NCBI RefSeq assembly: GCF_003096095.1
Contig: NZ_CP015453.1
Coordinates: forward strand, 1,240,001-1,304,000
From: Dietzia psychralcaliphila
GTDB taxonomy: Bacteria > Actinomycetota > Actinomycetes > Mycobacteriales > Mycobacteriaceae
Reading direction: 5' to 3'
Length of the DNA: 64,000 nt
Shown here: one piece after another, positions 1-64,000 of the stretch
How positions within the stretch are numbered: position 1 is the stretch's first letter
Layout of the letters: every line of letters starts with the position of its first letter
Position numbers and translations under genes: made by a program
Notes under the pieces: model-generated
The model's database searches: none
The model's input: only the letters and a program-made list of their open reading frames with translations
What the model was told of the DNA's origin: nothing

Positions 1-803
<803 letters not shown>

Positions 804-830
804 TCACATCCGATCACCGGAAGCATCGTC

Positions 831-872
831 CCCAGCCCCAGCCCCAGCCCCAGCCCCAGCCCCAGCCCCAGC
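831..872. repeat. (CCCAGC)7 hexanucleotide tandem repeat
   Basis: Seven perfect copies of CCCAGC lie in the catA-catB intergenic space and run directly into the left arm of a hairpin. Because the unit is six bases, copy number can change without disturbing any gene, but it would alter the spacing between the catA stop and the hairpin. Confidence 0.9.
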
Positions 873-897
873 CCCGGCCGCAACGAGCGGCCGGGGC
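871..897 (+). terminator. Hairpin between catA and catB
   Basis: A perfect 11-bp stem (871-881 with 887-897) closes a 5-base loop AACGA. No T-tract follows, so it may be a partial terminator, an RNA processing or stability element lowering catB relative to catA, or simply a GC-rich dyad. Confidence 0.5.
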
Positions 898-939
898 GCC
901 GGTGATCCCACCCAGCTCACAGCAAGTCGAGGACCGAAC

Positions 940-2061
940 ATGACCGACATGACCATCCGATCCGTCGAGACCCGCATCCTCGACGTCCCCCTCATCCGCC
1001 CCCACAAGTTCGCCACCACCACCGCGACCGAGCAGTCCATCCTCCTGGTGTCGGTGACCACGGCCGACGGGGTCGTCGGCTACGGCGAGGGCGTGACCCC
1101 GGGCGGCCCCTGGTGGGGCGGGGAGTCGGCCGAGACCATGCAGGTGCTGGTGGAGAAGTACCTCGCCCCCGTGGCCGTGGGCCGGCGCGTGGACGAGGTC
1201 CCGGCGGTCCTCGAGGCGATGGAGGGAGTGGTGGCCCGCGGTCGCTTCGCCAAGGCCGCACTCGAGATCGCCATGTTCGACGCATGGGCGCGCACTCTGG
1301 AGGTGCCGGTGCGGTCCCTTCTCGGCGGCGCCGTCCGCGACTCCATCGAGTGCACGTGGGCCCTGGGCGCCATGCCTCTCGAAGCGATGGTCGAGGAGAT
1401 CGACGAACTCCTCGCCGCGGACCGCCACCGCACCTTCAAGCTCAAGATGGGGGCACTGGAACCGGCCGAGGACGTCGCGCGCATCTCCGCGCTCGCCGAG
1501 CGCCTGGGCGGCCGCGCCGGCCTGCGGGTGGACATCAACGCCCGGTGGGACCGGTTCGCCGCCAACGTCCACCTCCCCGCGCTGGTCGCGTCCGGGATCG
1601 AGCTGATCGAGCAGCCGACCCCGACGGAGCAGATCGAGGTGCTCGCCGAGCTCAATCGCACGCTGCCCGTCCAGATCATGGCCGACGAATCAGTGCAGTC
1701 CCCGCATGACGCCCTCGAGGTCGTGCGCCGCGACGCCGCGGGGGTCATCGCCGTCAAGACCACCAAGCTGGGTGGCCTGACCCGGAGCAAGGAGGTGGTG
1801 GCCATCTCGCGCTCGGCAGGCATCGCCTGTCATGCCGCGACCTCGCTGGAGGGGCCCATCGGAACCATGGCGTCACTGCACCTGGCGTGCGCCGAGCCGG
1901 GCTTCAACTACGGCTCCGAGCTGTTCGGTCCGCTGCTGTTGGCCGAGACATACGTGACCACGCCGATCAGGTACGAGGCCGGTCGGGTTCACCTCCCGGA
2001 AGGGCCGGGCCTGGGCGTGGAGATCGACCACGACGCGGTGGAGAAGTTCACCCGCCGCTGA
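940..2061 (+). CDS. catB: Muconate cycloisomerase
   Basis: Converts cis,cis-muconate to muconolactone. It belongs to the enolase superfamily (mandelate racemase/muconate lactonizing enzyme type). The catalytic lysine pair lies in TFKLKMG, the metal-binding acids in VDINARWD, IEQP and MADES, and the second lysine in AVKTTKLGG. The ATG at 940 gives 373 residues, the usual family length, and has GAGGA a few bases upstream. Longer readings starting near 742 run through the CCCAGC repeat and are rejected. Lies between catA and catC on the same strand and is probably co-transcribed, with the intervening hairpin as a possible attenuator. Confidence 0.94.
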   Translation: MTDMTIRSVETRILDVPLIRPHKFATTTATEQSILLVSVTTADGVVGYGEGVTPGGPWWGGESAETMQVLVEKYLAPVAVGRRVDEVPAVLEAMEGVVARGRFAKAALEIAMFDAWARTLEVPVRSLLGGAVRDSIECTWALGAMPLEAMVEEIDELLAADRHRTFKLKMGALEPAEDVARISALAERLGGRAGLRVDINARWDRFAANVHLPALVASGIELIEQPTPTEQIEVLAELNRTLPVQIMADESVQSPHDALEVVRRDAAGVIAVKTTKLGGLTRSKEVVAISRSAGIACHAATSLEGPIGTMASLHLACAEPGFNYGSELFGPLLLAETYVTTPIRYEAGRVHLPEGPGLGVEIDHDAVEKFTRR

Positions 2062-2133
2062 CCGCTGACCGCTGTCCCACTGCCCTGCTGACCGCTGACC
2101 TGCTGACCACTGACCTACCAACCACTGACCGTT
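2062..2133. repeat. Degenerate CTGACC-rich direct repeats
   Basis: The catB-catC gap is made of many imperfect copies of CTGACC/CCACTGACC-type units. This looks like a small slippage-derived spacer. No regulatory site was recognised in it. Confidence 0.7.
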
Positions 2134-2156
2134 GAGAAGTAGAGGAGACTACCGAG

Positions 2157-2441
2157 ATGGCACTGTTCCACGTCCGCATGGACGTCAATATCCCCCGTGA
2201 CCTCGATCCGCAGGTGCGCGAGGACACCGTCGCCCGCGAGAAGGCCTACAGTCAGGAGCTGCAGCGTTCAGGCACGTGGCGGGAGCTCTGGCGCATCGTC
2301 GGCCAGTATTCCAACATCAGCATCTTCGACGTCGAATCCGGCGACGAGCTGCACGAACTGCTCTCGGGCCTGCCGCTGTTCCCGTACATGGACATCGAGG
2401 TCATGGCGCTGACGCGGCACCCCTCGCGAGTCGACGACTGA
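2157..2441 (+). CDS. catC: Muconolactone delta-isomerase
   Basis: Isomerises muconolactone to 3-oxoadipate enol-lactone, the substrate of the enol-lactonase encoded at 4723-5505. The protein is 94 residues, close to the 92-96 of the family, and starts with the typical ALFHVRMDVNIP strand and contains the conserved GTWRELWRIVGQYSN segment. A good Shine-Dalgarno sequence (AGAGGAG) lies about 9 bases before the ATG. Last gene of the cat run; a long inverted repeat follows. The family forms a homodecamer in the cytoplasm. Confidence 0.94.
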   Translation: MALFHVRMDVNIPRDLDPQVREDTVAREKAYSQELQRSGTWRELWRIVGQYSNISIFDVESGDELHELLSGLPLFPYMDIEVMALTRHPSRVDD

Positions 2442-2502
2442 CGCTCCGTCCGACCGGGCTCGGACCGATGAGCGTCCGGCCCCTCACCGTTACGATCAAC
2501 GT

Positions 2503-2553
2503 CAAGAGCGTTCCGCACACTTCCACTCGAGCAATGTGTGCGGAACGCTCTTG
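2503..2553. terminator. Bidirectional terminator, 18-bp perfect stem
   Basis: Bases 2503-2520 and 2536-2553 are perfect inverted copies around a 15-base loop. The element sits between the convergent ends of catC and the thiolase. The arms begin with CAAGAG and end with CTCTTG. A bidirectional terminator fits the location best. Confidence 0.75.
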
Positions 2554-2571
2554 CCGATGCCGGGGAGCCCG

Positions 2572-3783
2572 TCAGACGCGCTCGAAGACGGCGGCCAGGC
2601 CCTGGCCGCCGCCGATGCACATCGTCTCCAGACCCCACTGCGCGTCGCGCCGCACCATCTCGTGCGAGAGGGTGGCGAGCATCCGGGCGCCGGTCGCGCC
2701 GACGGGGTGGCCCAGCGAGATTCCGGAGCCGTGGGGGTTGAGGCGGTGCGAGGCGGGGTCGATGTCCCACTCCCGCATGACGGCCAGCGCCTGGGCGGCG
2801 AAGGCCTCGTTGAGCTCGATCACGTCGATGTCCGCCAGCGTCATCCCGAGCCGGTCGAGCGCCTTGGCGGTGGCGGGGACCGGGCCGATCCCCATCGTCT
2901 CCGGGGCGACACCGGCCACGGCCCAGGACGCCACGCGCACGAGCGGGGTCAGCCCGAGCGAGGCGGCCTTGTCCGCCGTGGTGACCACACACATCGCGGC
3001 GCCGTCGTTCTGGCCCGAGGCGTTGCCGGCGGTGACGGTGGCCTCGGGATCGGTCCGGGCCATGATCGCCCGGAGGCCCGAGAGTGTCTCGACCGTGGTG
3101 TCGGCGCGGGGATGCTCGTCGGTGTCGACGACGAGGTCCCCGCCCCTGCGCTGCGGGACGGCGACGGGGACGATCTCCTCGGCGAACACACCGGACTCCT
3201 GGGCGGCCACCGCACGCTGGTGGGACTGCACGGCCAGTCGGTCCTGCTCCTCGCGGGTGATGCCGTACTCGCGGCGGAGGTTCTCGGCGGTCTCGATCAT
3301 CCCGCCGTCGATCACGTGGGAGCGGCCACCGACCGTGGTGCGGGCGCGGCCGAGGCGGTCGATCAGCGAGACGCCGTCGCCCTTGATGCCCCAGCGGGGA
3401 GAGGGCGTGGCGTAGAACTCCACCTGGCTCATCGATTCGACGCCTCCGGCCACCACGAGGTCCACTCCGCCGGAGGCCACCTGCAGCGCGCCGGTGATCA
3501 CCGCCTGGAGTCCGGAGCCACAGCGCCTGTCCAGTTGCATCCCGGGCACGTCGATGCCGAGCGGGGAGTCGAGGGCGGCGATCCGGCCGATGGCGGGACC
3601 CTCGCCACCGGGCGAGCCCTGGCCCAGGATCACGTCGTCGACGTCCGCCCCGGTCAGGCCGGTGCGCTCGACGAGCGCGGTGAGCAGGGAGGTCGCCAGG
3701 GTGTTCGCGTCCAGATCGCGGAACACGCCGCCGAAGCGGCCGACCGGGGTACGCAGGGGCTGGCAGATGACGACGTCGCGCAT
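2572..3783 (-). CDS. pcaF: Thiolase, probably 3-oxoadipyl-CoA thiolase
   Basis: Acetyl-CoA C-acyltransferase of 403 residues. In this context it most likely splits 3-oxoadipyl-CoA into succinyl-CoA and acetyl-CoA, the last step of the beta-ketoadipate pathway. The nucleophilic Cys is at about residue 88 in DRRCGSGLQ, the catalytic His in LGHPVGATGAR, and the second Cys in CIGGGQG at the C-terminus. It lies 64 bases downstream of the IclR regulator and pcaD on the same strand, convergent with catABC. Thiolase membership is certain. The 3-oxoadipyl-CoA specificity is inferred from the operon; a general acetyl-CoA acetyltransferase is the alternative. Confidence 0.88.
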   Translation of the reverse strand: MRDVVICQPLRTPVGRFGGVFRDLDANTLATSLLTALVERTGLTGADVDDVILGQGSPGGEGPAIGRIAALDSPLGIDVPGMQLDRRCGSGLQAVITGALQVASGGVDLVVAGGVESMSQVEFYATPSPRWGIKGDGVSLIDRLGRARTTVGGRSHVIDGGMIETAENLRREYGITREEQDRLAVQSHQRAVAAQESGVFAEEIVPVAVPQRRGGDLVVDTDEHPRADTTVETLSGLRAIMARTDPEATVTAGNASGQNDGAAMCVVTTADKAASLGLTPLVRVASWAVAGVAPETMGIGPVPATAKALDRLGMTLADIDVIELNEAFAAQALAVMREWDIDPASHRLNPHGSGISLGHPVGATGARMLATLSHEMVRRDAQWGLETMCIGGGQGLAAVFERV

Positions 3784-3847
3784 GGGTTCTCCTGGTGGTG
3801 GCTGGGGTGGGGAGCGTGGTGAGGGGAGGGGTCTCGGTCGGAACTGG

Positions 3848-4726
3848 TCAACGGTTGACGGTCGCCAGGTCCGCGGACAGGGCCCGGGCCGCGTCCACCA
3901 CGACCGGGACGAGCTCGTCCCGGAGCTGGTCGATCGAATACCGGGCGGCGTGTGTGGAGACGTTAAGCGCGGCCACGACCCGCCCGTGGCGGTCGCGGAC
4001 CGGGGCGGCCAGGGACCTCAGCCCCGGTTCGAGTTCCTGGTCCACCAGCGCCCACCCGCGGTCGGCGACCGCCGCCAGTTCGGCGCGCAGCCCGGCCGGC
4101 TCTCCGATCCCGTGCGGTGTGAGTACGCGTAGGTCGGTCGCCGCCAGGTGGGCATCCAGCTCCTCCGGGGGCAGGGCTGCGAGCAGGACCCTGCCCATCG
4201 AGGTGGCGAAGGCCGGGAAGCGGGTTCCGATGGTGATCCCGATGTTCATGATCCGACGCACCTGGACACGGCCCACATAGACGATGTCGTGACCGTCGAG
4301 GACGGCGATCGACGACGACTCGTCGAGCTGGGCGCTGAGCCGTTCGAGGTGCGGTTGGGCCAGATCGGTCAGTGGCATGGCCGAGAGGTAGCTGTAGCCG
4401 AGGTCGAGCACGCGGGGGGTGAGCCAGAACGCCGACCCGGCGGTGTCCACGTAGCCGAGCTCGACCAGTGTGTGGAGGAACCGACGCGCGGTCGCGCGGG
4501 TGAGCCCGGTGGTCCGGGCGACCTCACTGAGGGTCTGTCGGGGGTGGTCGGCGTCGAACGCGGTGATGACGGCGAGGCCGCGCGCGAGGGACTGGACGAA
4601 GTCCGGGGACGCCGGTCGTTCGGGTGTGGACCCTGCCCCTGACTCGGACCCGAAACCGGACCCGGAGCTGAGCCCGAGCCCAGACCGGGTCTCGTCGTCG
4701 GCGTGCTCGCGGTCCTCCGCGCTCAC
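3848..4726 (-). CDS. pcaR: IclR-family transcriptional regulator (PcaR-like)
   Basis: A 292-residue regulator. An Asp/Ser/Gly-rich N-terminal stretch of about 40 residues precedes the winged helix-turn-helix (FVQSLARGLAVITAFD, then TLSEVARTTGLTRATARRFLHTL), and the C-terminal IclR effector domain contains DESSSIAVLDGHDIVYVGRV, typical of PcaR/PobR/CatR relatives. The GTG at 4726 overlaps the pcaD stop by four bases (GTGA), which fixes the start and implies translational coupling. It probably controls pcaD-pcaR-pcaF and the divergent pcaIJ in response to a pathway intermediate such as 3-oxoadipate; that effector is inferred from relatives. An alternative name is catR. Confidence 0.85.
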   Translation of the reverse strand: MSAEDREHADDETRSGLGLSSGSGFGSESGAGSTPERPASPDFVQSLARGLAVITAFDADHPRQTLSEVARTTGLTRATARRFLHTLVELGYVDTAGSAFWLTPRVLDLGYSYLSAMPLTDLAQPHLERLSAQLDESSSIAVLDGHDIVYVGRVQVRRIMNIGITIGTRFPAFATSMGRVLLAALPPEELDAHLAATDLRVLTPHGIGEPAGLRAELAAVADRGWALVDQELEPGLRSLAAPVRDRHGRVVAALNVSTHAARYSIDQLRDELVPVVVDAARALSADLATVNR

Positions 4727-5505
4727 GCGGGCCCGGCCGAGGTCAGGTGCGCGCGCAGGACCTCGGAGACGCGCTCGGGCATCTCCACGGTGGGAACGTG
4801 GGCTGCGGGCGACAGGGTCACGAACTCGGCCCCCGGGATACCGTCCGCGAGCTCGCGGAGCACGTCGGGCGGCGTGGAGGGGTCCTCGTCTCCGGCCACC
4901 ACGAGGGTGGGACAGGTGATCCGGCCGAGGTCGGCGCGTCCGTCCCACCCGGACAGGGCGTCGCAGGCCGCGGCATACCCCTCGTCGCTGGTCGCCAGGA
5001 TCATCTCGCGGAGACCTGCCACCAGGGCGGGATCCTCCTCGGCGCGACCGGGGGTGATCCACCGCGCCACCACCGCGTCGGCGACGGCCCCGGTGCCGCC
5101 CTCGCGGACCGCGGTCGCGCGGTCGACCCATCCCGAGGGTTCGCCGAACTTCGCGGCCGTGCACAGCAGGGCCGTGGACCGGACCCGGGTGGGCTCGTGG
5201 ACCGCGAGCCACTGGGCCACCGCACCTCCCAGGGAGAGCCCGACCACGTGGAAGCGGTCCACGCCGAGGGCGTCGAGCAGGGCGAGGACGTCGCCGCAGA
5301 GATCGGCGATCGTGCACGGCCCCGGAACCACGTCGGAGCCCCCGTGTCCACGGTGGTCGACGGCGATGACCGTGTGGTCCCGGGCCAGTTCGCGCACCTG
5401 GGCGTCCCACATCGACCGGTTCGATCCGAGTGATCCGAGGAGTACGACGGCAGGGGCATCCGCTAACTGCGGGCCGCTGACCTGGTGAGACAGGGTGGCG
5501 GGCAT
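4723..5505 (-). CDS. pcaD: 3-oxoadipate enol-lactonase (alpha/beta hydrolase)
   Basis: Hydrolyses 3-oxoadipate enol-lactone to 3-oxoadipate, the point where the catechol and protocatechuate branches join. The 260-residue alpha/beta hydrolase has the nucleophile elbow GLSLGG, an acid in VVAGDEDPSTP and the catalytic His in SPAAHVP. The ATG at 5505 has AGGAAAGGA upstream. Here it is a separate gene, whereas several actinobacteria carry it fused to a decarboxylase as pcaL; I see no fused CMD domain. It overlaps the regulator gene by four bases and is divergent from pcaI, sharing the 5506-5634 intergenic region. Confidence 0.9.
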   Translation of the reverse strand: MPATLSHQVSGPQLADAPAVVLLGSLGSNRSMWDAQVRELARDHTVIAVDHRGHGGSDVVPGPCTIADLCGDVLALLDALGVDRFHVVGLSLGGAVAQWLAVHEPTRVRSTALLCTAAKFGEPSGWVDRATAVREGGTGAVADAVVARWITPGRAEEDPALVAGLREMILATSDEGYAAACDALSGWDGRADLGRITCPTLVVAGDEDPSTPPDVLRELADGIPGAEFVTLSPAAHVPTVEMPERVSEVLRAHLTSAGPA

Positions 5506-5580
5506 GGGGCGGTTCCTTTCCTGGGGGAGGCGGCCGGGTCCGGTCGGGCCCGGGTGACGTGCACCACGATACGCCGCAAG

Positions 5581-5616
5581 TGTACGCATAACGAACAGTT
5601 GTGCAAGAAGCGAACA
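5581..5616. promoter_or_regulatory. Tandem candidate IclR (PcaR) operators
   Basis: Two 17-base elements, at 5581-5597 and 5600-5616, both begin with TGT and end with CGAACA, and match at 12 of 17 positions. The first is an imperfect dyad (TGTACG ... CGAACA). They lie 19 bases apart in the pcaD-pcaI divergent region, 19-54 bases before the pcaI ATG. An operator for the adjacent IclR regulator is the natural reading, but it is inferred. Confidence 0.5.
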
Positions 5617-5634
5617 GAGTCTACGGTGTGTGAC

Positions 5635-6408
5635 ATGACCAACAAGATCTTCTCGTCGGCCGCCGCAGCGGTCGCGGACATTCCGGACGGCGCCTCGCTC
5701 GCCGTCGGGGGGTTCGGTCTGGTCGGCATCCCCGCCGTCCTGATCGATGCACTCCTCGACCAGGGGGCCACCGACCTGAGCACCGTGAGCAACAACTGCG
5801 GTACGGACGGCTTCGGTCTCGGCACGCTCCTCGAGGCCCGACGCATCACCCGCACCACGGCCTCCTACGTGGGGGCCAACAAGGAGTTCGCCAGGCAGTA
5901 CCTGAGCGGCGAGCTGGAGGTGGAGTTGACGCCGCAGGGCACGCTCGCCGAGCGGATGCGCTCCGGCGGAGCGGGCATCCCCGCCTTCTACACACCCGCC
6001 GGCGTCGGGACGATGGTCGCCGAGGGTGGACTCCCACTGCGCTACGACGGCGACGGGGGAGTGGCCGTGGCGTCCGACCCCAAGGAGGTGCGCGAGTTCG
6101 ACGGAGTGCAGTACGTCCTCGAGCGCGCGATCGTCACCGATTTCGCCCTCGTCCACGCCCACCGTGCGGACACCGCGGGCAACCTCCAGTTCCGCGGCAC
6201 CGCACGGAACTTCAACCCGGACGTCGCGATGGCCGGCCGCATCACCATCGTCCAGGCCGAGGAGATCGTCCCGGCGGGACGGATCGACCCGGCCGACGTC
6301 CACCTCCCCGGAATCTTCGTCCAGCGCCTCGTCGAGGTGGGACGTCAGGAGACCGGAGTCGAGATCGAGAAGCTGAGTAGCGGCAGGAACGGGGAGGACC
6401 GGTCATGA
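5635..6408 (+). CDS. pcaI: 3-oxoadipate CoA-transferase subunit A
   Basis: Alpha subunit of the succinyl-CoA:3-oxoadipate CoA-transferase that activates 3-oxoadipate before thiolysis. The ATG at 5635 gives 257 residues and the expected start ([30 protein letters not shown]); the frame is open further upstream but runs through the divergent promoter region. The CoA-transferase I fold is indicated by the GGFGLVG loop and the [14 protein letters not shown] segment. The stop overlaps the pcaJ ATG by four bases. Sequence alone does not exclude acetoacetate (ScoA) specificity; the cat/pca neighbours favour 3-oxoadipate. Confidence 0.9.
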
Positions 6409-7034
6409 GCTGGACCCACGAGCAGATGGCGGCCCGGATCGCCGCGGACTTCGTCGACGGCCAGTACGTCAACCTGGGGATCGGGATGCCGACCCTCATC
6501 CCCGACGTCGTCCCCGGCGGTGTCGAGGTGACCCTGCACTCGGAGAACGGCATCCTCGGCGTGGGCCCGTACCCGACGCCCGAGCAGCTCGACCCGGAGA
6601 TGATCAACGCCGGCAAGGAGACCATCACGGCAGCCGCCGGGGCGGCGTACTTCTCGTCGTCGGAGTCCTTCGCCATGATCCGGGGCGGAACGGTCGACGT
6701 GGCGGTGCTGGGCGCCATGCAGGTCTCACAGGCCGGGGACCTGTCCAACTGGATGATCCCGGGAGCGATGGTCAAGGGCATGGGCGGTGCCATGGACCTG
6801 GTCCACGGCGCCGGCCGGGTGATCGTGATGATGGACCACGTCACGCGCAAGGGGGACATCAAGCTCATGGCCGAGAACTCCCTGCCGTACACCGGCCGCC
6901 GGTGCGTTCAGCGCGTCGTCACCGACCTGTGTGTCCTCGACATCACCGCCGAGGGGTTCCGGCTCGTCGAACCGGCCCCGGACGTCACGATCGAGGAGAT
7001 CCGCGCCAAGACGGGCGCCGAGGTCCACACCTAG
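6405..7034 (+). CDS. pcaJ: 3-oxoadipate CoA-transferase subunit B
   Basis: Beta subunit of the CoA-transferase, 209 residues. It carries the catalytic glutamate in the [10 protein letters not shown] motif and the [10 protein letters not shown] loop near the N-terminus. The ATG at 6405 overlaps the pcaI stop (ATGA), so the two subunits are translationally coupled and made in equal amounts. With pcaI it forms the heteromeric enzyme that transfers CoA from succinyl-CoA to 3-oxoadipate. Confidence 0.9.
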
Positions 7035-8156
<1,122 letters not shown>

Positions 8157-8207
8157 CCCCGGGGGCGGGGCCCGGGCGGCGTATGTGGGGTCGCGGGCCC
8201 GACGGCC

Positions 8208-8219
8208 TACGATGGTCGG
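8208..8219 (+). promoter_or_regulatory. Putative -10 for leaderless valS
   Basis: TACGAT at 8208-8213 ends six bases before the GTG at 8220, so the predicted transcription start coincides with the start codon. No Shine-Dalgarno sequence is present. Leaderless mRNAs are common in this order. Confidence 0.45.
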
Positions 8220-10928
8220 GTGACGACTGCAGCGACTCCCGGCCCCGAGACCGACCGTGCGGACTCCCTCCCCGCCTCCTGGAACCCCGGCGAGGTCGAG
8301 TCCGAGCTGTATCAGCGCTGGGTCGACGCCGGCTACTTCGAGGCAGACCCCTCCAGCGACAAGCCGGCGTACTCGGTGGTCCTGCCGCCGCCCAACGTCA
8401 CCGGCAACCTCCACATGGGGCACGCGCTCGACCACACGCTCATGGACGTGCTCACGCGTCGCAAGCGCATGCAGGGGTTCGAGGTGCTGTGGCTGCCGGG
8501 TATGGACCACGCGGGAATCGCCACCCAGACTCTGGTGGACCGCAAGCTCGTCGCCGAGGGGATCGACCGGCACGAGATCGGACGCGAGGCCTTCATCGAG
8601 AAGGTCTGGGAGTGGAAGCGCGAGTCCGGCGGGACGATCGGTGAGCAGATGCGCCGGCTCGGCGACGGTGTGGACTGGTCACGCGAGCGGTTCACGCTCG
8701 ACGAGGGCCTGTCCCGCGCCGTGCAGACCATCTTCGCCGAGCTCTACGGCCAGGGGCTGATCTACCGGGCCGAGCGCCTGGTCAACTGGTCGCCGACCCT
8801 GCAGACCGCGATCTCGGACATCGAGGTCAAGTACGCCGATGTCGAGGGCGAGCTGGTCAGCTTCCGCTACGGGTCCATGGACGACTCGCAGCCGCACCTG
8901 GTGGTGGCCACGACCCGGCTCGAGACGATGCTGGGCGACACGGCGATCGCCGTGCATCCCGGGGACGAGCGCTACGCCCACCTGGTGGGCACCGAGATCG
9001 AGCACCCGTTCCGCGAGGGCTGGACCATGCGGGTCGTGGCGGACGACCACGTGGACCCCGAGTTCGGCACGGGCGCCGTCAAGGTCACGCCCGCGCACGA
9101 CCCCAACGACTTCGCGATCGGCCAGCGCCACGGGCTCGAGATGCCCACGATCATGGACGCGGCCGGCCGCATCGCCGACACGGGGACCCGCTACGACGGG
9201 ATGGACCGGTTCGAGGCGCGCAGGGTGATCCGCGAGGACCTCGCCGCCCAGGGCCGGATCGTCAAGGAGGTGCGTCCGTACCTGCACTCCGTCGGCCACT
9301 CGGAGCGCTCCGGCGAGCCGATCGAGCCGCGACTGTCCCTGCAGTGGTGGGTCAGGGTCGAGGAGTTGGCCCGGATGGCCGGCGATGCCGTGCGCGACGG
9401 TGACACGGTGATCCACCCGAAGAGCCAGGAACCGCGCTGGTTCGACTGGGTCGACGACATGCACGACTGGTGCATCTCCCGCCAGCTGTGGTGGGGCCAC
9501 CGCATCCCCATCTGGTACGGGCCCGACGGCGAGGTCGTCTGCGTGGGCGTCGACGAGCAGCCGCCCGCCGGGTACACGCAGGACACGGACGTGCTCGACA
9601 CGTGGTTCTCCTCCGGACTGTGGCCGTTCTCGACCATGGGATGGCCCGACCGTACCGCCGACCTGGAGCGGTTCTACCCCACGTCCGTGCTGGTCACCGG
9701 CTACGACATCCTGTTCTTCTGGGTGGCCCGGATGATGATGTTCGGCACCTTCGTGGGCCGCACCCTCACCGGCGACAAGGCCACCCCGGGCCCCGTCCCG
9801 TTCACGGATGTGTTCCTCCACGGGCTCGTCCGCGACGAGCACGGTCAGAAGATGTCCAAGTCCAAGGGCAACGGCATCGACCCGCTGGACTGGGTGGACC
9901 GCTTCGGTGCCGACGCCCTGCGCTTCACCCTGGCCCGGGGCGCCAACCCGGGCGGCGACCTATCCGTGGGCGACGACGCCGCCCAGGCCTCGCGCAACTT
10001 CGCCACGAAGCTCTTCAACGCCACGCGCTTCGCGCTCATGAACGGCGCGAAGGTGGGCGAGCTCCCCGAGGCGTCCGCACTCACCGACGCCGACCGATGG
10101 ATCCTCCACCGGCTCGGGGAGGTGCGACTGTCGGTCGACGACGCACTGGACCGCTACGAGTTCTCCAAGGCCTGCGAGACGCTCTACCACTTCGCGTGGG
10201 ACGAGGTGTGCGACTGGTACCTGGAGCTCGCCAAGGTCCAGTTCGGGAACGACGACGAGGCGCGCAGCTCCGAGCGCGCCGAGCACACGCGGCTCGTGCT
10301 GGGACACGTCCTCGACGTGGTGCTGCGGATGCTGCACCCCGTCATCCCGTTCGTCACCGAGGTGCTGTGGACGGGCCTGACCGGACGCGACTCCGTGGTG
10401 ATCGCCGACTGGCCCTCCGACGTGGTCCCGGCAGAGGGCGCCGCAGAGTCCGTGCGCCGGGTGGCCGACGCCCAGACCCTCGTCACCGAGATCCGCCGCT
10501 TCCGCTCCGACCAGGGCCTCAAGCCGGGCCAGCGGGTGCCCGCACGCGTCACCGGGGTCGACCAGGCGGACCTGCCCGCGGACCTGCTCGACCAGGTGGC
10601 CTCGCTCGCACGGTTCACCCGGGCCGAGGACGACTTCACCGCCACGGCCTCGCTGGAGGTCCGGCTGGGGTTGTCCACGGTGGGGGTCGAGATCGACACC
10701 TCGGGGACCATCGACCTGGCCGCCGAACGGCGCCGTCTGGAGAAGGACCTGGCATCCGCTCGGAAGGAACTGGAGACCACCGGGGCCAAGCTGGGCAACG
10801 AGGCGTTCCTGGGCAAGGCCCCCGACCACGTGGTGGACAAGATCCGTGCGCGCCGGGATCTCGCCGAGGCCGAGGTCGCCAGGATCTCCGCGCGACTCGA
10901 GGGCCTTCCGGCCGGGAGCAACGCCTGA
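8220..10928 (+). CDS. valS: Valyl-tRNA synthetase
   Basis: Charges tRNA-Val with valine and edits mischarged threonine. The 902-residue class I synthetase has the HIGH-type motif HMGH at residues 65-68 and KMSKS at 544-548. The CP1 editing domain lies between them ([17 protein letters not shown]). The anticodon-binding helical domain and a C-terminal coiled coil ([19 protein letters not shown], about residues 830-890) complete it. The GTG at 8220 directly precedes MTTAATPG. The stop overlaps the folC ATG by one base (TGATG). Confidence 0.97.
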
Positions 10929-12520
10929 TGGCGGGCCATCGGTGGCTCGAGCCACATGACCCGAACGAGGGCTGGGACACTCCGACGGAGGAAGACGTCG
11001 CCGAGATGCTCGGTGAGGAGGGCCTGGTCTCCGGGGTCTCCCTCGGGGGGCCACTGCCCGGGGACGAGGACGGTGACGACCACCAGGAGCCGCGCCCGAT
11101 CCCGGAGGTCGGCAGCCCCGAGTGGCAGGCCGACACCGCAGAGCTCGCGGTGGTCGAGGAGGAACTGGCCACCCGGTGGCCGGAGACCCGCCTCGAACCG
11201 AGCCTCGACCGGATCGCGGAGCTCACCTCCGTCCTCGGGGACCCGCAGCACGCCTACCCGGTCGTCCACGTGGCGGGGACCAACGGCAAGACCTCGGTCA
11301 CCCGGATGGTCGACGCGCTCCTCCGGGCGCTGCACCAGCGCACCGGTCGCAACACGAGCCCGCACCTCCAGACAGTCACCGAGCGCATCGCCATCGACGG
11401 CGAGCCGGTAACCGCGCGTCTGTTCGTGGACACCTACCGCGAACTGCAGCCGTACCTGGAACTGGTCGACCAGCGCTCGGAGTCCGCTGGCGGACCGCGC
11501 ATGAGCTACTTCGAGGTGATCACCGCGATGGCCTTCGCGGCCTTCGCCGACGCCCCCGTGGACGTGGCCGTGGTGGAGACCGGCATGGGCGGGACCTGGG
11601 ACGCCACCAACGTGGTGCGGCCGGCCGTCGCCGTCGTCACCCCCATCGGCCTGGACCACACCGACTACCTGGGCGACGACCTGGCGACGATCGCGGGGGA
11701 GAAGGCGGGGATCATCCAGCCGGGAGCAGAGGACGAACTGTTGCCGCGGGACCCGATCGCCGTGATCGGTCGCCAGGAGCCCGAGGCGATGGAGGTACTG
11801 GTGCGTCGCGCGGTCGAGGTGGGCGCGGTGGTGGCCCGGCTCGGCTCGGAGTTCGACGTGGTCGAGCGCCGCCTCGCGGTGGGCGGTCAGCAGCTCACCC
11901 TTCGTGGACTCGGGGGCGAGTACCCGGAGGTGTTCCTGCCGCTGTTCGGTGAACACCAGGCCGAGAACGCCGCCACCGCGTTGGCCGCCGTCGAGGCGTT
12001 CTTCGGCGCGGGTCCCGAACGGTCGCTGGACCCCGAACTCATCCGCGCCGGATTCGCCGCCGTGGACAACCCCGGCCGGCTCGAGCGACTCAGCTCGAGC
12101 CCGACGGTCCTGGTGGACGCAGCGCACAACGGCCACGGCGGTCGAGCCCTTGCCGAGGCGGTCACCTCCGAGTTCGACTTCAAGAGGCTCGTCGCGGTGG
12201 TGGCCATGCTCGACGGCAAGGACGCCGACGCCTTCCTCGCGGCGATCGAGCCGGTGGTCGACGAGGTCGTCATCACCAGGACAGGGTCGCCGCGCGCGAT
12301 GGCGCCGGGCGACCTCGCGCGCATCGCCGAGGACCGGTTCACCTCACAGCGGGTCCACGTGGTGGAGACCCTCCCCGACGCGATCAGTGCCGCGCTGGAC
12401 CTTGTGGGTGTCCCAGACCCGACCGCCGACGACGACGTGTCCGGCGTCGGCGTGCTCGTCACGGGATCCGTGGTGACCGCCGGGGCTGCCCGCAGCCTGT
12501 TCGGAAAGGACGCACAGTGA
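10928..12520 (+). CDS. folC: Folylpolyglutamate synthase / dihydrofolate synthase
   Basis: Adds glutamate to dihydropteroate and to folates. The protein is 530 residues; the first 80 are an acidic, probably disordered extension before the Mur-ligase-like core. The core shows the ATP loop VAGTNGKTSVTRM, the TSPHLQTVTERI folate region, the VETGMGGTWDATN motif and the C-terminal domain (DAAHNGHGG). The ATG at 10928 overlaps the valS stop; readings starting further upstream run through valS. The stop overlaps the next gene's GTG by four bases. The valS-folC-DUF4233-ndk order is conserved in Mycobacterium. Confidence 0.95.
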   Translation: MAGHRWLEPHDPNEGWDTPTEEDVAEMLGEEGLVSGVSLGGPLPGDEDGDDHQEPRPIPEVGSPEWQADTAELAVVEEELATRWPETRLEPSLDRIAELTSVLGDPQHAYPVVHVAGTNGKTSVTRMVDALLRALHQRTGRNTSPHLQTVTERIAIDGEPVTARLFVDTYRELQPYLELVDQRSESAGGPRMSYFEVITAMAFAAFADAPVDVAVVETGMGGTWDATNVVRPAVAVVTPIGLDHTDYLGDDLATIAGEKAGIIQPGAEDELLPRDPIAVIGRQEPEAMEVLVRRAVEVGAVVARLGSEFDVVERRLAVGGQQLTLRGLGGEYPEVFLPLFGEHQAENAATALAAVEAFFGAGPERSLDPELIRAGFAAVDNPGRLERLSSSPTVLVDAAHNGHGGRALAEAVTSEFDFKRLVAVVAMLDGKDADAFLAAIEPVVDEVVITRTGSPRAMAPGDLARIAEDRFTSQRVHVVETLPDAISAALDLVGVPDPTADDDVSGVGVLVTGSVVTAGAARSLFGKDAQ

Positions 12521-12993
12521 CCGACCCCGGCTCAGCCGAAGCCAGATCAGCCGACACCGGTTCCGCCGACACCAGATCAGCCGACACCGGTTCCGTCGAT
12601 CCCGGGGCCACCGCGCACGAACCCTCGGTGGATCCGTGGAAGGGCCTGCGGGGGATCATGGCCGGAACACTGATCCTCGAGGCCATCGTCATCGGGTTGG
12701 TCCTCACGGTGATCGCCCGGGTCGACGACGGGGAGCACTTCCAGCCCTGGAAGGTGTGGTTCGTCAGCCTGCTCGCCGTGGCGATGGTCGTGGCCAGTGG
12801 TCTGCAGCGACGCCCCTGGGCGATCCCCCTGAACCTCACCCTCGCCGGGTTGGCCGTGGCGGGCTGGGCCGTGCACTGGTCGATGGGCGTCTGCGGCCTG
12901 ATGTTCGCGGCGGTGTGGGCGTACATCCTGTATCTACGGCGGGACCTGTCCAAGCGGATGGCGGGCGGCTACCTACCCAGTCAGCACGACTGA
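12517..12993 (+). CDS. DUF4233 family membrane protein
   Basis: A 158-residue protein of unknown function, consistently found after folC in this order. After a 35-residue hydrophilic N-terminus made of repeated SADTGS/SADTRS units come four predicted membrane segments (about 45-66, 77-95, 102-120 and 124-140) and a short basic tail. The GTG at 12517 overlaps the folC stop (GTGA). The low-complexity N-terminus reflects a 30-base tandem duplication (12542-12595). Confidence 0.85.
   Translation: MTDPGSAEARSADTGSADTRSADTGSVDPGATAHEPSVDPWKGLRGIMAGTLILEAIVIGLVLTVIARVDDGEHFQPWKVWFVSLLAVAMVVASGLQRRPWAIPLNLTLAGLAVAGWAVHWSMGVCGLMFAAVWAYILYLRRDLSKRMAGGYLPSQHD
12542..12595. repeat. 30-bp period tandem repeat in the DUF4233 gene
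   Basis: A 24-base block at 12542-12565 recurs identically at 12572-12595 with a 30-base period. It is in frame and adds ten residues per copy (SADTGS type) to the N-terminal tail of the membrane protein. Confidence 0.8.
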
Positions 12994-13010
12994 CTGGTAC
13001 CGGGTACTTG

Positions 13011-13023
13011 TAGCATTGCGGCC
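13011..13023 (+). promoter_or_regulatory. Putative -10 for ndk
   Basis: TAGCAT at 13011-13016 lies seven bases before the ndk GTG, which is consistent with a leaderless transcript. It begins 18 bases after the stop of the upstream gene, so ndk may be transcribed independently. Confidence 0.35.
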
Positions 13024-13434
13024 GTGACCGAGAGAACCTTTTTCCTCATCAAGCCCGACGGCGTCCAGCGAGGCCTGACCGGGACCATTCTGGCGCGTAT
13101 CGAGGCCAAGGGCCTCACGCTCGTGGCCATGGACATGCGCCGGGTGCCGCGGGAGACCGCGGCCGAGCACTACGCCGAGCACGCCGAGCGTCCGTTCTAC
13201 GGTGACCTGCTCGAGTTCATCACCTCCGGGCCGGTCGTGGCCGGTGTCGTCGAGGGGCCGCGCGCGATCGCCGCATGGCGCCAGTTGGCCGGCGGAACCG
13301 ACCCGGTGGAGAAGGCCGCCCCGGGCTCGATCCGGGGCGACTTCGGACTGGAGACCCAGTTCAACCTGGTGCACGGGTCGGATTCCGAGGAGTCCGCGGC
13401 ACGTGAGATCGCCTTGTGGTTCCCCGGACTCTGA
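13024..13434 (+). CDS. ndk: Nucleoside diphosphate kinase
   Basis: Transfers phosphate from ATP to other nucleoside diphosphates through a phospho-histidine. The 136-residue sequence is of normal length and contains the active-site His in [12 protein letters not shown], the ATP-binding region ([14 protein letters not shown]) and the [14 protein letters not shown] segment. GTG start at 13024. A strong intrinsic terminator follows. Confidence 0.96.
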
Positions 13435-13464
13435 TCCGAGTCGATCAGCAGCGATAGCGCTGAA

Positions 13465-13504
13465 CGCGCCCGTCGGTCCCCGGACCGACGGGCGCGTTTC
13501 TCTC
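13465..13504 (+). terminator. Intrinsic terminator of ndk
   Basis: CGCGCCCGTCGGTCC (13465-13479) pairs perfectly with 13482-13496, and a pyrimidine-rich TTTCTCTC tail follows. The stem is 15 bp with a minimal loop, so the apical pairs probably open. Confidence 0.8.
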
Positions 13505-13765
13505 TCACCGAGCCCGCGCGGCGACGGATCGTCGGCGTATGTGGGAGAATGTCGGAAGCCCACATTCTTGGCGAGCGGACCTCCAGTTCGCCCCGGATCG
13601 GGCGCCCGCCATCCGCGGGCCGGATCACACCGGAGTCGCGGACCACAAGACATAGCCCCACCCGAGGTGGGGCCCAGATAGAAATGCCGACCCCGTGCGG
13701 CGGCGTGGGTCACCGGAGTCCTTCCGGTGACGTGATCGCGCCCGGAGTCCGGCCAGAGGAGACAC
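13505..13765 (+). promoter_or_regulatory. Long rne leader with hairpins
   Basis: The gap between the ndk terminator and rne holds no supportable gene. Two perfect stems are visible: 13655-13662/13666-13673 (8 bp, loop CGA) and 13709-13717/13723-13731 (9 bp, 5-base loop). The second ends about 24 bases before the AGAGGAG ribosome binding site. RNase E of E. coli limits its own synthesis through its 5' untranslated region; a similar role here is conjecture. No promoter could be chosen with confidence. Confidence 0.4.
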
Positions 13766-16700
13766 GTGTCGGATTCGAACCTGACCATCGACGATCTCAA
13801 TGCGCTTCCGGAGAAGATGCGCGCGCACGCGGCCGCCAAGGCCGTGGGGATGACCAGCAAGGAGTTCCTGGCCGCCATGGCCGGAATCGGCGTGGAGGTC
13901 AGGAGCGCCCAGTCCGGCGTGACGCGCGAGGTGCTGCTCACCTGGTTCGCCAGCCGTGGGGAGGGCGGCGCCCCCGCGTCGGAGGCTGCTCCCGCCGTGG
14001 ACGACGCACCGGTGGAGAAGCCCTCCCGCACGTCCTCGGCAGAGAACGCCCCCGCCGAGAAGGCCCCCGCCAAGAAGGCCGCCGCGAAGAAGGCATCGGC
14101 CGAGAAGGCTCCGGCGAAGAAGGCTCCGGCGAAGAAGGCTGCAGCCGAGAAGCCCTCCCGCGAGACCTCGGCGGAGGAGCCCTCCCGCGAGTCGTCAGCC
14201 GAGGAGGCCCCAGCGAAGAAGGCCCCCGCCAGGAAGGCGCGCAAGGCCGCGGCGGAGAAGACGGCACCCGCCGCCGCGGACGGTCCCACCGCGGAACCCA
14301 CGACCGGAAAGAAGTCCACGTCGCAGGCTCCGGTCCGTCGACCCCTTCCGGAGATGTCGATCGTGACCGGTGAGGTGGGCACCGCGGAGCCGGGCAACCG
14401 CCGCCGGTCCACCGCGACCCCCTCGTTCTCCCCGCTGTTCCTCTCTCCCGACGAGGCCGCCGCCAAGGCCGAGCGGGAGCGCCCCGCGCGCACGAAGTCC
14501 GGTGGACCCGAGACGTCGCGCACCGGACAAACCCGGACCGGGCAAACCCGGCCGGACCAGCCGAACGCCGGGACCACGGACGAGACGGGAACCCGGGGCG
14601 ACTCCGACACCCCCGGGACGGCTGACATCCCCGGCACCGCCGACGCCCCGGAGACCACCGACGCCTCCAAGATCGCCGACGCCTCGGAGTCCACCGACAC
14701 CAACGACGACCAGAACGACAACGGTGAGGGTGGTAGCCGTCGCCGCCGGCGTGGCCGTCGCGGCCGCGGGCGTGGCCGGGGCGAGAACTTCGACGACCAG
14801 AACGGCGAGGACGACGAGAACGACGCGTCGACGGACGACTCCGATGACGCCCGCGACGACACCTCCGGTGACCGCCGGGACCAGCGTTCCGGCGGCTCCG
14901 GCGGCGCTGACCGTCGTGACGACTCCGGCTCGGCGGACACGGCCGACGGGCGGTCCGAGTCGGGGGACGAGTCCTCCGAGGACGACTCCGACGACTCCGA
15001 CGGGTCACCGTCCGGGTCGCGTCGGCGTCGCCGTCGTCGTCGTCGTGGTGGGGGTTCGGGCAACGACGACACCCAGGCCTCCGGCGACGACTCTCCCGAC
15101 ACCGAGGTCCAGGAGCAGCGCGAGCCGCGCCGTCGCCCCGCACGCGGGGGACAGAGCGCGGGCGCGGGTTCGAGCACCGGTACGTCCGCGGACGAGGTCC
15201 AGGGCATCACCGGCTCGACCCGGCTCGAGGCCAAGCGCCAGCGTCGCCGCGACGGGCGCGATGCCGGCCGCCGCCGTCAGCCCATCCTCTCCGAGTCGGA
15301 GTTCCTCGCACGCCGCGAGTCCGTCGACCGCGTGATGGTGGTCCGGGAGAAGCAGCGCGGCGACGGCAAGGGGATCATGACCCAGGTCGGCGTGCTCGAG
15401 GACAAGGTCCTGGTGGAGCACTTCGTCACCACCGAGTCCGCGCGCTCCATGGTGGGCAACGTCTACCTCGGCCGTGTGCAGAACGTGCTGCCGAGCATGG
15501 AGGCCGCGTTCGTCGACATCGGCCGCGGTCGCAACGGCGTCCTGTACGCCGGTGAGGTCAACTGGGAGGCTGCCGGGCTCGGCGGCAAGGCCCGGCGGAT
15601 CGAACAGGCGCTCAGGCCCGGTGACATGGTCCTGGTGCAGGTCACCAAGGATCCCATCGGTCAGAAGGGCGCCCGCCTGACCACGCAGATCTCGCTGGCC
15701 GGCCGATTCCTCGTGTACGTGCCCGACGGGAACTCCACCGGCATCTCCCGCAAGCTCCCCGACACCGAGCGGCGCCGGCTCAAGGCGATCCTCAAGGACG
15801 TCGTCCCCGAGGGCTCGGGCGTGATCATCCGGACCGCGGCCGAGGGGGTCAGCGAGGAGGAGATCGGCCGGGACGTCGAACGACTGGCGGCCCAGTGGGC
15901 CGAGATCGCCGAGGCCTCCGCCAAGCGGACCTCCGCCGGCGCCGGCACCCCGGTGGCCCTGTACGAGGAGCCCGACCTGCTGGTCAAGGTGGTGCGGGAC
16001 CTGTTCAACGAGGACTTCTCCTCACTGGTGATCCAGGGCGACACCTCCTGGGACACCGTTCACGACTACGTCTCGAAGGTCGCACCGGAGATGACCGAGC
16101 GCCTGGAGCGGTACGACAACCCCGACGTCGACGTGTTCGCCACCCACCGCGTGGACGAGCAGGTGGCCAAGGCGCTCGACCGCAAGGTGTGGCTGCCCTC
16201 CGGCGGCTCGCTGGTGATCGACCGCACCGAGGCCATGACGGTCATCGACGTCAACACCGGCAAGTACACCGGCTCGGGCGGCAACCTCGAGGAGACCGTC
16301 ACCAAGAACAACCTCGAGGCGGCCGAGGAGATCGTCCGCCAGCTGCGCCTGCGCGACGTGGGCGGAATGGTGATCATCGACTTCATCGACATGGTCCTCG
16401 AGGCCAACCGCGACCTGGTCCTGCGCCGACTCACCGAGGCGCTGGGTCGCGACCGCACCCGGCACCAGGTCTCCGAGGTCACCTCGCTGGGTCTGGTCCA
16501 GCTCACCCGGAAGAAGTTGGGCACGGGCCTCGTCGAGGCGTTCTCCACGCCGTGCGAGCACTGCCAGGGCCGCGGACTGATCGTGCACGCCGACCCGGTC
16601 CACACCGAGTCGCACAACGCCGACGAGCCCGGTAACCGACGTGGCCGCAAGCGCGGCGGCAAGGGTGCGGAGTCGGATCAGCCCGATACCGCGACCCCCT

Positions 16701-17443
16701 CGTCATCCGCGCAGAAGCAGACGCCCAAGAAGGACGGGCCCGCACCGGCCGCGCATCCGGCCGCTCTCGCGATCTCCCGTCAGGAGGCCGCTCAGGCCGC
16801 CGCGGAGAAGGCGGCGCGTCCGGAGGTCGTCACCGCTGAACCGAGCGCACCGGCGACCACGGCATCGGCGACCGCCGCGGAACCGGACGCCCCGGCGTCC
16901 ACCGTTTCCGCGGAGATCTCCGGCACCCCGGATTCCGAGGAATCGGATGCTGGAGTGGCAGAGTCCGCGGACGCCGCCGGCTCCCGTCCGGGTCGCCGCC
17001 GTCGACGCGCCACCCGCCGCCCGGCGGACGGGGCCATCGACCCGGTCGTCGCCGCGGAGGACGCGGCAGTGGCGGAGACGGCCGAGACGCCGGAGGACGA
17101 GGCCGCGGTCGTGGCGGAGGCGGCAGAGGCCGTGCAGACGGTCGAGGCCACCGAGCCGAGCGCGCAGGCGGTCCCGGACTCCGCCGCGGCAGGCGGAGGG
17201 TCGGACGCCGACGCACGGTCGGAGACGGCCGGACGACGTCCCCGCAGGCGGTCCACCCGACGCGAGGCAGGCGCCGCGGTCGCGCAGGCGACGGAGGGGG
17301 AGTCCGCGCCGGTGGCGGTGGTCCCCGTCGAGGCCGCCCCGCTCGCGGAGGCGCCCCCGGTCGTCGTCGCGGAGCCGCGTCAGCGACCGGCCCGGCGACG
17401 CGCGACCAGGTCCACGACCGCCCCCGAGGGCGGCGATCACTAG
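13766..17443 (+). CDS. rne: Ribonuclease E/G
   Basis: Endoribonuclease central to rRNA processing and mRNA decay. The 1225-residue protein is large. Residues 1-55 resemble the IF-2 N-terminal fold (LNALPEKMRAHAAAKAVGMTSKEFL). About 80-165 is an Ala/Lys/Pro-rich repeat region, and 250-510 is an acidic/Arg-rich disordered region (SRRRRRGRRGRGRGRG). The catalytic core runs from about 520 to 940: an S1 domain (GNVYLGRVQNVLPSMEAAFVDIG), metal-binding acids in VIDVNTGKYTG (near 826) and VIIDFIDM (near 868), and the Zn-link CEHCQGRG (near 930). The last 280 residues are again Ala/Arg-rich and disordered. GTG start at 13766 with AGAGGAG upstream. The disordered arms probably bind RNA and degradosome partners. 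Confidence 0.95.
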   Translation: MSDSNLTIDDLNALPEKMRAHAAAKAVGMTSKEFLAAMAGIGVEVRSAQSGVTREVLLTWFASRGEGGAPASEAAPAVDDAPVEKPSRTSSAENAPAEKAPAKKAAAKKASAEKAPAKKAPAKKAAAEKPSRETSAEEPSRESSAEEAPAKKAPARKARKAAAEKTAPAAADGPTAEPTTGKKSTSQAPVRRPLPEMSIVTGEVGTAEPGNRRRSTATPSFSPLFLSPDEAAAKAERERPARTKSGGPETSRTGQTRTGQTRPDQPNAGTTDETGTRGDSDTPGTADIPGTADAPETTDASKIADASESTDTNDDQNDNGEGGSRRRRRGRRGRGRGRGENFDDQNGEDDENDASTDDSDDARDDTSGDRRDQRSGGSGGADRRDDSGSADTADGRSESGDESSEDDSDDSDGSPSGSRRRRRRRRRGGGSGNDDTQASGDDSPDTEVQEQREPRRRPARGGQSAGAGSSTGTSADEVQGITGSTRLEAKRQRRRDGRDAGRRRQPILSESEFLARRESVDRVMVVREKQRGDGKGIMTQVGVLEDKVLVEHFVTTESARSMVGNVYLGRVQNVLPSMEAAFVDIGRGRNGVLYAGEVNWEAAGLGGKARRIEQALRPGDMVLVQVTKDPIGQKGARLTTQISLAGRFLVYVPDGNSTGISRKLPDTERRRLKAILKDVVPEGSGVIIRTAAEGVSEEEIGRDVERLAAQWAEIAEASAKRTSAGAGTPVALYEEPDLLVKVVRDLFNEDFSSLVIQGDTSWDTVHDYVSKVAPEMTERLERYDNPDVDVFATHRVDEQVAKALDRKVWLPSGGSLVIDRTEAMTVIDVNTGKYTGSGGNLEETVTKNNLEAAEEIVRQLRLRDVGGMVIIDFIDMVLEANRDLVLRRLTEALGRDRTRHQVSEVTSLGLVQLTRKKLGTGLVEAFSTPCEHCQGRGLIVHADPVHTESHNADEPGNRRGRKRGGKGAESDQPDTATPSSSAQKQTPKKDGPAPAAHPAALAISRQEAAQAAAEKAARPEVVTAEPSAPATTASATAAEPDAPASTVSAEISGTPDSEESDAGVAESADAAGSRPGRRRRRATRRPADGAIDPVVAAEDAAVAETAETPEDEAAVVAEAAEAVQTVEATEPSAQAVPDSAAAGGGSDADARSETAGRRPRRRSTRREAGAAVAQATEGESAPVAVVPVEAAPLAEAPPVVVAEPRQRPARRRATRSTTAPEGGDH
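14044..14240. repeat. Lys/Ala repeat-encoding tract in rne
   Basis: Imperfect GCC-AAG-AAG-type units encode AEKAPAKKA motifs. The composition is the same as in the tail of the acyltransferase at 58050-60509. This is a low-complexity coding repeat, not a mobile element. Confidence 0.7.
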
Positions 17444-17451
17444 AGGTACGG

Positions 17452-17494
17452 GGCCCGGTGGCACGGTCGGTTTGACCTGCTGTGCCGCCGGGCC
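17452..17494 (+). terminator. Hairpin downstream of rne
   Basis: A 13-bp stem (17452-17464 with 17482-17494, one G-U pair) lies eight bases after the rne stop and ends seven bases before a TTGACA box. It is probably the rne terminator, although there is no T-tract. Confidence 0.55.
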
Positions 17495-17500
17495 GTAACC

Positions 17501-17530
17501 TTGACAAGTCGCTCGTGGCGGCGCTATGTC
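17501..17530 (+). promoter_or_regulatory. Putative rplU-rpmA promoter
   Basis: A consensus -35 TTGACA (17501-17506) is followed after 17-18 bases by CTATGT/TATGTC (17524-17530). This would give a leader of about 140 bases before rplU, including a perfect 7-bp GAGA-loop hairpin at 17584-17601. Ribosomal protein operons often have such regulatory leaders; whether this one binds L21 is unknown. Confidence 0.5.
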
Positions 17531-17679
17531 GTCGCGCGAGAAGTCGCGGGCCGGGCCGTCAAGGCCGCGGGACCGGCGATCCTGGCCGACGAGAGTCGGC
17601 CGGCTAGAGAAAACACCGCACAGTAGTTGTGGACGTCCCAGCGGCGACCACACACCCGAGAAGCAAGGGGAAGCCCTCG

Positions 17680-17985
17680 ATGTACGCGATCGTCAAGACC
17701 GGCGGCAAGCAGTACAAGGTCGCCGAAGGTGACCATGTCAAGGTCGAGAAGATCGAGGGTGAGGCCGGTACCTCCGTGTCCCTGTCCCCGATCCTCGTGG
17801 TCGACGGTTCGACCGTCACCTCCGCTGCCGACGCCCTGGCCAAGGTCTCCGTCTCCGGCGAGATCGTCGAGCAGACCAAGGGTCCGAAGATCCGGATCCA
17901 CAAGTTCAAGAACAAGACCGGGTACCACAAGCGTCAGGGCCACCGTCAGAAGCTGACGGTGCTCAAGATCACCGGTATCAAGTAA
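17680..17985 (+). CDS. rplU: 50S ribosomal protein L21
   Basis: A 101-residue ribosomal protein of standard length beginning [18 protein letters not shown] and ending in the [17 protein letters not shown] block typical of L21. An in-frame start at 17629 would add 17 residues unlike the family, so the ATG at 17680 is preferred. It is followed after 68 bases by rpmA in the universally conserved rplU-rpmA-obg order. Confidence 0.97.
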
Positions 17986-18053
17986 TCCACCACGGCCGCC
18001 AAGGCCACCAGCTCAGCGCCCTCGGGCGTCTTCCCTGAAGGAGGGGTTCGGAC

Positions 18054-18317
18054 ATGGCAAGTAAGAAGGGCGCATCCAGCACCCGTAACGGTCGTGACTC
18101 CAACGCGCAGCGTCTCGGCGTGAAGCGGTTCGGCGGCCAGGAAGTCAACGCCGGCGAGATCCTGATCCGCCAGCGTGGCACCAAGTTCCACCCGGGCGTG
18201 GGCGTCGGCCGTGGCGGCGACGACACGCTGTTCGCGCTGGCCGCCGGTGCGGTCGAGTTCGGTACCAAGCGCGGTCGCAAGACCGTCAACATCGTGCCGG
18301 TCGGCGTCGAGGCCTGA
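18054..18317 (+). CDS. rpmA: 50S ribosomal protein L27
   Basis: An 87-residue ribosomal protein placed at the peptidyl transferase centre. It shows the typical start [28 protein letters not shown] and the [11 protein letters not shown] segment. GGAGG-type ribosome binding site (GAAGGAGG) ahead of the ATG. No cleavable N-terminal extension like that of Firmicutes L27 is present. Confidence 0.97.
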
Positions 18318-18342
18318 CCCGGCACCACTGACGCGAGTCGCC

Positions 18343-18388
18343 CTCGGGGGCCGGGCGGGGTCTGATGACCCCACGCCCGGTCCCCGAG
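18343..18388 (+). terminator. Strong hairpin between rpmA and obg
   Basis: Bases 18343-18362 pair with 18367-18388 around a TGAT loop, with a single mismatch and a two-base bulge, giving nearly 20 base pairs. It may terminate or attenuate the highly expressed ribosomal transcript so that obg is made at a lower level. Confidence 0.65.
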
Positions 18389-18440
18389 AGCATTTCCGCC
18401 ACATCATGCACGTCCCACCACCAGCAGGAGGAGTCCGCAT

Positions 18441-19901
18441 ATGTCGAGATTCGTCGACCGCGTAGTGCTCCACCTCGCGGCGGGGGACGGTGGCCGCGGC
18501 TGCACGTCCGTACACCGGGAGAAGTTCAAGCCGCTCGGCGGCCCCGACGGGGGCAACGGCGGGAGCGGCGGGGACGTGGTGCTGGTGGTGGACCCCCAAG
18601 TCCACACCCTGCTCGACTTCCACTTCCGGCCCCATGCGCGCGCCGGCAGGGGAGAGCCCGGGATGGGCGCCAACCGGAACGGCGCCCAGGGCGGCGACCT
18701 CGTGCTGGCGGTCCCGCCCGGGACCGTCGTGCTGGACCAGAACGGTGAACTGCTGGCGGACCTGACCGGCGCCGGGACCCGCTTCGTGGCGGCCGAGGGC
18801 GGCAAGGGCGGGCTCGGCAACGCCGCGCTCGCCTCCAGGGCCCGCAAGGCACCGGGGTTCGCCCTGCTCGGTGAGCCCGGCGAGGTGCGCGACCTGACCC
18901 TCGAGCTCAAGTCCATGGCCGACGTCGGCCTGGTCGGGTTCCCCTCGGCGGGCAAGTCCTCGCTGGTGTCGGTGCTGTCCGCGGCCAAGCCCAAGATCGC
19001 CGACTACCCGTTCACCACACTGGTCCCCAATCTCGGCGTGGTCTCGGTGGGCGACGACACGTTCACCATCGCCGACGTGCCCGGGCTCATCCCCGGTGCC
19101 AGCGAGGGTCGGGGACTGGGCCTGGACTTCCTGCGCCACATCGAGCGCACGGCCGTCCTCGCCCACGTGGTGGACTGCGCGAGCCTCGAGTCCGACCGTG
19201 ACCCCATCTCCGACGTCGACGCCCTCGAGGCGGAGCTCGCCGCCTATCAGCCCGAGCTCGCCGACGCCGGGCTGGGGGACCTGGCGGACCGGCCGCGGGT
19301 CGTGGTGCTCAACAAGATCGACGTGCCGGACGCCGCGGACATGGCCGAGATGGTCACCGCGCACTTCGAGGCCAAGGGCTGGCCCGTGTACGCGATCTCC
19401 GCTGTGGCGCACAAGGGTCTCGACGAACTGCGGTACGGGCTCTACGAGCTGATCAAGGCCCACCGTAAGGCGACCCCGCCGGCGGCGCCCGAGCGGATCG
19501 TCCTGCGGCCCAGGGCCGTCGACGTGGCGGAGTTCACGGTCCGTAAGGACCCCAACGAGGCCGGTGCCTTCGTGGTCTCGGGGTCCAAGCCCGAGCGCTG
19601 GATCCGCCAGACGGACTTCGGCAACGACGAGGCCGTCGGCTTCCTCGCCGACCGCCTGGCCAGGCTGGGCGTCGAGGACGCGCTCATCAAGGCCGGCGCC
19701 CAACAGGGTTGCACCGTCACCGTCGGCGACGTCTCCTTCGAGTGGGAGCCGCAGACCCCCGCCGGTGTGGACCTCATGCGCACGGGCCGCGGCACCGACA
19801 TCCGGTTGGAGTCCGACGAGCGTGTGGGCGCCATCGAGCGCAAGTACCGCAAGCGGGTGCGCCGCGGACTGATCGACCCCGACGAGGAGATCCTGGAGTG
19901 A
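18441..19901 (+). CDS. obg: GTPase ObgE/CgtA
   Basis: Essential ribosome-associated GTPase of 486 residues. It has the glycine-rich Obg fold at residues 1-155 ([31 protein letters not shown]), the G domain with [10 protein letters not shown] (G1) and DVPGL (G3), NKID (G4) and SA (G5), and the OCT C-terminal domain ([26 protein letters not shown]). ATG at 18441, with GGAGGAG shortly before it. The stop overlaps the proB GTG by four bases. Confidence 0.96.
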
Positions 19902-21013
19902 CGGACGAACCGGAGCTGCGGCGCCGGATCGGCACGGCCCGCCGCGTGGTGGTCAAGATCGGCTCCTCCGCCATCACCAGCTTCGGTGGCGGAATCCGCC
20001 GGCCCCAACTCGACGCCCTGGCCGATGTCTGCCAGGCGCGCATGGCGGCGGGGTCGGACGTCTTCGTGGTCTCCTCCGGGGCGATCGGCGCGGGGATGTC
20101 CCCACTTGGGATGACCACCCGCCCCGCCACCCTGTCCGCCAAACAGGCTGCCGCCAGCGTGGGGCAGCTCGAACTGGCGCGGGCATGGGGCGACTCGTTC
20201 TCCCGATACGACCGCGTGGTGGGCCAGGTCCTGCTGACCGCGGGTGACATCGGGCGCCGGGAGAGCGCGGCCAACGCGCAGCGCACCCTGGATCGCCTCC
20301 GCACCCTCGGCGCGGTCCCGGTGATCAACGAGAACGACACGGTGGCCACCAACGAGATCCGCTTCGGGGACAACGACCGGCTGGCAGCGCTGGTGGCCCA
20401 CCTCACCAGTGCCGATGCGTTGATCCTGCTCTCGGATGTGGATGCACTGTACGACTCCGATCCCCGCAAGGGCGACGCCACCGCGGTGACGATGGTGTCG
20501 GGCGCGGCCGATCTCGACGGGGTGGTGGCCGGCGCCGGCGGTGCCCTCGGGACCGGCGGGATGGCCTCCAAGCTCGCCGCGGCGCGCCTGGCCGCCGACG
20601 CGGGCATCCCGGTGCTGCTCACCGCAGCCGAGCGGGCTGCGGAGGCGCTGGCCGGTGAGCCTCGGGTGGGCACGGCGTTCGCGCCCCGGCCCGAGCGGAT
20701 GACCGCGCGCCGGTTCTGGGTCCGCCACGCCGCCGACGCACGGGGCGCGGTGATCCTGGACGACGGCGCGGTGCGGGCCGTCACCGGATCCCGCCGGTCG
20801 CTGCTACTCGCCGGGGTGACCGGCGTCGACGGGCTGTTCCACTTCGGTGACGTGATCGAGATGCGTGATCCCGCCGGCGACACCGTCGCCCGGGGGATCG
20901 CCCAGTACGACTCGATCGAGGTTCGCGCCCGGCTGGCCGAGCGCGCGTCGGGGACCGGGACCACGGGCCAGGGGCGTCCACTCGTGCACGCCGATGACCT
21001 GGTGGCGCTCTAG
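19898..21013 (+). CDS. proB: Glutamate 5-kinase
   Basis: First step of proline synthesis, phosphorylating glutamate. 371 residues: an amino-acid kinase domain ([35 protein letters not shown]) and a C-terminal PUA domain (about 280-371). The GTG at 19898 overlaps the obg stop. Its partner proA lies about 19 kb further on, so the two are not an operon here. The stop codon overlaps that of the convergent carbonic anhydrase gene in the sequence CTAG. Confidence 0.96.
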
Positions 21014-21630
21014 AGCTCGATCCCGCCCTCGGTGTGGACCGGGGTGACCGTGCCCTCGGCGAGGTTGTACAGCGCCCCGACGATCGCGGTGCGTCCCTCG
21101 CGGATGGCGCGGTCCACTGCGGCGGATTTCTCGCGGATGGCGGTGACCGCCTGCCGGACGTTCTCGATCACCACGTCCTCGTACCCCGCCGCGGGATCGC
21201 GCCGGGCCTCGAACACGGCCGGGGCGATCCGCTCCACCACGTCACGCAGGTATCCCGACGGGGTGGTGTGGGTGTCGACGGCGTTGATCGCTGCGCCCAC
21301 GGCTCCGCACGAGGTGTGACCGAGCACCAGGGTGAGCGGTATCCCGAGCACGTCCACACCGAACTCGATCGAGCCCAGGACCGACGGGTCCACGATGTGG
21401 CCGGCGTTGCGGATGACGAACAGGTCGCCGAGGCCCTGGTCGAGGACCACCTCGGCGGGCACGCGCGAGTCTGCGCAACCGAAGACCATTCCGAAGGGGT
21501 GCTGTTCGCCGGTCAGTTCGGCGCGCCGTGCAGGGTCCTGGTGGGCGTGCAGGCCGGCACCCTCCACGTAGCGGCGGTTTCCGTCGAGCAGTCGCTGGAG
21601 TACGGCGTCGGGGGTCAGGTCGGTGCTCAT
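21010..21630 (-). CDS. Beta-class carbonic anhydrase
   Basis: Interconverts CO2 and bicarbonate. The 206-residue protein has the zinc ligands and catalytic dyad of beta-CAs: CADSR (Cys and Asp-Arg) and HTSCGAVGA (His and Cys). VIRNAGHIVDPSVLGSIEFGV lies between them. The ATG at 21630 gives a family-like N-terminus (TPDAVLQRLLDGNRRYVEG). Convergent with proB, sharing four bases at the stops. Bicarbonate supply for carboxylases is the usual role. Confidence 0.93.
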   Translation of the reverse strand: MSTDLTPDAVLQRLLDGNRRYVEGAGLHAHQDPARRAELTGEQHPFGMVFGCADSRVPAEVVLDQGLGDLFVIRNAGHIVDPSVLGSIEFGVDVLGIPLTLVLGHTSCGAVGAAINAVDTHTTPSGYLRDVVERIAPAVFEARRDPAAGYEDVVIENVRQAVTAIREKSAAVDRAIREGRTAIVGALYNLAEGTVTPVHTEGGIEL

Positions 21631-21662
21631 CCCTGCAGTCTGCCCCGCCGCCCGCCGGTCGC

Positions 21663-22541
21663 CTACAGGGCCTGGTCGGTGAGGGTCAGCACCTCCACGC
21701 AGTCGCCGTCGACCGTCAGCGTGGCCTCGGCGTGTGCCCGGGTGTGGCCGCGGTTGACCACGGCCACGGGGGTACCGGTGGTCACCGCGCGTCGCACGAA
21801 CCGGTATCCGGACCGGACGGTGAGGGAGGAACCCACGACGACGACGAGGTCGGACTCGTCGACCAGGGCGTTGGCCTCGTGCACGCGGTGCGCGGGGACG
21901 TTCTCCCCGAAGTAGACGATGTCGGGCTTGAGCACGCCCGAGCAGCGGGGACAGTCGACCATGCGGAAGTCCGCGGTGTCGGCGAGGACCGCGTCGGCGT
22001 CCGGGGCGACCTCGATGGCCCCGCGTGTGGCCACCCGCTCCGCGAAGCCGGGGTTGAGACGGTCCAGGTCCTCGTGCAGGGCCCACCGGCTCTGACGCAG
22101 TCCGCAGTCGAGGCAGGTCACCACGGCGTAGCTGCCGTGCAGGTCCACGAGCCTGCGGCTGCCGGCCTTGAGGTGAAGCAGGTCCACGTTCTGGGTGATG
22201 ACCCCGCTGATCAGCCCCCGGCGTTCCCAGTCGGCCAGGAGCGCGTGCGCCGCGTTGGGTCGGGCGGCCTCCATGTGGCGCCATCCCAGGTGGTTGCGGG
22301 CCCAGTAGTGGCGGCGGTACCCGGGGTCGCCGACGAACTGCTGGAAGGTCATCGGGGTCCGGGCGGGGGAGTCCGGGCCACGGTAGTCGGGGATACCGGA
22401 GGGGGTGGAGATCCCCGCCCCGGTCAGGACGGTGGCACGCCGGCCCCGGATGAGGTCGGCCAACGCGGCCGCCCGGGCGGGCAGGTCCGGGTCCGGGTCG
22501 GTGCGGGCGGCGGGCGTCCAGGCGGTGTCCCGGATCCTCAT
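21663..22541 (-). CDS. Sirtuin, NAD-dependent protein deacylase
   Basis: A 292-residue SIR2-family enzyme. Motifs in order: TGAGIS and PDYRG (NAD binding), TQNVDLLH, the catalytic His in DLHGSYAVV, structural zinc Cys pairs CLDC and CPRC, KPDIVYFGE, and VVGSSLTV. It removes acetyl or acyl groups from lysines using NAD+. The ATG at 22541 overlaps the stop of the upstream metallo-hydrolase (ATGA), so the two are co-translated. A functional link between them is not obvious from sequence. Confidence 0.93.
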   Translation of the reverse strand: MRIRDTAWTPAARTDPDPDLPARAAALADLIRGRRATVLTGAGISTPSGIPDYRGPDSPARTPMTFQQFVGDPGYRRHYWARNHLGWRHMEAARPNAAHALLADWERRGLISGVITQNVDLLHLKAGSRRLVDLHGSYAVVTCLDCGLRQSRWALHEDLDRLNPGFAERVATRGAIEVAPDADAVLADTADFRMVDCPRCSGVLKPDIVYFGENVPAHRVHEANALVDESDLVVVVGSSLTVRSGYRFVRRAVTTGTPVAVVNRGHTRAHAEATLTVDGDCVEVLTLTDQAL

Positions 22542-23320
22542 CCCGGGACGCCTCCCGGGCCCGTCGGGTCGTGGGCGCACACCACCCGGAGGTCCCCGCG
22601 GCGGCGCTCGGCCAGCGCCGCGAGGCGGGCGTGGGTCAGTTCCACAGCCGACGGGACCAGTGACAGGACGCGTTCCACGACCCCGATCGCCCTCGGGTGG
22701 CCGACCGACGGGTCGATCTGGCCGCGCAGGTAGAACGCGTCCCCGGCGTGCAGGACGTCTGTCTCGTCGGGATCCCCGGGGTCCCCCGGGACCAGGACCC
22801 CGGCATGCCCCACGGTGTGGCCGGGCAGATCCACCAGTGCCATCCCCTCGACCACGTGGTCCAGGGGATGCACCCGGAAGCCCTCCCACCTGTCGGTTCC
22901 GTACACGTACTCGGTGAACTCCGGTCCGTGCGACCACTGGGCGCGCCGGTAGCGACGCCGCTCGATCCAGCGCGGGGTGCGCACCGCCCACGTGAGTGCC
23001 TCGGCGGCCACGTGTACCTCCGCCCCGGGGAAGTCGGCGAGCCCGCCGATGTGGTCGAAGTCCATGTGGGTGAGCACGATGTGGCGCACCTCGCGGGGGT
23101 CGAACCCCATGGCCTCGATGCGCCGGTACGCGGTCTCGGAGGGGTCCAGGCGCGGGCGCATCGCGTGCCGCAACGGGCCCAGCCGGGCGGCGGGGTCGGC
23201 GATGTCCCGGAGCCCGATGCCGGTGTCCACCAGCACCAGCCCGGCCGGGGCCTCCACCAGCAGCACTCGGGTGGGGAGGCGTCCGGCGAACGTCCCGCAG
23301 TTCATCTGGTGGATCCGCAT
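22538..23320 (-). CDS. Metallo-beta-lactamase fold hydrolase
   Basis: A 260-residue MBL-fold enzyme, lactonase/glyoxalase II-like. The metal-binding signature HMDFDHIGG and the later DLPGHTVGHAGV and HAGDAFY ligands are all present. The substrate is unknown. The ATG at 23320 was chosen over an upstream in-frame start because the first strand (MRIHQMNCGTFAG) is family-like and because of the -10-like sequence in the adjacent palindrome. Transcribed divergently from the AAA ATPase with only 23 bases between the start codons. Confidence 0.88.
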   Translation of the reverse strand: MRIHQMNCGTFAGRLPTRVLLVEAPAGLVLVDTGIGLRDIADPAARLGPLRHAMRPRLDPSETAYRRIEAMGFDPREVRHIVLTHMDFDHIGGLADFPGAEVHVAAEALTWAVRTPRWIERRRYRRAQWSHGPEFTEYVYGTDRWEGFRVHPLDHVVEGMALVDLPGHTVGHAGVLVPGDPGDPDETDVLHAGDAFYLRGQIDPSVGHPRAIGVVERVLSLVPSAVELTHARLAALAERRRGDLRVVCAHDPTGPGGVPG

Positions 23321-23322
23321 GT

Positions 23323-23342
23323 CGGCCACGGTACCGTGGCCG
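23323..23342. promoter_or_regulatory. 20-bp perfect palindrome with back-to-back -10 boxes
   Basis: A perfect 20-base palindrome centred on GGTACC fills almost the whole gap between the MBL hydrolase and the AAA ATPase. It contains TACCGT on both strands, ending six bases before the ATPase GTG and seven bases before the hydrolase ATG. Both genes could therefore be leaderless and driven from overlapping, symmetric promoters. Confidence 0.6.
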
Positions 23343-23343
23343 C

Positions 23344-24075
23344 GTGAGTCGAGATGGAGTGCTGGACCCGCGACCACTGGTTCGTGTCGCGGTGGACCCG
23401 GGCCTCGCCGGGGCCGCCGATACCTGGCCGTACTCGGTGCCCGCGGTGGGCGATCTGGTGCGCGACGGGTTCGAGCTGGACGACCTCACCGTCCTGGTGG
23501 GGGAGAACGGCTCCGGCAAGTCCACGATCGTCGAGGCCGTGGCCATGGCGTTCGGGTTGAACGCCGAGGGCGGGTCCACGGGCGCCCGGAACGCGACGTG
23601 GGCGTCGGAGTCCCCGTTGCACGAGGCGCTGCGCCTGGTGCGCGGGGGTGGGGCGCCGCGGTGGGGCTACTTCGTGCGGGCCGAGACCATGCACGGCCTG
23701 TTCACCTACCTGCAGTCCTCCGGGCCGGGGCAGAACTTCCACGCGCGCAGTCACGGCGAGGCGTTCTGGGACCTGGTGGACTCCTCCCGGTTCTCCGGCG
23801 GCGGGCTGTTCGTGTTGGACGAGCCCGAGGCGGGACTGTCCTTCGACGCCCAGCTCCGTCTGGTCGCGCTGCTGCTCGAGCTGGCCGATCGCCGGGGTGC
23901 GCAGGTCCTCATGGCCACCCACTCGCCGATCCTGGCCTCCGTGCCGGGGGCTGTGGTGTACGAGCTGTCGGACGACGGGATGCACCGCAGCCGCTGGGAG
24001 AATCTGGCGATGGTGGACCACCACCGCCGGTATCTCGCGGCCCCCGAGCTGTATCTGCGCCATCTGCTGGAGTGA
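23344..24075 (+). CDS. AAA/ABC-type ATPase (RecF/SMC-like fold)
   Basis: A 243-residue stand-alone ATPase. Walker A GENGSGKST lies at residues 53-61, the Walker B/D-loop segment is LFVLDEPEAGLS (about 154-165), and the switch His is in MATHSPIL. The short insert between the Walker motifs lacks a long coiled coil, so it resembles the small AAA_15/AAA_21 predicted ATPases rather than SMC or RecN. It starts with GTG six bases after a -10-like box. No partner gene identifies its role; the FAD dehydrogenase follows 17 bases later. Confidence 0.85.
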   Translation: MSRDGVLDPRPLVRVAVDPGLAGAADTWPYSVPAVGDLVRDGFELDDLTVLVGENGSGKSTIVEAVAMAFGLNAEGGSTGARNATWASESPLHEALRLVRGGGAPRWGYFVRAETMHGLFTYLQSSGPGQNFHARSHGEAFWDLVDSSRFSGGGLFVLDEPEAGLSFDAQLRLVALLLELADRRGAQVLMATHSPILASVPGAVVYELSDDGMHRSRWENLAMVDHHRRYLAAPELYLRHLLE

Positions 24076-24092
24076 CCCGGCACACTGGACCC

Positions 24093-25913
24093 ATGACCGA
24101 TTCCGCGTCCCGTTCCGCCCGCACGTCCGGGGAGGCCCGGCCCGTCCACCCCGACTACCCGTCGTACGCCCCGCCGTCCACCTCGACCGCGGCCAATGCC
24201 GGGCCGCTCCCGGCACCCGAGCCCGGGTTCACGCCCGACGTCATCGTGGTGGGCCACGGCCTCGCGGGGCTGGTCGCCACCTACGAGGCGAGCCGGGCGG
24301 GCAAGAAGGTCCTGGTGGTGGACCAGGAGAACGAGAAGAACCTCGGCGGTCAGGCCTATTGGTCGCTCGGCGGCCTGTTCATGGTGGACACCCCCGAGCA
24401 GCGGCGCATCGGCGTCCATGACTCGCTGGACCTGGCGTGGCGGGACTGGCTCGGTTCGGCTGCGTTCGACCGACCCGAGGACCACTGGCCCCGGCGGTGG
24501 GCGCGGGCCTACGTGGAGTTCGCGGCGGGGGAGAAGCGCACGTATCTCAACGGGCTCGGGCTGAAGATCATCCCCACCGTCGGCTGGGCGGAGCGTGGCG
24601 GTGGGGACGTGGAGGGCCACGGCAACTCGGTCCCGCGGTTCCACGTCACGTGGGGCACCGGGCCCGAGGTCGTGCGCGTCTTCGAGGAGCCGGTGCGCAC
24701 AGCGGCAGCCGAGGGGAGGGTGCGCTTCGCGGTGCGTCACCGCGTCGACGAGATCGTGGTCGAGGACGGCCGGGCGGTCGGCGTGCGAGGTGCCACCCTC
24801 GTCCCGTGCGATCTGGACCGGGGAGTGTCCTCCCCCCGCGAGGAGACGGGCCGGTTCGAGTTCCGGGGCGGCGCGGTGCTCGTGTCCTCTGGCGGGATCG
24901 GCGGCAACCCGGACCTCGTGCGCCAGTACTGGCCGTCGGACCGGCTCGGCGAAGCGCCCAGGGATCTCATCCTGGGGGTCCCTGAACACGTCGACGGTCG
25001 CATGCTCGAGATCTCGGGGACAGCCGGGGCGAACCTCATCAACCGCGACCGGATGTGGCACTACACCGAAGGAGTCGCCAACTTCGCGCCCATCTGGCCA
25101 TCGCACGCCATCCGCATCATCCCGGGCCCGTCGACGCTCTGGTTGGACGCCACCGGCGCGCGGATGCCGGTGCCGCTGTTCCCGGGCTTCCACACCACCG
25201 CGTCCGTCGAGGCCATCCGCCGGACCGGGCACGACCACTCCTGGTTCATCCTGGACTCGGCCATCGCGGAGAAGGAGTTCGTGCTCTCGGGCTCCGAACA
25301 GAATCCGGAGATGACCGACAAGGTGGTCAAGAAGTTCCTGTCCCGCGCCAAGAAGGGACTGCCGCCGTCGGTCGGCGAGTTCGCCGAGAAGGGCGTGGAC
25401 TGGGTGGTGGCCGACTCCCTGGAGGAGTTGGTGACGGGGATGAACGAGTTGGTCCGCGAGGGCGAACCCGAGCTCGATCTGGAGAAGGTGCGCGAGTTCG
25501 TCCTGGCGATGGATGGCCAGATGGACAACCCCTTCGCCAAGGACGCGCAGGTGCAGGCCATCCACAACTCACGCCGGGTGCTCACCGACAAGCTCACCCG
25601 CATCGCCAAGCCGCACAAGCTCCTCGCGGACTCCGGCGCGGGCAATGGCTCCGCCGCCGGCTCCGGTGGCCCGCTGATCGCGGTCAAGGTGCACCTCATG
25701 ACCCGCAAGACCCTGGGCGGGATCGAGACCACGCTGGACTCCCAGTGTCTGCGCCCCGACGGCGAACCCTTCCCCGGCCTGTACGCGGCCGGTGAGGTCG
25801 CCGGCTTCGGTGGTGGAGGGGTCCACGGGTACAACTCCCTCGAGGGCACCTTCCTCGGCGGCTGCATCTTCTCGGGGATGAAGGCGGGCCGGGCGATGGC
25901 GAGGGAGGTCTGA
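24093..25913 (+). CDS. FAD-binding dehydrogenase (KstD/fumarate reductase-like)
   Basis: A 606-residue flavoprotein. The dinucleotide-binding motif is at about 50-80 (DVIVVGHGLAGLVATYEASRAGKKVLVVDQE). A C-terminal FAD/active-site segment (GLYAAGEVAGFGGGGVHGYNSLEGTFLGGCIFSG) matches the family of putative FAD-binding dehydrogenases related to 3-ketosteroid delta-1-dehydrogenase. The substrate is unknown; several relatives act on ketosteroids or organic acids. The ATG at 24093 is used; readings starting near 22977 run through the preceding ATPase in another frame. The AT-richer island begins about 15 bases after its stop. Confidence 0.87.
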   Translation: MTDSASRSARTSGEARPVHPDYPSYAPPSTSTAANAGPLPAPEPGFTPDVIVVGHGLAGLVATYEASRAGKKVLVVDQENEKNLGGQAYWSLGGLFMVDTPEQRRIGVHDSLDLAWRDWLGSAAFDRPEDHWPRRWARAYVEFAAGEKRTYLNGLGLKIIPTVGWAERGGGDVEGHGNSVPRFHVTWGTGPEVVRVFEEPVRTAAAEGRVRFAVRHRVDEIVVEDGRAVGVRGATLVPCDLDRGVSSPREETGRFEFRGGAVLVSSGGIGGNPDLVRQYWPSDRLGEAPRDLILGVPEHVDGRMLEISGTAGANLINRDRMWHYTEGVANFAPIWPSHAIRIIPGPSTLWLDATGARMPVPLFPGFHTTASVEAIRRTGHDHSWFILDSAIAEKEFVLSGSEQNPEMTDKVVKKFLSRAKKGLPPSVGEFAEKGVDWVVADSLEELVTGMNELVREGEPELDLEKVREFVLAMDGQMDNPFAKDAQVQAIHNSRRVLTDKLTRIAKPHKLLADSGAGNGSAAGSGGPLIAVKVHLMTRKTLGGIETTLDSQCLRPDGEPFPGLYAAGEVAGFGGGGVHGYNSLEGTFLGGCIFSGMKAGRAMAREV

Positions 25914-25937
25914 CCCACGCGAACTGCAGGAGCGCTC

Positions 25938-26606
25938 TCATCGCGACAATTCGGCAGACGTCATCTCCTCGACTAAGTCTTCTAGGAGACTAACTGCTGG
26001 TTTTCCGGCGCATGCGAAAGCGATTTTGGAAAGGGAGCCGCTGAAGTAGTAACCCGCGCGGGGATTGAATATGGTCAGAACTTTGGTTGAACCTCCAACA
26101 GAGTATACAAGCGCGGCGTAGGCGAGTGCCTGGCGGAAATCGATACTGCGGAATAGGCGGCGTACCGACTTGACTTCAATAATTTCCGACTGGCGAATGA
26201 TGTCGATGTGGCCGGACCTCACCACTCCGCAACCCGGGACTTGATGCAGGAAGTCCACCGGGGATCCCGAACCCAGAAAATTCTGGACTCCGGTACACAG
26301 CGCAAGCACCTCCTTCCCCTCTTGTTCGGAGAGCGGTGCTCTTGCGCTTTCTCCTCCCGGAAGCGCAGTAACAAATTTTCGGGCTGCGTCCTCCGCTCGC
26401 GGTAGCTCCAACGGTTGTCCGCCAAGACTAGCGAGACGAAAAGCTGCTTCTGCCACCAGCGCTGCGCGTTCAGGTTCGCAATGCTGTTCAACAGAGTTCC
26501 CAGAGAAGCGCAGATTTCGATTCGCCCAACGAGAAAACTCTGGAAGGGTCGGTGTGCATTTGTGCCACGTTGAATCCAAGTTTACAAATTGACCGATGCT
26601 TATCAT
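25938..26606 (-). CDS. PD-(D/E)XK-like protein partnered with a reverse transcriptase
   Basis: A 222-residue protein of no recognised named family. Residues 130-165 look like a PD-(D/E)XK nuclease core: Asp135 in SGHIDII, then EVK at 144-146 in SEIIEVKSVRR, and a helix FRQALAYAAL with Gln159 and Tyr163 in the usual position. The N-terminal 120 residues are helical and without known motifs. The ATG at 26606 overlaps the reverse transcriptase stop by four bases (ATGA); an earlier ATG at 26705 would overlap by 103 bases and is less likely. Composition is AT-rich compared with the flanks. Probably the effector or accessory nuclease of the RT system. The nuclease assignment is inferred from motif spacing only. 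Confidence 0.7.
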   Translation of the reverse strand: MISIGQFVNLDSTWHKCTPTLPEFSRWANRNLRFSGNSVEQHCEPERAALVAEAAFRLASLGGQPLELPRAEDAARKFVTALPGGESARAPLSEQEGKEVLALCTGVQNFLGSGSPVDFLHQVPGCGVVRSGHIDIIRQSEIIEVKSVRRLFRSIDFRQALAYAALVYSVGGSTKVLTIFNPRAGYYFSGSLSKIAFACAGKPAVSLLEDLVEEMTSAELSR

Positions 26607-28243
26607 AGTGGCACGTCCCAATTCGGGCGGGATACACGACCAGAGAACCAGTCCCTGAAAATGAGCTCGGGTTTCGGGAGTTTGCGGACGGTTGGCCTGC
26701 GCCAATGATCGCCTTCGTCTCCCAGGCGATATGACGAGATAAGAAATGCCCTCTTAACCCAAGGCCTATAGCCCGCATAGTAGTTCTTCTGATCGCTTAG
26801 CCAGTAGGTTGCTCCCCAGTTGGCCATAATTAGGATAATGTCTCTTTGGATTGTTGGCGAAGGCGATCCAGCATAGCCGTGAGCAGAATTGAACAGGGAG
26901 ACGAGGAGCTCTTCGTTCTCAACTGAGTGGCGGGTGGCGAGTGTGCGAATCATGTATTGTAGGTTGAGGTCGACCTGCGCCGAATGATGCCTGTTCTGAA
27001 TCAGCCCCCGAATGCTCTCGTGAATCCTCTCAACTGCGGAATCATCTTGGAAGTTTTCTAACGCTGATCTTGTGGCGATTAAGACTTGTGGGACCACCGG
27101 CCAGAGGTTTCCGATGTTCTCAATCATTGACTCGATGGCAGTAATTCGTGGAGCCTTATCCATGAATTTCACCGCTTGCACCAAACGTTTAGTCGTCGCT
27201 GTGTGTATACGGTCTTTATTGAACTCTGCATGGAGGAGGCTCAAGACATCAAATTTTGCAATTTGTTCCTTGGTTGTCTCAAAATCGTGTTCGGCAGTAT
27301 CGGAATAGGGGTCATAGTTTATTTGTATTCCCAGGAAGGCTTCTGCGCTTCCGGGGATAGGGTCGGCAGGGTCGAGAGTTGACAGGTACTCGGCGGATTT
27401 CTGCACTCGGGTCTTGTTCTTCTGAAGCGACAGTCCCTCGTTACGAAGGAGCTTCTCGGATAGGAACCCTATGGTTTGATATGCGGATTCTAGGTCGTCG
27501 ACAAAAAATCTGTAGTCGTCGACGTAGCGGCAGAATTCTCCTATGCTCGGATTTCTCGCTAGTAGTAGATCGGTCCTTGATAAAACCAGTTCGGCGAGTA
27601 CTCGTGCGGCTGCCCCACCGACGGGCAAGCCGTACGAGGTGCCATTGGACAGGTTTCCCAAGATGGCCATTATCTGTTTTGTTCGAACCCCGTCGGGGTC
27701 TGCAACTCGGAGAGCGTTCTCTATTCGATGATGATAAATCCTCGAGTAGAAATCGGCGATGTCGACAGACACGACATACTTGTGGTCTTCCGAAAGGTTG
27801 CGGCATTGTTCTTGGAACTGCCTCCATCCGCCTTCGGCGAAAATTCTGTCGTCAGTAGTTGTGAGTCGATAGGAGAAGACCCGCTTTGCGTCAACAGGCA
27901 ATCGCATTTGCTCAATGGTGGGACTTAGTTCAAGAACGCAGGCCAGAAAATATGCGTTCCAAACTGGATCGATTTGTGTGGCCCAACGGAATCCTGCATA
28001 GCCTGTTGGGGATAGCGTCGAGAAGTGCTCAACCGGGTAGTCGGTTATAGTTTGTTCGAAATCAACGGACATTTCGACCAGTAACTCAGCAAAGCCTTCG
28101 GGATCCTCTCGGATGGCGTTCAATTCGAAAGGGAATGGAAATATGTCGGTGTCTCCGAAAATGACGACGTTCTGTAAAGCGCGTTCAGCTGCATGCTTGG
28201 AGAGTTTCACTTGCTCAACTTTCTTGCCGGATGCGGTCGGCAC
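26603..28243 (-). CDS. Reverse transcriptase, putative defence-associated (UG/Abi/DRT-like)
   Basis: A 546-residue RNA-directed DNA polymerase. Motif A is VVSVDIADFYSRI (catalytic Asp161), the motif B-like segment is GLPVGGAAARVLAEL (205-219), and the catalytic box is YVDD at 240-243 in CRYVDDYRFF. A motif D/E-like stretch (LSLQKNKTRVQ) follows. The last 220 residues are helical without a recognised domain (WVKRAFLISSYRLGDEG near the end). There is no group II intron maturase X/HNH domain and no retron-type YADD. GTG start at 28243 with AGGAAA upstream. The gene is much more AT-rich than its surroundings, which implies horizontal transfer, and it is coupled to a PD-(D/E)XK-like gene. The best fit is the unknown-group/Abi-type antiviral reverse transcriptases; the subgroup cannot be assigned without a tree. 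Confidence 0.88.
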   Translation of the reverse strand: MPTASGKKVEQVKLSKHAAERALQNVVIFGDTDIFPFPFELNAIREDPEGFAELLVEMSVDFEQTITDYPVEHFSTLSPTGYAGFRWATQIDPVWNAYFLACVLELSPTIEQMRLPVDAKRVFSYRLTTTDDRIFAEGGWRQFQEQCRNLSEDHKYVVSVDIADFYSRIYHHRIENALRVADPDGVRTKQIMAILGNLSNGTSYGLPVGGAAARVLAELVLSRTDLLLARNPSIGEFCRYVDDYRFFVDDLESAYQTIGFLSEKLLRNEGLSLQKNKTRVQKSAEYLSTLDPADPIPGSAEAFLGIQINYDPYSDTAEHDFETTKEQIAKFDVLSLLHAEFNKDRIHTATTKRLVQAVKFMDKAPRITAIESMIENIGNLWPVVPQVLIATRSALENFQDDSAVERIHESIRGLIQNRHHSAQVDLNLQYMIRTLATRHSVENEELLVSLFNSAHGYAGSPSPTIQRDIILIMANWGATYWLSDQKNYYAGYRPWVKRAFLISSYRLGDEGDHWRRPTVRKLPKPELIFRDWFSGRVSRPNWDVPL

Positions 28244-28274
28244 GGGGTTTCCTAGAGGTTAGCCCTCGGGTGCG

Positions 28275-28880
28275 ATGGCAGGGACAAGACGGCTATTGCT
28301 CCCGCTAATCGCAAGTGGCGAGCAGACTCTGGAGCCGTTCAGCTACTCGGTCGTGTACTTCGCCGTCGTTGTCATCTATTTCACCTACGCCGCGGACGTC
28401 CTCGGCGGCACCGACCTGCCGGCGATCGCGGTCTCGGTGGTCTACGTCCTGATCGGCGCCTGCGGTCTGGTGGCGCTGGCCACCGGCGCCATGGCGGGGC
28501 GGTGGGGCAGCAGTCGGGTCGCCGCGATGTGCCTGGTGATCGTGGCCCTGGCGTTGGCGCTGCTGGGCGTAGCCGGCGACTCCATTGTCACAACTGTGAT
28601 CTCGGCAGGCGTCTTCGGCGTGGGGTACATGGCGGGCTCGGCGGTGTTGGCGGTGTGGACCGCCGAGCTGGTCCCCGATCGCGCGGGAGCGGCATTCACG
28701 GCGTGCCTGGTGGTCGGAGCGGTGAGTTCAGTCATCGCGCCGGCCCTCGCCGGGGCCGTGATCCCGGCCCTGGGCCTCGGTGCGCTGCTCCTGACGAGCG
28801 CCGCGGTCTCACTGGTCATCGGAGTGGGGCTGGTACTGCTCGGCGGAACCCGGGGGAGCGCCACCGCTCTCGTCGCCTGA
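28275..28880 (+). pseudogene. MFS transporter remnant, C-terminal half
   Basis: A 201-residue hydrophobic reading frame with about six predicted membrane helices, resembling the second half of a 12-helix major facilitator (VVYVLIGACGLVALATGAMAGRWG is the inter-helix loop; ELVPDRAGAAFT and the following helices are typical). The first 15 residues (MAGTRRLLLPLIASG) do not look like a transporter start. The first half is absent: the left neighbour is the AT-rich RT island. The simplest explanation is that island insertion removed the 5' part. A functional six-helix protein is the less likely alternative. Confidence 0.6.
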
Positions 28881-28886
28881 GCACGT

Positions 28887-28950
28887 CGTCCCCGAATCCT
28901 CGGCCCCGGTGGAACCACGGCCGCGGTGGAACAACGGCGTCCCCGAATCC
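28887..28950. repeat. Short direct repeats before the P450 gene
   Basis: A 13-base block CGTCCCCGAATCC occurs at 28887-28899 and again at 28938-28950. Between them lie two near-identical GGTGGAAC-containing units. The role is unknown; local duplication is likely. Confidence 0.6.
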
Positions 28951-29021
28951 ACTGTGTCTCTGAAAACGCCGTGTCCCTGAAACCACCGTGCGGCACGAGC
29001 TCGTGCGCGAGGGTGGCAGGT

Positions 29022-30197
29022 ATGCAGAGCGCGGGCGACGTCATGGACCTCCTCGACCCGTCACGTGTGTCGCCGGGGATCGAACGGATCGGGGACTCGT
29101 CGTTCTTCGCCGTCCGGTCCTGGGACCTCATGGTGGAGGCGACGGGCCGGGTCGAGGACTTCTCGTCCAACCTCACCGCGACGATGGTCGTGGGGCCGGA
29201 CGGGGAGGTGACCGAATTCCCCGTCGCCGAACTGGGCTCCCCAGTGCACGTGTTGGCCACCGCGGACGGGGAGGTCCACCGGGCCCACCGGAAGTTGGTC
29301 ATGCCGTCGATCTCCCCGCGCAAGCTCCGGGCCTGGCGGCCCTTCATCGACGATCGGCTACGTGAACTCTGGTCGGAGCGCTGCCGGGACGGGGGCATCG
29401 ACTGGGTCAAGGACATCGCCGAACGCCTCCCGGCCTCGGTCGTCGCGAAGCTCATGGGGCTGCCCCAGCAGGACGGGGACCGGCTGTGTGAATGGGCGTT
29501 CGCCAGTACGCGGATGCTGGACGGGATGGTCTCGGCCGACGAGCTCGACGACTCGGTCCGATCGGCCGGGGAGCTGATCGAGTACCTCTCCGGCACGCTC
29601 ACAGAAGCGCGGGCCACTCGACCGGCCTCGGTGCTCGGAGACCTCGCGCGTCTGGTCGACGACGCCGACTTGACCCACGAGGTCGCGGTGCAGGTCCTGG
29701 TCCAGCTGGTGGCGGCCGGGATCGAGTCGACTGTAGGACATCTGGGTTCGCTGGTCTGGCGCCTGGGGCAGCACCCGGAATGCCTGGACACACTGCGGTC
29801 GGACCCCGCCGCCCGCCCGCTCTTCATCGAGGAGACCCTGAGGCTGGAGGCGCCGTTCCGTGGGCACTACCGACACGTCACCAGGGACACCGAACTCGGC
29901 GGGGTCGGACTCGCGGCGGGCACGCGTCTGTTCCTGCTCTGGGGTAGCGCCAACCGGGATGACCGACAGTTCAGCCGACCGGGTCAGTTCATGCCTGACC
30001 GGGGGGAGGGGTCGCACCTGTCGTTCGGGCGCGGGATCCACTTCTGCGTGGGGGCGGCGCTCGCGCGGCTGGAGTCGCTCGCCGCACTCGACTTCCTCCT
30101 GGGCCTCGACGCGGTCCCCGGGATCGACGCCTCCCGGGCCGAGTGGCACCAGAGTCTGCTGGTCCGTCGGCTCCAGTCACTGCGCATCACCGTGTGA
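29022..30197 (+). CDS. Cytochrome P450
   Basis: A 391-residue P450 monooxygenase. The I-helix oxygen-binding segment is VAAGIESTVG, the K-helix ExxR is EETLR, and the heme loop FGRGIHFCVGAALARLE has its Cys ligand at residue 342. The ATG at 29022 has GGCAGG a few bases upstream; an in-frame start at 28926 adds 32 residues unlike P450 N-termini. Soluble, bacterial class I type, so it needs a ferredoxin and a reductase, neither of which is encoded nearby. The substrate is unknown. Confidence 0.9.
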   Translation: MQSAGDVMDLLDPSRVSPGIERIGDSSFFAVRSWDLMVEATGRVEDFSSNLTATMVVGPDGEVTEFPVAELGSPVHVLATADGEVHRAHRKLVMPSISPRKLRAWRPFIDDRLRELWSERCRDGGIDWVKDIAERLPASVVAKLMGLPQQDGDRLCEWAFASTRMLDGMVSADELDDSVRSAGELIEYLSGTLTEARATRPASVLGDLARLVDDADLTHEVAVQVLVQLVAAGIESTVGHLGSLVWRLGQHPECLDTLRSDPAARPLFIEETLRLEAPFRGHYRHVTRDTELGGVGLAAGTRLFLLWGSANRDDRQFSRPGQFMPDRGEGSHLSFGRGIHFCVGAALARLESLAALDFLLGLDAVPGIDASRAEWHQSLLVRRLQSLRITV

Positions 30198-30265
30198 GAC
30201 GGCGGCCGGTGAGGGACGCCTCTCGGTTGCCGGTCGTGGTGGGTCTGTGGAATGGCAGTTCCCGG

Positions 30266-30288
30266 CTGTAGGTCTACAGTCTGTGTTC
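30266..30288 (+). promoter_or_regulatory. Palindrome and -10 before trkH
   Basis: CTGTAG-GT-CTACAG (30266-30279) is a perfect 6-bp dyad, and its right arm is part of TACAGT (30275-30280), a -10-like box ending eight bases before the trkH GTG. It could be an operator covering the promoter of a leaderless gene. Confidence 0.4.
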
Positions 30289-31683
30289 GTGACTGGTGGG
30301 TACAGACTGGTGTCGCCGTCGGGGCTGAGGCGGTTGTCCGGCTGGGCGGTACTGAGCCCGGTCAGGGTCGTGGCGATGAGTTTCGCCGCGGCGATCGTGG
30401 TGGGTACCGCGTTGTTGCTGCTCCCCGGGGCGGTCGAGCCCGGTAGCAGCACGAGCGTGACGGAGGCGCTGTTCACCTCCACTTCAGCTGTGTGTCTGAC
30501 CGGGTTGATCGTCGTGGACACCCCTGTGCACTGGTCGGGGTTCGGGCAGGGGGTCATCCTCGCGTTGATCCAGGCCGGCGGCCTGGGGATCATGACCCTG
30601 GCCTCGATGGTCGGTCTGATGCTGGCCGATCAGATCGGGCTCAAGGCCCGGATGAACACCGCAGCCGAGGCCCGGGCCTCGGAGCTCGGCGACGTCCGCG
30701 GCGTCGTCATCGGCGTGATCCGGTGGAGCGTGTTGATCGAGCTGGTCACCGCGGCCGCGCTGACGCTCCGCTTCGCACTGGGCTACGACGAACCCGCGCT
30801 GCGGGCACTGTGGCTCGGGGTGTTCCACTCGATCTCGGCGTTCAACAACGCCGGGTTCGCCCTCTACAGCGACAACATGATCGGGTTCGCCACCGACCCG
30901 TGGATCTGCGTACCGCTGATGGGCGCGGTGATCCTGGGCGGCCTCGGGTTCCCGGTTCTGTTCGAGGTGGGGCGGCGGTTACGACGGGCGGCACCGGGGA
31001 GCCGGTCGCGGGCGGGCTGGACCCTGCACACGCGACTGACCGTCTCGGTCACGGCGGTACTGCTGGTGTTCGGCTTCGCCGCGGTCCTGGCGCTCGAGTG
31101 GGCCCGCACCCTGCAGACCTACAGTGCGTCACAGAAAGTCCTGGTTGCCGCGTTCCAGGGCGTGATGCCCCGGACAGCCGGGTTCAACAGCGTCGACTAC
31201 GCAGATTTGGACGACGCGACGCTGTTGGTCACCGATGTGCTGATGTTCATCGGCGGGGGCAGCGGTGGCACCGCCGGCGGAATCAAGGTCACCACCTTCG
31301 CCCTGTTGCTGTTCATCATCATCGCCGAGGTCAGGGGCGAGAGGTCGGTGACCATTCTCGATCGCCGAGTCGACACCCGGGTGCAGCGTCAGGCGCTGGC
31401 GGTGGCGTTGATCGGAATCGGGCTCGTGATGACCTCGACGATCGTGTTGCTGGCCGGGACTCCCTTCGGGCTCAACGAGCTGCTGTTCGAGGTCACCTCG
31501 GCGTTCGCCACGGTGGGGTTGTCCACGGGGATCACCGCCGAACTTCCACACTGGGGACAGTGGATACTGATACTGCTGATGTACCTCGGTCGCATCGGCC
31601 CTATCACCATGGTCAGCGCCCTGGCCGCGCGCCAGCGTGGCCGCAGATACGACCTTCCCGCAGAGAGGCCCCTCATTGGCTAG
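30289..31683 (+). CDS. trkH: TrkH/KtrB-type potassium uptake channel subunit
   Basis: The membrane pore of a K+ uptake system, 464 residues with about ten membrane segments and the four P-loop selectivity filters of the family (SAVCLTGL, FNNAGFALY, PRTAGFNS, FATVGLSTG). IGGGSGGTAGGIKVTTFALL is the glycine-rich gating loop of KtrB. GTG start at 30289. The regulatory subunit gene overlaps the 3' end. Length and missing extra helices favour the Na+-dependent KtrB type over enteric TrkH. Confidence 0.92.
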   Translation: MTGGYRLVSPSGLRRLSGWAVLSPVRVVAMSFAAAIVVGTALLLLPGAVEPGSSTSVTEALFTSTSAVCLTGLIVVDTPVHWSGFGQGVILALIQAGGLGIMTLASMVGLMLADQIGLKARMNTAAEARASELGDVRGVVIGVIRWSVLIELVTAAALTLRFALGYDEPALRALWLGVFHSISAFNNAGFALYSDNMIGFATDPWICVPLMGAVILGGLGFPVLFEVGRRLRRAAPGSRSRAGWTLHTRLTVSVTAVLLVFGFAAVLALEWARTLQTYSASQKVLVAAFQGVMPRTAGFNSVDYADLDDATLLVTDVLMFIGGGSGGTAGGIKVTTFALLLFIIIAEVRGERSVTILDRRVDTRVQRQALAVALIGIGLVMTSTIVLLAGTPFGLNELLFEVTSAFATVGLSTGITAELPHWGQWILILLMYLGRIGPITMVSALAARQRGRRYDLPAERPLIG

Positions 31684-32341
31684 ACGACGAGCTCCCGATG
31701 CTGTCGTAGTGCTCGGACTTGGCCGGTTCGGCAAGTCCCTGGCCCTGGAGTTGATGGCACAGGGCGCAGAAGTGCTGGGAGTGGACTCCAGCGATGCCGT
31801 GGTGCAGAAGGTCTCCCACCGTCTGACCCACGCGGTGGTGGCGGATACCACCGACGAGGAATCGTTGCGCCAGTTGTCCGTGCACCAATTCGACCGGGCG
31901 GTCGTGGGCATGGGCTCCGATCTCGAGGCCAGTCTGCTCACCGCGTCGGTGCTCATCAACCTGGGCGTGCCCAACATCTGGGCCAAGGCCACCAGTAACT
32001 CCCACGCCAAGATCCTGACCCAGATCGGCGTCCACCACGTCGTGCGACCCGAGCACGACATGGGTAAGCGGGTCGCCCACCTGGTGCGGGGCCGGATGAT
32101 CGACTACATCGAGTTCGACGACGGCTTCGCCATGGTCAAGACGTCCGCGCCGGCCTTTGCTCTCGGCCACCCCCTCGGACAGACCAACATCCGCACCGAC
32201 TTCGGAGTCACGGTGGTCGCCATCAAGCGCCCGGGGGAGGGCTTCACCTACGCCACCGCCGAGACGGTCCTCACCTCCGGAGACACCATCATCGTCTCCG
32301 GAAGGGTCCGCGACACCGAGCGATTCGCCGAACTGTCCTGA
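31676..32341 (+). CDS. trkA: TrkA/KtrA NAD-binding regulator of K+ uptake
   Basis: The cytoplasmic gating ring subunit, 221 residues: an RCK_N Rossmann domain (VVVLGLGRFGKSLALELMAQGAEVLGVD) and an RCK_C domain (about 135-221). The TTG at 31676 was chosen because AGAGAGG lies eight bases before it and the protein then has family length; it overlaps the trkH stop by eight bases. An ATG at 31637 would overlap more and adds unrelated residues. It binds ATP/ADP or NAD(H) to control the channel encoded just upstream. Confidence 0.92.
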   Translation: MARRRAPDAVVVLGLGRFGKSLALELMAQGAEVLGVDSSDAVVQKVSHRLTHAVVADTTDEESLRQLSVHQFDRAVVGMGSDLEASLLTASVLINLGVPNIWAKATSNSHAKILTQIGVHHVVRPEHDMGKRVAHLVRGRMIDYIEFDDGFAMVKTSAPAFALGHPLGQTNIRTDFGVTVVAIKRPGEGFTYATAETVLTSGDTIIVSGRVRDTERFAELS

Positions 32342-32425
32342 CTCCCGAGGTCGGGGTCGTTCCGGGTTGTCCGGTTTCTGCGACCACAGCGCTCCACTGA
32401 TACAGCCCGCTACTGATACAAAGCT

Positions 32426-33631
32426 CTACTGATCCGGGACGAGGTGCCGTCGAGCCTGTCTCCGCCCCCGGAGCACACCGAGTTCGTAGGTGGCCAGCAC
32501 GATCAGCCACAGAGCGGTGAAGGGGATGACAAACCAGAGCATCGCGGTACTGAACGGCTCCAACGCATCGTGGTCGGACGCCTGGAGCACCACGTACAGG
32601 ATGTAGGCCGCATAGAACCCGGAGAAGAGGAGACCCTCCCAGCGTGTGATCGCCATACCGGTGAACGCGATGGGAAGAAGGGCCAGCGCAACTGCCACCA
32701 TGATCGGCAGGTCGAAGCGGATGGCCCCCGCAGCGACCTCGATGGGGGTGATGAGCGAGGTGATGCCCAGAACGGCGCCGATGTTGAACATGTTGCTGCC
32801 GACGATGTTCCCCACGGCGAGGTCGCGCTCCCCCCGGTAGGCGGCAACGAGGCTGGTCGCGAGTTCCGGGAGGGACGTGCCGATCGCCACCACGGTGAGA
32901 CCGATGACCAGATCGCTCATGCCCCATGCCGCAGCGAGGTCGCTCGCTGCGGTGACGAGCAGACGTGCGCCCACGACGAGCATGAGAACGCCGAGGGCCA
33001 CCAGTGCGCTGCTCTTGAGCACCGAGTGCGACGACCCGACGTCCGCCGAATGTTCGCCGCCGGTGCCCACTCCGACTCCAGCGCCCTCGTCGACCGGGTG
33101 CTCGCCGCCGGTGTCGGCTCCGGCGCCTGCGCCCTCGTCGGCCGATCCGACCTCTGCCGTGTCGGTCGGGTCGGCGCCGTTCCTACGCGAGATGACCACG
33201 GTCGCCACCACGTACGCCACCATGCCGGCGAGCAACAGCAGTCCGTCGAGCAGACTGATCACTCCGTCGAGAGCGACCAGCAACAGCACGATCGAGAATC
33301 CCACCATGATGGGGATGTCGACGCGCACGATTCGGGACTTCGCGACGAGCGGCGCGATCAACGCCGTGAGCCCCAGGATGAGCAGGATGTTCGCGATGTT
33401 GCTGCCCACCACGTTGCCGACCGCCAGGCCCGGGTAGCCGCTCAGGGCGGCGTCGACGCTCACCGCGAGTTCCGGGGTCGAGGTGGCGAAGGCGACGACT
33501 GTCAGCCCCACCACCAGCGGAGAGATCCCCAGGGTGCCGGCCAGTCTGCTCGCGCCGCGAACCAGTAGTTCTCCGCCCGCGACCAGCAGGACGAATCCGA
33601 CCGCGAGCGCGGCCACCGTCAGGATGCTCAT
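32426..33631 (-). CDS. Cation/Ca2+ exchanger (CaCA family, YrbG-like)
   Basis: A 401-residue membrane antiporter of about ten helices with two inverted alpha repeats: GLTVVAFATSTPELAVSV near the N-terminus and GLTVVAIGTSLPELATSL in the second half, each followed by GNVVGSNIANI/GNIVGSNMFNI. The central cytoplasmic loop (about residues 150-200) is acidic and contains a duplicated 16-residue unit. Probably exchanges Na+ or H+ for Ca2+. Convergent with trkA; three short ACTGAT-type repeats lie in the gap between them. Confidence 0.9.
   Translation of the reverse strand: MSILTVAALAVGFVLLVAGGELLVRGASRLAGTLGISPLVVGLTVVAFATSTPELAVSVDAALSGYPGLAVGNVVGSNIANILLILGLTALIAPLVAKSRIVRVDIPIMVGFSIVLLLVALDGVISLLDGLLLLAGMVAYVVATVVISRRNGADPTDTAEVGSADEGAGAGADTGGEHPVDEGAGVGVGTGGEHSADVGSSHSVLKSSALVALGVLMLVVGARLLVTAASDLAAAWGMSDLVIGLTVVAIGTSLPELATSLVAAYRGERDLAVGNIVGSNMFNIGAVLGITSLITPIEVAAGAIRFDLPIMVAVALALLPIAFTGMAITRWEGLLFSGFYAAYILYVVLQASDHDALEPFSTAMLWFVIPFTALWLIVLATYELGVLRGRRQARRHLVPDQ
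33051..33146. repeat. 48-bp tandem duplication in the exchanger loop
   Basis: Two imperfect 48-base units (33051-33098 and 33099-33146) encode DEGAGxGxxTGGEH repeats in the central loop of the exchanger. The period is a multiple of three, so loop length can vary without loss of frame. Confidence 0.75.
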
Positions 33632-33754
33632 GTCAGATCCCGCGGGCGGGAGGTGGTGAACACCGGCCCGAGGTGCCGTGTCAGAACCGTTGAGGAGTCC
33701 ATGGCCGCGATTATCCCGTGTCGTGGGCTCCGCCGCTGCTGCCCACCCGTTGAT

Positions 33755-35938
33755 TCAGCCCGCGGTGGCCACCGCCAGGGGCAGGACGGCAGGGGCCCCG
33801 GTGGATCGCAGGTGCCTGGCGGCTTCCGTGGCTGTCCAGCCCGTTCCGAACAGATCGGTGACCAGCAGGACGGGCCCGTCGGGAACGGTGGCCGGGCCCG
33901 TGAACGTGCCCCACAGCTGAGCTACCCGATAGGCCGAGTTCTGGGCGGTCACCGGTGGGAGCGCGGCGTCGCGGGTCAGCTCCCCGAGGTGGTCCATGCG
34001 GCCCATCTGGGCGAGCGCCCTGGCCAGACTCCCCACGAGGATCGGCCGCTCGCCGGTGAGCAGGGCCGCCACGCCGGTGGGGCGCTCGTCCCACCCCCAG
34101 TCGCGCAGAACCGGGACGCAGGCGCGGACCACCCAGTCGGGCGCCTCCTGGTCGGGCTCGGCGAGCAACCCTCGTAGCTTCTGGCCCAGCCCGAGGTCGG
34201 TCAGGCGCGCCAGCGCCCGGCCCTCGGCGGGGCCGTCGGTGATCTTGCCCTTGAGAGGTACGTCGAGCCGCGCGAGCCCGGTGGGCCACTGCCGGCGTGG
34301 GGGCAGGACCACCCCGGGACGCTCCAGCGCCTCGCGGGCCCGGGTCAGTGCGCTGGCGTCGACGGCGGTGGTCCTGCGTTCGCCGGTGCAGTTGTCGCAG
34401 CGCCCGCACCCGTCGGAGGCCGGGTCGAGGGTGGGGTCGTCGAGCTGGGAGCGCAGGAACTCCATTCGGCACGAGTCGGTCCGCTCGTACTCGATCATCG
34501 CCGCCTGCTCGGCCTTCCTCGCCTCGGCCAGACCCGCGTAGCGCTCTGCGTCGTAGTGCCACTGCCGCCCGGTGGAGATCCAACCGCCACGGACCCGCTG
34601 GACCGCGCCGTCCACGTCGAGGACCTTGAGCACCATCTCCAGGCGGGTCCGGCCCAGATCCACCGCGGGTTCCAGGGCCTGGGTGGACTGCGGGCGGTCG
34701 GGTTCGAGTGCGTCGAGGACCCTCCGGACCACGTCCTCGGCCGGGAAGGCCAGGGAGGCGAAGTGGTTCCAGATGGCCCGGTCCTCGGGGCCGGGGAGCA
34801 GGACCACCTCGGCCCGGTCGGCCGCGCGGCCGGCGCGGCCGATCTGCTGGTAGTACGAGATGGGGGAGGGAGGGGCGCCCAGGTGCACGACGAATCCCAG
34901 GTCCGGCTTGTCGAACCCCATGCCCAACGCGGACGTGGCGACCAGCGCCTTGACCTCGTTGTCGAGCAGGGCGCGCTCGAGCTCCTCGCGCTCGGCGGCG
35001 TCCGTCCGGCCGGTGTACGCGCTCACGCGGTGCCCGGCGGAGGTGAGTAGCTCGGCCATGTCCTCGGCTGCCGCGACGGTCAGGCTGTAGACGATCCCGC
35101 TACCCGGCAGGGACTCCAGGTTCTCCACCAACCAGGCCGCGCGCCGCTCCGAGTCGTCGATCGCCACCACCGACAACCGCAGCGACTCTCGGTCAAGCCC
35201 GCCGCGCAGCACGAGAGTGTCGGACTCCGCGGGGTCGCCCGCATCCGTGCCCGGGTGACCGGACCCAACCGGTCGCTCGCCCACGCCGAGCTGCTGCGCC
35301 ACGTCGCGCACCACACGGTCATTGGCCGTGGCCGTGGTGGCCAGTACCGGGACACCCTCGGGCAGGTCGGCCAGGAGCGTACGGATCCGGCGGTAGTCGG
35401 GTCGGAAATCGTGCCCCCAGTCGGAGACGCAGTGGGCCTCGTCCACCACCACCAGTCCGGCGTCTGCGGCCAGGGCGGGCAGAACGGTGTCGCGGAAGTC
35501 GGGGTTGTTGAGCCGCTCCGGGCTGACCAGCAGCACGTCCACCTCGCCGGCGCGCACCGAGGCGCGCACGTCGTCCCACTCGGTCATGTTGGAGGAGTTG
35601 ATGGTGGCCGCCCGCACCCCGGCCCGGGCGGCCGCCTCGACCTGGTTTCGCATGAGCGCCAGCAGGGGCGAGACGATCACCGTGGGCCCCGAACCGAGTT
35701 CCCTCAGCAGGCGGGCGGCGATGAAGTACACCGCCGACTTGCCCCAGCCGGTGCGCTGGACCACCAGGGCACGCCGGCGGTCGGCCACGAGCGCTTCGAT
35801 CGCCGTCCACTGGTCCTCGCGAAGGGCCGCACCCTGCCCGGCGAGCGCGGTCAGCAGTTCGTCAGCGCGCGAGCGGAGAGCGTGGCGATCGGGTCCGGTG
35901 GTGGAGACGGCGCTGGGAAGAGAGGACATGTAGCCCAT
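33755..35938 (-). CDS. RecQ-like DNA helicase with C-terminal PRTase-like domain
   Basis: A 727-residue ATP-dependent DNA helicase. Motif I is QRTGWGKS, the DEAH box is in VVVDEAHCVSDWGHDFRPDYRRIR, and motif VI is YYQQIGRAGR. A RecQ zinc site follows (Cys in DSCRMEFL, then CGRCDNC). The last 50-60 residues (DGPVLLVTDLFGTGWTATEAARHLR) look like the PRPP-binding loop of a phosphoribosyltransferase, an extension known in actinobacterial RecQ relatives. A WH/HRDC arrangement like that of E. coli RecQ is not evident. Start at the ATG of 35938, or at 35929. Confidence 0.88.
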   Translation of the reverse strand: MGYMSSLPSAVSTTGPDRHALRSRADELLTALAGQGAALREDQWTAIEALVADRRRALVVQRTGWGKSAVYFIAARLLRELGSGPTVIVSPLLALMRNQVEAAARAGVRAATINSSNMTEWDDVRASVRAGEVDVLLVSPERLNNPDFRDTVLPALAADAGLVVVDEAHCVSDWGHDFRPDYRRIRTLLADLPEGVPVLATTATANDRVVRDVAQQLGVGERPVGSGHPGTDAGDPAESDTLVLRGGLDRESLRLSVVAIDDSERRAAWLVENLESLPGSGIVYSLTVAAAEDMAELLTSAGHRVSAYTGRTDAAEREELERALLDNEVKALVATSALGMGFDKPDLGFVVHLGAPPSPISYYQQIGRAGRAADRAEVVLLPGPEDRAIWNHFASLAFPAEDVVRRVLDALEPDRPQSTQALEPAVDLGRTRLEMVLKVLDVDGAVQRVRGGWISTGRQWHYDAERYAGLAEARKAEQAAMIEYERTDSCRMEFLRSQLDDPTLDPASDGCGRCDNCTGERRTTAVDASALTRAREALERPGVVLPPRRQWPTGLARLDVPLKGKITDGPAEGRALARLTDLGLGQKLRGLLAEPDQEAPDWVVRACVPVLRDWGWDERPTGVAALLTGERPILVGSLARALAQMGRMDHLGELTRDAALPPVTAQNSAYRVAQLWGTFTGPATVPDGPVLLVTDLFGTGWTATEAARHLRSTGAPAVLPLAVATAG

Positions 35939-36000
35939 CGTGCACCACTGTTCAGACAGGGTTGATGCGGCGGATGGCTCGATGCAGTTGACTCGAGGTC

Positions 36001-37044
36001 ATGGGTGGCGAGGATCTCGGGTCGGAACCCCGGACGAGCGAACGCGAGGGACTCGTCGAGAGGGCGGCAGAACGGCTGGCGCGCCGCCGGGTCGGACTGG
36101 TGGTCGGAGGAGGACCGGCCGGCGACATGTCTTTCGCCTACCGAGGTGACGACGGTCGCGGGGAGGTCCCGGACGCGGATACCTTGTTCGAGATCGGGTC
36201 GATCACCAAGACCTTCACCGCGCTCCTGCTCGCCGACGGCGTGATCCGAGGGGACTGGCGGCTCGACACCCCGGTTCGTGAACTCCTCCCGGCCGGTGTG
36301 GAGGTTCCGAGCCGGGACGGGGTGGGGATCACCCTGCAACACCTCGCGACCCACACCTCCGGGCTCCCGCGGTCACCGGTGCATCTCGGGCTCCGGGAGA
36401 ATGCCGCCTACCTGCGCAAGGGTGCCGACCCGTACGCGGAACTGACCGAGGACGGTGTGCTGCAGGGTCTGCGCGACGCACGGCTGAAGCGGGTGCCCGG
36501 ACACGGCAGACCGAAGTACTCGAACCTGGGTTTCGGCCTCCTGGGTACCGCGATGACCACGGCGACCGGAGTGACCTACGGCACGCTGGTCCGAGACCGG
36601 GTCTGCGGCCCGCTCGGGATGATGGACACCGTCGTCGACGCCCAGATGACCACCGATCAGCGTCGACGGACGGCGGTGGGATTCCGGAGTCGTCGTCGCA
36701 CCGCCGAGCCCTGGCCCCTGGCCGGTCTCGCAGGCGCGGGTGCACTGCGGTCCACGGCCTCGGACATGGTCCGGTTCCTCGCGGCGCAGGTTAACCCGGC
36801 GAGTGCCGAGCTCGGTGACGCCATCCGCCTCACCCACGCCACACCACCGGGTGGGCCGGAGCAGATGGGGCTCGGGTGGCACCGTGCGGGGGATCGGACC
36901 CTGTGGCACAACGGCGGGACCGGCGGATTCCGGTCCATCGCGATCATGGGTCAGGACTCCGGCACCGTGGTTCTCGCGCTGGTCAACCAGAACCGGGGCG
37001 CGGACCTGACGGCGTTCCGACTGATGCGCCAGCTGGACGGCTGA
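36001..37044 (+). CDS. Serine hydrolase, beta-lactamase class C family
   Basis: A 347-residue penicillin-binding protein/esterase-like hydrolase. The catalytic SxxK is SITK at residues 67-70, the YxN motif is in KYSNLGFGLLG, and the third motif HNGGTGGF replaces KTG. No signal peptide is visible, so it is more likely a cytoplasmic esterase or peptidase than a resistance enzyme. Divergent from the helicase gene. Confidence 0.87.
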   Translation: MGGEDLGSEPRTSEREGLVERAAERLARRRVGLVVGGGPAGDMSFAYRGDDGRGEVPDADTLFEIGSITKTFTALLLADGVIRGDWRLDTPVRELLPAGVEVPSRDGVGITLQHLATHTSGLPRSPVHLGLRENAAYLRKGADPYAELTEDGVLQGLRDARLKRVPGHGRPKYSNLGFGLLGTAMTTATGVTYGTLVRDRVCGPLGMMDTVVDAQMTTDQRRRTAVGFRSRRRTAEPWPLAGLAGAGALRSTASDMVRFLAAQVNPASAELGDAIRLTHATPPGGPEQMGLGWHRAGDRTLWHNGGTGGFRSIAIMGQDSGTVVLALVNQNRGADLTAFRLMRQLDG

Positions 37045-37112
37045 CGTCGAGGCGCCCGCTGGGCGGGTGACGTCGACACTGGGCGGGGCACAGCGTGGTC
37101 ATACTGGGAACC

Positions 37113-37724
37113 ATGACACAGACGTGGAAGAAGATCCTGGAAGCCGACCCCGGGCACTCGCATCGGTACGCCAGGCGGTGGGACGACATGGTGGCCGAGG
37201 GCGTCGACATCGACGGCGAGGCGCGGTTGATCGATGCGATGGCACCGCGTGGCGCCCGAATCCTCGACGTGGGGTGCGGTCAGGGCCGCACGGGTGCGTA
37301 CCTGCACGAGCGCGGACACCGGGTCACCGGCGTGGACCTCGACCCGCACCTGATCGAACGGGCGCGGGAGCTGTGCCCTGAGGCCACCTGGGAGGTGGCG
37401 GACCTGGCCGCCGACGGGTGGGCGGCCGGACCCTTCGACCTGGCGGTCTCCGCCGGCAACGTCCTGGCGTTCGTCGACCCCGCCGACCGCGGAGCCGTGC
37501 TGGCCAACCTCGCCGCGCGACTGGTGACGGCGTCCGACGACGACGAGGGACGGCCCGGGCGGCTCGTGGTGGGATTCGGTCTCGACCGCGGGTGGTCGAG
37601 CGAGGAGTTCGACGCCGACGCCCGCGAGGCCGGGTTGGAGCTGGAGCAGCGTTGGGCGACGTGGGACCTCCTGCCGTTCAGCGAGGACAGCGGCTTCATG
37701 GTCGCCGTACTCGTGCGCCCGTAG
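37113..37724 (+). CDS. Class I SAM-dependent methyltransferase
   Basis: A 203-residue methyltransferase. The SAM-binding motif I is ILDVGCGQGRTG, followed by the acidic end of strand 2 (VTGVDLDPHLIERA) and motif II/III (FDLAVSAGNVLAFV). The ATG at 37113 (MTQTWKKILEADPGHSHRYARRWDDM) is the family-like start. The substrate is unknown. Convergent with the decarboxylase gene; the 42-base gap shows nothing recognisable. Confidence 0.86.
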   Translation: MTQTWKKILEADPGHSHRYARRWDDMVAEGVDIDGEARLIDAMAPRGARILDVGCGQGRTGAYLHERGHRVTGVDLDPHLIERARELCPEATWEVADLAADGWAAGPFDLAVSAGNVLAFVDPADRGAVLANLAARLVTASDDDEGRPGRLVVGFGLDRGWSSEEFDADAREAGLELEQRWATWDLLPFSEDSGFMVAVLVRP

Positions 37725-37766
37725 CTCAGATCACTCGACCTCGGGCCACGGTGTCCCCCGGGCCTC

Positions 37767-39179
37767 TCAGTGGTGGAAGTGCGATCCGGCGCCCCGGCGC
37801 GGCATCGGAGAGTCGAGCTCGTCGAGGAACGACACCTCGCCGGCGATGTCCTTGATCAACGCCGAGGCCAGGTCGCGGCTGAGGCCGACGCGGACCACGA
37901 TGCGCAGCACGGTCAGGTGCGCCAGGTCGTCGGCGAGGGGATAGGCGGGCACGAGCCAGCCCTTCATCCTGAGTCGATCCGACAGGTCGTAGAGGGTCCA
38001 CGTGTCCGTGTATCCCTCCTTGAGCCGCCACGCGAAGACCGGAATCGTGTCGCCTCGGCTCACCAACTCGAACGGGGCGAGCTTCCCGATCTCGGTGGAC
38101 AGGAACTGTGCGACGTCGAGGGATCCCTGTTGGACCTGGCGGTATCCCTCCCAGCCGAGCCGGAGGAACATGTAGTACTGCAGCAGGACCTGCGCCCCGG
38201 GGCGCGAGAAATTCAGCGCGAGGGTCGGCATGTCACCGCCGAGGTAGCTGCAGTGGAAGATCATGCTCTCCGGGAGAGCCTCCGTATCGCGCCACACGAT
38301 CCAGCCCACACCGGGATAGACGAGTCCGTACTTGTGGCCGGAGGTGTTGATGGACACGACGCGCTCGACGCGGAAGTCCCACTCCAGATCGGGTTGGCAG
38401 AACGGCGCGACCATCCCGCCGGACGCGCCGTCGACGTGGATCCTCACGTCGAGGCCGGTGGCCTCCTCGATCTGGTCGAGCTTCCCGGCTATCTCCGCGA
38501 CCGGCTCGTAGGCACCGGTGTAGGTGACGCCCATGATGGCGACGACCCCGATCGTGTTCTCGTCCACGTACTTCTCGAGATCGTGGCCGTCGAGCATCGG
38601 GTGCTCCGCAGAGATCGGCACCCAGCGGGGCTCCACCTCGAAGTAGTTGCAGAACTTCTCCCAGCAGACCTGCACGGCGGTGGACAGGACGATGTTGGGG
38701 CTCTCCGTGGATTCGCCCCGGGCCCTGCGCCTGGCCTGCCAGTGCCGCTTCAGTGCGAGCCCACCCAACATGCAGGCCTCGGAGGAACCGATGGTGGAGG
38801 TGCCGATGGAGTCCTGCACGTCCGGCACGTTCCAGAGATCGGCGATCATCCGCCAGCACCGTTCCTCGATCGCGGCGGTCTGGGGGTACTCGTCCTTGTC
38901 GATCATGTTCTTGTCGACGGTCTCCGCGTACAGGCGCCTGGCCTCGTCGTCCATCCACGTGGAGACGAACGTGGCCAGGTTGAGCCGCGCGTTGCCATCG
39001 AGCATCGCCTCGTCGTGCACGATCTGATAGGCCGTCTCGGGCAGGGCCTGGCCCCTCGGAAGTTCGAAGCGGGGCAACTCGGTGGCCTCGCCCGGACGGA
39101 CGAACACGGAATTGAAGTCCAGCGACGCACCACCCTCGTTGGTGGTGTGGCGTGCGGAGGTGTGAGGGACGTCGGCCAC
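37767..39179 (-). CDS. gadB: Glutamate decarboxylase
   Basis: PLP enzyme converting glutamate to GABA and CO2, consuming a proton, as in acid resistance or the GABA shunt. 470 residues from the GTG at 39179, which is preceded five bases earlier by GAGGAG; a longer frame from 39239 lacks such a site. PLP-binding features: GTSTIGSSEACMLGG, HVDGASGGMVAPF (Asp) and the Schiff-base Lys in NTSGHKYGLVYPG. No glutamate/GABA antiporter gene is next to it. The C-terminal tail ends in SHFHH. Confidence 0.93.
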   Translation of the reverse strand: MADVPHTSARHTTNEGGASLDFNSVFVRPGEATELPRFELPRGQALPETAYQIVHDEAMLDGNARLNLATFVSTWMDDEARRLYAETVDKNMIDKDEYPQTAAIEERCWRMIADLWNVPDVQDSIGTSTIGSSEACMLGGLALKRHWQARRRARGESTESPNIVLSTAVQVCWEKFCNYFEVEPRWVPISAEHPMLDGHDLEKYVDENTIGVVAIMGVTYTGAYEPVAEIAGKLDQIEEATGLDVRIHVDGASGGMVAPFCQPDLEWDFRVERVVSINTSGHKYGLVYPGVGWIVWRDTEALPESMIFHCSYLGGDMPTLALNFSRPGAQVLLQYYMFLRLGWEGYRQVQQGSLDVAQFLSTEIGKLAPFELVSRGDTIPVFAWRLKEGYTDTWTLYDLSDRLRMKGWLVPAYPLADDLAHLTVLRIVVRVGLSRDLASALIKDIAGEVSFLDELDSPMPRRGAGSHFHH

Positions 39180-39353
39180 TGTCTCTCCTCGGATCGGAGG
39201 TGGTTCCGTGGTGACCCATCGGATTTCAGAGTGTGCCATCGATCACAGCGGACCGTCGCCGTCTTCGCGAGGAGACGGTTCAGAGCAGCGACAGGACGCC
39301 TCACGGTCCGGTAGACCCACCGCACAGACAGCTGCCCCAGCACACTGGGCTTC

Positions 39354-40238
39354 ATGAGCGCACAGAAGTGGACCGTGGACTGCATGCCGGACCTGACCGG
39401 CAAGACCGTCATGGTGACGGGTGGCACGAGTGGTATCGGCAAGGAGGCGGCACGCGAGTCGGCGCGTCGCGGCGCCCACGTGGTGCTCCCGTCCATCACC
39501 CGCGCCGAGGGGGAGTCGGCGGCGGCCGAGATCGGTGGTTCGACGGAGGTCCGGGAGCTCGACCTGAGCCGTCTCGGCGACGTGCGCGAGTTCGCGGCGG
39601 GGTACACGGACCCGATCGACGTGCTGCTGGACAACGCCGGCCTCATGAGCAGGACCCGCAGGGAGACCGCCGACGGTGTCGAACTGCACCTGGGGGTCAA
39701 CGTCCTCGGGCCGTTCCTCCTCACGGAACTGTTGCTGCCGCGGATCCGGGAGCGGGTCGTGATCACGGCCTCGATGGCCCACGCCAAGGGCCGGATCGAC
39801 CTCGATGACCCGCATTTCCGCCGGCGGCCCTACTCGATGGCGGCCGCGTACGCCCAGTCCAAACTCGCGTGCATGCTCTGGGGCCTGGATCTGCAGAACC
39901 GGCTCACCGCCGCCGGATCAGCAGTCGACGTCCAGCTGGCGCACCCCGGGTTCGCCGCCACCTCGATCCTCGACCCGACCCCGTTCCCGCCGGTCAACGC
40001 GATACTCACCCTGCTCGGTCGACGGATCGTGCCCACCGCGGCCGACGGGGCCCGACCGCTCCTGTACGCAGCGACGGAGGTGCTCCCCCCGGCCTCCTAC
40101 ATCGGCCCGTCGGGTTTCCGCCAGATCGCCGGGGCTCCGGGCCCGTGCGAGCGATCCGCCCCGGCCGGTGATCCGGACCTCGCCCGTCGCTTCCGCGAGT
40201 TCGCCGTGCGCGAGACCGGGGCCGTCCCCGCCGTCTGA
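39354..40238 (+). CDS. Short-chain dehydrogenase/reductase
   Basis: A 294-residue classical SDR related to retinol dehydrogenase/WWOX-type oxidoreductases. The cofactor motif is TGGTSGIG (about residues 22-29), then DNAGLM and the catalytic Tyr-Lys pair in AYAQSKLA. An internal ATG at 39384 ([14 protein letters not shown]) is an alternative start. The substrate is unknown. Divergent from gadB and 44 bases ahead of proA. Confidence 0.88.
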
Positions 40239-40269
40239 CTGGTACCGGTGGCCTCGTCGGTCGCATCGG

Positions 40270-40282
40270 TAAGCTGGTGGTC
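40270..40282 (+). promoter_or_regulatory. Putative -10 for proA
   Basis: TAAGCT at 40270-40275 ends seven bases before the ATG at 40283, consistent with a leaderless transcript separate from the SDR gene. Confidence 0.35.
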
Positions 40283-41587
40283 ATGACCACCAGCCAACTC
40301 GACGCCCCCGACCTCTCCGGCCAGACGGACGCCGATCGGCCCGCCATCGACCCGACACGCGAGGCCGTCCACGACGCGGCACGCCGCGCGCGGGCCGCCT
40401 CGCGTCAACTGGCGCTGCTGACCGCGGATCGCAAGAACGCGCTCCTGCTGGCAGCGGCCGACGCGCTGGTGTCCTCGCAGGCGGAGATCCTCTCGGCCAA
40501 CTCCCGCGACATAGCGGAACAGGAGGCGGAGGGCACCGGCGAGGCCATGCTCGACCGGCTGCGCCTGACCGCTGACCGGATCGAGGGCATCGCCGGTGGT
40601 CTGAGGCAGGTGGCGGGGCTGGCCGACCCGATCGGCACCGTCATCCGTGGCTCCACCCGCCCCAACGGATTGCAGCTGCGTCAGGTCCGCGTTCCCCTGG
40701 GCGTGATCGGCATGATCTACGAGGGTCGCCCCAACGTCACCGTCGACGCGTTCGGCCTGGCGTTCAAGTCGGGCAACGCGGCGCTGCTGCGCGGGTCGCG
40801 TTCGGCCCGGCACTCCAACGAGGCGCTCGTGACCGTTCTGCGCGAGGTCCTGGCCCGCCACGAGCTGCCGGTGGACGCCGCGCAGTTGCTGCCGTCGGCG
40901 GACCGGTCGTCGGTGACGCACCTGATCCAGGCGCGCGGTCTGGTCGACGTGGTGATCCCCCGTGGCGGTGCGGGTCTCATCCAGACCGTGGTGGAAAACG
41001 CCAAGGTCCCGGCCATCGAGACCGGCACCGGCAACTGCCACCTCTACATCCACGGGGACGCCGATCTCGACGAGGCCATCAAGTTGCTGCTCAACGGCAA
41101 GACCCGGCGCTGCAGCGTGTGCAACGCCACGGAGACGGTGCTGCTCGACGAGGCCCTCGGTGACGCCGCCGTGGACCGCGTGGTGGGTGCGCTGCAGTCC
41201 GCCGGCGTCACCGTCCACGGCGACCGTGAGGGTCTGGTCCCCGCGGACGACGTGGACTGGGGTGAGGAGTACCTGAGCATGGACATCGCGCTCAAGGTGG
41301 TCGACGGTGTGGACGCCGCCATCGAGCACATCGCCCGCTGGTCCTCGGGGCACACCGAGGCCGTGGCCACCCGGAGCATCGAGGTGGCCGACAGGTTCTG
41401 CGCGCAGGTCGACGCCGCCGCGGTCATGGTCAACGCCTCCACCGCGTGGACAGACGGCGAGATGTTCGGCTTCGGCGCCGAGATCGGCATCTCCACACAG
41501 AAGTTGCACGCCCGCGGGCCCATGGGCCTCGAGGAACTCACCTCCACCAAGTGGATCGCCCACGGCAAGGGGCACGTGCGTCCCTGA
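40283..41587 (+). CDS. proA: Gamma-glutamyl phosphate reductase
   Basis: Second step of proline synthesis, reducing glutamyl-5-phosphate to the semialdehyde. 434 residues of the aldehyde dehydrogenase superfamily. Diagnostic segments: [29 protein letters not shown], the [12 protein letters not shown] block and [11 protein letters not shown], which carries the catalytic Cys. The ATG at 40283 is preferred to a GTG two codons earlier. proA-MoxR-VWA-...-nadD follows the Mycobacterium tuberculosis order. Confidence 0.96.
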
Positions 41588-41648
41588 CGCCCGGTACCCG
41601 GGCCGACGGCCCACCACCAGCGACCTGCAGAACCGAAAGGACCCACCC

Positions 41649-42530
41649 ATGGACCGAGCCAGGACCGCGCAACGACCGGCATTCGATAGCATCGACCACG
41701 TCATCGAGAGCCTCGGCGCGCAGGGCTACCTGGCCGACCGCTCGACCGCGACCGTGGTCTACCTGGCGGACCGGTTGGGAAAGCCGCTGCTCATCGAGGG
41801 GCCGGCGGGCGTGGGCAAGACCGAACTGGCCAAGGCCGTCGCCGCGGCCACCGAGGCCGAGCTCATCCGTCTGCAGTGTTACGAGGGCGTCGACGAGGCC
41901 CGGGCCCTGTACGAGTGGAACCACGCCAAGCAGATCCTGCGGATCCAGGCCGGCCAGGGCGAGGGATGGGACTCCACGCGCGACGACGTGTTCTCCGAGG
42001 AGTTCCTGCTGTCGCGGCCGCTGCTCACCGCCATCCGTCGGAGCGAACCCACCGTGCTGCTGGTCGACGAGGTGGACAAGGCCGATATCGAGATCGAGGG
42101 CCTGCTGTTGGAGGTGCTGAGCGACTTCGCGGTGACCATCCCCGAGCTCGGCACCATCGAGGCGATCCGCAAGCCGTTCGTGGTGCTGACGTCCAACGCG
42201 GCTCGCGAACTCTCCGAGGCGCTCAAGCGTCGCTGCCTCTACCTGCACCTGGACTTCCCGACCCCCGAACTCGAGCGCAAGATCCTCGGCTCGCGGGTGC
42301 CGGAGCTCGACGACCGGCTGGCCGAGCAACTGGTCCGGGTGGTCGGGGTACTGCGCGCCATGGCACTCAAGAAGGTGCCGAGCGTGTCCGAGACCATCGA
42401 CTGGGGCCGCACCCTGGTCGCGCTGGGACTGGACACGATCGACGACGAGACCGTCCTGCAGACCCTCGGCGTGGTCCTCAAGCACCAGTCCGACCAGCTG
42501 CGCGCGGCCGCCGAACTGCGGCTCAACTAG
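41649..42530 (+). CDS. MoxR-family AAA+ ATPase
   Basis: A 293-residue AAA+ ATPase with Walker A GPAGVGKTE at 51-58, Walker B LLVDEVDKAD and the sensor 1 segment VLTSNAARELSEALKRRC. The MoxR/CoxD group works as a chaperone together with a von Willebrand factor A protein, here encoded 27 bases downstream, to insert metals or assemble complexes. The client of this conserved proA-nadD locus pair is not known. The ATG at 41649 is preceded by GAAAGGA. Confidence 0.9.
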   Translation: MDRARTAQRPAFDSIDHVIESLGAQGYLADRSTATVVYLADRLGKPLLIEGPAGVGKTELAKAVAAATEAELIRLQCYEGVDEARALYEWNHAKQILRIQAGQGEGWDSTRDDVFSEEFLLSRPLLTAIRRSEPTVLLVDEVDKADIEIEGLLLEVLSDFAVTIPELGTIEAIRKPFVVLTSNAARELSEALKRRCLYLHLDFPTPELERKILGSRVPELDDRLAEQLVRVVGVLRAMALKKVPSVSETIDWGRTLVALGLDTIDDETVLQTLGVVLKHQSDQLRAAAELRLN

Positions 42531-42557
42531 CGTGCGGCGATCAGGAGGTCAGGCGAG

Positions 42558-43988
42558 ATGATCACGCGTTCACCCGGCGGGATGTCCGGGCACCTCGTCG
42601 ACTTCGTCGACGCGCTGCGACGTAAGGGCATCCCCGTCGGTCCGAGCGAGGCGGTCGACGCGGCCGCAGCGATGGTCCACATCGACCTGCTCGACCGCGC
42701 GGCGCTCAGAGAGGCGCTCGCCGCGACGATCCTGCACAAGCCCACCCACCGTGGCGTGTTCGACCAGCTCTTCGACCTGTGGTTCCCCGCCGCGATCGGG
42801 GCGCACGCCGCCTCGGACGGGGTGGCGCTCGAGGTGGAGATCCCGACGGACGACGACGGCAACGTGGACCCGGAGGCTCTCAACGAGCTCATCGCCTCAC
42901 TGCTGCTGGAGGACACCGACGAGTCGCGGGCCAAGGCCCGGGCGCTGGCGGAGATGCTGGTCGAGCAACTCGGCTCCTACGACTCCGCCGGCGGCCAGCG
43001 GTTCTCCGCCTACCAGGCCCTCAGCCCGCTGGACACCGGCTCGATCATGCAGAAGATCCTCGACGGCCTGATGGGCGCCGACCCCTTCGACCCCGACGGC
43101 TCCACTCGGCACGCCGAGAAGTCCGCGGCCGCCAACTCCGCCGCGGACATGGTGCGGGGCTTTCTGCGCGAGGTCGCCGACGAGACCCGGCGCCGCACCG
43201 CGGAGACCGTGGGGCGCGACCGGGTGGCTGACTACGCGGTGGGCCCCGCGGCCGAGCAGGTGGACTTCCTGCGCGCCAACGACCAGGACCTGCAGGTGTT
43301 GCGACGGCGCGTGGGCCCCCTGGCCCGCCAGCTCGGCAGTCGCCTGGCCGCACGTCGTCGTCGTCACCGTCAGGGCGCGATCGACATGCGCAAGACGATG
43401 CGCCGGTCCATGTCCACCGGCGGTGTGCCGGTGGAGCTGGTGCTGCGCAAGCCCCGGCCGGCGCGGCCCGAGCTGGTGGTGCTGTGCGACGTGTCCGGGT
43501 CTGTCGCGGGGTTCAGCCACTTCACGCTCCAGCTGGTGCACTCCCTGCGCGAGCAGTTCTCCCGCGTGCGGATCTTCGCCTTCGTCGACACCACCGACGA
43601 GGTGACCTCGTTCTTCGAGACCGGTTCGGACCTGGGATCGGCGATGAGCAGGATGGTGCGCGAGGCCGAGATCGTCACCTACGACGGGCACTCCGACTAC
43701 GGGCACGCGCTCGAGGGGTTCGCCGACCGCTACGCCCACACGCTCACCCGCACGGGCTCGCTGCTCATCCTGGGCGACGGGCGCAACAACTACCGCGACC
43801 CGTCCGTGGAGGCGCTGGAGTTCGTGAGCGAGCGCGTCGGGCACACCCACTGGCTCAACCCGGAGCCCAAGCGGCAGTGGGGGACCGGGGACTCGGCGGC
43901 CAGGCTGTACTCGCAGTACGTGCCCATGCACGAGTGCCGGAACGTGGAGCAGCTCACGGCGGTCGTCGCGGGCCTGCTGCCCGTGTGA
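42558..43988 (+). CDS. VWA domain protein (CoxE-like)
   Basis: A 476-residue partner of the MoxR ATPase. The N-terminal half is helical (FVDALRRKGIPVGPSEAVDAAAAM is the CoxE-type start). The C-terminal VWA domain has an MIDAS motif DVSGS in LVVLCDVSGSVAGFS, then the ILGDGRNNYRDP segment. An Arg-rich stretch (LAARRRRHRQGAIDMRKTMRRS) precedes the VWA domain. GGAGG-type ribosome binding site before the ATG. Cytoplasmic; probably acts with the ATPase encoded upstream. Confidence 0.88.
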   Translation: MITRSPGGMSGHLVDFVDALRRKGIPVGPSEAVDAAAAMVHIDLLDRAALREALAATILHKPTHRGVFDQLFDLWFPAAIGAHAASDGVALEVEIPTDDDGNVDPEALNELIASLLLEDTDESRAKARALAEMLVEQLGSYDSAGGQRFSAYQALSPLDTGSIMQKILDGLMGADPFDPDGSTRHAEKSAAANSAADMVRGFLREVADETRRRTAETVGRDRVADYAVGPAAEQVDFLRANDQDLQVLRRRVGPLARQLGSRLAARRRRHRQGAIDMRKTMRRSMSTGGVPVELVLRKPRPARPELVVLCDVSGSVAGFSHFTLQLVHSLREQFSRVRIFAFVDTTDEVTSFFETGSDLGSAMSRMVREAEIVTYDGHSDYGHALEGFADRYAHTLTRTGSLLILGDGRNNYRDPSVEALEFVSERVGHTHWLNPEPKRQWGTGDSAARLYSQYVPMHECRNVEQLTAVVAGLLPV

Positions 43989-44030
43989 GGGTGCCGACAC
44001 GCGAGTAAGCGGAACGAGGGGCTTGACCGA

Positions 44031-44044
44031 TAGACTCGGCGACC
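44031..44044 (+). promoter_or_regulatory. Putative -10 for nadD operon
   Basis: TAGACT at 44031-44036 ends eight bases before the nadD ATG. TTGACC lies just five bases upstream of it, too close to act as a -35. This is the likely start of the nadD-rsfS-gpgP-degV transcript. Confidence 0.4.
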
Positions 44045-44761
44045 ATGACCACGACGGGGACCGCCGCGGGCGCCGGGCGCCGCATCGGAGTGATGGGCGG
44101 GACCTTCGACCCGATCCATCACGGTCACCTGGTGGCGGCCAGCGAGGTGGCCCACCGTTTCGATCTCGACGACGTGGTGTTCGTCCCCACCGGCGAGCCG
44201 TGGCAGAAGCAGGGACGGACCGTCTCGCCCGCCGAGGACCGGTATCTCATGACCGTCATCGCGACGGCCTCCAACCCCCGGTTCTCCGTCAGCCGCGTGG
44301 ACATCGACCGCCGTGGCCCCACCTTCACCGTCGACACCCTCAGGGACCTGCTGCGACAGAACCCGGGCACCGAGCTGTTCTTCATCACCGGTGCCGACGC
44401 GCTGGAGAAGATCCTGACCTGGCGCGGGTGGGAGGAGATGTTCGGGCTCGCCACGTTCGTCGGGGTGTCACGCCCGGGCTTCGAGTTGTCCGACACCCAC
44501 CTCGCGGAGATCGGCGACGGGCGCGTGCACCTGCTCGAGATCCCCGCGCTTGCCATCTCCTCGACCGAGTGCCGACGGCGCGCGGCCGAGGACGTCCCGG
44601 TCTGGTACCTCGTACCGGACGGGGTCGTCCAATACATCGCCAAACGCAATCTCTACCGTCCCGAGGGCTCCACCAGGCTCGACGGGACTCCCGCCGCGAC
44701 AGCTCCGGCACACCGCGAGCTCGTCCCCACCGAACCCCACACCGAGGAGAACCACCAGTGA
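44045..44761 (+). CDS. nadD: Nicotinate-nucleotide adenylyltransferase
   Basis: Forms deamido-NAD from nicotinate mononucleotide and ATP. 238 residues; the nucleotidyltransferase signature [12 protein letters not shown] is at about 18-29, and the second motif ([16 protein letters not shown] type) is near the C-terminus. The last 35 residues form a Pro/Thr-rich extension. The stop overlaps the rsfS GTG by four bases. nadD-rsfS-gpgP is a conserved actinobacterial operon. Confidence 0.95.
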
Positions 44762-45201
44762 CAGCTAGCCCCGAGGCCCTGGAGATGGCGGGCGTCGCCG
44801 CCCGCGCCGCAGACGAGAAGCTGGCCACGGACATCGTCGTGATCGACGTCTCCGGCCAACTCATCATCACCGACTGCTTCGTCCTGGCGTCGGCCGAGAC
44901 CGAACGCCAGGTCAACGCGGTCGTCGACGAGATCGAGGACAAGCTCCGCGAGGCGGGGCACAAGCCGCTGCGTCGGGAGGGGACGCGTGAGGGGCGCTGG
45001 GCGCTGCTCGACTACAACGAGGTGGTGGTCCACGTCCAGCACGTCGACGAGCGCGACTACTACTCGCTCGACCGTCTCTGGAAGGACTGCCCGGTCGTGG
45101 AGATCGAGGGTGTCGAGGCCGCGGGTCGGCCCGACGCCGCGACCAGCAGCGCCGACGATTCGCTCGCCCCGGAGGAGCCGCAGCGGGACCAGGGGCTCTG
45201 A
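44758..45201 (+). CDS. rsfS: Ribosomal silencing factor RsfS
   Basis: Binds ribosomal protein L14 and blocks subunit joining in starved cells. 147 residues with the DUF143/iojap fold: [30 protein letters not shown] and [32 protein letters not shown]. The GTG at 44758 overlaps the nadD stop. The C-terminal 30 residues are an acidic low-complexity tail. Confidence 0.94.
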
Positions 45202-45208
45202 CACACCT

Positions 45209-45910
45209 GTGACCCGACGTCTCATCCTGCTGCGTCACGGCCAGACGCACTACAACGCCTCGCTGCGGATGCAGGGCCAGTTGGACACCGAGCTCAGTGA
45301 GCTCGGTGTCCAGCAGGCCCACGCGGTCGGTCGCGCCCTGGCGTACCGCCGACCGTGGACGATCCTCTCCTCCGATCTGCAGCGGGCACGCGAGACGGCT
45401 CGGGCGCTGGCCTCGGAAGTCGGACTCGACGTGCGGACCGATCCGCGCCTGCGGGAGACCGACCTGGGCACCTGGCAGGGGATGAGCCATTCCGAGGTCG
45501 ACGAGCTGTGGCCCGACGCGAGGATGCGGTGGCGCAGTACACCCCGGTGGTCACCGCCGGAGGGGGAGAGCCGTCTCGACGTGGCCCGGCGTACCCGCCA
45601 GGTGGTCGACGAGCTCGTGGACGCCTCGCCCGGGTGGAACGAGCACCCGGCCGTCCTCGTGGCCCACGGGGGAGCGATCGCCGCACTCACCGCGGCTCTG
45701 ATCGAGCTGCCGGTCGATCAGTACCCGATCTTCAACGGTCTCGGGAACACCTGCTGGGTGCAGCTGTCCGCCCACCCCCGTCCCGGTTCCTCCTGGGGTG
45801 GACAGCCCGCGGCGCCGGAGATCGGGCCGACGACCGACGGTGCCCGCGAGGTGCTGTGGCGACTCGACCAGTGGAACGCCGGTCTCACGCCCCCGGTGGT
45901 CCCGTCATGA
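45209..45910 (+). CDS. gpgP: Histidine phosphatase, probable glucosyl-3-phosphoglycerate phosphatase
   Basis: A 233-residue phosphoglycerate-mutase superfamily enzyme. The phospho-accepting RHG motif is in LILLRHGQTHYN, and the second His is in VLVAHGGAIAALT. The M. tuberculosis gene in this position (after rsfS) makes glucosylglycerate for methylglucose lipopolysaccharide; the same role here is inferred from synteny. The octanoyltransferase gene that follows gpgP in mycobacteria is absent, and degV begins in its last codons. A 14-bp hairpin lies inside the early coding region (45282-45312). Confidence 0.82.
   Translation: MTRRLILLRHGQTHYNASLRMQGQLDTELSELGVQQAHAVGRALAYRRPWTILSSDLQRARETARALASEVGLDVRTDPRLRETDLGTWQGMSHSEVDELWPDARMRWRSTPRWSPPEGESRLDVARRTRQVVDELVDASPGWNEHPAVLVAHGGAIAALTAALIELPVDQYPIFNGLGNTCWVQLSAHPRPGSSWGGQPAAPEIGPTTDGAREVLWRLDQWNAGLTPPVVPS
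45282..45312 (+). other. Intragenic 14-bp hairpin in gpgP
   Basis: Bases 45282-45295 are perfectly complementary to 45299-45312 around the loop AGT, about 75 bases after the gpgP start codon. Such a stem in coding RNA can stall ribosomes, be a processing site, or be a chance product of two GAGCTC-containing codon runs (LDTELSELGV). Confidence 0.6.
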
Positions 45911-46737
45911 CCATCCGCCTGGTCACCGACTCCAGCGCCGACCTCCCCGAGGAGTGGGTTCGCGAGTTCGGCATCACCGTGGTGGGTCTGCACGTGGTCG
46001 AGGAGGGGGACCGCGCGGTCTCGACGGCCGCGGTCACCCCCGACGAGCTGACGGCCATCTACCAGGAGCTCCTCGACGACCCGGACTGCACGGGCATCGT
46101 CTCCGTCCACCTCTCGCGTGAGCTCTCCCGGACGTGGGAGTCCGCAGCCGACGCCGCTACGAGATTCGGGGGCCGGGTCCTGGTCTCGGACTCCCGGTGC
46201 GCCGGGATGGCGTTCGGCGCCGCTGTTGCCCAGTGCGCGTGGGCGGCGAACAACGGGCTCGGCCTGTCCGCCACGTACGAGCTCGCCGAGCGGATCTGCC
46301 GTGGGGCGTCCACGTTCGCCGCTCTGGAATCACTGGAGAGCCTGCGCCGAGGGGGCCGGATCAGCGCCGTCGCCGCGATCTTCGGCAGTGCGTTGGCCAT
46401 GCGCCCGATCATCGTGCTGCGCAACGGTTCGGTCGACCTGGCCGCCAAGGCCCGGACCACGTCCAAGGCGCACGAGAGGTTGCGCGCGCTGCTGCGCGAC
46501 GAGATCGGCCGCGGCGACGTGCTGGTGGTCGTCCACCATCACGAGGCCCCGGAGCGGGCTCAGGAGATGGCCACCGAGATCCGTAAGGAGACCCCGTTCC
46601 CCGAGCGGGTCCTCGTCGTCGAGTTCGACGAGGTCCTGGCCTGGCACCTGGGGCCCGGGACGGTGGGCGTCTCGGTGACCGACCTGGTGGACACCGGATT
46701 CCCCATCTCCGCGGTCTCTCCACAGGACGGCGACTGA
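45907..46737 (+). CDS. DegV family fatty-acid-binding protein
   Basis: 276 residues with the DegV start (IRLVTDSSADLPEEWVREFGITVVGLHV), the SVHLSRELSRTWESA fatty-acid contact region and SLESLRRGGRISAVAAIFGSALAMRPII. In Firmicutes, family members (FakB) present fatty acids to the kinase FakA; no FakA gene is present here, so the role is uncertain. The ATG at 45907 overlaps the gpgP stop (ATGA). Confidence 0.9.
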   Translation: MTIRLVTDSSADLPEEWVREFGITVVGLHVVEEGDRAVSTAAVTPDELTAIYQELLDDPDCTGIVSVHLSRELSRTWESAADAATRFGGRVLVSDSRCAGMAFGAAVAQCAWAANNGLGLSATYELAERICRGASTFAALESLESLRRGGRISAVAAIFGSALAMRPIIVLRNGSVDLAAKARTTSKAHERLRALLRDEIGRGDVLVVVHHHEAPERAQEMATEIRKETPFPERVLVVEFDEVLAWHLGPGTVGVSVTDLVDTGFPISAVSPQDGD

Positions 46738-46775
46738 GAGACCTCCGCGGGGCCGGGGTGGAGCGTCCTCCGGGC

Positions 46776-46787
46776 TAGCGTCGCCCC
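46776..46787 (+). promoter_or_regulatory. Putative -10 for comEA
   Basis: TAGCGT at 46776-46781 ends six bases before the comEA ATG, fitting a leaderless transcript for comEA-comEC. Confidence 0.35.
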
Positions 46788-47723
46788 ATGTTCCCCGACA
46801 CCCGGACTCGTCCCGCGGATTCCGGTGATCCTGCTCGCGAGGCTGCGCTGCACCGGCTCTCGAGTGTGACCGCGCCGGTGGGTCCGGCCTCCGCTCCCTG
46901 GTCCGACGCGGATCCGGACGGCAGGCGACCCGAGCGGGTGCCGCCCGCGGACCCGGATCCGGCGGCGTGGGCCGACCCGCCGTGGTGGCGCCGGATCCGG
47001 TGGGCCCCGGACAGGGTCGCCGGCATCGCTCTGGTCGTGCTCGTGTTGGGACTCGGCGGGTTCTCCGTCCATCGCCTCCTGGCCGCGGTGCCCGAGGGAT
47101 CGCCGGTACCGGATCTCCCGTTGGCCACTCCGGGGGTGACGGTCCCCGCAGACGGTTCGTCCGGCCCGGGGGCTGCGGAGGTCCCGGGCACGCCCGAGGT
47201 GGCGGCGCCCGACGAGCCGGTCGTCGTCTCGGTGGTCGGCCTCGTCGGACGTAGCGGGCTGGTCACGGTGACCCCGGGTGCGCGGGTCGCCGACGCCCTG
47301 GACAGCGCTGGCGGTGTCCTTGACGGCGGCGACCGCGACGGCCTCAACCTGGCGCGCAAGGTGGTCGACGGCGAGCAGATCCTCGTGGGCCTGGCCCCGG
47401 GACCCGACGGTCCCCGCGGTCCACGCAGTGGGATCGTCGGCGCAGACGACGCGCCGGTGGACGGCGGGCCCGCGCCCGGGGCAGGTGTCGGTGCCGGGGA
47501 GGGTGCCGCACCCGGGGCGGCGGCGGGCGGGGGTCTGGTCGACCTCAACACCGCGGATGCCACCACCCTCGAGACGTTGCCCGGGGTGGGCCCGGTGACC
47601 GCCTCGTCGATCCTTGCGTGGCGGGCCGCCAACGGTGCGTTCGCGAGCATCGATCAGCTGGCGGAGGTGGACGGCATCGGTCCGGTGACGCTGGCCCGAC
47701 TCCGGCCCCTGGTCACGGTGTGA
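46788..47723 (+). CDS. comEA: ComEA-like DNA-binding competence protein
   Basis: A 311-residue membrane-anchored DNA receptor candidate. A cytoplasmic Pro/Asp-rich N-terminus of about 75 residues, one membrane helix (VAGIALVVLVLGLGGFSV), an SLBB-type domain (VVSVVGLVGRSGLVTVTPGARVADALDSAGG), a Gly/Ala/Pro linker, and a C-terminal helix-hairpin-helix pair (LVDLNTADATTLETLPGVGPVTASSILAWR). It would pass DNA to ComEC, whose GTG overlaps its stop. No other competence genes are visible. Confidence 0.9.
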   Translation: MFPDTRTRPADSGDPAREAALHRLSSVTAPVGPASAPWSDADPDGRRPERVPPADPDPAAWADPPWWRRIRWAPDRVAGIALVVLVLGLGGFSVHRLLAAVPEGSPVPDLPLATPGVTVPADGSSGPGAAEVPGTPEVAAPDEPVVVSVVGLVGRSGLVTVTPGARVADALDSAGGVLDGGDRDGLNLARKVVDGEQILVGLAPGPDGPRGPRSGIVGADDAPVDGGPAPGAGVGAGEGAAPGAAAGGGLVDLNTADATTLETLPGVGPVTASSILAWRAANGAFASIDQLAEVDGIGPVTLARLRPLVTV

Positions 47724-49225
47724 ACGGCACCGGCCCGGCCGGCGGGACCGGCCCGGCCGACGGCGCCGAACCAGACCACGGCACCGGTCGGGCCGACGGC
47801 ACCGGCCGCGGCCCGACTCCACCGGGGCGGGCCCCCGCCGCGCGGGACCTCCGGTTGGTGGTGCCGACGCTCGCGCTGTTCGTCACGACCGCGGCCACCC
47901 TGGGGATGCGGCCGGCGGCGGCCGTGGCACTCGGGGTCGTCCTGCTCGTCGCAGCGGCGATCGCGGTGCTCTGGTCGGGGGCCGTGGGCGCGGATGACCG
48001 GGTGGACCGCACGGCGCTGGGGGTCCTCGCGATGGCGTGCGCGCTCGGGGCGGTCGGCGCCGGGGTCCAGGCGGCGCGGACGCATGCCCTCGCCGCACAT
48101 CCGTTGGTCCCGCTGGTGGACACCCGCACCGGTGTCGAGGGCGTGGTGACGGGATTCGACGGCCCGGTCCGCAGTGGGGGAGTGATGGTCCCGTTCCGTG
48201 TCGAGGCCACCGGGTCGGGGGAGTCGGTGCGAGCGGCCGAGCTCGATGTGGTGGTCCTGGCCCGCGAGGGATGGCGTGGGCTACCGCCCGGGACGCGGGT
48301 GCGGGCCTCGGTGGTGGTGCTCGAGCCACGATCGCCCGGCGATCCGCCGGCACTGCGCGCTCTGACCCCTCCGCGGGTGACGGGCGAACCGGGCCCGGCC
48401 GGCCGGGCCCCGGCCGCGGTGCGCGAGCGGCTACGCGTGGTCTCGGGCCGGGCGCTCGAGGGAGAGGCGGCGGGGTTGCTCCCGTCCTTCGTGCTCGGCG
48501 ATGAGGGCGGCGTGTCCACGGAGACGCGCGACGAGTTCCGGGCCTCGGGCCTGGCGCACCTCGCGGCGGTATCCGGGGCCAACACCACCTACGTGGTGGG
48601 GGCGGTACTCCTGTCCGCCGCGGCTCTGGGCGCCGGACGCCGCGGCCGCATCGTCGCCGCGGGGGCGGCGCTCGCCGGCTTCGTCACGGTGGTGGGGCCG
48701 GAGCCCGCGGTGCTCAGGGCGGCCGGCACCGGAGTCATCGGCCTCGCCGCTCTCAGCTCCCACCGGACCGGCCGCCCACTGGCGGCTCTGGCCGGCGTGG
48801 TGTTGCTGGTGGCGATGCTCGACCCCGCCACGGCCACCGGGGCAGGGTTCATCCTGTCGGTCACCGCGACCGCGGCGCTCGTCCTGGCCGCCAGACCGGT
48901 GGCTGTGCGTCTGCGTCGTCCGTGGATGCCCGCGACCGTCGCGGACGTATTGGCGGTCTGCGTGGTGGCGCACCTGGCCACCCTCCCGGTGCTGGTGGCC
49001 ACCGGACTGGAGTCGGGACCGTGGGCGCTGCCCGCGAACATCGCGGTGGCCCCGGTGGTGCCGCTGGTGACGGTGCTCGGGACCGCCGCGGCGGCCCTGG
49101 GGCCGGTGTGGCAGGACGGGGCCGTCCTGCTCGCGGCGGCGTGCGCCCCGGCGCTGTGGTGGCTCGAGACGGTCGCGGACATCGCCGTGGCCCTGCCGGG
49201 TTCGCCGGAGATAGCGCCCGGGTGA
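47720..49225 (+). CDS. comEC: ComEC/Rec2-type DNA channel, without MBL domain
   Basis: A 501-residue membrane protein: a Gly/Thr-rich N-tail with GTGPADG-type repeats, two or three helices, an OB-like DUF4131 domain (about 130-230) and the Competence domain with multiple helices (HLAAVSGANTTYVVGAVLL is the diagnostic segment). Many ComEC proteins are about 750 residues with a C-terminal metallo-beta-lactamase nuclease domain. Here the frame ends at SPEIAPG before any such domain, as in a number of actinobacteria. The GTG at 47720 overlaps the comEA stop. Confidence 0.9.
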   Translation: MNGTGPAGGTGPADGAEPDHGTGRADGTGRGPTPPGRAPAARDLRLVVPTLALFVTTAATLGMRPAAAVALGVVLLVAAAIAVLWSGAVGADDRVDRTALGVLAMACALGAVGAGVQAARTHALAAHPLVPLVDTRTGVEGVVTGFDGPVRSGGVMVPFRVEATGSGESVRAAELDVVVLAREGWRGLPPGTRVRASVVVLEPRSPGDPPALRALTPPRVTGEPGPAGRAPAAVRERLRVVSGRALEGEAAGLLPSFVLGDEGGVSTETRDEFRASGLAHLAAVSGANTTYVVGAVLLSAAALGAGRRGRIVAAGAALAGFVTVVGPEPAVLRAAGTGVIGLAALSSHRTGRPLAALAGVVLLVAMLDPATATGAGFILSVTATAALVLAARPVAVRLRRPWMPATVADVLAVCVVAHLATLPVLVATGLESGPWALPANIAVAPVVPLVTVLGTAAAALGPVWQDGAVLLAAACAPALWWLETVADIAVALPGSPEIAPG

Positions 49226-49312
49226 TCCCGCACCTGTCGTGACGGACCTGCGTGGCACGATGTCGAGTGACGACGACGAGAACGAGATCGAAGACCACGA
49301 CGAGGAGCGCAC

Positions 49313-50290
49313 ATGGCACCAGGCTCTGCACCCGCCACCCTGCATCTCGTCCTGGGCGAGGACGAGTTCCTCACCGAGCGCGCCACCTCCGGGGTCGTGG
49401 CGGCCGTGCGGGCCGCGGCACCCGAGGGGGAGGATCCGCCCGTGGTCTCCCGCCTGGGTGGGCCGGAGGTCGGTGCGCCCCAGCTGTTCGAGCTGCTCTC
49501 GCCGTCCCTGTTCGGCGAGGCCCGGATCGTGGTGATCACGGGGGCTGCCGAACTGGGCAAGGACGCCCAGGCGGCGGTGATGGGGGCCGCCGTCGACCTG
49601 CCGGACCAGACGGTCATGGTGGTCCAGCACACGGGCGGGGGCCGGGCCAAGACGCTCGTGCCGGATCTGCGTAAGGCCGGTGCGCAGGAGCATGCGGCCG
49701 GCAAGCTCTCCCGCCACATGGACGTGGTGGGGTTCGTGCGCTCGGAGTTCCGGGGCCTCGATGTCCGGGTGGCCCCGGAGGCGTGTGAGGCCCTGGTCGA
49801 GGCGGTGGGCACGGACCTGCGACAGCTGGCGTCGGCGTGCGGCCAGCTGGTGGCCGACACCGGGGGCAAGGTGGATGTCGAAGCGGTGCGCCGCTACCAC
49901 TCCGGTGTGGTGGGAGTGAGCGGATTCACCGTGGCCGAGCGCGCGGTCACCGGGGATGTGGCCGGCGCCATCGAGGCGCTCGAATGGGCCATGCACACGG
50001 GGGTTCCGCACGTCGTTTTGGCGGACGCCCTCGCGGACGCCGTGAACTCGATCGCCATGGTGGGTACGCAGCGGGGCACCCCGCCTGCCGAACTGGCCCG
50101 GCAGGGCCTGCCTCCGTGGAAGGTAAAGAAGGTCACCGCGCAGACACGGTACTGGTCCATCGACACCCTCGGGAGCGCCCTCCAGGTGGTCGCCCGCCTG
50201 AACGGCGAGGTCAAGGGGCAGGCCGAAGATACCTCCTACGCACTCGAGCGGGCGGTGCGCGAGGTGGGATCACTGGCGGGTGCCACGTAG
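49313..50290 (+). CDS. holA: DNA polymerase III subunit delta
   Basis: Clamp-loader subunit that opens the beta clamp; 325 residues. It has the AAA+-like fold without a functional P-loop, as expected for delta. Recognisable segments are LHLVLGEDEFLTERA, RVAPEACEALVEAVGTDLRQLASACGQL and the C-terminal domain PPWKVKKVTAQTRYWSIDTL. comEA-comEC-holA-rpsT order is conserved in mycobacteria. Convergent with rpsT. Confidence 0.94.
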   Translation: MAPGSAPATLHLVLGEDEFLTERATSGVVAAVRAAAPEGEDPPVVSRLGGPEVGAPQLFELLSPSLFGEARIVVITGAAELGKDAQAAVMGAAVDLPDQTVMVVQHTGGGRAKTLVPDLRKAGAQEHAAGKLSRHMDVVGFVRSEFRGLDVRVAPEACEALVEAVGTDLRQLASACGQLVADTGGKVDVEAVRRYHSGVVGVSGFTVAERAVTGDVAGAIEALEWAMHTGVPHVVLADALADAVNSIAMVGTQRGTPPAELARQGLPPWKVKKVTAQTRYWSIDTLGSALQVVARLNGEVKGQAEDTSYALERAVREVGSLAGAT

Positions 50291-50293
50291 AAC

Positions 50294-50357
50294 GCGACGA
50301 GGGCCCACCACGCGCACTCGAACAGTGCGGGGGTGGGCCCTCGGAGCCTCGTCGCGG
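50294..50357. terminator. Bidirectional terminator between holA and rpsT
   Basis: GAGGGCCCACC at 50299-50309 pairs with 50332-50342; an inner stem (GCACT/AGTGC) closes on CGAAC. An outer GCGACGA/TCGTCGC pair is also possible. It lies between convergent genes. Confidence 0.7.
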
Positions 50358-50405
50358 CGGTCATGGCCGCGGGGCTGTGCTCCTCGCAGAAAGGAGCGGG
50401 TCGCC

Positions 50406-50666
50406 TCAGAGCGCGTTGACGGCCTTGGCGAGCGACGACTTCTTGTTGGCTGCCTGGTTCTGGTGGATGACACCCTTGGTGGCGGCCTTGTCGAGCTGAC
50501 GCGAGGTCGCCACGAGGAGGGCACCGGCCTTGGCCTTGTCGCCGGCCTCGGTGGCCTCACGCAGGCTGCGGATGGCGGAGCGCAGAGCCGACTTGGTCGA
50601 CTGGTTGCGGAGGCGGTTGCGCTCGTTGGTGAGGTTGCGCTTCTTCTGGGACTTGATGTTGGCCAC
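50406..50666 (-). CDS. rpsT: 30S ribosomal protein S20
   Basis: An 86-residue, lysine/alanine-rich ribosomal protein with the S20 start [20 protein letters not shown] and end [19 protein letters not shown]. Its own transcription unit, on the opposite strand to holA. The upstream 100 bases contain small dyads and -10-like hexamers, but I could not choose a promoter. Confidence 0.97.
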
Positions 50667-50872
50667 TGGTCACACCTTTGGTCGTGTGTCGACGGTTCCT
50701 CAGAGGATCCGGTCGATCTGATGTCATGTCTCTAGTCCGTTCGGACACGCGTCGCGCGATCCGGTGGACACCGACGACCTACTTTACCAGCGGCGGCGGC
50801 ACCAGCCAAAACGCGTGACGAGGCGGCGCACTCCCGGTCTGCTCCCCGGCCCGCGGCCCGCGACCACCGGCG

Positions 50873-51421
50873 TCAGCGCCAGCCGTAGTCCGAGCGCAGG
50901 CGGTCCGCGACCTGCTCGAACGTCGAGCGGGGGCAGATGGCGCCCTCGCGTCGGATCCCCTTCTCGGGTACGTCCAGCACCCGGTCCAGGCGGACCCAGC
51001 TCGGTCGGCCCTCCGGGTCCCACGGTCCGCTGCCGAGCCCCAGCCACCCCTCGTCGTCGTCCCGCTTGTCCTGTGAGGAGAGCTGCAGGCCGAGCAGACG
51101 TTCCCCGTCGCGGCCCACCACCAGGACCGGACGGTCCTTCCCGCGTCCGTCGGCCTCCTCGAACTCCACCCAGGTCCACACGATCTCGCCGGGGTCGGCG
51201 TGACCGTCGAGGTCGGGCGCGTAGGAGAGGGTCCTCGCGCGGCTCGACGTGGGCACGGTCCCGGACGTGGTGGGCCGGCCCGCGCCGACGGCGTCACGCG
51301 GCGCGGCGGGGGAGATCCCCCGATCCTCGAGGCGCCGACGCACCTCGAGAGCCACCGTCGGTCCGTACTTGCGGCTCATCCGAGCCGCGGTGCGACCCAT
51401 CCGGGCCCAGTTGATCGCCAT
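50873..51421 (-). CDS. PemK/MazF-like protein, no antitoxin
   Basis: 182 residues. The C-terminal 110 (ADPGEIVWTWVEFEEADGRGKDRPVLVVGRDGERLLGLQLSS) match the PemK/MazF (CcdB-fold) family, whose toxin members are mRNA endonucleases. The N-terminal 70 residues are a basic extension (NWARMGRTAARMSRKYGP). No antitoxin gene is adjacent; the divergent neighbour is an EthD-like protein. A homologue in the rpsT-lepA interval is common in this order, so it may have a housekeeping role rather than being a toxin. Confidence 0.78.
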   Translation of the reverse strand: MAINWARMGRTAARMSRKYGPTVALEVRRRLEDRGISPAAPRDAVGAGRPTTSGTVPTSSRARTLSYAPDLDGHADPGEIVWTWVEFEEADGRGKDRPVLVVGRDGERLLGLQLSSQDKRDDDEGWLGLGSGPWDPEGRPSWVRLDRVLDVPEKGIRREGAICPRSTFEQVADRLRSDYGWR

Positions 51422-51456
51422 GTCCGCCAGGGTAACGGCATCTAGGATCCCGGTTC

Positions 51457-52179
51457 ATGGACATGATCTTCGCGGTGGTGTGGTCGGACGACCCGGAACG
51501 GGCCGTGCCCGACGGGGCCGCGTTGCGGTCGGAGATCGCCCGGGCGGTCGACGGCCCGCTCGCGGACCTGGAGGTGACCGAGTACGTGGTGAACGTCCGT
51601 GACGACGCGGTGGCGGGCGCGATGATCGACGTGCAGGTGACCCCGCTGCCGGTCCTCGCGGCCGTCCGCGCACGGGTGCCGGCGGCCTCGGGCACGGCGT
51701 GCGCCGACCTTCTCGACGCCGTGCGCGGACTCGGCCCGGTCTCCGCGTGGTCGGTGACCGAATCGGAGCCGCTACCCGCCCCGGGCCCGGGGGAGGACGG
51801 AAGGTGCCCCGGGATGACCAACCTGGCCTTCCTGCGACGGCCCGGGCGGATGGACCGCGACGAGTGGCTGCGCATCTGGCTCGAGGAGCACACGCCGGTG
51901 GCGATCGAGACACAGTCCACCACCGGGTACACCCAGCACGTGGTGGTCCGCGCACTGACCGAGGGCGCGCCGGAGATCGCGGGGATCGTCGAGGAGGTGT
52001 TCCCGATCGAGGCCACCCGAGACCTCGGGGTGTTCTTCGACTCCCGGGGCAGCGACGAGCGGATGAGTGCCAACATCCAGGCCATGACCGCCTCGACCGC
52101 CCGGTTCCTGGACGACGGCGCGGTCGATGCGATCCCCACGGGCCGGTACGTGATGCGTATCCCGGGTCCGCGCGTGTGA
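51457..52179 (+). CDS. EthD-domain-like protein
   Basis: A 240-residue protein that appears to contain two ferredoxin-like halves; the second (MTNLAFLRRPGRMDRDEWLRIWLEEHTPVA) matches the EthD/dimeric alpha-beta barrel group. The function is unknown; EthD relatives assist monooxygenases or degrade small molecules. A -10-like TAGGAT ends eight bases before the ATG, so it may be leaderless. Divergent from the PemK-like gene. Confidence 0.7.
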   Translation: MDMIFAVVWSDDPERAVPDGAALRSEIARAVDGPLADLEVTEYVVNVRDDAVAGAMIDVQVTPLPVLAAVRARVPAASGTACADLLDAVRGLGPVSAWSVTESEPLPAPGPGEDGRCPGMTNLAFLRRPGRMDRDEWLRIWLEEHTPVAIETQSTTGYTQHVVVRALTEGAPEIAGIVEEVFPIEATRDLGVFFDSRGSDERMSANIQAMTASTARFLDDGAVDAIPTGRYVMRIPGPRV

Positions 52180-52236
52180 CAATGGGGTGATCGCCCGGTC
52201 GGACCGCACCCCGCCACGCCCGGGCCCGCCCGAGGA

Positions 52237-54096
52237 GTGATCGAGATTCCCAACTTCGCAGAGACGACGTTCACCGATCCAGCCAGGATCAGGAACTTCT
52301 GCATCATCGCGCACATCGACCACGGCAAGTCGACGCTTGCCGACCGGATGCTGCAGCTGACCGGTGTGGTCGAGGAGAGGCTCATGCGAGCCCAGTACCT
52401 CGACCGCATGGACATCGAACGCGAACGCGGCATCACCATCAAGGCGCAGAACGTCCGCCTGCCGTGGGTGCCGCGCTCCGGTGCCCACGAGGGCGAGGAG
52501 ATCGTGCTGCACATGATCGACACCCCGGGCCACGTGGACTTCACCTACGAGGTCTCCCGCGCGCTCGAGGCGTGTGAGGGGGCGATCCTCCTGGTGGACG
52601 CCGCGCAGGGCATCGAGGCGCAGACCCTGGCCAACCTGTACCTGGCCATGGAGAACGACCTCGAGATCATCCCGGTGCTCAACAAGATCGACCTGCCGGC
52701 GGCGGACCCGGAGCGGTTCGCCGAGGAGATCTCCCACATCATCGGCTGCGAGCCGGACGAGGTCCTGCGGGTCTCCGGCAAGACGGGCGCGGGCGTCGAG
52801 GAACTCCTGGACAAGGTGTGTGACGTGATCCCGGCGCCCGTGGGTGACCACGACGCCCCGGCGCGCGCGATGATCTTTGACTCGGTCTACGACACCTACC
52901 GCGGTGTCGTCACCTACGTGCGCGTCGTCGACGGTTCGCTCAGGCCGCGCGAGAAGGTCAAGATGATGTCGACGGGCTCCACCCACGAGGCGCTCGAGGT
53001 CGGGATCATCTCGCCCGAGCCCAAGGCCACCAAGGGGCTCGGCCCCGGCGAGGTCGGGTACCTCATCACCGGGGTCAAGGACGTCCGTCAGTCCAAGGTC
53101 GGCGACACGGTGACGAGTGCCCGGGGTGGCGCGGAGGACCCGCTGGCCGGGTACAAGGAACCCAACCCGATGGTGTTCTCGGGGCTGTACCCGATCGACG
53201 GATCCGACTACCCGGTGCTGCGCGACGCCCTGGACAAGCTCCAGCTCAACGACGCCTCGCTGGACTACGAACCGGAGACCTCGGTCGCGCTGGGCTTCGG
53301 CTTCCGCTGCGGTTTCCTGGGTCTGCTGCACATGGAGATCACCCGGGACCGGTTGGAGCGCGAGTTCAACCTCGACCTGATCTCCACCGCGCCGAACGTG
53401 GTGTACCGAGTGGTCGCGGAGGACGGCACCGAGCACCAGGTCACCAACCCGTCGTACTGGCCCGAGGGCAAGCATCGCGAGATCTTCGAGCCGATCGTCA
53501 AGACCACGATCATCGTGCCGAGTGAGTACGTGGGCACGACCATGGAGTTGTGTCAGTCCAAGCGCGGCGAGATGAAGGGCATGGACTACCTGTCCGAGAC
53601 CCGCGTCGAGCTGCGGTACGTCATGCCTATGGGCGAGATCATCTTCGACTTCTTCGACTCGCTCAAGTCCCGCACCAAGGGCTACGCGTCGATGGACTAC
53701 GAGGAGGCCGGCGAGCAGGCGTCCGACCTGGTCAAGGTCGACATCCTGTTGCAGGGCGAGGCCGTGGACGCGTTCTCCGCGATCGTGCACCGGGACTACG
53801 CGCAGGCCTACGGCAACAAGATGACGGGCAAGCTCAAGGAGCTGATCCCGCGCCAGCAGTACGAGGTGCCCATCCAGGCGGCGATCGGCGCGAAGATCAT
53901 CTCCCGCGAGAACATCCGCGCCATCCGCAAGGACGTGCTCTCCAAGTGCTACGGCGGCGACATCAGCCGCAAGCGCAAGCTGCTCGAGAAGCAGAAGGAG
54001 GGCAAGAAGCGCATGAAGTCGATCGGTCGAGTGGACGTGCCCCAGGAGGCCTTCGTGGCCGCGCTGTCCGCGGACTCGAGCGCGGACAAGAAGTAG
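52237..54096 (+). CDS. lepA: Elongation factor 4 (LepA)
   Basis: Ribosome-associated GTPase acting on stalled or misassembled ribosomes; 619 residues. The G domain has [17 protein letters not shown] and NKIDLPAA. The C-terminal domain is recognisable ([43 protein letters not shown]). The only in-frame start is the GTG at 52237, which overlaps a GAGGAG sequence, so the ribosome binding site is unusually placed. The stop lies in the first copy of an 18-base tandem repeat. Confidence 0.95.
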
Positions 54097-54152
54097 GACG
54101 CGGTCAAGGAGTAGGACGCGGTCAAGAAGTAGGTCGGGGGCAGGAAGTAGCC
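54081..54152. repeat. 18-bp tandem repeat spanning the lepA stop codon
   Basis: Four copies of an 18-base unit (cores CGCGGTCAAGAAGTAGGA; the last one degenerate) start inside the final codons of lepA. Each carries TAG in the lepA frame (54094, 54112, 54130, 54148), so the repeat multiplies the stop codon. Confidence 0.85.
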
Positions 54153-54186
54153 GGGCGGGCGCCGGGGTGCCCTCGGTCCCGCGCGC

Positions 54187-54699
54187 TCAGTTCCTCGCCC
54201 TGTGACGCCGTACGGCGGACCGGTTGGTGCAGCGGGTCGAGCAGTACCGCTTGCGCCCGTTTCGGGTGGTGTCGGCGAAGACGTCCTCGCAGTCGTCGGC
54301 CGCGCACCTCGCCAGCCGGTCGATGCCGCGCGAGGTCAGGTGAAGTGCGGTGCCCACCGAGAACATGGCGGTGAGCAGGCGGGCGAACGAGACGTCGTCG
54401 GCGCGGTAGTGCACGTGCCAGTGGCCGTCGTGGTCGGTGAGTCGCGGCGGAGCCGAGTGTTCGGCGAGCAGGGCGTTGAGCGCGTCGGCCCGCCCGCGGG
54501 GGTCGGTGGTGTCGACGACGACGAGCCAGTCGTCGAGGAACGTCAGCACCTCGTCCAGGTCCGCGTCGGAGGCGTCCCGGTCGATGGTCACACCCGACTC
54601 CCGGCAGCGGTCCACCAGTTCACGGGTGGTGCGGGGGCGGCGGCCCGCCAGGTCGGCGGCCAGTGTCACCGGATCGGCCCCGTAAGGGTTGATATACAC
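54187..54699 (-). CDS. CGNR zinc finger / ABATE domain regulator
   Basis: A 170-residue putative stress-responsive regulator. The N-terminal two thirds resemble the ABATE ligand domain, and the C-terminal zinc finger is CAADDCEDVFADTTRNGRKRYCSTRC followed by NRSAVRRHRAR. GTG start at 54699. Divergent from the TSUP permease with an AT-rich 26-base gap, so it may control that gene. Target and ligand are unknown. Confidence 0.86.
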   Translation of the reverse strand: MYINPYGADPVTLAADLAGRRPRTTRELVDRCRESGVTIDRDASDADLDEVLTFLDDWLVVVDTTDPRGRADALNALLAEHSAPPRLTDHDGHWHVHYRADDVSFARLLTAMFSVGTALHLTSRGIDRLARCAADDCEDVFADTTRNGRKRYCSTRCTNRSAVRRHRARN

Positions 54700-54725
54700 A
54701 AACCAATTACAGCACAGTTGTGGGC
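54700..54725. promoter_or_regulatory. AT-rich divergent promoter region
   Basis: The gap between the CGNR regulator and the TSUP permease is markedly more AT-rich than its surroundings. On the minus strand a TGTAAT box lies six bases before the regulator GTG. No confident box was found for the permease. Confidence 0.35.
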
Positions 54726-55547
54726 ATGCCTCAGTCGCTCGCGGGTCTGGCCGCGTCCCCGGCCCTCGGAATCTCCCTGTGGGTCCTCGTCTCGCTCGTG
54801 CTGGCGGCGTTCGTCGCGGGCTGGGTCGACTCGGTGGTCGGCGGGGGCGGGCTCATCCAGCTCCCGGCGCTCGTCATCGCGCTGCCCGCGGACGCCTCGA
54901 CCCCCGAGATCCTCGGAACCAACAAGCTCTCCTCGGTCGCGGGGACGCTGGTCGCCTCCCTCACCTACCTCCGCAAGATCAGGGTGCCGGTCGGGATGGT
55001 GCTCCCGCTCGTGGTGGCCGCGTTCGCGGGATCAGCCGCGGGCTCCTCGGTGGCCCGGTTCATCCCCAGGGACCTGCTCACGCCCGTCGTGCTGGTGGCG
55101 GTGGTCGCCGTCGGTGCCTACACCTGGTTCCGCCCCACCATGGGGCGCACCCACGAGGACCGGTACACGGGCTGGGCGCGGACCTGGCGCTCGGCGCTGA
55201 TCGGTGTGCTGATCGGGTTCTACGACGGGGTGCTGGGCCCGGGCACCGGGTCCTTCTTCGTGATCGCGATAGTCGCGTTCCTGGGCTTCGGCTTCCTCCA
55301 GGGCACCGTGGCGGCCAAGCTCGCCAACCTCACCACCAACGTCGCCTCGATCCTGGTGTTCGGCATCCACGGCGAGGTGCTGTGGATCATCGGTGGCTGT
55401 ATGGCGGTGGCCAACCTCACCGGTGGCTACATCGGCGCGCGGATGGCGATGCGGCACGGCAACGAGTTCATCCGCGTGGTGTTCCTGGTGGTCATCGGCA
55501 TCCTGGCGGTCAAGCTGGCGTGGGACACGGTGGTCCAGTGGACGTGA
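54726..55547 (+). CDS. TSUP/TauE-SafE family permease
   Basis: A 273-residue membrane protein with about eight helices and the two TSUP repeats: VDSVVGGGGLIQLPALV in the first half and IGFYDGVLGPGTGSFFVIAIV in the second. The family exports or imports sulfite, sulfoacetate and related organosulfur anions; the substrate here is unknown. A GTG two codons earlier (54720) is an alternative start. Confidence 0.9.
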   Translation: MPQSLAGLAASPALGISLWVLVSLVLAAFVAGWVDSVVGGGGLIQLPALVIALPADASTPEILGTNKLSSVAGTLVASLTYLRKIRVPVGMVLPLVVAAFAGSAAGSSVARFIPRDLLTPVVLVAVVAVGAYTWFRPTMGRTHEDRYTGWARTWRSALIGVLIGFYDGVLGPGTGSFFVIAIVAFLGFGFLQGTVAAKLANLTTNVASILVFGIHGEVLWIIGGCMAVANLTGGYIGARMAMRHGNEFIRVVFLVVIGILAVKLAWDTVVQWT

Positions 55548-55567
55548 GGCCGGCCGGGGGGCAGACG

Positions 55568-55580
55568 TAGACTCGCCCCC
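55568..55580 (+). promoter_or_regulatory. Putative -10 for the M3 peptidase
   Basis: TAGACT at 55568-55573 ends seven bases before the ATG at 55581, suggesting a leaderless transcript. Confidence 0.4.
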
Positions 55581-57689
55581 ATGACCCTCCCGACCTCCGA
55601 ACCCCGCCGCCACCCGCTGCTCGACGAGTCGCCGCTGCCGTACGGACTGCCCGACTTCGCGGCGATCGACGAGGCGGACCTGGAGCCGGCTATCCGGACG
55701 GCGATCGACGACCACGCGGCCGAGGTCGCGGCCATCGTGGCCAACCCGGAGTCGCCGACCGTCCACAACACGGTCATCGCCCTCGAACAGTCGGGCCAGG
55801 CGCTCCACCGTGTGCTGTCGGTGTTCTACGGACTCCTCGGTCCGGATGCGACCCCCGCCCGGCTCGACGTGGACCGGGTGGTCTCGCCACTGCTGGCCGC
55901 GCACGGCTCGGCCGTCATGACCGACCCGGGTCTCTACTCACGTGTCGACGCCGTCCATTCGGCGTTGGAGGCGGGGGAGCTGGAGGTCGACGACGAGACC
56001 GACCGTCTGATCCGCCGGCACCACCGCGATCTGATCCGTGCGGGTGCGGCGCTCGACGACTCCGGCCGCGCTCGGCTGACGGCCATCGACACCCGGCTGG
56101 CCGAACTGACCACCGCGTTCGGCGAGAACCTGCTCGCCTCCACCGCCGAGCTCGCCGTCCCCGTGACCGAGGAGGCCGAGCTCGCGGGCCTGCCGGCATC
56201 CATGCTGTCGACGCTCGCCGCCACCGCTGCGGAGGCGGGCCGGGACGGGTGGCTCATTCCCCTGGGCCTGCCCACGGTTCAGCCGATCTCGGCGTGGCTG
56301 GACCACCAGGGCCTCCGGCGGCGCGTCATGGAGGCCTCGCTGCGACGGGGGTCGACCCCGGATCACGACAACTCCCCGATCGTCCTGGAGATAGTCCGGC
56401 TCCGCGCCGAGCGTGCGCAACTGCTGGGCCTGGGCTGCCACGCCGAGCACGTCCTCGCCGTGGAGACGGCCGGTTCGCCCGACGCGGCACGAGGTCTGCT
56501 GCTCGACGTGGTCGACGCCGCTGTCACCAATGCCCGCAACGAGGCCAAGGACCTGCTCGGCGGAGAGGACCGCGAGTTGAACCCGGCCGACTGGGCCTGG
56601 GAGTCCGAGCGGCTGCGCGCCGACCGCTACCAGGTGGACGACGCTCGCGTCCGGCCGTACTTCGAGCTCGAACGGGTGCTCCGTGACGCGGTCATGTACT
56701 CGGCCTCCGAGCTCTACGGCCTGCGCTTCGTCGAGCGGCCGGACCTGCGCGGATTCCTGCCGGACGTCCGCGTGATCGAGGTCTTCGACGACCAGCGGAG
56801 CCAGCCCGACGCCGGGATCGGTCTACTGCTCCTCGACTACTACGCCCGCCCGACCAAGCGGGGCGGGGCCTGGATGAGCTCGTTCCGCGACCAGTCCCGG
56901 CTCCTGGACTCGCGGCCCGTCGTCGTCAACGTCATGAACCTGTCCCGCCCCGCGGCCGGTGAGCCGAAGCTGCTCACCATGGACGAGGTCACCACGATGT
57001 TCCACGAGTTCGGGCACGCCCTGCACGGCCTGCTGTCGGATGTGGAGTACCCGGTGTTCTCGGGTACCTCGGTGCCCCGGGACTTCGTCGAGTTCCCCTC
57101 GCAGGTCAACGAGATGTGGGCGCGCCGACCGGAGATGCTCGCGCGATACGCCCGCCACGTGGAGTCCGGGGAGACGATCGGTCAGGACCTCGTCGCGCGC
57201 ATGCGGGAGGCCGAACGCTTCGGCGAGGGGCAGGCGACCGTCGAGTACCTCGCCGCCGCCCTGCTCGACCTGGCCTGGCACTCGCTCACGCTAGAGGAGG
57301 CCGAGGCGGTCACCGACGTGGACGAGTTCGAGGCGAGGGTGCTGGCGGACGCGGGGCTCGACGTCCCCGGCGTGGAACCCAGGTACCGATCACGGTACTT
57401 CCAGCACATCTTCGCCGGCGGGTACTCGGCCGCCTACTACTCGTACTTCTGGGCGGAGGTCCTCGACGCGGACGCCGCCGAGTGGTTCGCCGAACATGGG
57501 GGACTGCAGCGTTCCTCGGGTGAGGCGATGCGTCGTGAGGTGCTGTCGCGGGGCGGAGCGATCGACTTCCTCGACGCCTACCGCGCCATGCGCGGGTCGG
57601 ACCCGAGTCCGTCGGCTCTGCTCCGTCGCCGAGGCCTCGACAGTTCGGTGGTGGGCGGCCGCGAGGTCGCTGCCGCCGGGCGGTCGTAG
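55581..57689 (+). CDS. M3 family metallopeptidase (Dcp/oligopeptidase A-like)
   Basis: A 702-residue zinc peptidase degrading short peptides in the cytoplasm. The HExxH site is in TMFHEFGHALHG, with the downstream third ligand Glu in the FVEFPSQVNEMWA segment. FAGGYSAAYYSYFWAEVLDADAAEWF is typical of the C-terminal region of the family. No signal peptide. ATG at 55581. Confidence 0.93.
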   Translation: MTLPTSEPRRHPLLDESPLPYGLPDFAAIDEADLEPAIRTAIDDHAAEVAAIVANPESPTVHNTVIALEQSGQALHRVLSVFYGLLGPDATPARLDVDRVVSPLLAAHGSAVMTDPGLYSRVDAVHSALEAGELEVDDETDRLIRRHHRDLIRAGAALDDSGRARLTAIDTRLAELTTAFGENLLASTAELAVPVTEEAELAGLPASMLSTLAATAAEAGRDGWLIPLGLPTVQPISAWLDHQGLRRRVMEASLRRGSTPDHDNSPIVLEIVRLRAERAQLLGLGCHAEHVLAVETAGSPDAARGLLLDVVDAAVTNARNEAKDLLGGEDRELNPADWAWESERLRADRYQVDDARVRPYFELERVLRDAVMYSASELYGLRFVERPDLRGFLPDVRVIEVFDDQRSQPDAGIGLLLLDYYARPTKRGGAWMSSFRDQSRLLDSRPVVVNVMNLSRPAAGEPKLLTMDEVTTMFHEFGHALHGLLSDVEYPVFSGTSVPRDFVEFPSQVNEMWARRPEMLARYARHVESGETIGQDLVARMREAERFGEGQATVEYLAAALLDLAWHSLTLEEAEAVTDVDEFEARVLADAGLDVPGVEPRYRSRYFQHIFAGGYSAAYYSYFWAEVLDADAAEWFAEHGGLQRSSGEAMRREVLSRGGAIDFLDAYRAMRGSDPSPSALLRRRGLDSSVVGGREVAAAGRS

Positions 57690-57698
57690 GATCGATCC

Positions 57699-57908
57699 GT
57701 GACGGCATTCCTCGAGTTCTGGGACAGGGTCGAACTCTGGCTCGCCACCCTGCCGTTCCCGCTTCAGGTGTTCATCATGCTCGCCGCGGGAGTCCCGCTC
57801 TTCTTCCTGGTCGCAGTGGGCGTCGAGCGTGTGGCGGATGTGCTCGTGCACCGGTTCCGGGGGCTGGTCGCCTCCGGGGACGCCGACACCGGGAAGGAGG
57901 TCCTCTGA
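57699..57908 (+). CDS. Small single-span membrane protein, 69 aa
   Basis: 69 residues with one strong membrane helix (LPFPLQVFIMLAAGVPLFFLVAVGVERVADVL) and a basic C-terminal side (VHRFRGL). GTG start at 57699, nine bases after the peptidase stop. No family recognised. The stop overlaps the next small ORF by one base. Confidence 0.65.
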   Translation: MTAFLEFWDRVELWLATLPFPLQVFIMLAAGVPLFFLVAVGVERVADVLVHRFRGLVASGDADTGKEVL

Positions 57909-57991
57909 TGCCCCGGTCGCGTGTGACTCTCGCCCTGATCCTGCTGATCGCGCTCGTCGTGATCGCGTGGCTCCTCCTCGACGTATTCTGA
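57908..57991 (+). CDS. Candidate 27-residue membrane peptide
   Basis: ATG at 57908 shares its A with the preceding TGA (TGATG) and the frame ends at TGA 57989-57991. The product is MPRSRVTLALILLIALVVIA plus a short WLLLDVF end: a basic start and one hydrophobic helix. Coupling to the 69-residue membrane protein and GC-rich codon choice favour a real gene, but no homologue is known to me. Confidence 0.5.
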   Translation: MPRSRVTLALILLIALVVIAWLLLDVF

Positions 57992-58037
57992 GGAGAAGCG
58001 GTCCGCGGAACCCACTCTGCGGGCCGGACTACGGACG

Positions 58038-58049
58038 TACACTCCCTCC
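58038..58049 (+). promoter_or_regulatory. Putative -10 for the WS/DGAT gene
   Basis: TACACT at 58038-58043 ends six bases before the ATG at 58050, fitting a leaderless start. Confidence 0.4.
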
Positions 58050-60509
58050 ATGCAGCGCCTGAGTGGACTTGACGCCAGCTTTCTCTACTTCGAGACCAGA
58101 GCCCAGCTCCTGCACGTGTGCGGCCTGATAGTGCTCGACGGATCCGAGATGAACGGTGGATATTCGTTCGACGCGCTCCGGGCCGAACTGGCCCGCCGGG
58201 TCACCGGGATGCCCGGCTTCCGGCGCAAGCTGCACGACTCGCTGCTGAACATCGACCACCCGGTCTGGGTCGAGGCCGAGGACTTCAACATCGACCACCA
58301 TCTGCACCGGGTGGGCCTCCCGGAACCGGGCGGGGACGAGGTGCTCGCGGAGCTCTGCGGCCACCTGGCCAGCCAGCCGATCGACCGGTCGATGCCGCTG
58401 TGGCAGATGTATGTCATCGAGGGGTTGCCCGACGGTCGGTTCGCCGTCTTCGCCAAGATGCACCACTCGACAGTCGACGGCGTCACGGGTGCCAACATGA
58501 TGTCTCAGCTGTGCTCGCTCACCCCGGACGATCCATCGCTCGACCAGGAACTGGTGGAGGAGACCGCGGGCGGGTCGGGAGCCCTCGAACTGGCCGTGGG
58601 TGGCGCGTTGTCCCGACTGGCCACGCCGTGGCGGCTTGCCTCGCTGCTCCCGGGAACCCTGGGGGTCCTGCCGTCGTGGATCAACAGGGCCCGCAAGGGA
58701 CTCGCCATGCCGGCGCCGTTCACCGCGCCCCGCACGCCGTTCAACCGCACCATCACGGGGCATCGGTCCATCTCGTACGCGAGTGTGGACCTGGATCAGA
58801 TCAAGCGGATCAAGAACGCCTTCGGCACCACCGTCAACGACGTCGTGCTGGCCCTCTGCTCGACCGCCCTGCGCACGTACCTCGATGACCTGGACGAACT
58901 GCCGCCGAAGCCCCTCATCGCGATGGTCCCGATGTCCGTGCACTCCGCGGAGTCGCGCCCCGGTACCAACCGGGTGTCGGGCATGTTCATGTCGCTGGCC
59001 ACGGACATCGACGACCCGGTCGAGCGGCTCGAGTCGATCCGGGACGCCAACACCGTGGCCAAGGACCATACCGACGCGCTCGACGCCAATCTCCTGACCG
59101 ACTGGGCGCAGTTCGCCGCGCCGTCGGTGTTCGGTTCCGCGGTCCGGATGTACTCGCGTCTGAGGCTCTCCGAGCGCCACCCGGTGGTGCACAACCTCAT
59201 CATCTCCAACGTGCCCGGACCCAACATCCCCCTCTACTTCCTCGGAGCCCGGGTCACGAAGATGCTGCCGATGGGCCCGGTCTTCCACGGCGCCGGACTC
59301 AACTGCACGGTGATGTCACTGGACGGGGAGCTGCACTTCGGGTTCATCGCCTGCAAGGACCTCGTTCCCGACCCCTGGCCCCTGGCGAGGGCGGTGGATG
59401 AGGCCATGGAGGTGTTCGTCGCCGCCGCCGAGGAACGCGAGGCGAGCGGAGCCCCCACCGCGGAGCGGATGTCCGCGGCCGAGTTGGCGCAGTTGCGGAA
59501 GGACTTGAAGAAGGCGGGTCGCCAGTCGTCGGGACGCAAGGGGGCCGCCGCCACAGAGTCTTCTGACGAAGCGGGAACCGCGACGAAGGCTCCGGCGACG
59601 AAGGCGCCCGCGAAGAAGGCGCCCGCGAAGAAGGCGCCGGCCAAGAAGGCGCCCGCGAAGAAGGCCCCGGCGAAGAAGGCTCCGGCCATGTCGACCGAGC
59701 TGGCGGAGCTCCCGAGCACGTCGACGGAGCTGGCCGAGACCTCCGGAAGCTCGACCGGCGTGGCCGAAGCCGCCGCCACGACGCCGCCGGCTGAGACGAC
59801 GGCCGCCAAAAAGACCGCGGCCAAGAAGAGCCCCGCCAGGAAGACCGCAGCCACGAAGACCGCAGCCACGAAGACTGCGGCCACGAAGACTGCGGCCGAG
59901 ACGAAGCCCTCCGCGAAACAGGCTGCGGCCAAGAAGAGCCCCGCCAAGAAGAGCCCCGCCAAGAAGACCGCAGCCACGACGACGTCGAGCGAGACGAAGC
60001 CGTCCGCGAAGAAGACCGCCGCCCAGACGAAGCCGTCCGCCGCGAAGCCCCCGGCCCAGAAGAAGCCCCCGGCCCAGAAGAAGCCCCCGGCCCAGAAGAA
60101 GGCCACTGCCAAGAAGGCTCCGGCCCGGAAGGCTCCGGCCCGGAAGACCGCGAGCAAGCCGACGGGATCCAAGCCCGTCTCCTCACGTACGCCCACCCCC
60201 GGATCCGCCGAGGCACCCACCCCTGCGCCCGACACCGACCCCGACACCGCGCCCGCCACACCGACGTACAGCGCTCCCGTCGCCACCCCCGTCGGAGGCC
60301 CCGAAGGCCCGGCATCCGGCACTGTGGGCTCCGTGACCAGACCAGACAACGCGCCCGCGGCCGAGCCTGCACCAGGTACCGAGCCGGCCTCCGACGTCGC
60401 CACGCCGACCTACAGTGCGCCGGCCACCTCGGTTCCGGCCTATTCAGCGGCGACCTCCGAGCCGGGGGGCGGTGAGACCGGGAGCGACCGCGCATCCGGT
60501 CAGGCGTGA
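58050..60509 (+). CDS. Wax ester synthase/diacylglycerol acyltransferase with Lys/Ala-rich tail
   Basis: Makes wax esters or triacylglycerol from acyl-CoA. Residues 1-470 are a complete WS/DGAT: MQRLSGLDASFLYFE start, the catalytic MHHSTVDG (HHxxxDG), PLWQMYVIEGL and the C-terminal NVPGPNIPLYFLGA motif. Residues about 500-730 are a histone H1-like tail of AKKAPAKKA, TAATKTAA and AQKKPP repeats, followed by a Pro/Ala/Thr-rich end of about 90 residues. The tail makes the protein 819 residues, against roughly 450-480 for the family. A membrane- or lipid-droplet-bound enzyme with a strongly basic tail could bind nucleic acid; this is inferred. The hemW GTG overlaps the stop. Confidence 0.9.
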   Translation: MQRLSGLDASFLYFETRAQLLHVCGLIVLDGSEMNGGYSFDALRAELARRVTGMPGFRRKLHDSLLNIDHPVWVEAEDFNIDHHLHRVGLPEPGGDEVLAELCGHLASQPIDRSMPLWQMYVIEGLPDGRFAVFAKMHHSTVDGVTGANMMSQLCSLTPDDPSLDQELVEETAGGSGALELAVGGALSRLATPWRLASLLPGTLGVLPSWINRARKGLAMPAPFTAPRTPFNRTITGHRSISYASVDLDQIKRIKNAFGTTVNDVVLALCSTALRTYLDDLDELPPKPLIAMVPMSVHSAESRPGTNRVSGMFMSLATDIDDPVERLESIRDANTVAKDHTDALDANLLTDWAQFAAPSVFGSAVRMYSRLRLSERHPVVHNLIISNVPGPNIPLYFLGARVTKMLPMGPVFHGAGLNCTVMSLDGELHFGFIACKDLVPDPWPLARAVDEAMEVFVAAAEEREASGAPTAERMSAAELAQLRKDLKKAGRQSSGRKGAAATESSDEAGTATKAPATKAPAKKAPAKKAPAKKAPAKKAPAKKAPAMSTELAELPSTSTELAETSGSSTGVAEAAATTPPAETTAAKKTAAKKSPARKTAATKTAATKTAATKTAAETKPSAKQAAAKKSPAKKSPAKKTAATTTSSETKPSAKKTAAQTKPSAAKPPAQKKPPAQKKPPAQKKATAKKAPARKAPARKTASKPTGSKPVSSRTPTPGSAEAPTPAPDTDPDTAPATPTYSAPVATPVGGPEGPASGTVGSVTRPDNAPAAEPAPGTEPASDVATPTYSAPATSVPAYSAATSEPGGGETGSDRASGQA
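59581..60150. repeat. Lys/Ala repeat-encoding tract
   Basis: Tandem 12-18-base units rich in AAGAAG and GCG/GCC (most regular at about 59584-59690, with further runs near 59815-60130) encode AKKAP, AATKT and AQKKPP repeats in frame. Such arrays can expand or contract by slippage without shifting the frame. Confidence 0.85.
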
Positions 60510-61723
60510 CGACCGGGGTCACCGATCCAACCGGCCTCGCCCTCTCCCCGCCGCCGCGCGACCCGCGGGCACCGTTCGGCATCTACCTCCACGTCCCGTT
60601 CTGTGCCTCCCGGTGTGGCTACTGCGACTTCAACACCTACACGGCCGGCGAACTCGGGTCCGCGACCTCGCCCGCCGACTGGGAGCGCGCCGCTGCACTG
60701 GAGATCGAGCGGGCCGCGTCGGTCCTGGCCGGGTCGGGTACCCCGCCGACGGTCGACACGGTCTTCGTCGGCGGCGGGACACCGTCTCTGGTGGGGGCCG
60801 AGGTCCTGGTGGGGATGCTCGAGCGCATCCGGTCGACGTTCGGCCTCACGCCCGGCGCCGAGGTGACCACCGAGAGCAACCCCGAGTCCACCTCGCCGGA
60901 GTTCTTCGAACGACTCCGCGAGGGCGGGTTCACCCGGATCTCGCTGGGGATGCAGTCCACAGCGGCGCATGTCCTGCGCGTACTGGACCGTGCCCACACC
61001 CCGGGCCGCCCACAGGAGGCGGTGGCCGAGGCGACCCGCGCAGGGTTCGACCACGTCAACCTCGACGTGATCTACGGGACTCCGGGGGAGACCGACGACG
61101 ACCTCGCCCGCACCCTCGACGCCGTGGTCGACGCAGGTGTGGACCACGTGTCCGCCTATTCGCTCATCGTCGAGGACGGCACCGCCCTGGCCCGGAGGAT
61201 CCGGCGGGGAGAGCTGCCCGGGACCGTCGACGACGTGCTGGCCGACCGCTACGAGCAGGTGGCGGAGCGACTGTCACGGTCGGGCTTCCACTGGTACGAG
61301 GTCTCCAACTTTGCGACCGACGAGGCGGGATACTGCCGCCACAACATGGGGTACTGGCGCGGTGGTGACTGGTGGGGGATCGGGCCCGGCGCACACTCCC
61401 ACGTCGCCGGTGCCCGGTGGTGGAACCTGCGTCACCCGGCCCGGTACGCCGCGGCCTGCGACTCCGGGGACCTGCCGGTGGAGGGCGGGGAGCGGCTCCA
61501 CGACGCCGACCGGCACCTCGAGCGGATCATGACCGGCCTGCGGCTGGCCGAGGGGCTCCCCGACGGGGCGTTCACGGCGGAGGAGAGAGAGCGGGCGGAC
61601 CTCCAGGTGGAGGCGGGTCTGCTGCGGCGCCGGCCCTCGGACGGGGCCGACGGCCCCGGGTACGCGCTGACGGAGTCGGGCAGGTTGCTGGCGGACGGTG
61701 TCGTGCGCGACGTCCTCCTGTAG
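60506..61723 (+). CDS. hemW: Radical SAM heme chaperone HemW
   Basis: A 405-residue radical SAM protein with the 4Fe-4S motif CxxxCxxC (CASRCGYCDF), the GGGTPSLVG SAM segment and the HemW-type C-terminal sequence YCRHNMGYWRGGDWWGIGPGAHSH. Formerly annotated as oxygen-independent coproporphyrinogen III oxidase; HemW members insert heme into client proteins. The GTG at 60506 overlaps the acyltransferase stop (GTGA). Immediately ahead of hrcA-dnaJ, as in many Gram-positive bacteria. Confidence 0.92.
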   Translation: MTTGVTDPTGLALSPPPRDPRAPFGIYLHVPFCASRCGYCDFNTYTAGELGSATSPADWERAAALEIERAASVLAGSGTPPTVDTVFVGGGTPSLVGAEVLVGMLERIRSTFGLTPGAEVTTESNPESTSPEFFERLREGGFTRISLGMQSTAAHVLRVLDRAHTPGRPQEAVAEATRAGFDHVNLDVIYGTPGETDDDLARTLDAVVDAGVDHVSAYSLIVEDGTALARRIRRGELPGTVDDVLADRYEQVAERLSRSGFHWYEVSNFATDEAGYCRHNMGYWRGGDWWGIGPGAHSHVAGARWWNLRHPARYAAACDSGDLPVEGGERLHDADRHLERIMTGLRLAEGLPDGAFTAEERERADLQVEAGLLRRRPSDGADGPGYALTESGRLLADGVVRDVLL

Positions 61724-61734
61724 AACCGCTGGCC

Positions 61735-61740
61735 TAGAAT
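61735..61740 (+). promoter_or_regulatory. Possible -10 of the hrcA transcript
   Basis: TAGAAT at 61735-61740 lies 33 bases before the hrcA ATG. No CIRCE inverted repeat (TTAGCACTC type), the usual HrcA operator, is visible in the 50-base gap. Confidence 0.35.
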
Positions 61741-61773
61741 CGTCAGTACCCAGGGCGCGAGGAGGAGGATCCG

Positions 61774-62814
61774 ATGTCGAGCACGGCCGATCGCAGGACC
61801 GACGTCCTTCGTGCGATCGTCTCCGACTACATCGCCTCGCACGAGCCGGTCGGCTCCAAGACACTGGTCGACCGCCATTCCCTGGGGGTGTCCAGCGCGA
61901 CGATCCGCAACGACATGGCGGTGCTCGAGGCGGAGGGCTTCATCGTCCAGCCCCACACCAGTTCCGGCCGGATCCCCACGGAGAAGGGCTACCGCCACTT
62001 CGTCGATTCGATCGAGGAGATCACGCCGCTGTCGCGCGCCCAGCGACGCGCTATCCAGGCGTTCCTCGAGGGCGCGGTCGACCTGGACGACGTCCTCCGG
62101 CGGGCGGTGAGGTTGCTGTCCCAGCTCACCCGCCAGGTCGCCGTGGTCCAGTACCCGGTCCTGGGCAGTTGCACCGTGCGCCACCTCGAGGTGGTGAGCC
62201 TGGCCCCCACCCGACTGTTGTTGGTGTTGATCACGGACACCGGCCGCGTGGACCAGCGGACCGTCGAGCTGGCCGCCCCGCTGACGGACGGCGATCTGTC
62301 CGAACTCCGGACCCTCCTCTCGGAGGCGGTGGCGGACAAGCGCCTCAGTGAGGCATCGAAGGCGCTGACCGCCACGCCGGAACGCGCCCGCCCCGACTAC
62401 CGCGACGCCGCGGAGCGGTGCGTGACGGTACTGGTGGAGACACTGGTGGAGCAGCCGGACGACCGCATCGTCCTGGGAGGAACCGCCAACCTCACCCGTA
62501 GTGCGGCCGACTTCGACGGATCCCTCAGGTCGGTCCTCGAGGCGTTGGAGGAGCAGGTCGTGATCCTGCGGTTGCTCTCGGCGGCCCAGTCCGTGGGGAT
62601 GGGAGGCCCCGGCGGGGTCACCGTCCAGATCGGCGAGGAGACCCGGGCGGCGGAGATCCGCGGCGCGTCGGTGGTGTCCTCCGTGTACGGCTCCGAGCGC
62701 CAGATGCTCGGCGGGATGGGGGTGCTCGGGCCCACGAGGATGGACTACCCGGGAACAATCGCCTCGGTCGCCGCTGTTGCCCACTACGTGGGCGAGATCC
62801 TGTCCGGGCACTGA
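61774..62814 (+). CDS. hrcA: Heat-inducible transcription repressor HrcA
   Basis: Represses chaperone genes by binding CIRCE elements. 346 residues: an N-terminal winged helix ([41 protein letters not shown]), [14 protein letters not shown], and a C-terminal GAF-like effector domain ([22 protein letters not shown]). AGGAGGAGG ahead of the ATG is a strong ribosome binding site. Its own promoter lacks a visible CIRCE; in this order the main targets are the groEL genes elsewhere. Confidence 0.95.
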
Positions 62815-62879
62815 CGCCCGTAGCCTCACCCGGGACCAGTTCTTCCACTTGACCAATTTCACTTGACGAAAGGCGACAC

Positions 62880-64000
62880 GTGTCACGCGACTACTACGGG
62901 ACCCTCGGGGTCGATCGGGGTGCCTCGGAGTCCGAGATCAAGCGCGCCTACCGCAAGCTCGCCCGCGAGCTGCACCCCGACGTCAACCCGTCGGACGAGG
63001 CGCGTGAGCGGTTCACCGAGATCACCGCGATGTACGAGGTCCTCACGGACCCCGAGAAGCGACGCGTCGTGGACATGGGCGGCGATCCCCTCGACTCGTC
63101 GCCCGGAGGCGGATACGGCGGCGGCTTCGGAGGCGGAGGGTTCGGCAGCGGTGGTGGCCTGGGCGACGTGTTCGAGGCGTTCTTCGGCGGCGGCGGGGGC
63201 GGTGGCGGACGTGGTCCCCGGAGCCGTGTGCAACCGGGCTCCGACGCGCTGATCCGCGTGAACCTGACCCTGGCGGAGTGCGCCACCGGCGTCACCAAGG
63301 AGATCCAGGTCGACACGGCCGTCCTCTGTGAGACCTGCCACGGCAAGGGGTCGAAGAGCGACGCGCCGCCCGCGAAGTGCGGAATGTGTCAGGGGCAGGG
63401 TGAGATCCAGTCGGTCCAGCGCTCCCTGTTGGGCAACATCATGACCAGCCGCCCGTGCCCCACCTGCGCGGGCACCGGCGAGATCATCACCGATCCGTGT
63501 GGCGACTGCACCGGCCAGGGGCGCGTCCGCAAGCGTCGCACCGTCTCGGCCAAGATCCCCGCCGGCGTAGGCGGCGGGATGCGGATCCGACTGGCCGGTC
63601 AGGGCGAGGTCGGCCCCGGTGGTGGTCCCGCCGGTGACCTCTACATCGAGGTCAACGAGCGCACCCACCCGGTGTTCGTCCGGGACGGGGAGGACCTGCA
63701 CTGCACGGTTCGCGTCCCGGTGGTGGACGCCATCCTCGGTGGCAGGGTGGACCTGGAGACCGTGGTGGGCGACGACCTCGAGATCGACATCCCGGCCGGC
63801 ATCCAGCCCGGGCACACGGTCACCCTGTCGGGTCGCGGCATGCCCCGCGTCCGCGGCGGCGGTGCCGGCGACCTCACGGTGCACATGGAGGTGGTGATCC
63901 CCGAGAAGCTGGACCGCAAGCGTCGTGATCTCGTGGAGCAGCTGCGCCGGCTCGGCGGCGACTCGGCCGAGATCGTCAACGAGGACACCGCCCGCCGAGG
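62880..64000 (+). CDS. dnaJ: Chaperone DnaJ (DnaJ2), 3' partial
   Basis: Hsp70 co-chaperone. The GTG at 62880 starts an N-terminal J domain with HPD ([10 protein letters not shown]), then a Gly-rich linker ([14 protein letters not shown]), four CxxCxGxG zinc repeats ([32 protein letters not shown]) and the substrate-binding C-terminal domains. The frame is still open at base 64000, 373 residues in; the family is about 375-390, so only a short end is missing. Second DnaJ paralogue position (after hrcA) as in mycobacteria, hence likely DnaJ2. Confidence 0.95.

Follow-up and report, generated by a model that had tools for sequence, protein, structure and literature searches.

What is the pair of overlapping genes on the minus strand of this Dietzia psychralcaliphila chromosome, one encoding a reverse transcriptase (RT) and the other a nuclease-like protein, and what might the two proteins do together? 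By the window we mean the whole stretch of 64,000 nucleotides that was analysed. We have found that, judged by its profile matches, the pair is an operon of a known type, DRT8, which we take to be group UG7: a Drt8 profile match and an adjoining PD-(D/E)XK gene are both present. The RT matches the PADLOC Drt8 model with 500.2 bits (E 2.3e-150, residues 13-534), the next-best PADLOC model being UG21 (93.2 bits, E 4e-27), and the partner matches the PADLOC model RTasPDDEXK with an E value of 7.2e-47, in each case over almost the full length of the protein. Because both frames match named profiles (rounded, at E 2e-150 and 7e-47) the two-gene pair is not a product of chance, and because both profiles are DRT8 models the operon is assigned to that type. 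The sole Pfam match of the RT is RVT_1 (37.8 bits, cut-off 29.6). An earlier note, made from the letters of the DNA, had called the system one of unassigned type and possibly an undescribed DRT variant. The PADLOC run replaces the first description with Drt8 plus RTasPDDEXK, and the second is rejected, since each protein has a DRT8 model as its match; this layout of two genes is that described for DRT8, to which PMC12596737 ascribes a PD-(D/E)XK domain. PMC10952713 lists a SLOG/PNP protein, Cap17, for DRT8 as well, and in Pseudomonas syringae DRT8 is reported to be carried in part by prophages (PMC13182921).

Two further identities for the RT were rejected. The group II intron model TIGR04416 gives 53.9 bits against a cut-off of 300, and the retron models St85, Ec67 and TIR retron give 29.2, 11.7 and 23.5 bits against cut-offs of 235, 450 and 600, respectively. 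Indeed, the ten NCBIfam models that match the window RT (Drt2 to Drt5, retrons, group II maturase and AbiA) all do so far below their cut-offs, in agreement with the earlier reading of an RT that lacks intron maturase or retron-type features. Much else in that reading stands: a foreign module that joins a defence-type (UG/Abi) RT to a nuclease-like partner; a 546-residue RT in which D161, GLPVGGAAAR (residues 205-214) and YVDD (240-243) are all found, to which we add the strand; and a 222-residue partner, joined to the RT by ATGA, with a PD-(D/E)XK core, which we place at D135, E144-V-K146 and Q159-x3-Y163. Even its hand counts of G+C are exact (22 of 60 bases at 27241-27300 and 42 of 60 at 25801-25860).

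That the pair is foreign, as had been proposed, is borne out by composition (52.3% G+C at 25916-28341, against 70.6% in the rest of the window) and by comparison with congeners. Two of these, G002 and G013, are homologous to the window up to 25915 and then again from 28344 (G002) or 28342 (G013), and the roughly 2.43 kb of foreign DNA takes the place of 666 bp and 646 bp, respectively. In both congeners a longer, intact MFS transporter frame directly follows the FAD-binding gene. The part of the FAD-binding gene at 24900-25900 is matched in 22 of 22 congeners and in the host's own genome (23 genomes searched); the match covers at least 992 of 1001 bases in 21 of the 22 congeners and is short in G005, a genome that is 64% complete. 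None of the 22 congeners has a full-length Drt8 match, G016 having one short and weak match. The host genome contains a single RVT_1 match and the foreign segment in one copy. The DRT8 operon is thus a horizontal acquisition. Its noncoding DNA amounts to about 98 bases before the RT start and 22 after the partner stop, and no convincing terminal repeats of the foreign segment were seen (Table 1). We note that the insertion removed some 210-220 codons from the 5' part of the MFS transporter gene, the remnant frame having its start inside the foreign DNA or at its border and native homology beginning at about 28342. Elsewhere in the window, positions 14001-15000 stand out by an AT skew of 0.43, their G+C content being ordinary.

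Table 1. Positions, within the window, of the operon, its motifs and the flanking genes.
Feature	Coordinates	Strand	Remarks
FAD-binding oxidoreductase gene, ends at left junction	22977..25913	+	Pfam FAD_binding_2
Foreign segment, ~2.43 kb	25916..28341	.	Homology break against two congeners; 52.3% G+C
PD-(D/E)XK partner nuclease (RTasPDDEXK)	25938..26606	-	ATG start, 222 aa
Partner active site D135, E144-V-K146, Q159-x3-Y163	26118..26204	-	
ATGA, RT stop/partner start overlap	26603..26606	-	Probable translational coupling
Drt8 reverse transcriptase (RT)	26603..28243	-	GTG start, 546 aa
DPYS motif, RT residues 311-314, candidate priming Tyr313	27302..27313	-	
YVDD catalytic motif, RT residues 240-243	27515..27526	-	
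MFS transporter gene remnant, 5' part lost	28275..28880	+	Pfam MFS_1 28.0 bits, below cut-off 33.4

The predicted structure of the RT suggests the company in which it belongs. In the AF2 model (pLDDT 90.2) the RT core is followed by a C-terminal helical (alphaRep) domain, with predicted helices at 317-534 and a pLDDT of at least 84 in each block from 321 onwards. When the full-length model was compared by Foldseek, the 20 best rows were DRT6, Abi-P2, AbiK, UG15/DRT4 and AbiA (rmsd 8-16 Å, TM-scores 0.45-0.57, identity 12-16%), so that the modelled fold resembles that of the Abi/DRT4/DRT6 polymerases, with which the window RT shares a predicted palm and fingers as well as the helical domain. 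DRT4 and DRT6 belong to class 1. Class 1 enzymes studied so far synthesize DNA without a template and some of them are protein-primed (PMC13174585). For two relatives the priming residues have been named: in AbiK it is Tyr44, within a loop at the N-terminus (PMC9508834), and in AbiA Tyr298/Tyr303, within a flexible loop, residues 290-310, between the RT and helical domains (PMC11077055). The linker at about 291-316 that joins the palm to the helical domain in the window RT has the lowest model confidence of the protein bar its first ten residues (pLDDT 65-76 over 291-320), and within it lies a D-P-Y-S motif of which the Asp, the Pro and Tyr313 are each present in 82 of 82 aligned RTs. We propose Tyr313 as a primer because this invariant DPY sits in a low-confidence linker equivalent to the priming loop of AbiA; by that analogy Tyr313 is perhaps the DNA-priming residue. 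Against this choice, equal conservation is seen elsewhere, at Tyr125 (81 of 82 RTs) and Tyr166 (82 of 82), which presumably lie within RT core motifs; AbiK primes near its N-terminus; and a tyrosine also stands at the aligned place in L025, an RT without the nuclease.

The partner is predicted to be a nuclease of the Cas4/RecB type, which it resembles in its D and E-x-K core with Q-x3-Y (85 of 85 homologues) and in the fold of its AF2 model (pLDDT 96.6). The fold matches are to ACE1/Cas4, MGME1, AdnA and AddAB, that to ACE1 having an rmsd of 10.2 Å and a TM-score of 0.41. Compared with ACE1 (an Argonaute-associated Cas4 family protein), MGME1 and the AdnA/AddAB nuclease domains, the partner has 12-15% identity and is without a helicase part. 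These matches include enzymes that act on DNA ends and on single-stranded DNA (ssDNA). In sequence searches the PDB gave nothing better than E 0.36 for the partner, and Pfam nothing better than E 0.0057 for any of 42 members of its family. At L010, L011 and L015, which come from genomes of the host's order or class, parts of open frames of more than 800 residues match RTasPDDEXK weakly; these may be larger proteins that share the nuclease domain. One DRT8 partner (L024:7622-8374) also matches PADLOC PDC-S61 (E 2.6e-6), a hint, at the level of profiles, of a nuclease family common to DRT8 and this candidate defence system.

How might such an RT and such a nuclease defend a cell? We propose that the RT would act as an Abi/DRT4-like polymerase making ssDNA without a template, that this DNA would be covalently primed on the enzyme's own Tyr313, in the linker between the palm and the helical domain, and that in healthy cells the Cas4/RecB-like partner would trim or destroy the ssDNA. 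Phage infection, for example through phage nuclease inhibitors or ssDNA-binding proteins, would tip the balance, whereupon DNA would accumulate and the infected cell would stop growing. That the window holds a horizontally acquired DRT8 anti-phage operon of this kind, with untemplated, Tyr313-primed ssDNA synthesis restrained by the partner nuclease until infection, is a proposal that we think about evenly balanced between right and wrong. It has parallels in the removal of the DRT3 product by RecBCD until phage Gam blocks RecBCD, and in the restraint of the DRT9 product by ExoI (PMC13174585). Since DRT3 and DRT9 rely on host nucleases, restraint by an encoded nuclease would be an analogy to these systems.

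The same operon anatomy and pairing also fit the converse arrangement, in which the RT would make DNA as a sensor or an activator, and this DNA would either keep the PD-(D/E)XK protein inactive or switch it on, the latter being the effector that cuts phage or host DNA. There is a precedent for an RT-controlled effector in DRT1, whose DNA synthesis activates a nitrilase effector domain (PMC13275509). We consider this arrangement, the main rival, possible but on balance unlikely; the presence of DNA-end and ssDNA enzymes among the fold matches, and a 222-residue partner model without an obvious separate recognition domain, weigh against it without being decisive.

Both the proposed restraint and its alternatives suppose that the two genes belong together. 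The earlier note had made its reading depend on the partner being conserved beside related RTs, and the partner gene is indeed kept there. Four RTs with the nuclease served as seeds for a scan of 84,980 species genomes, which gave 153 relatives; the best 80 were kept, and relatives were required to fit either of two peptide patterns drawn from these seeds. The nuclease gene lies directly downstream of the RT, on the same strand, in all of these best 80 of 153, a figure that leans towards nuclease-bearing RTs because of how the seeds and relatives were chosen. It also directly follows the RT in G773, a genome of the host's order, in 3 of 6 plasmid loci (6 taken of 15 matching plasmid records) and in 7 of 7 viral-contig loci, among which equal scores make two sets look like near-copies. 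The viral loci came from an alignment-based scan, a single-sequence scan having given no matches. DRT8-like loci bear at least 10 phylum labels, single ones of which may be wrong since many loci are metagenome bins. In the RT tree the window RT groups with six named actinobacterial RTs and that of G773 (SH-aLRT 100). The nearest relative found is a Nonomuraea locus, L031, with 54% identity in the RT and 33% in the partner, a divergence that is, on these sequences, ordinary within the DRT8 group.

The catalytic residues are conserved throughout: Asp161, Asp242 and Asp243 in 82 of 82 RTs, and partner Asp135, Glu144, Lys146, Asp156, Gln159 and Tyr163 in 85 of 85 homologues (partner residue numbers in the homologue alignment are 33 higher than in the window protein). 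RT and partner distances are correlated (r 0.85 over 82 loci), and none of 2000 permutations gave a value as high. Near-constant pairing and co-divergence would be expected if the partner were a maturation enzyme that releases the covalent DNA from the RT or shortens it to a defined functional product, both activities then being needed for defence, and the 4-base stop/start overlap, which 77 of 85 homologous pairs can have, suggests that the two proteins assemble together. Restraint by the partner carries the same expectation for the sequences, however, and we regard a role in maturation as improbable. Less probable still is a decayed or passive insertion without function in the host; the segment is in single copy, foreign in composition and absent, as a full-length Drt8 match, from the 22 congeners, and at RT position 321 it has F in place of the Y found in 80 of 82 RTs, but both frames are open, no invariant catalytic residue is lost and the genes still overlap by ATGA.

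In three loci (L046, L061 and L104) the RT frame is split in two and the nuclease frame is intact, and the reverse is seen in none of 85 pairs. The RT counts (82 rows), the tree and the co-divergence test exclude these loci, and the partner counts (85 rows) include them. The split RTs may be due to decay or to sequencing error. Loss of the RT with the nuclease retained would suit restraint of the former by the latter; with three events, and an RT about 2.4 times as long as its partner, it proves nothing.

Three distant plasmid RTs (L025, L028 and L029), whose E values on the Drt8 model range from 1e-122 to 1e-160, have no nuclease gene within about 5 kb. That of L025 outscores the window RT on this model (533.7 against 500.2 bits). 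DPY is absent from all three, L025 having NPY at the aligned place, and their placement in the tree is unsure owing to very long branches. The PADLOC Drt8 model may thus join two different systems, one of them, represented by these three RTs, without the nuclease and the DPY motif. We also note that on an Aminobacter plasmid (L028:5995-9680) the nuclease-less Drt8-like RT directly precedes a match to the PADLOC RT-DUF3800 VII-A1 retron model.

We see no sign of a further component shared by these loci. In 81 neighbour frames, hand-picked by size from 150 nearest-neighbour frames that were called mechanically and may in part not be genes, there is no conserved third gene: the best Pfam family at E 1e-10, phage integrase, occurs in 4 of the 81, and no PADLOC model at E 1e-10 occurs in more than 2, single matches including other DRT-associated helicase models. 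An upstream noncoding RNA (ncRNA) likewise found no support from noncoding comparison, Rfam or leader folding, a comparison made without a positive control (DRT2 at E 1e-20 was found in 1 of 396 host-phylum genomes, and under the family cut-off). When 400-base stretches beside the RT were compared at 81 loci, one locus of 82 being too short, 1 of 3240 pairs shared similar DNA on the upstream side and 3 of 3240 on the downstream side; for coding stretches of 400 bases at 82 loci the figure was 1738 of 3321. The noncoding stretches can enter neighbouring genes and, as RT starts were set by alignment, the noncoding border is approximate. Rfam gave no match at E<=1 for 25000-29500, and hence no sign of a retron msr/msd RNA beside the RT, although some retrons are missing from Rfam. 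The leader, taken together with 54 coding bases, folds no better than shuffled sequences (z -0.56). DNA similarity can miss a structured RNA.

Set beside known systems, the window operon has the gene order and strand of its DRT8 relatives and the overlap found in most of them; it is well-formed, and as a type it is ordinary, DRT8 being already named. DRT4 and DRT6 are described as single-gene systems (PMC13213688), whereas the window operon has two genes. DRT3 and DRT9 use an ncRNA, on which DRT2 and DRT10 also depend, and host nucleases, whereas DRT8 has a nuclease gene of its own and showed no conserved noncoding DNA in the comparison above; nuclease control of RT-made DNA is theirs by description (PMC13174585) and would be DRT8's by extension. 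The mechanism of DRT8 is called unestablished in two open-licence papers, PMC13213688 and PMC13314766, and one may be in print elsewhere. The window is useful here because the acquired unit is almost bare, with two frames and about 120 noncoding bases, and the comparison offers handles on the mechanism: it singles out a tyrosine as candidate primer, places the partner in a nuclease family and hints that two genes may be enough. Tentatively, and thinking it rather more apt to be wrong than right, we suggest that DRT8 as a type might be a self-contained poison-antidote system, in which an untemplated, Tyr313-primed polymerase is translationally coupled to its own Cas4-like nuclease that destroys the product. 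If so, DRT8 would act as an inbuilt guard, set off by phages that inhibit the nucleases which break down DNA, unlike DRT3 and DRT9, where this role falls to nucleases of the host.
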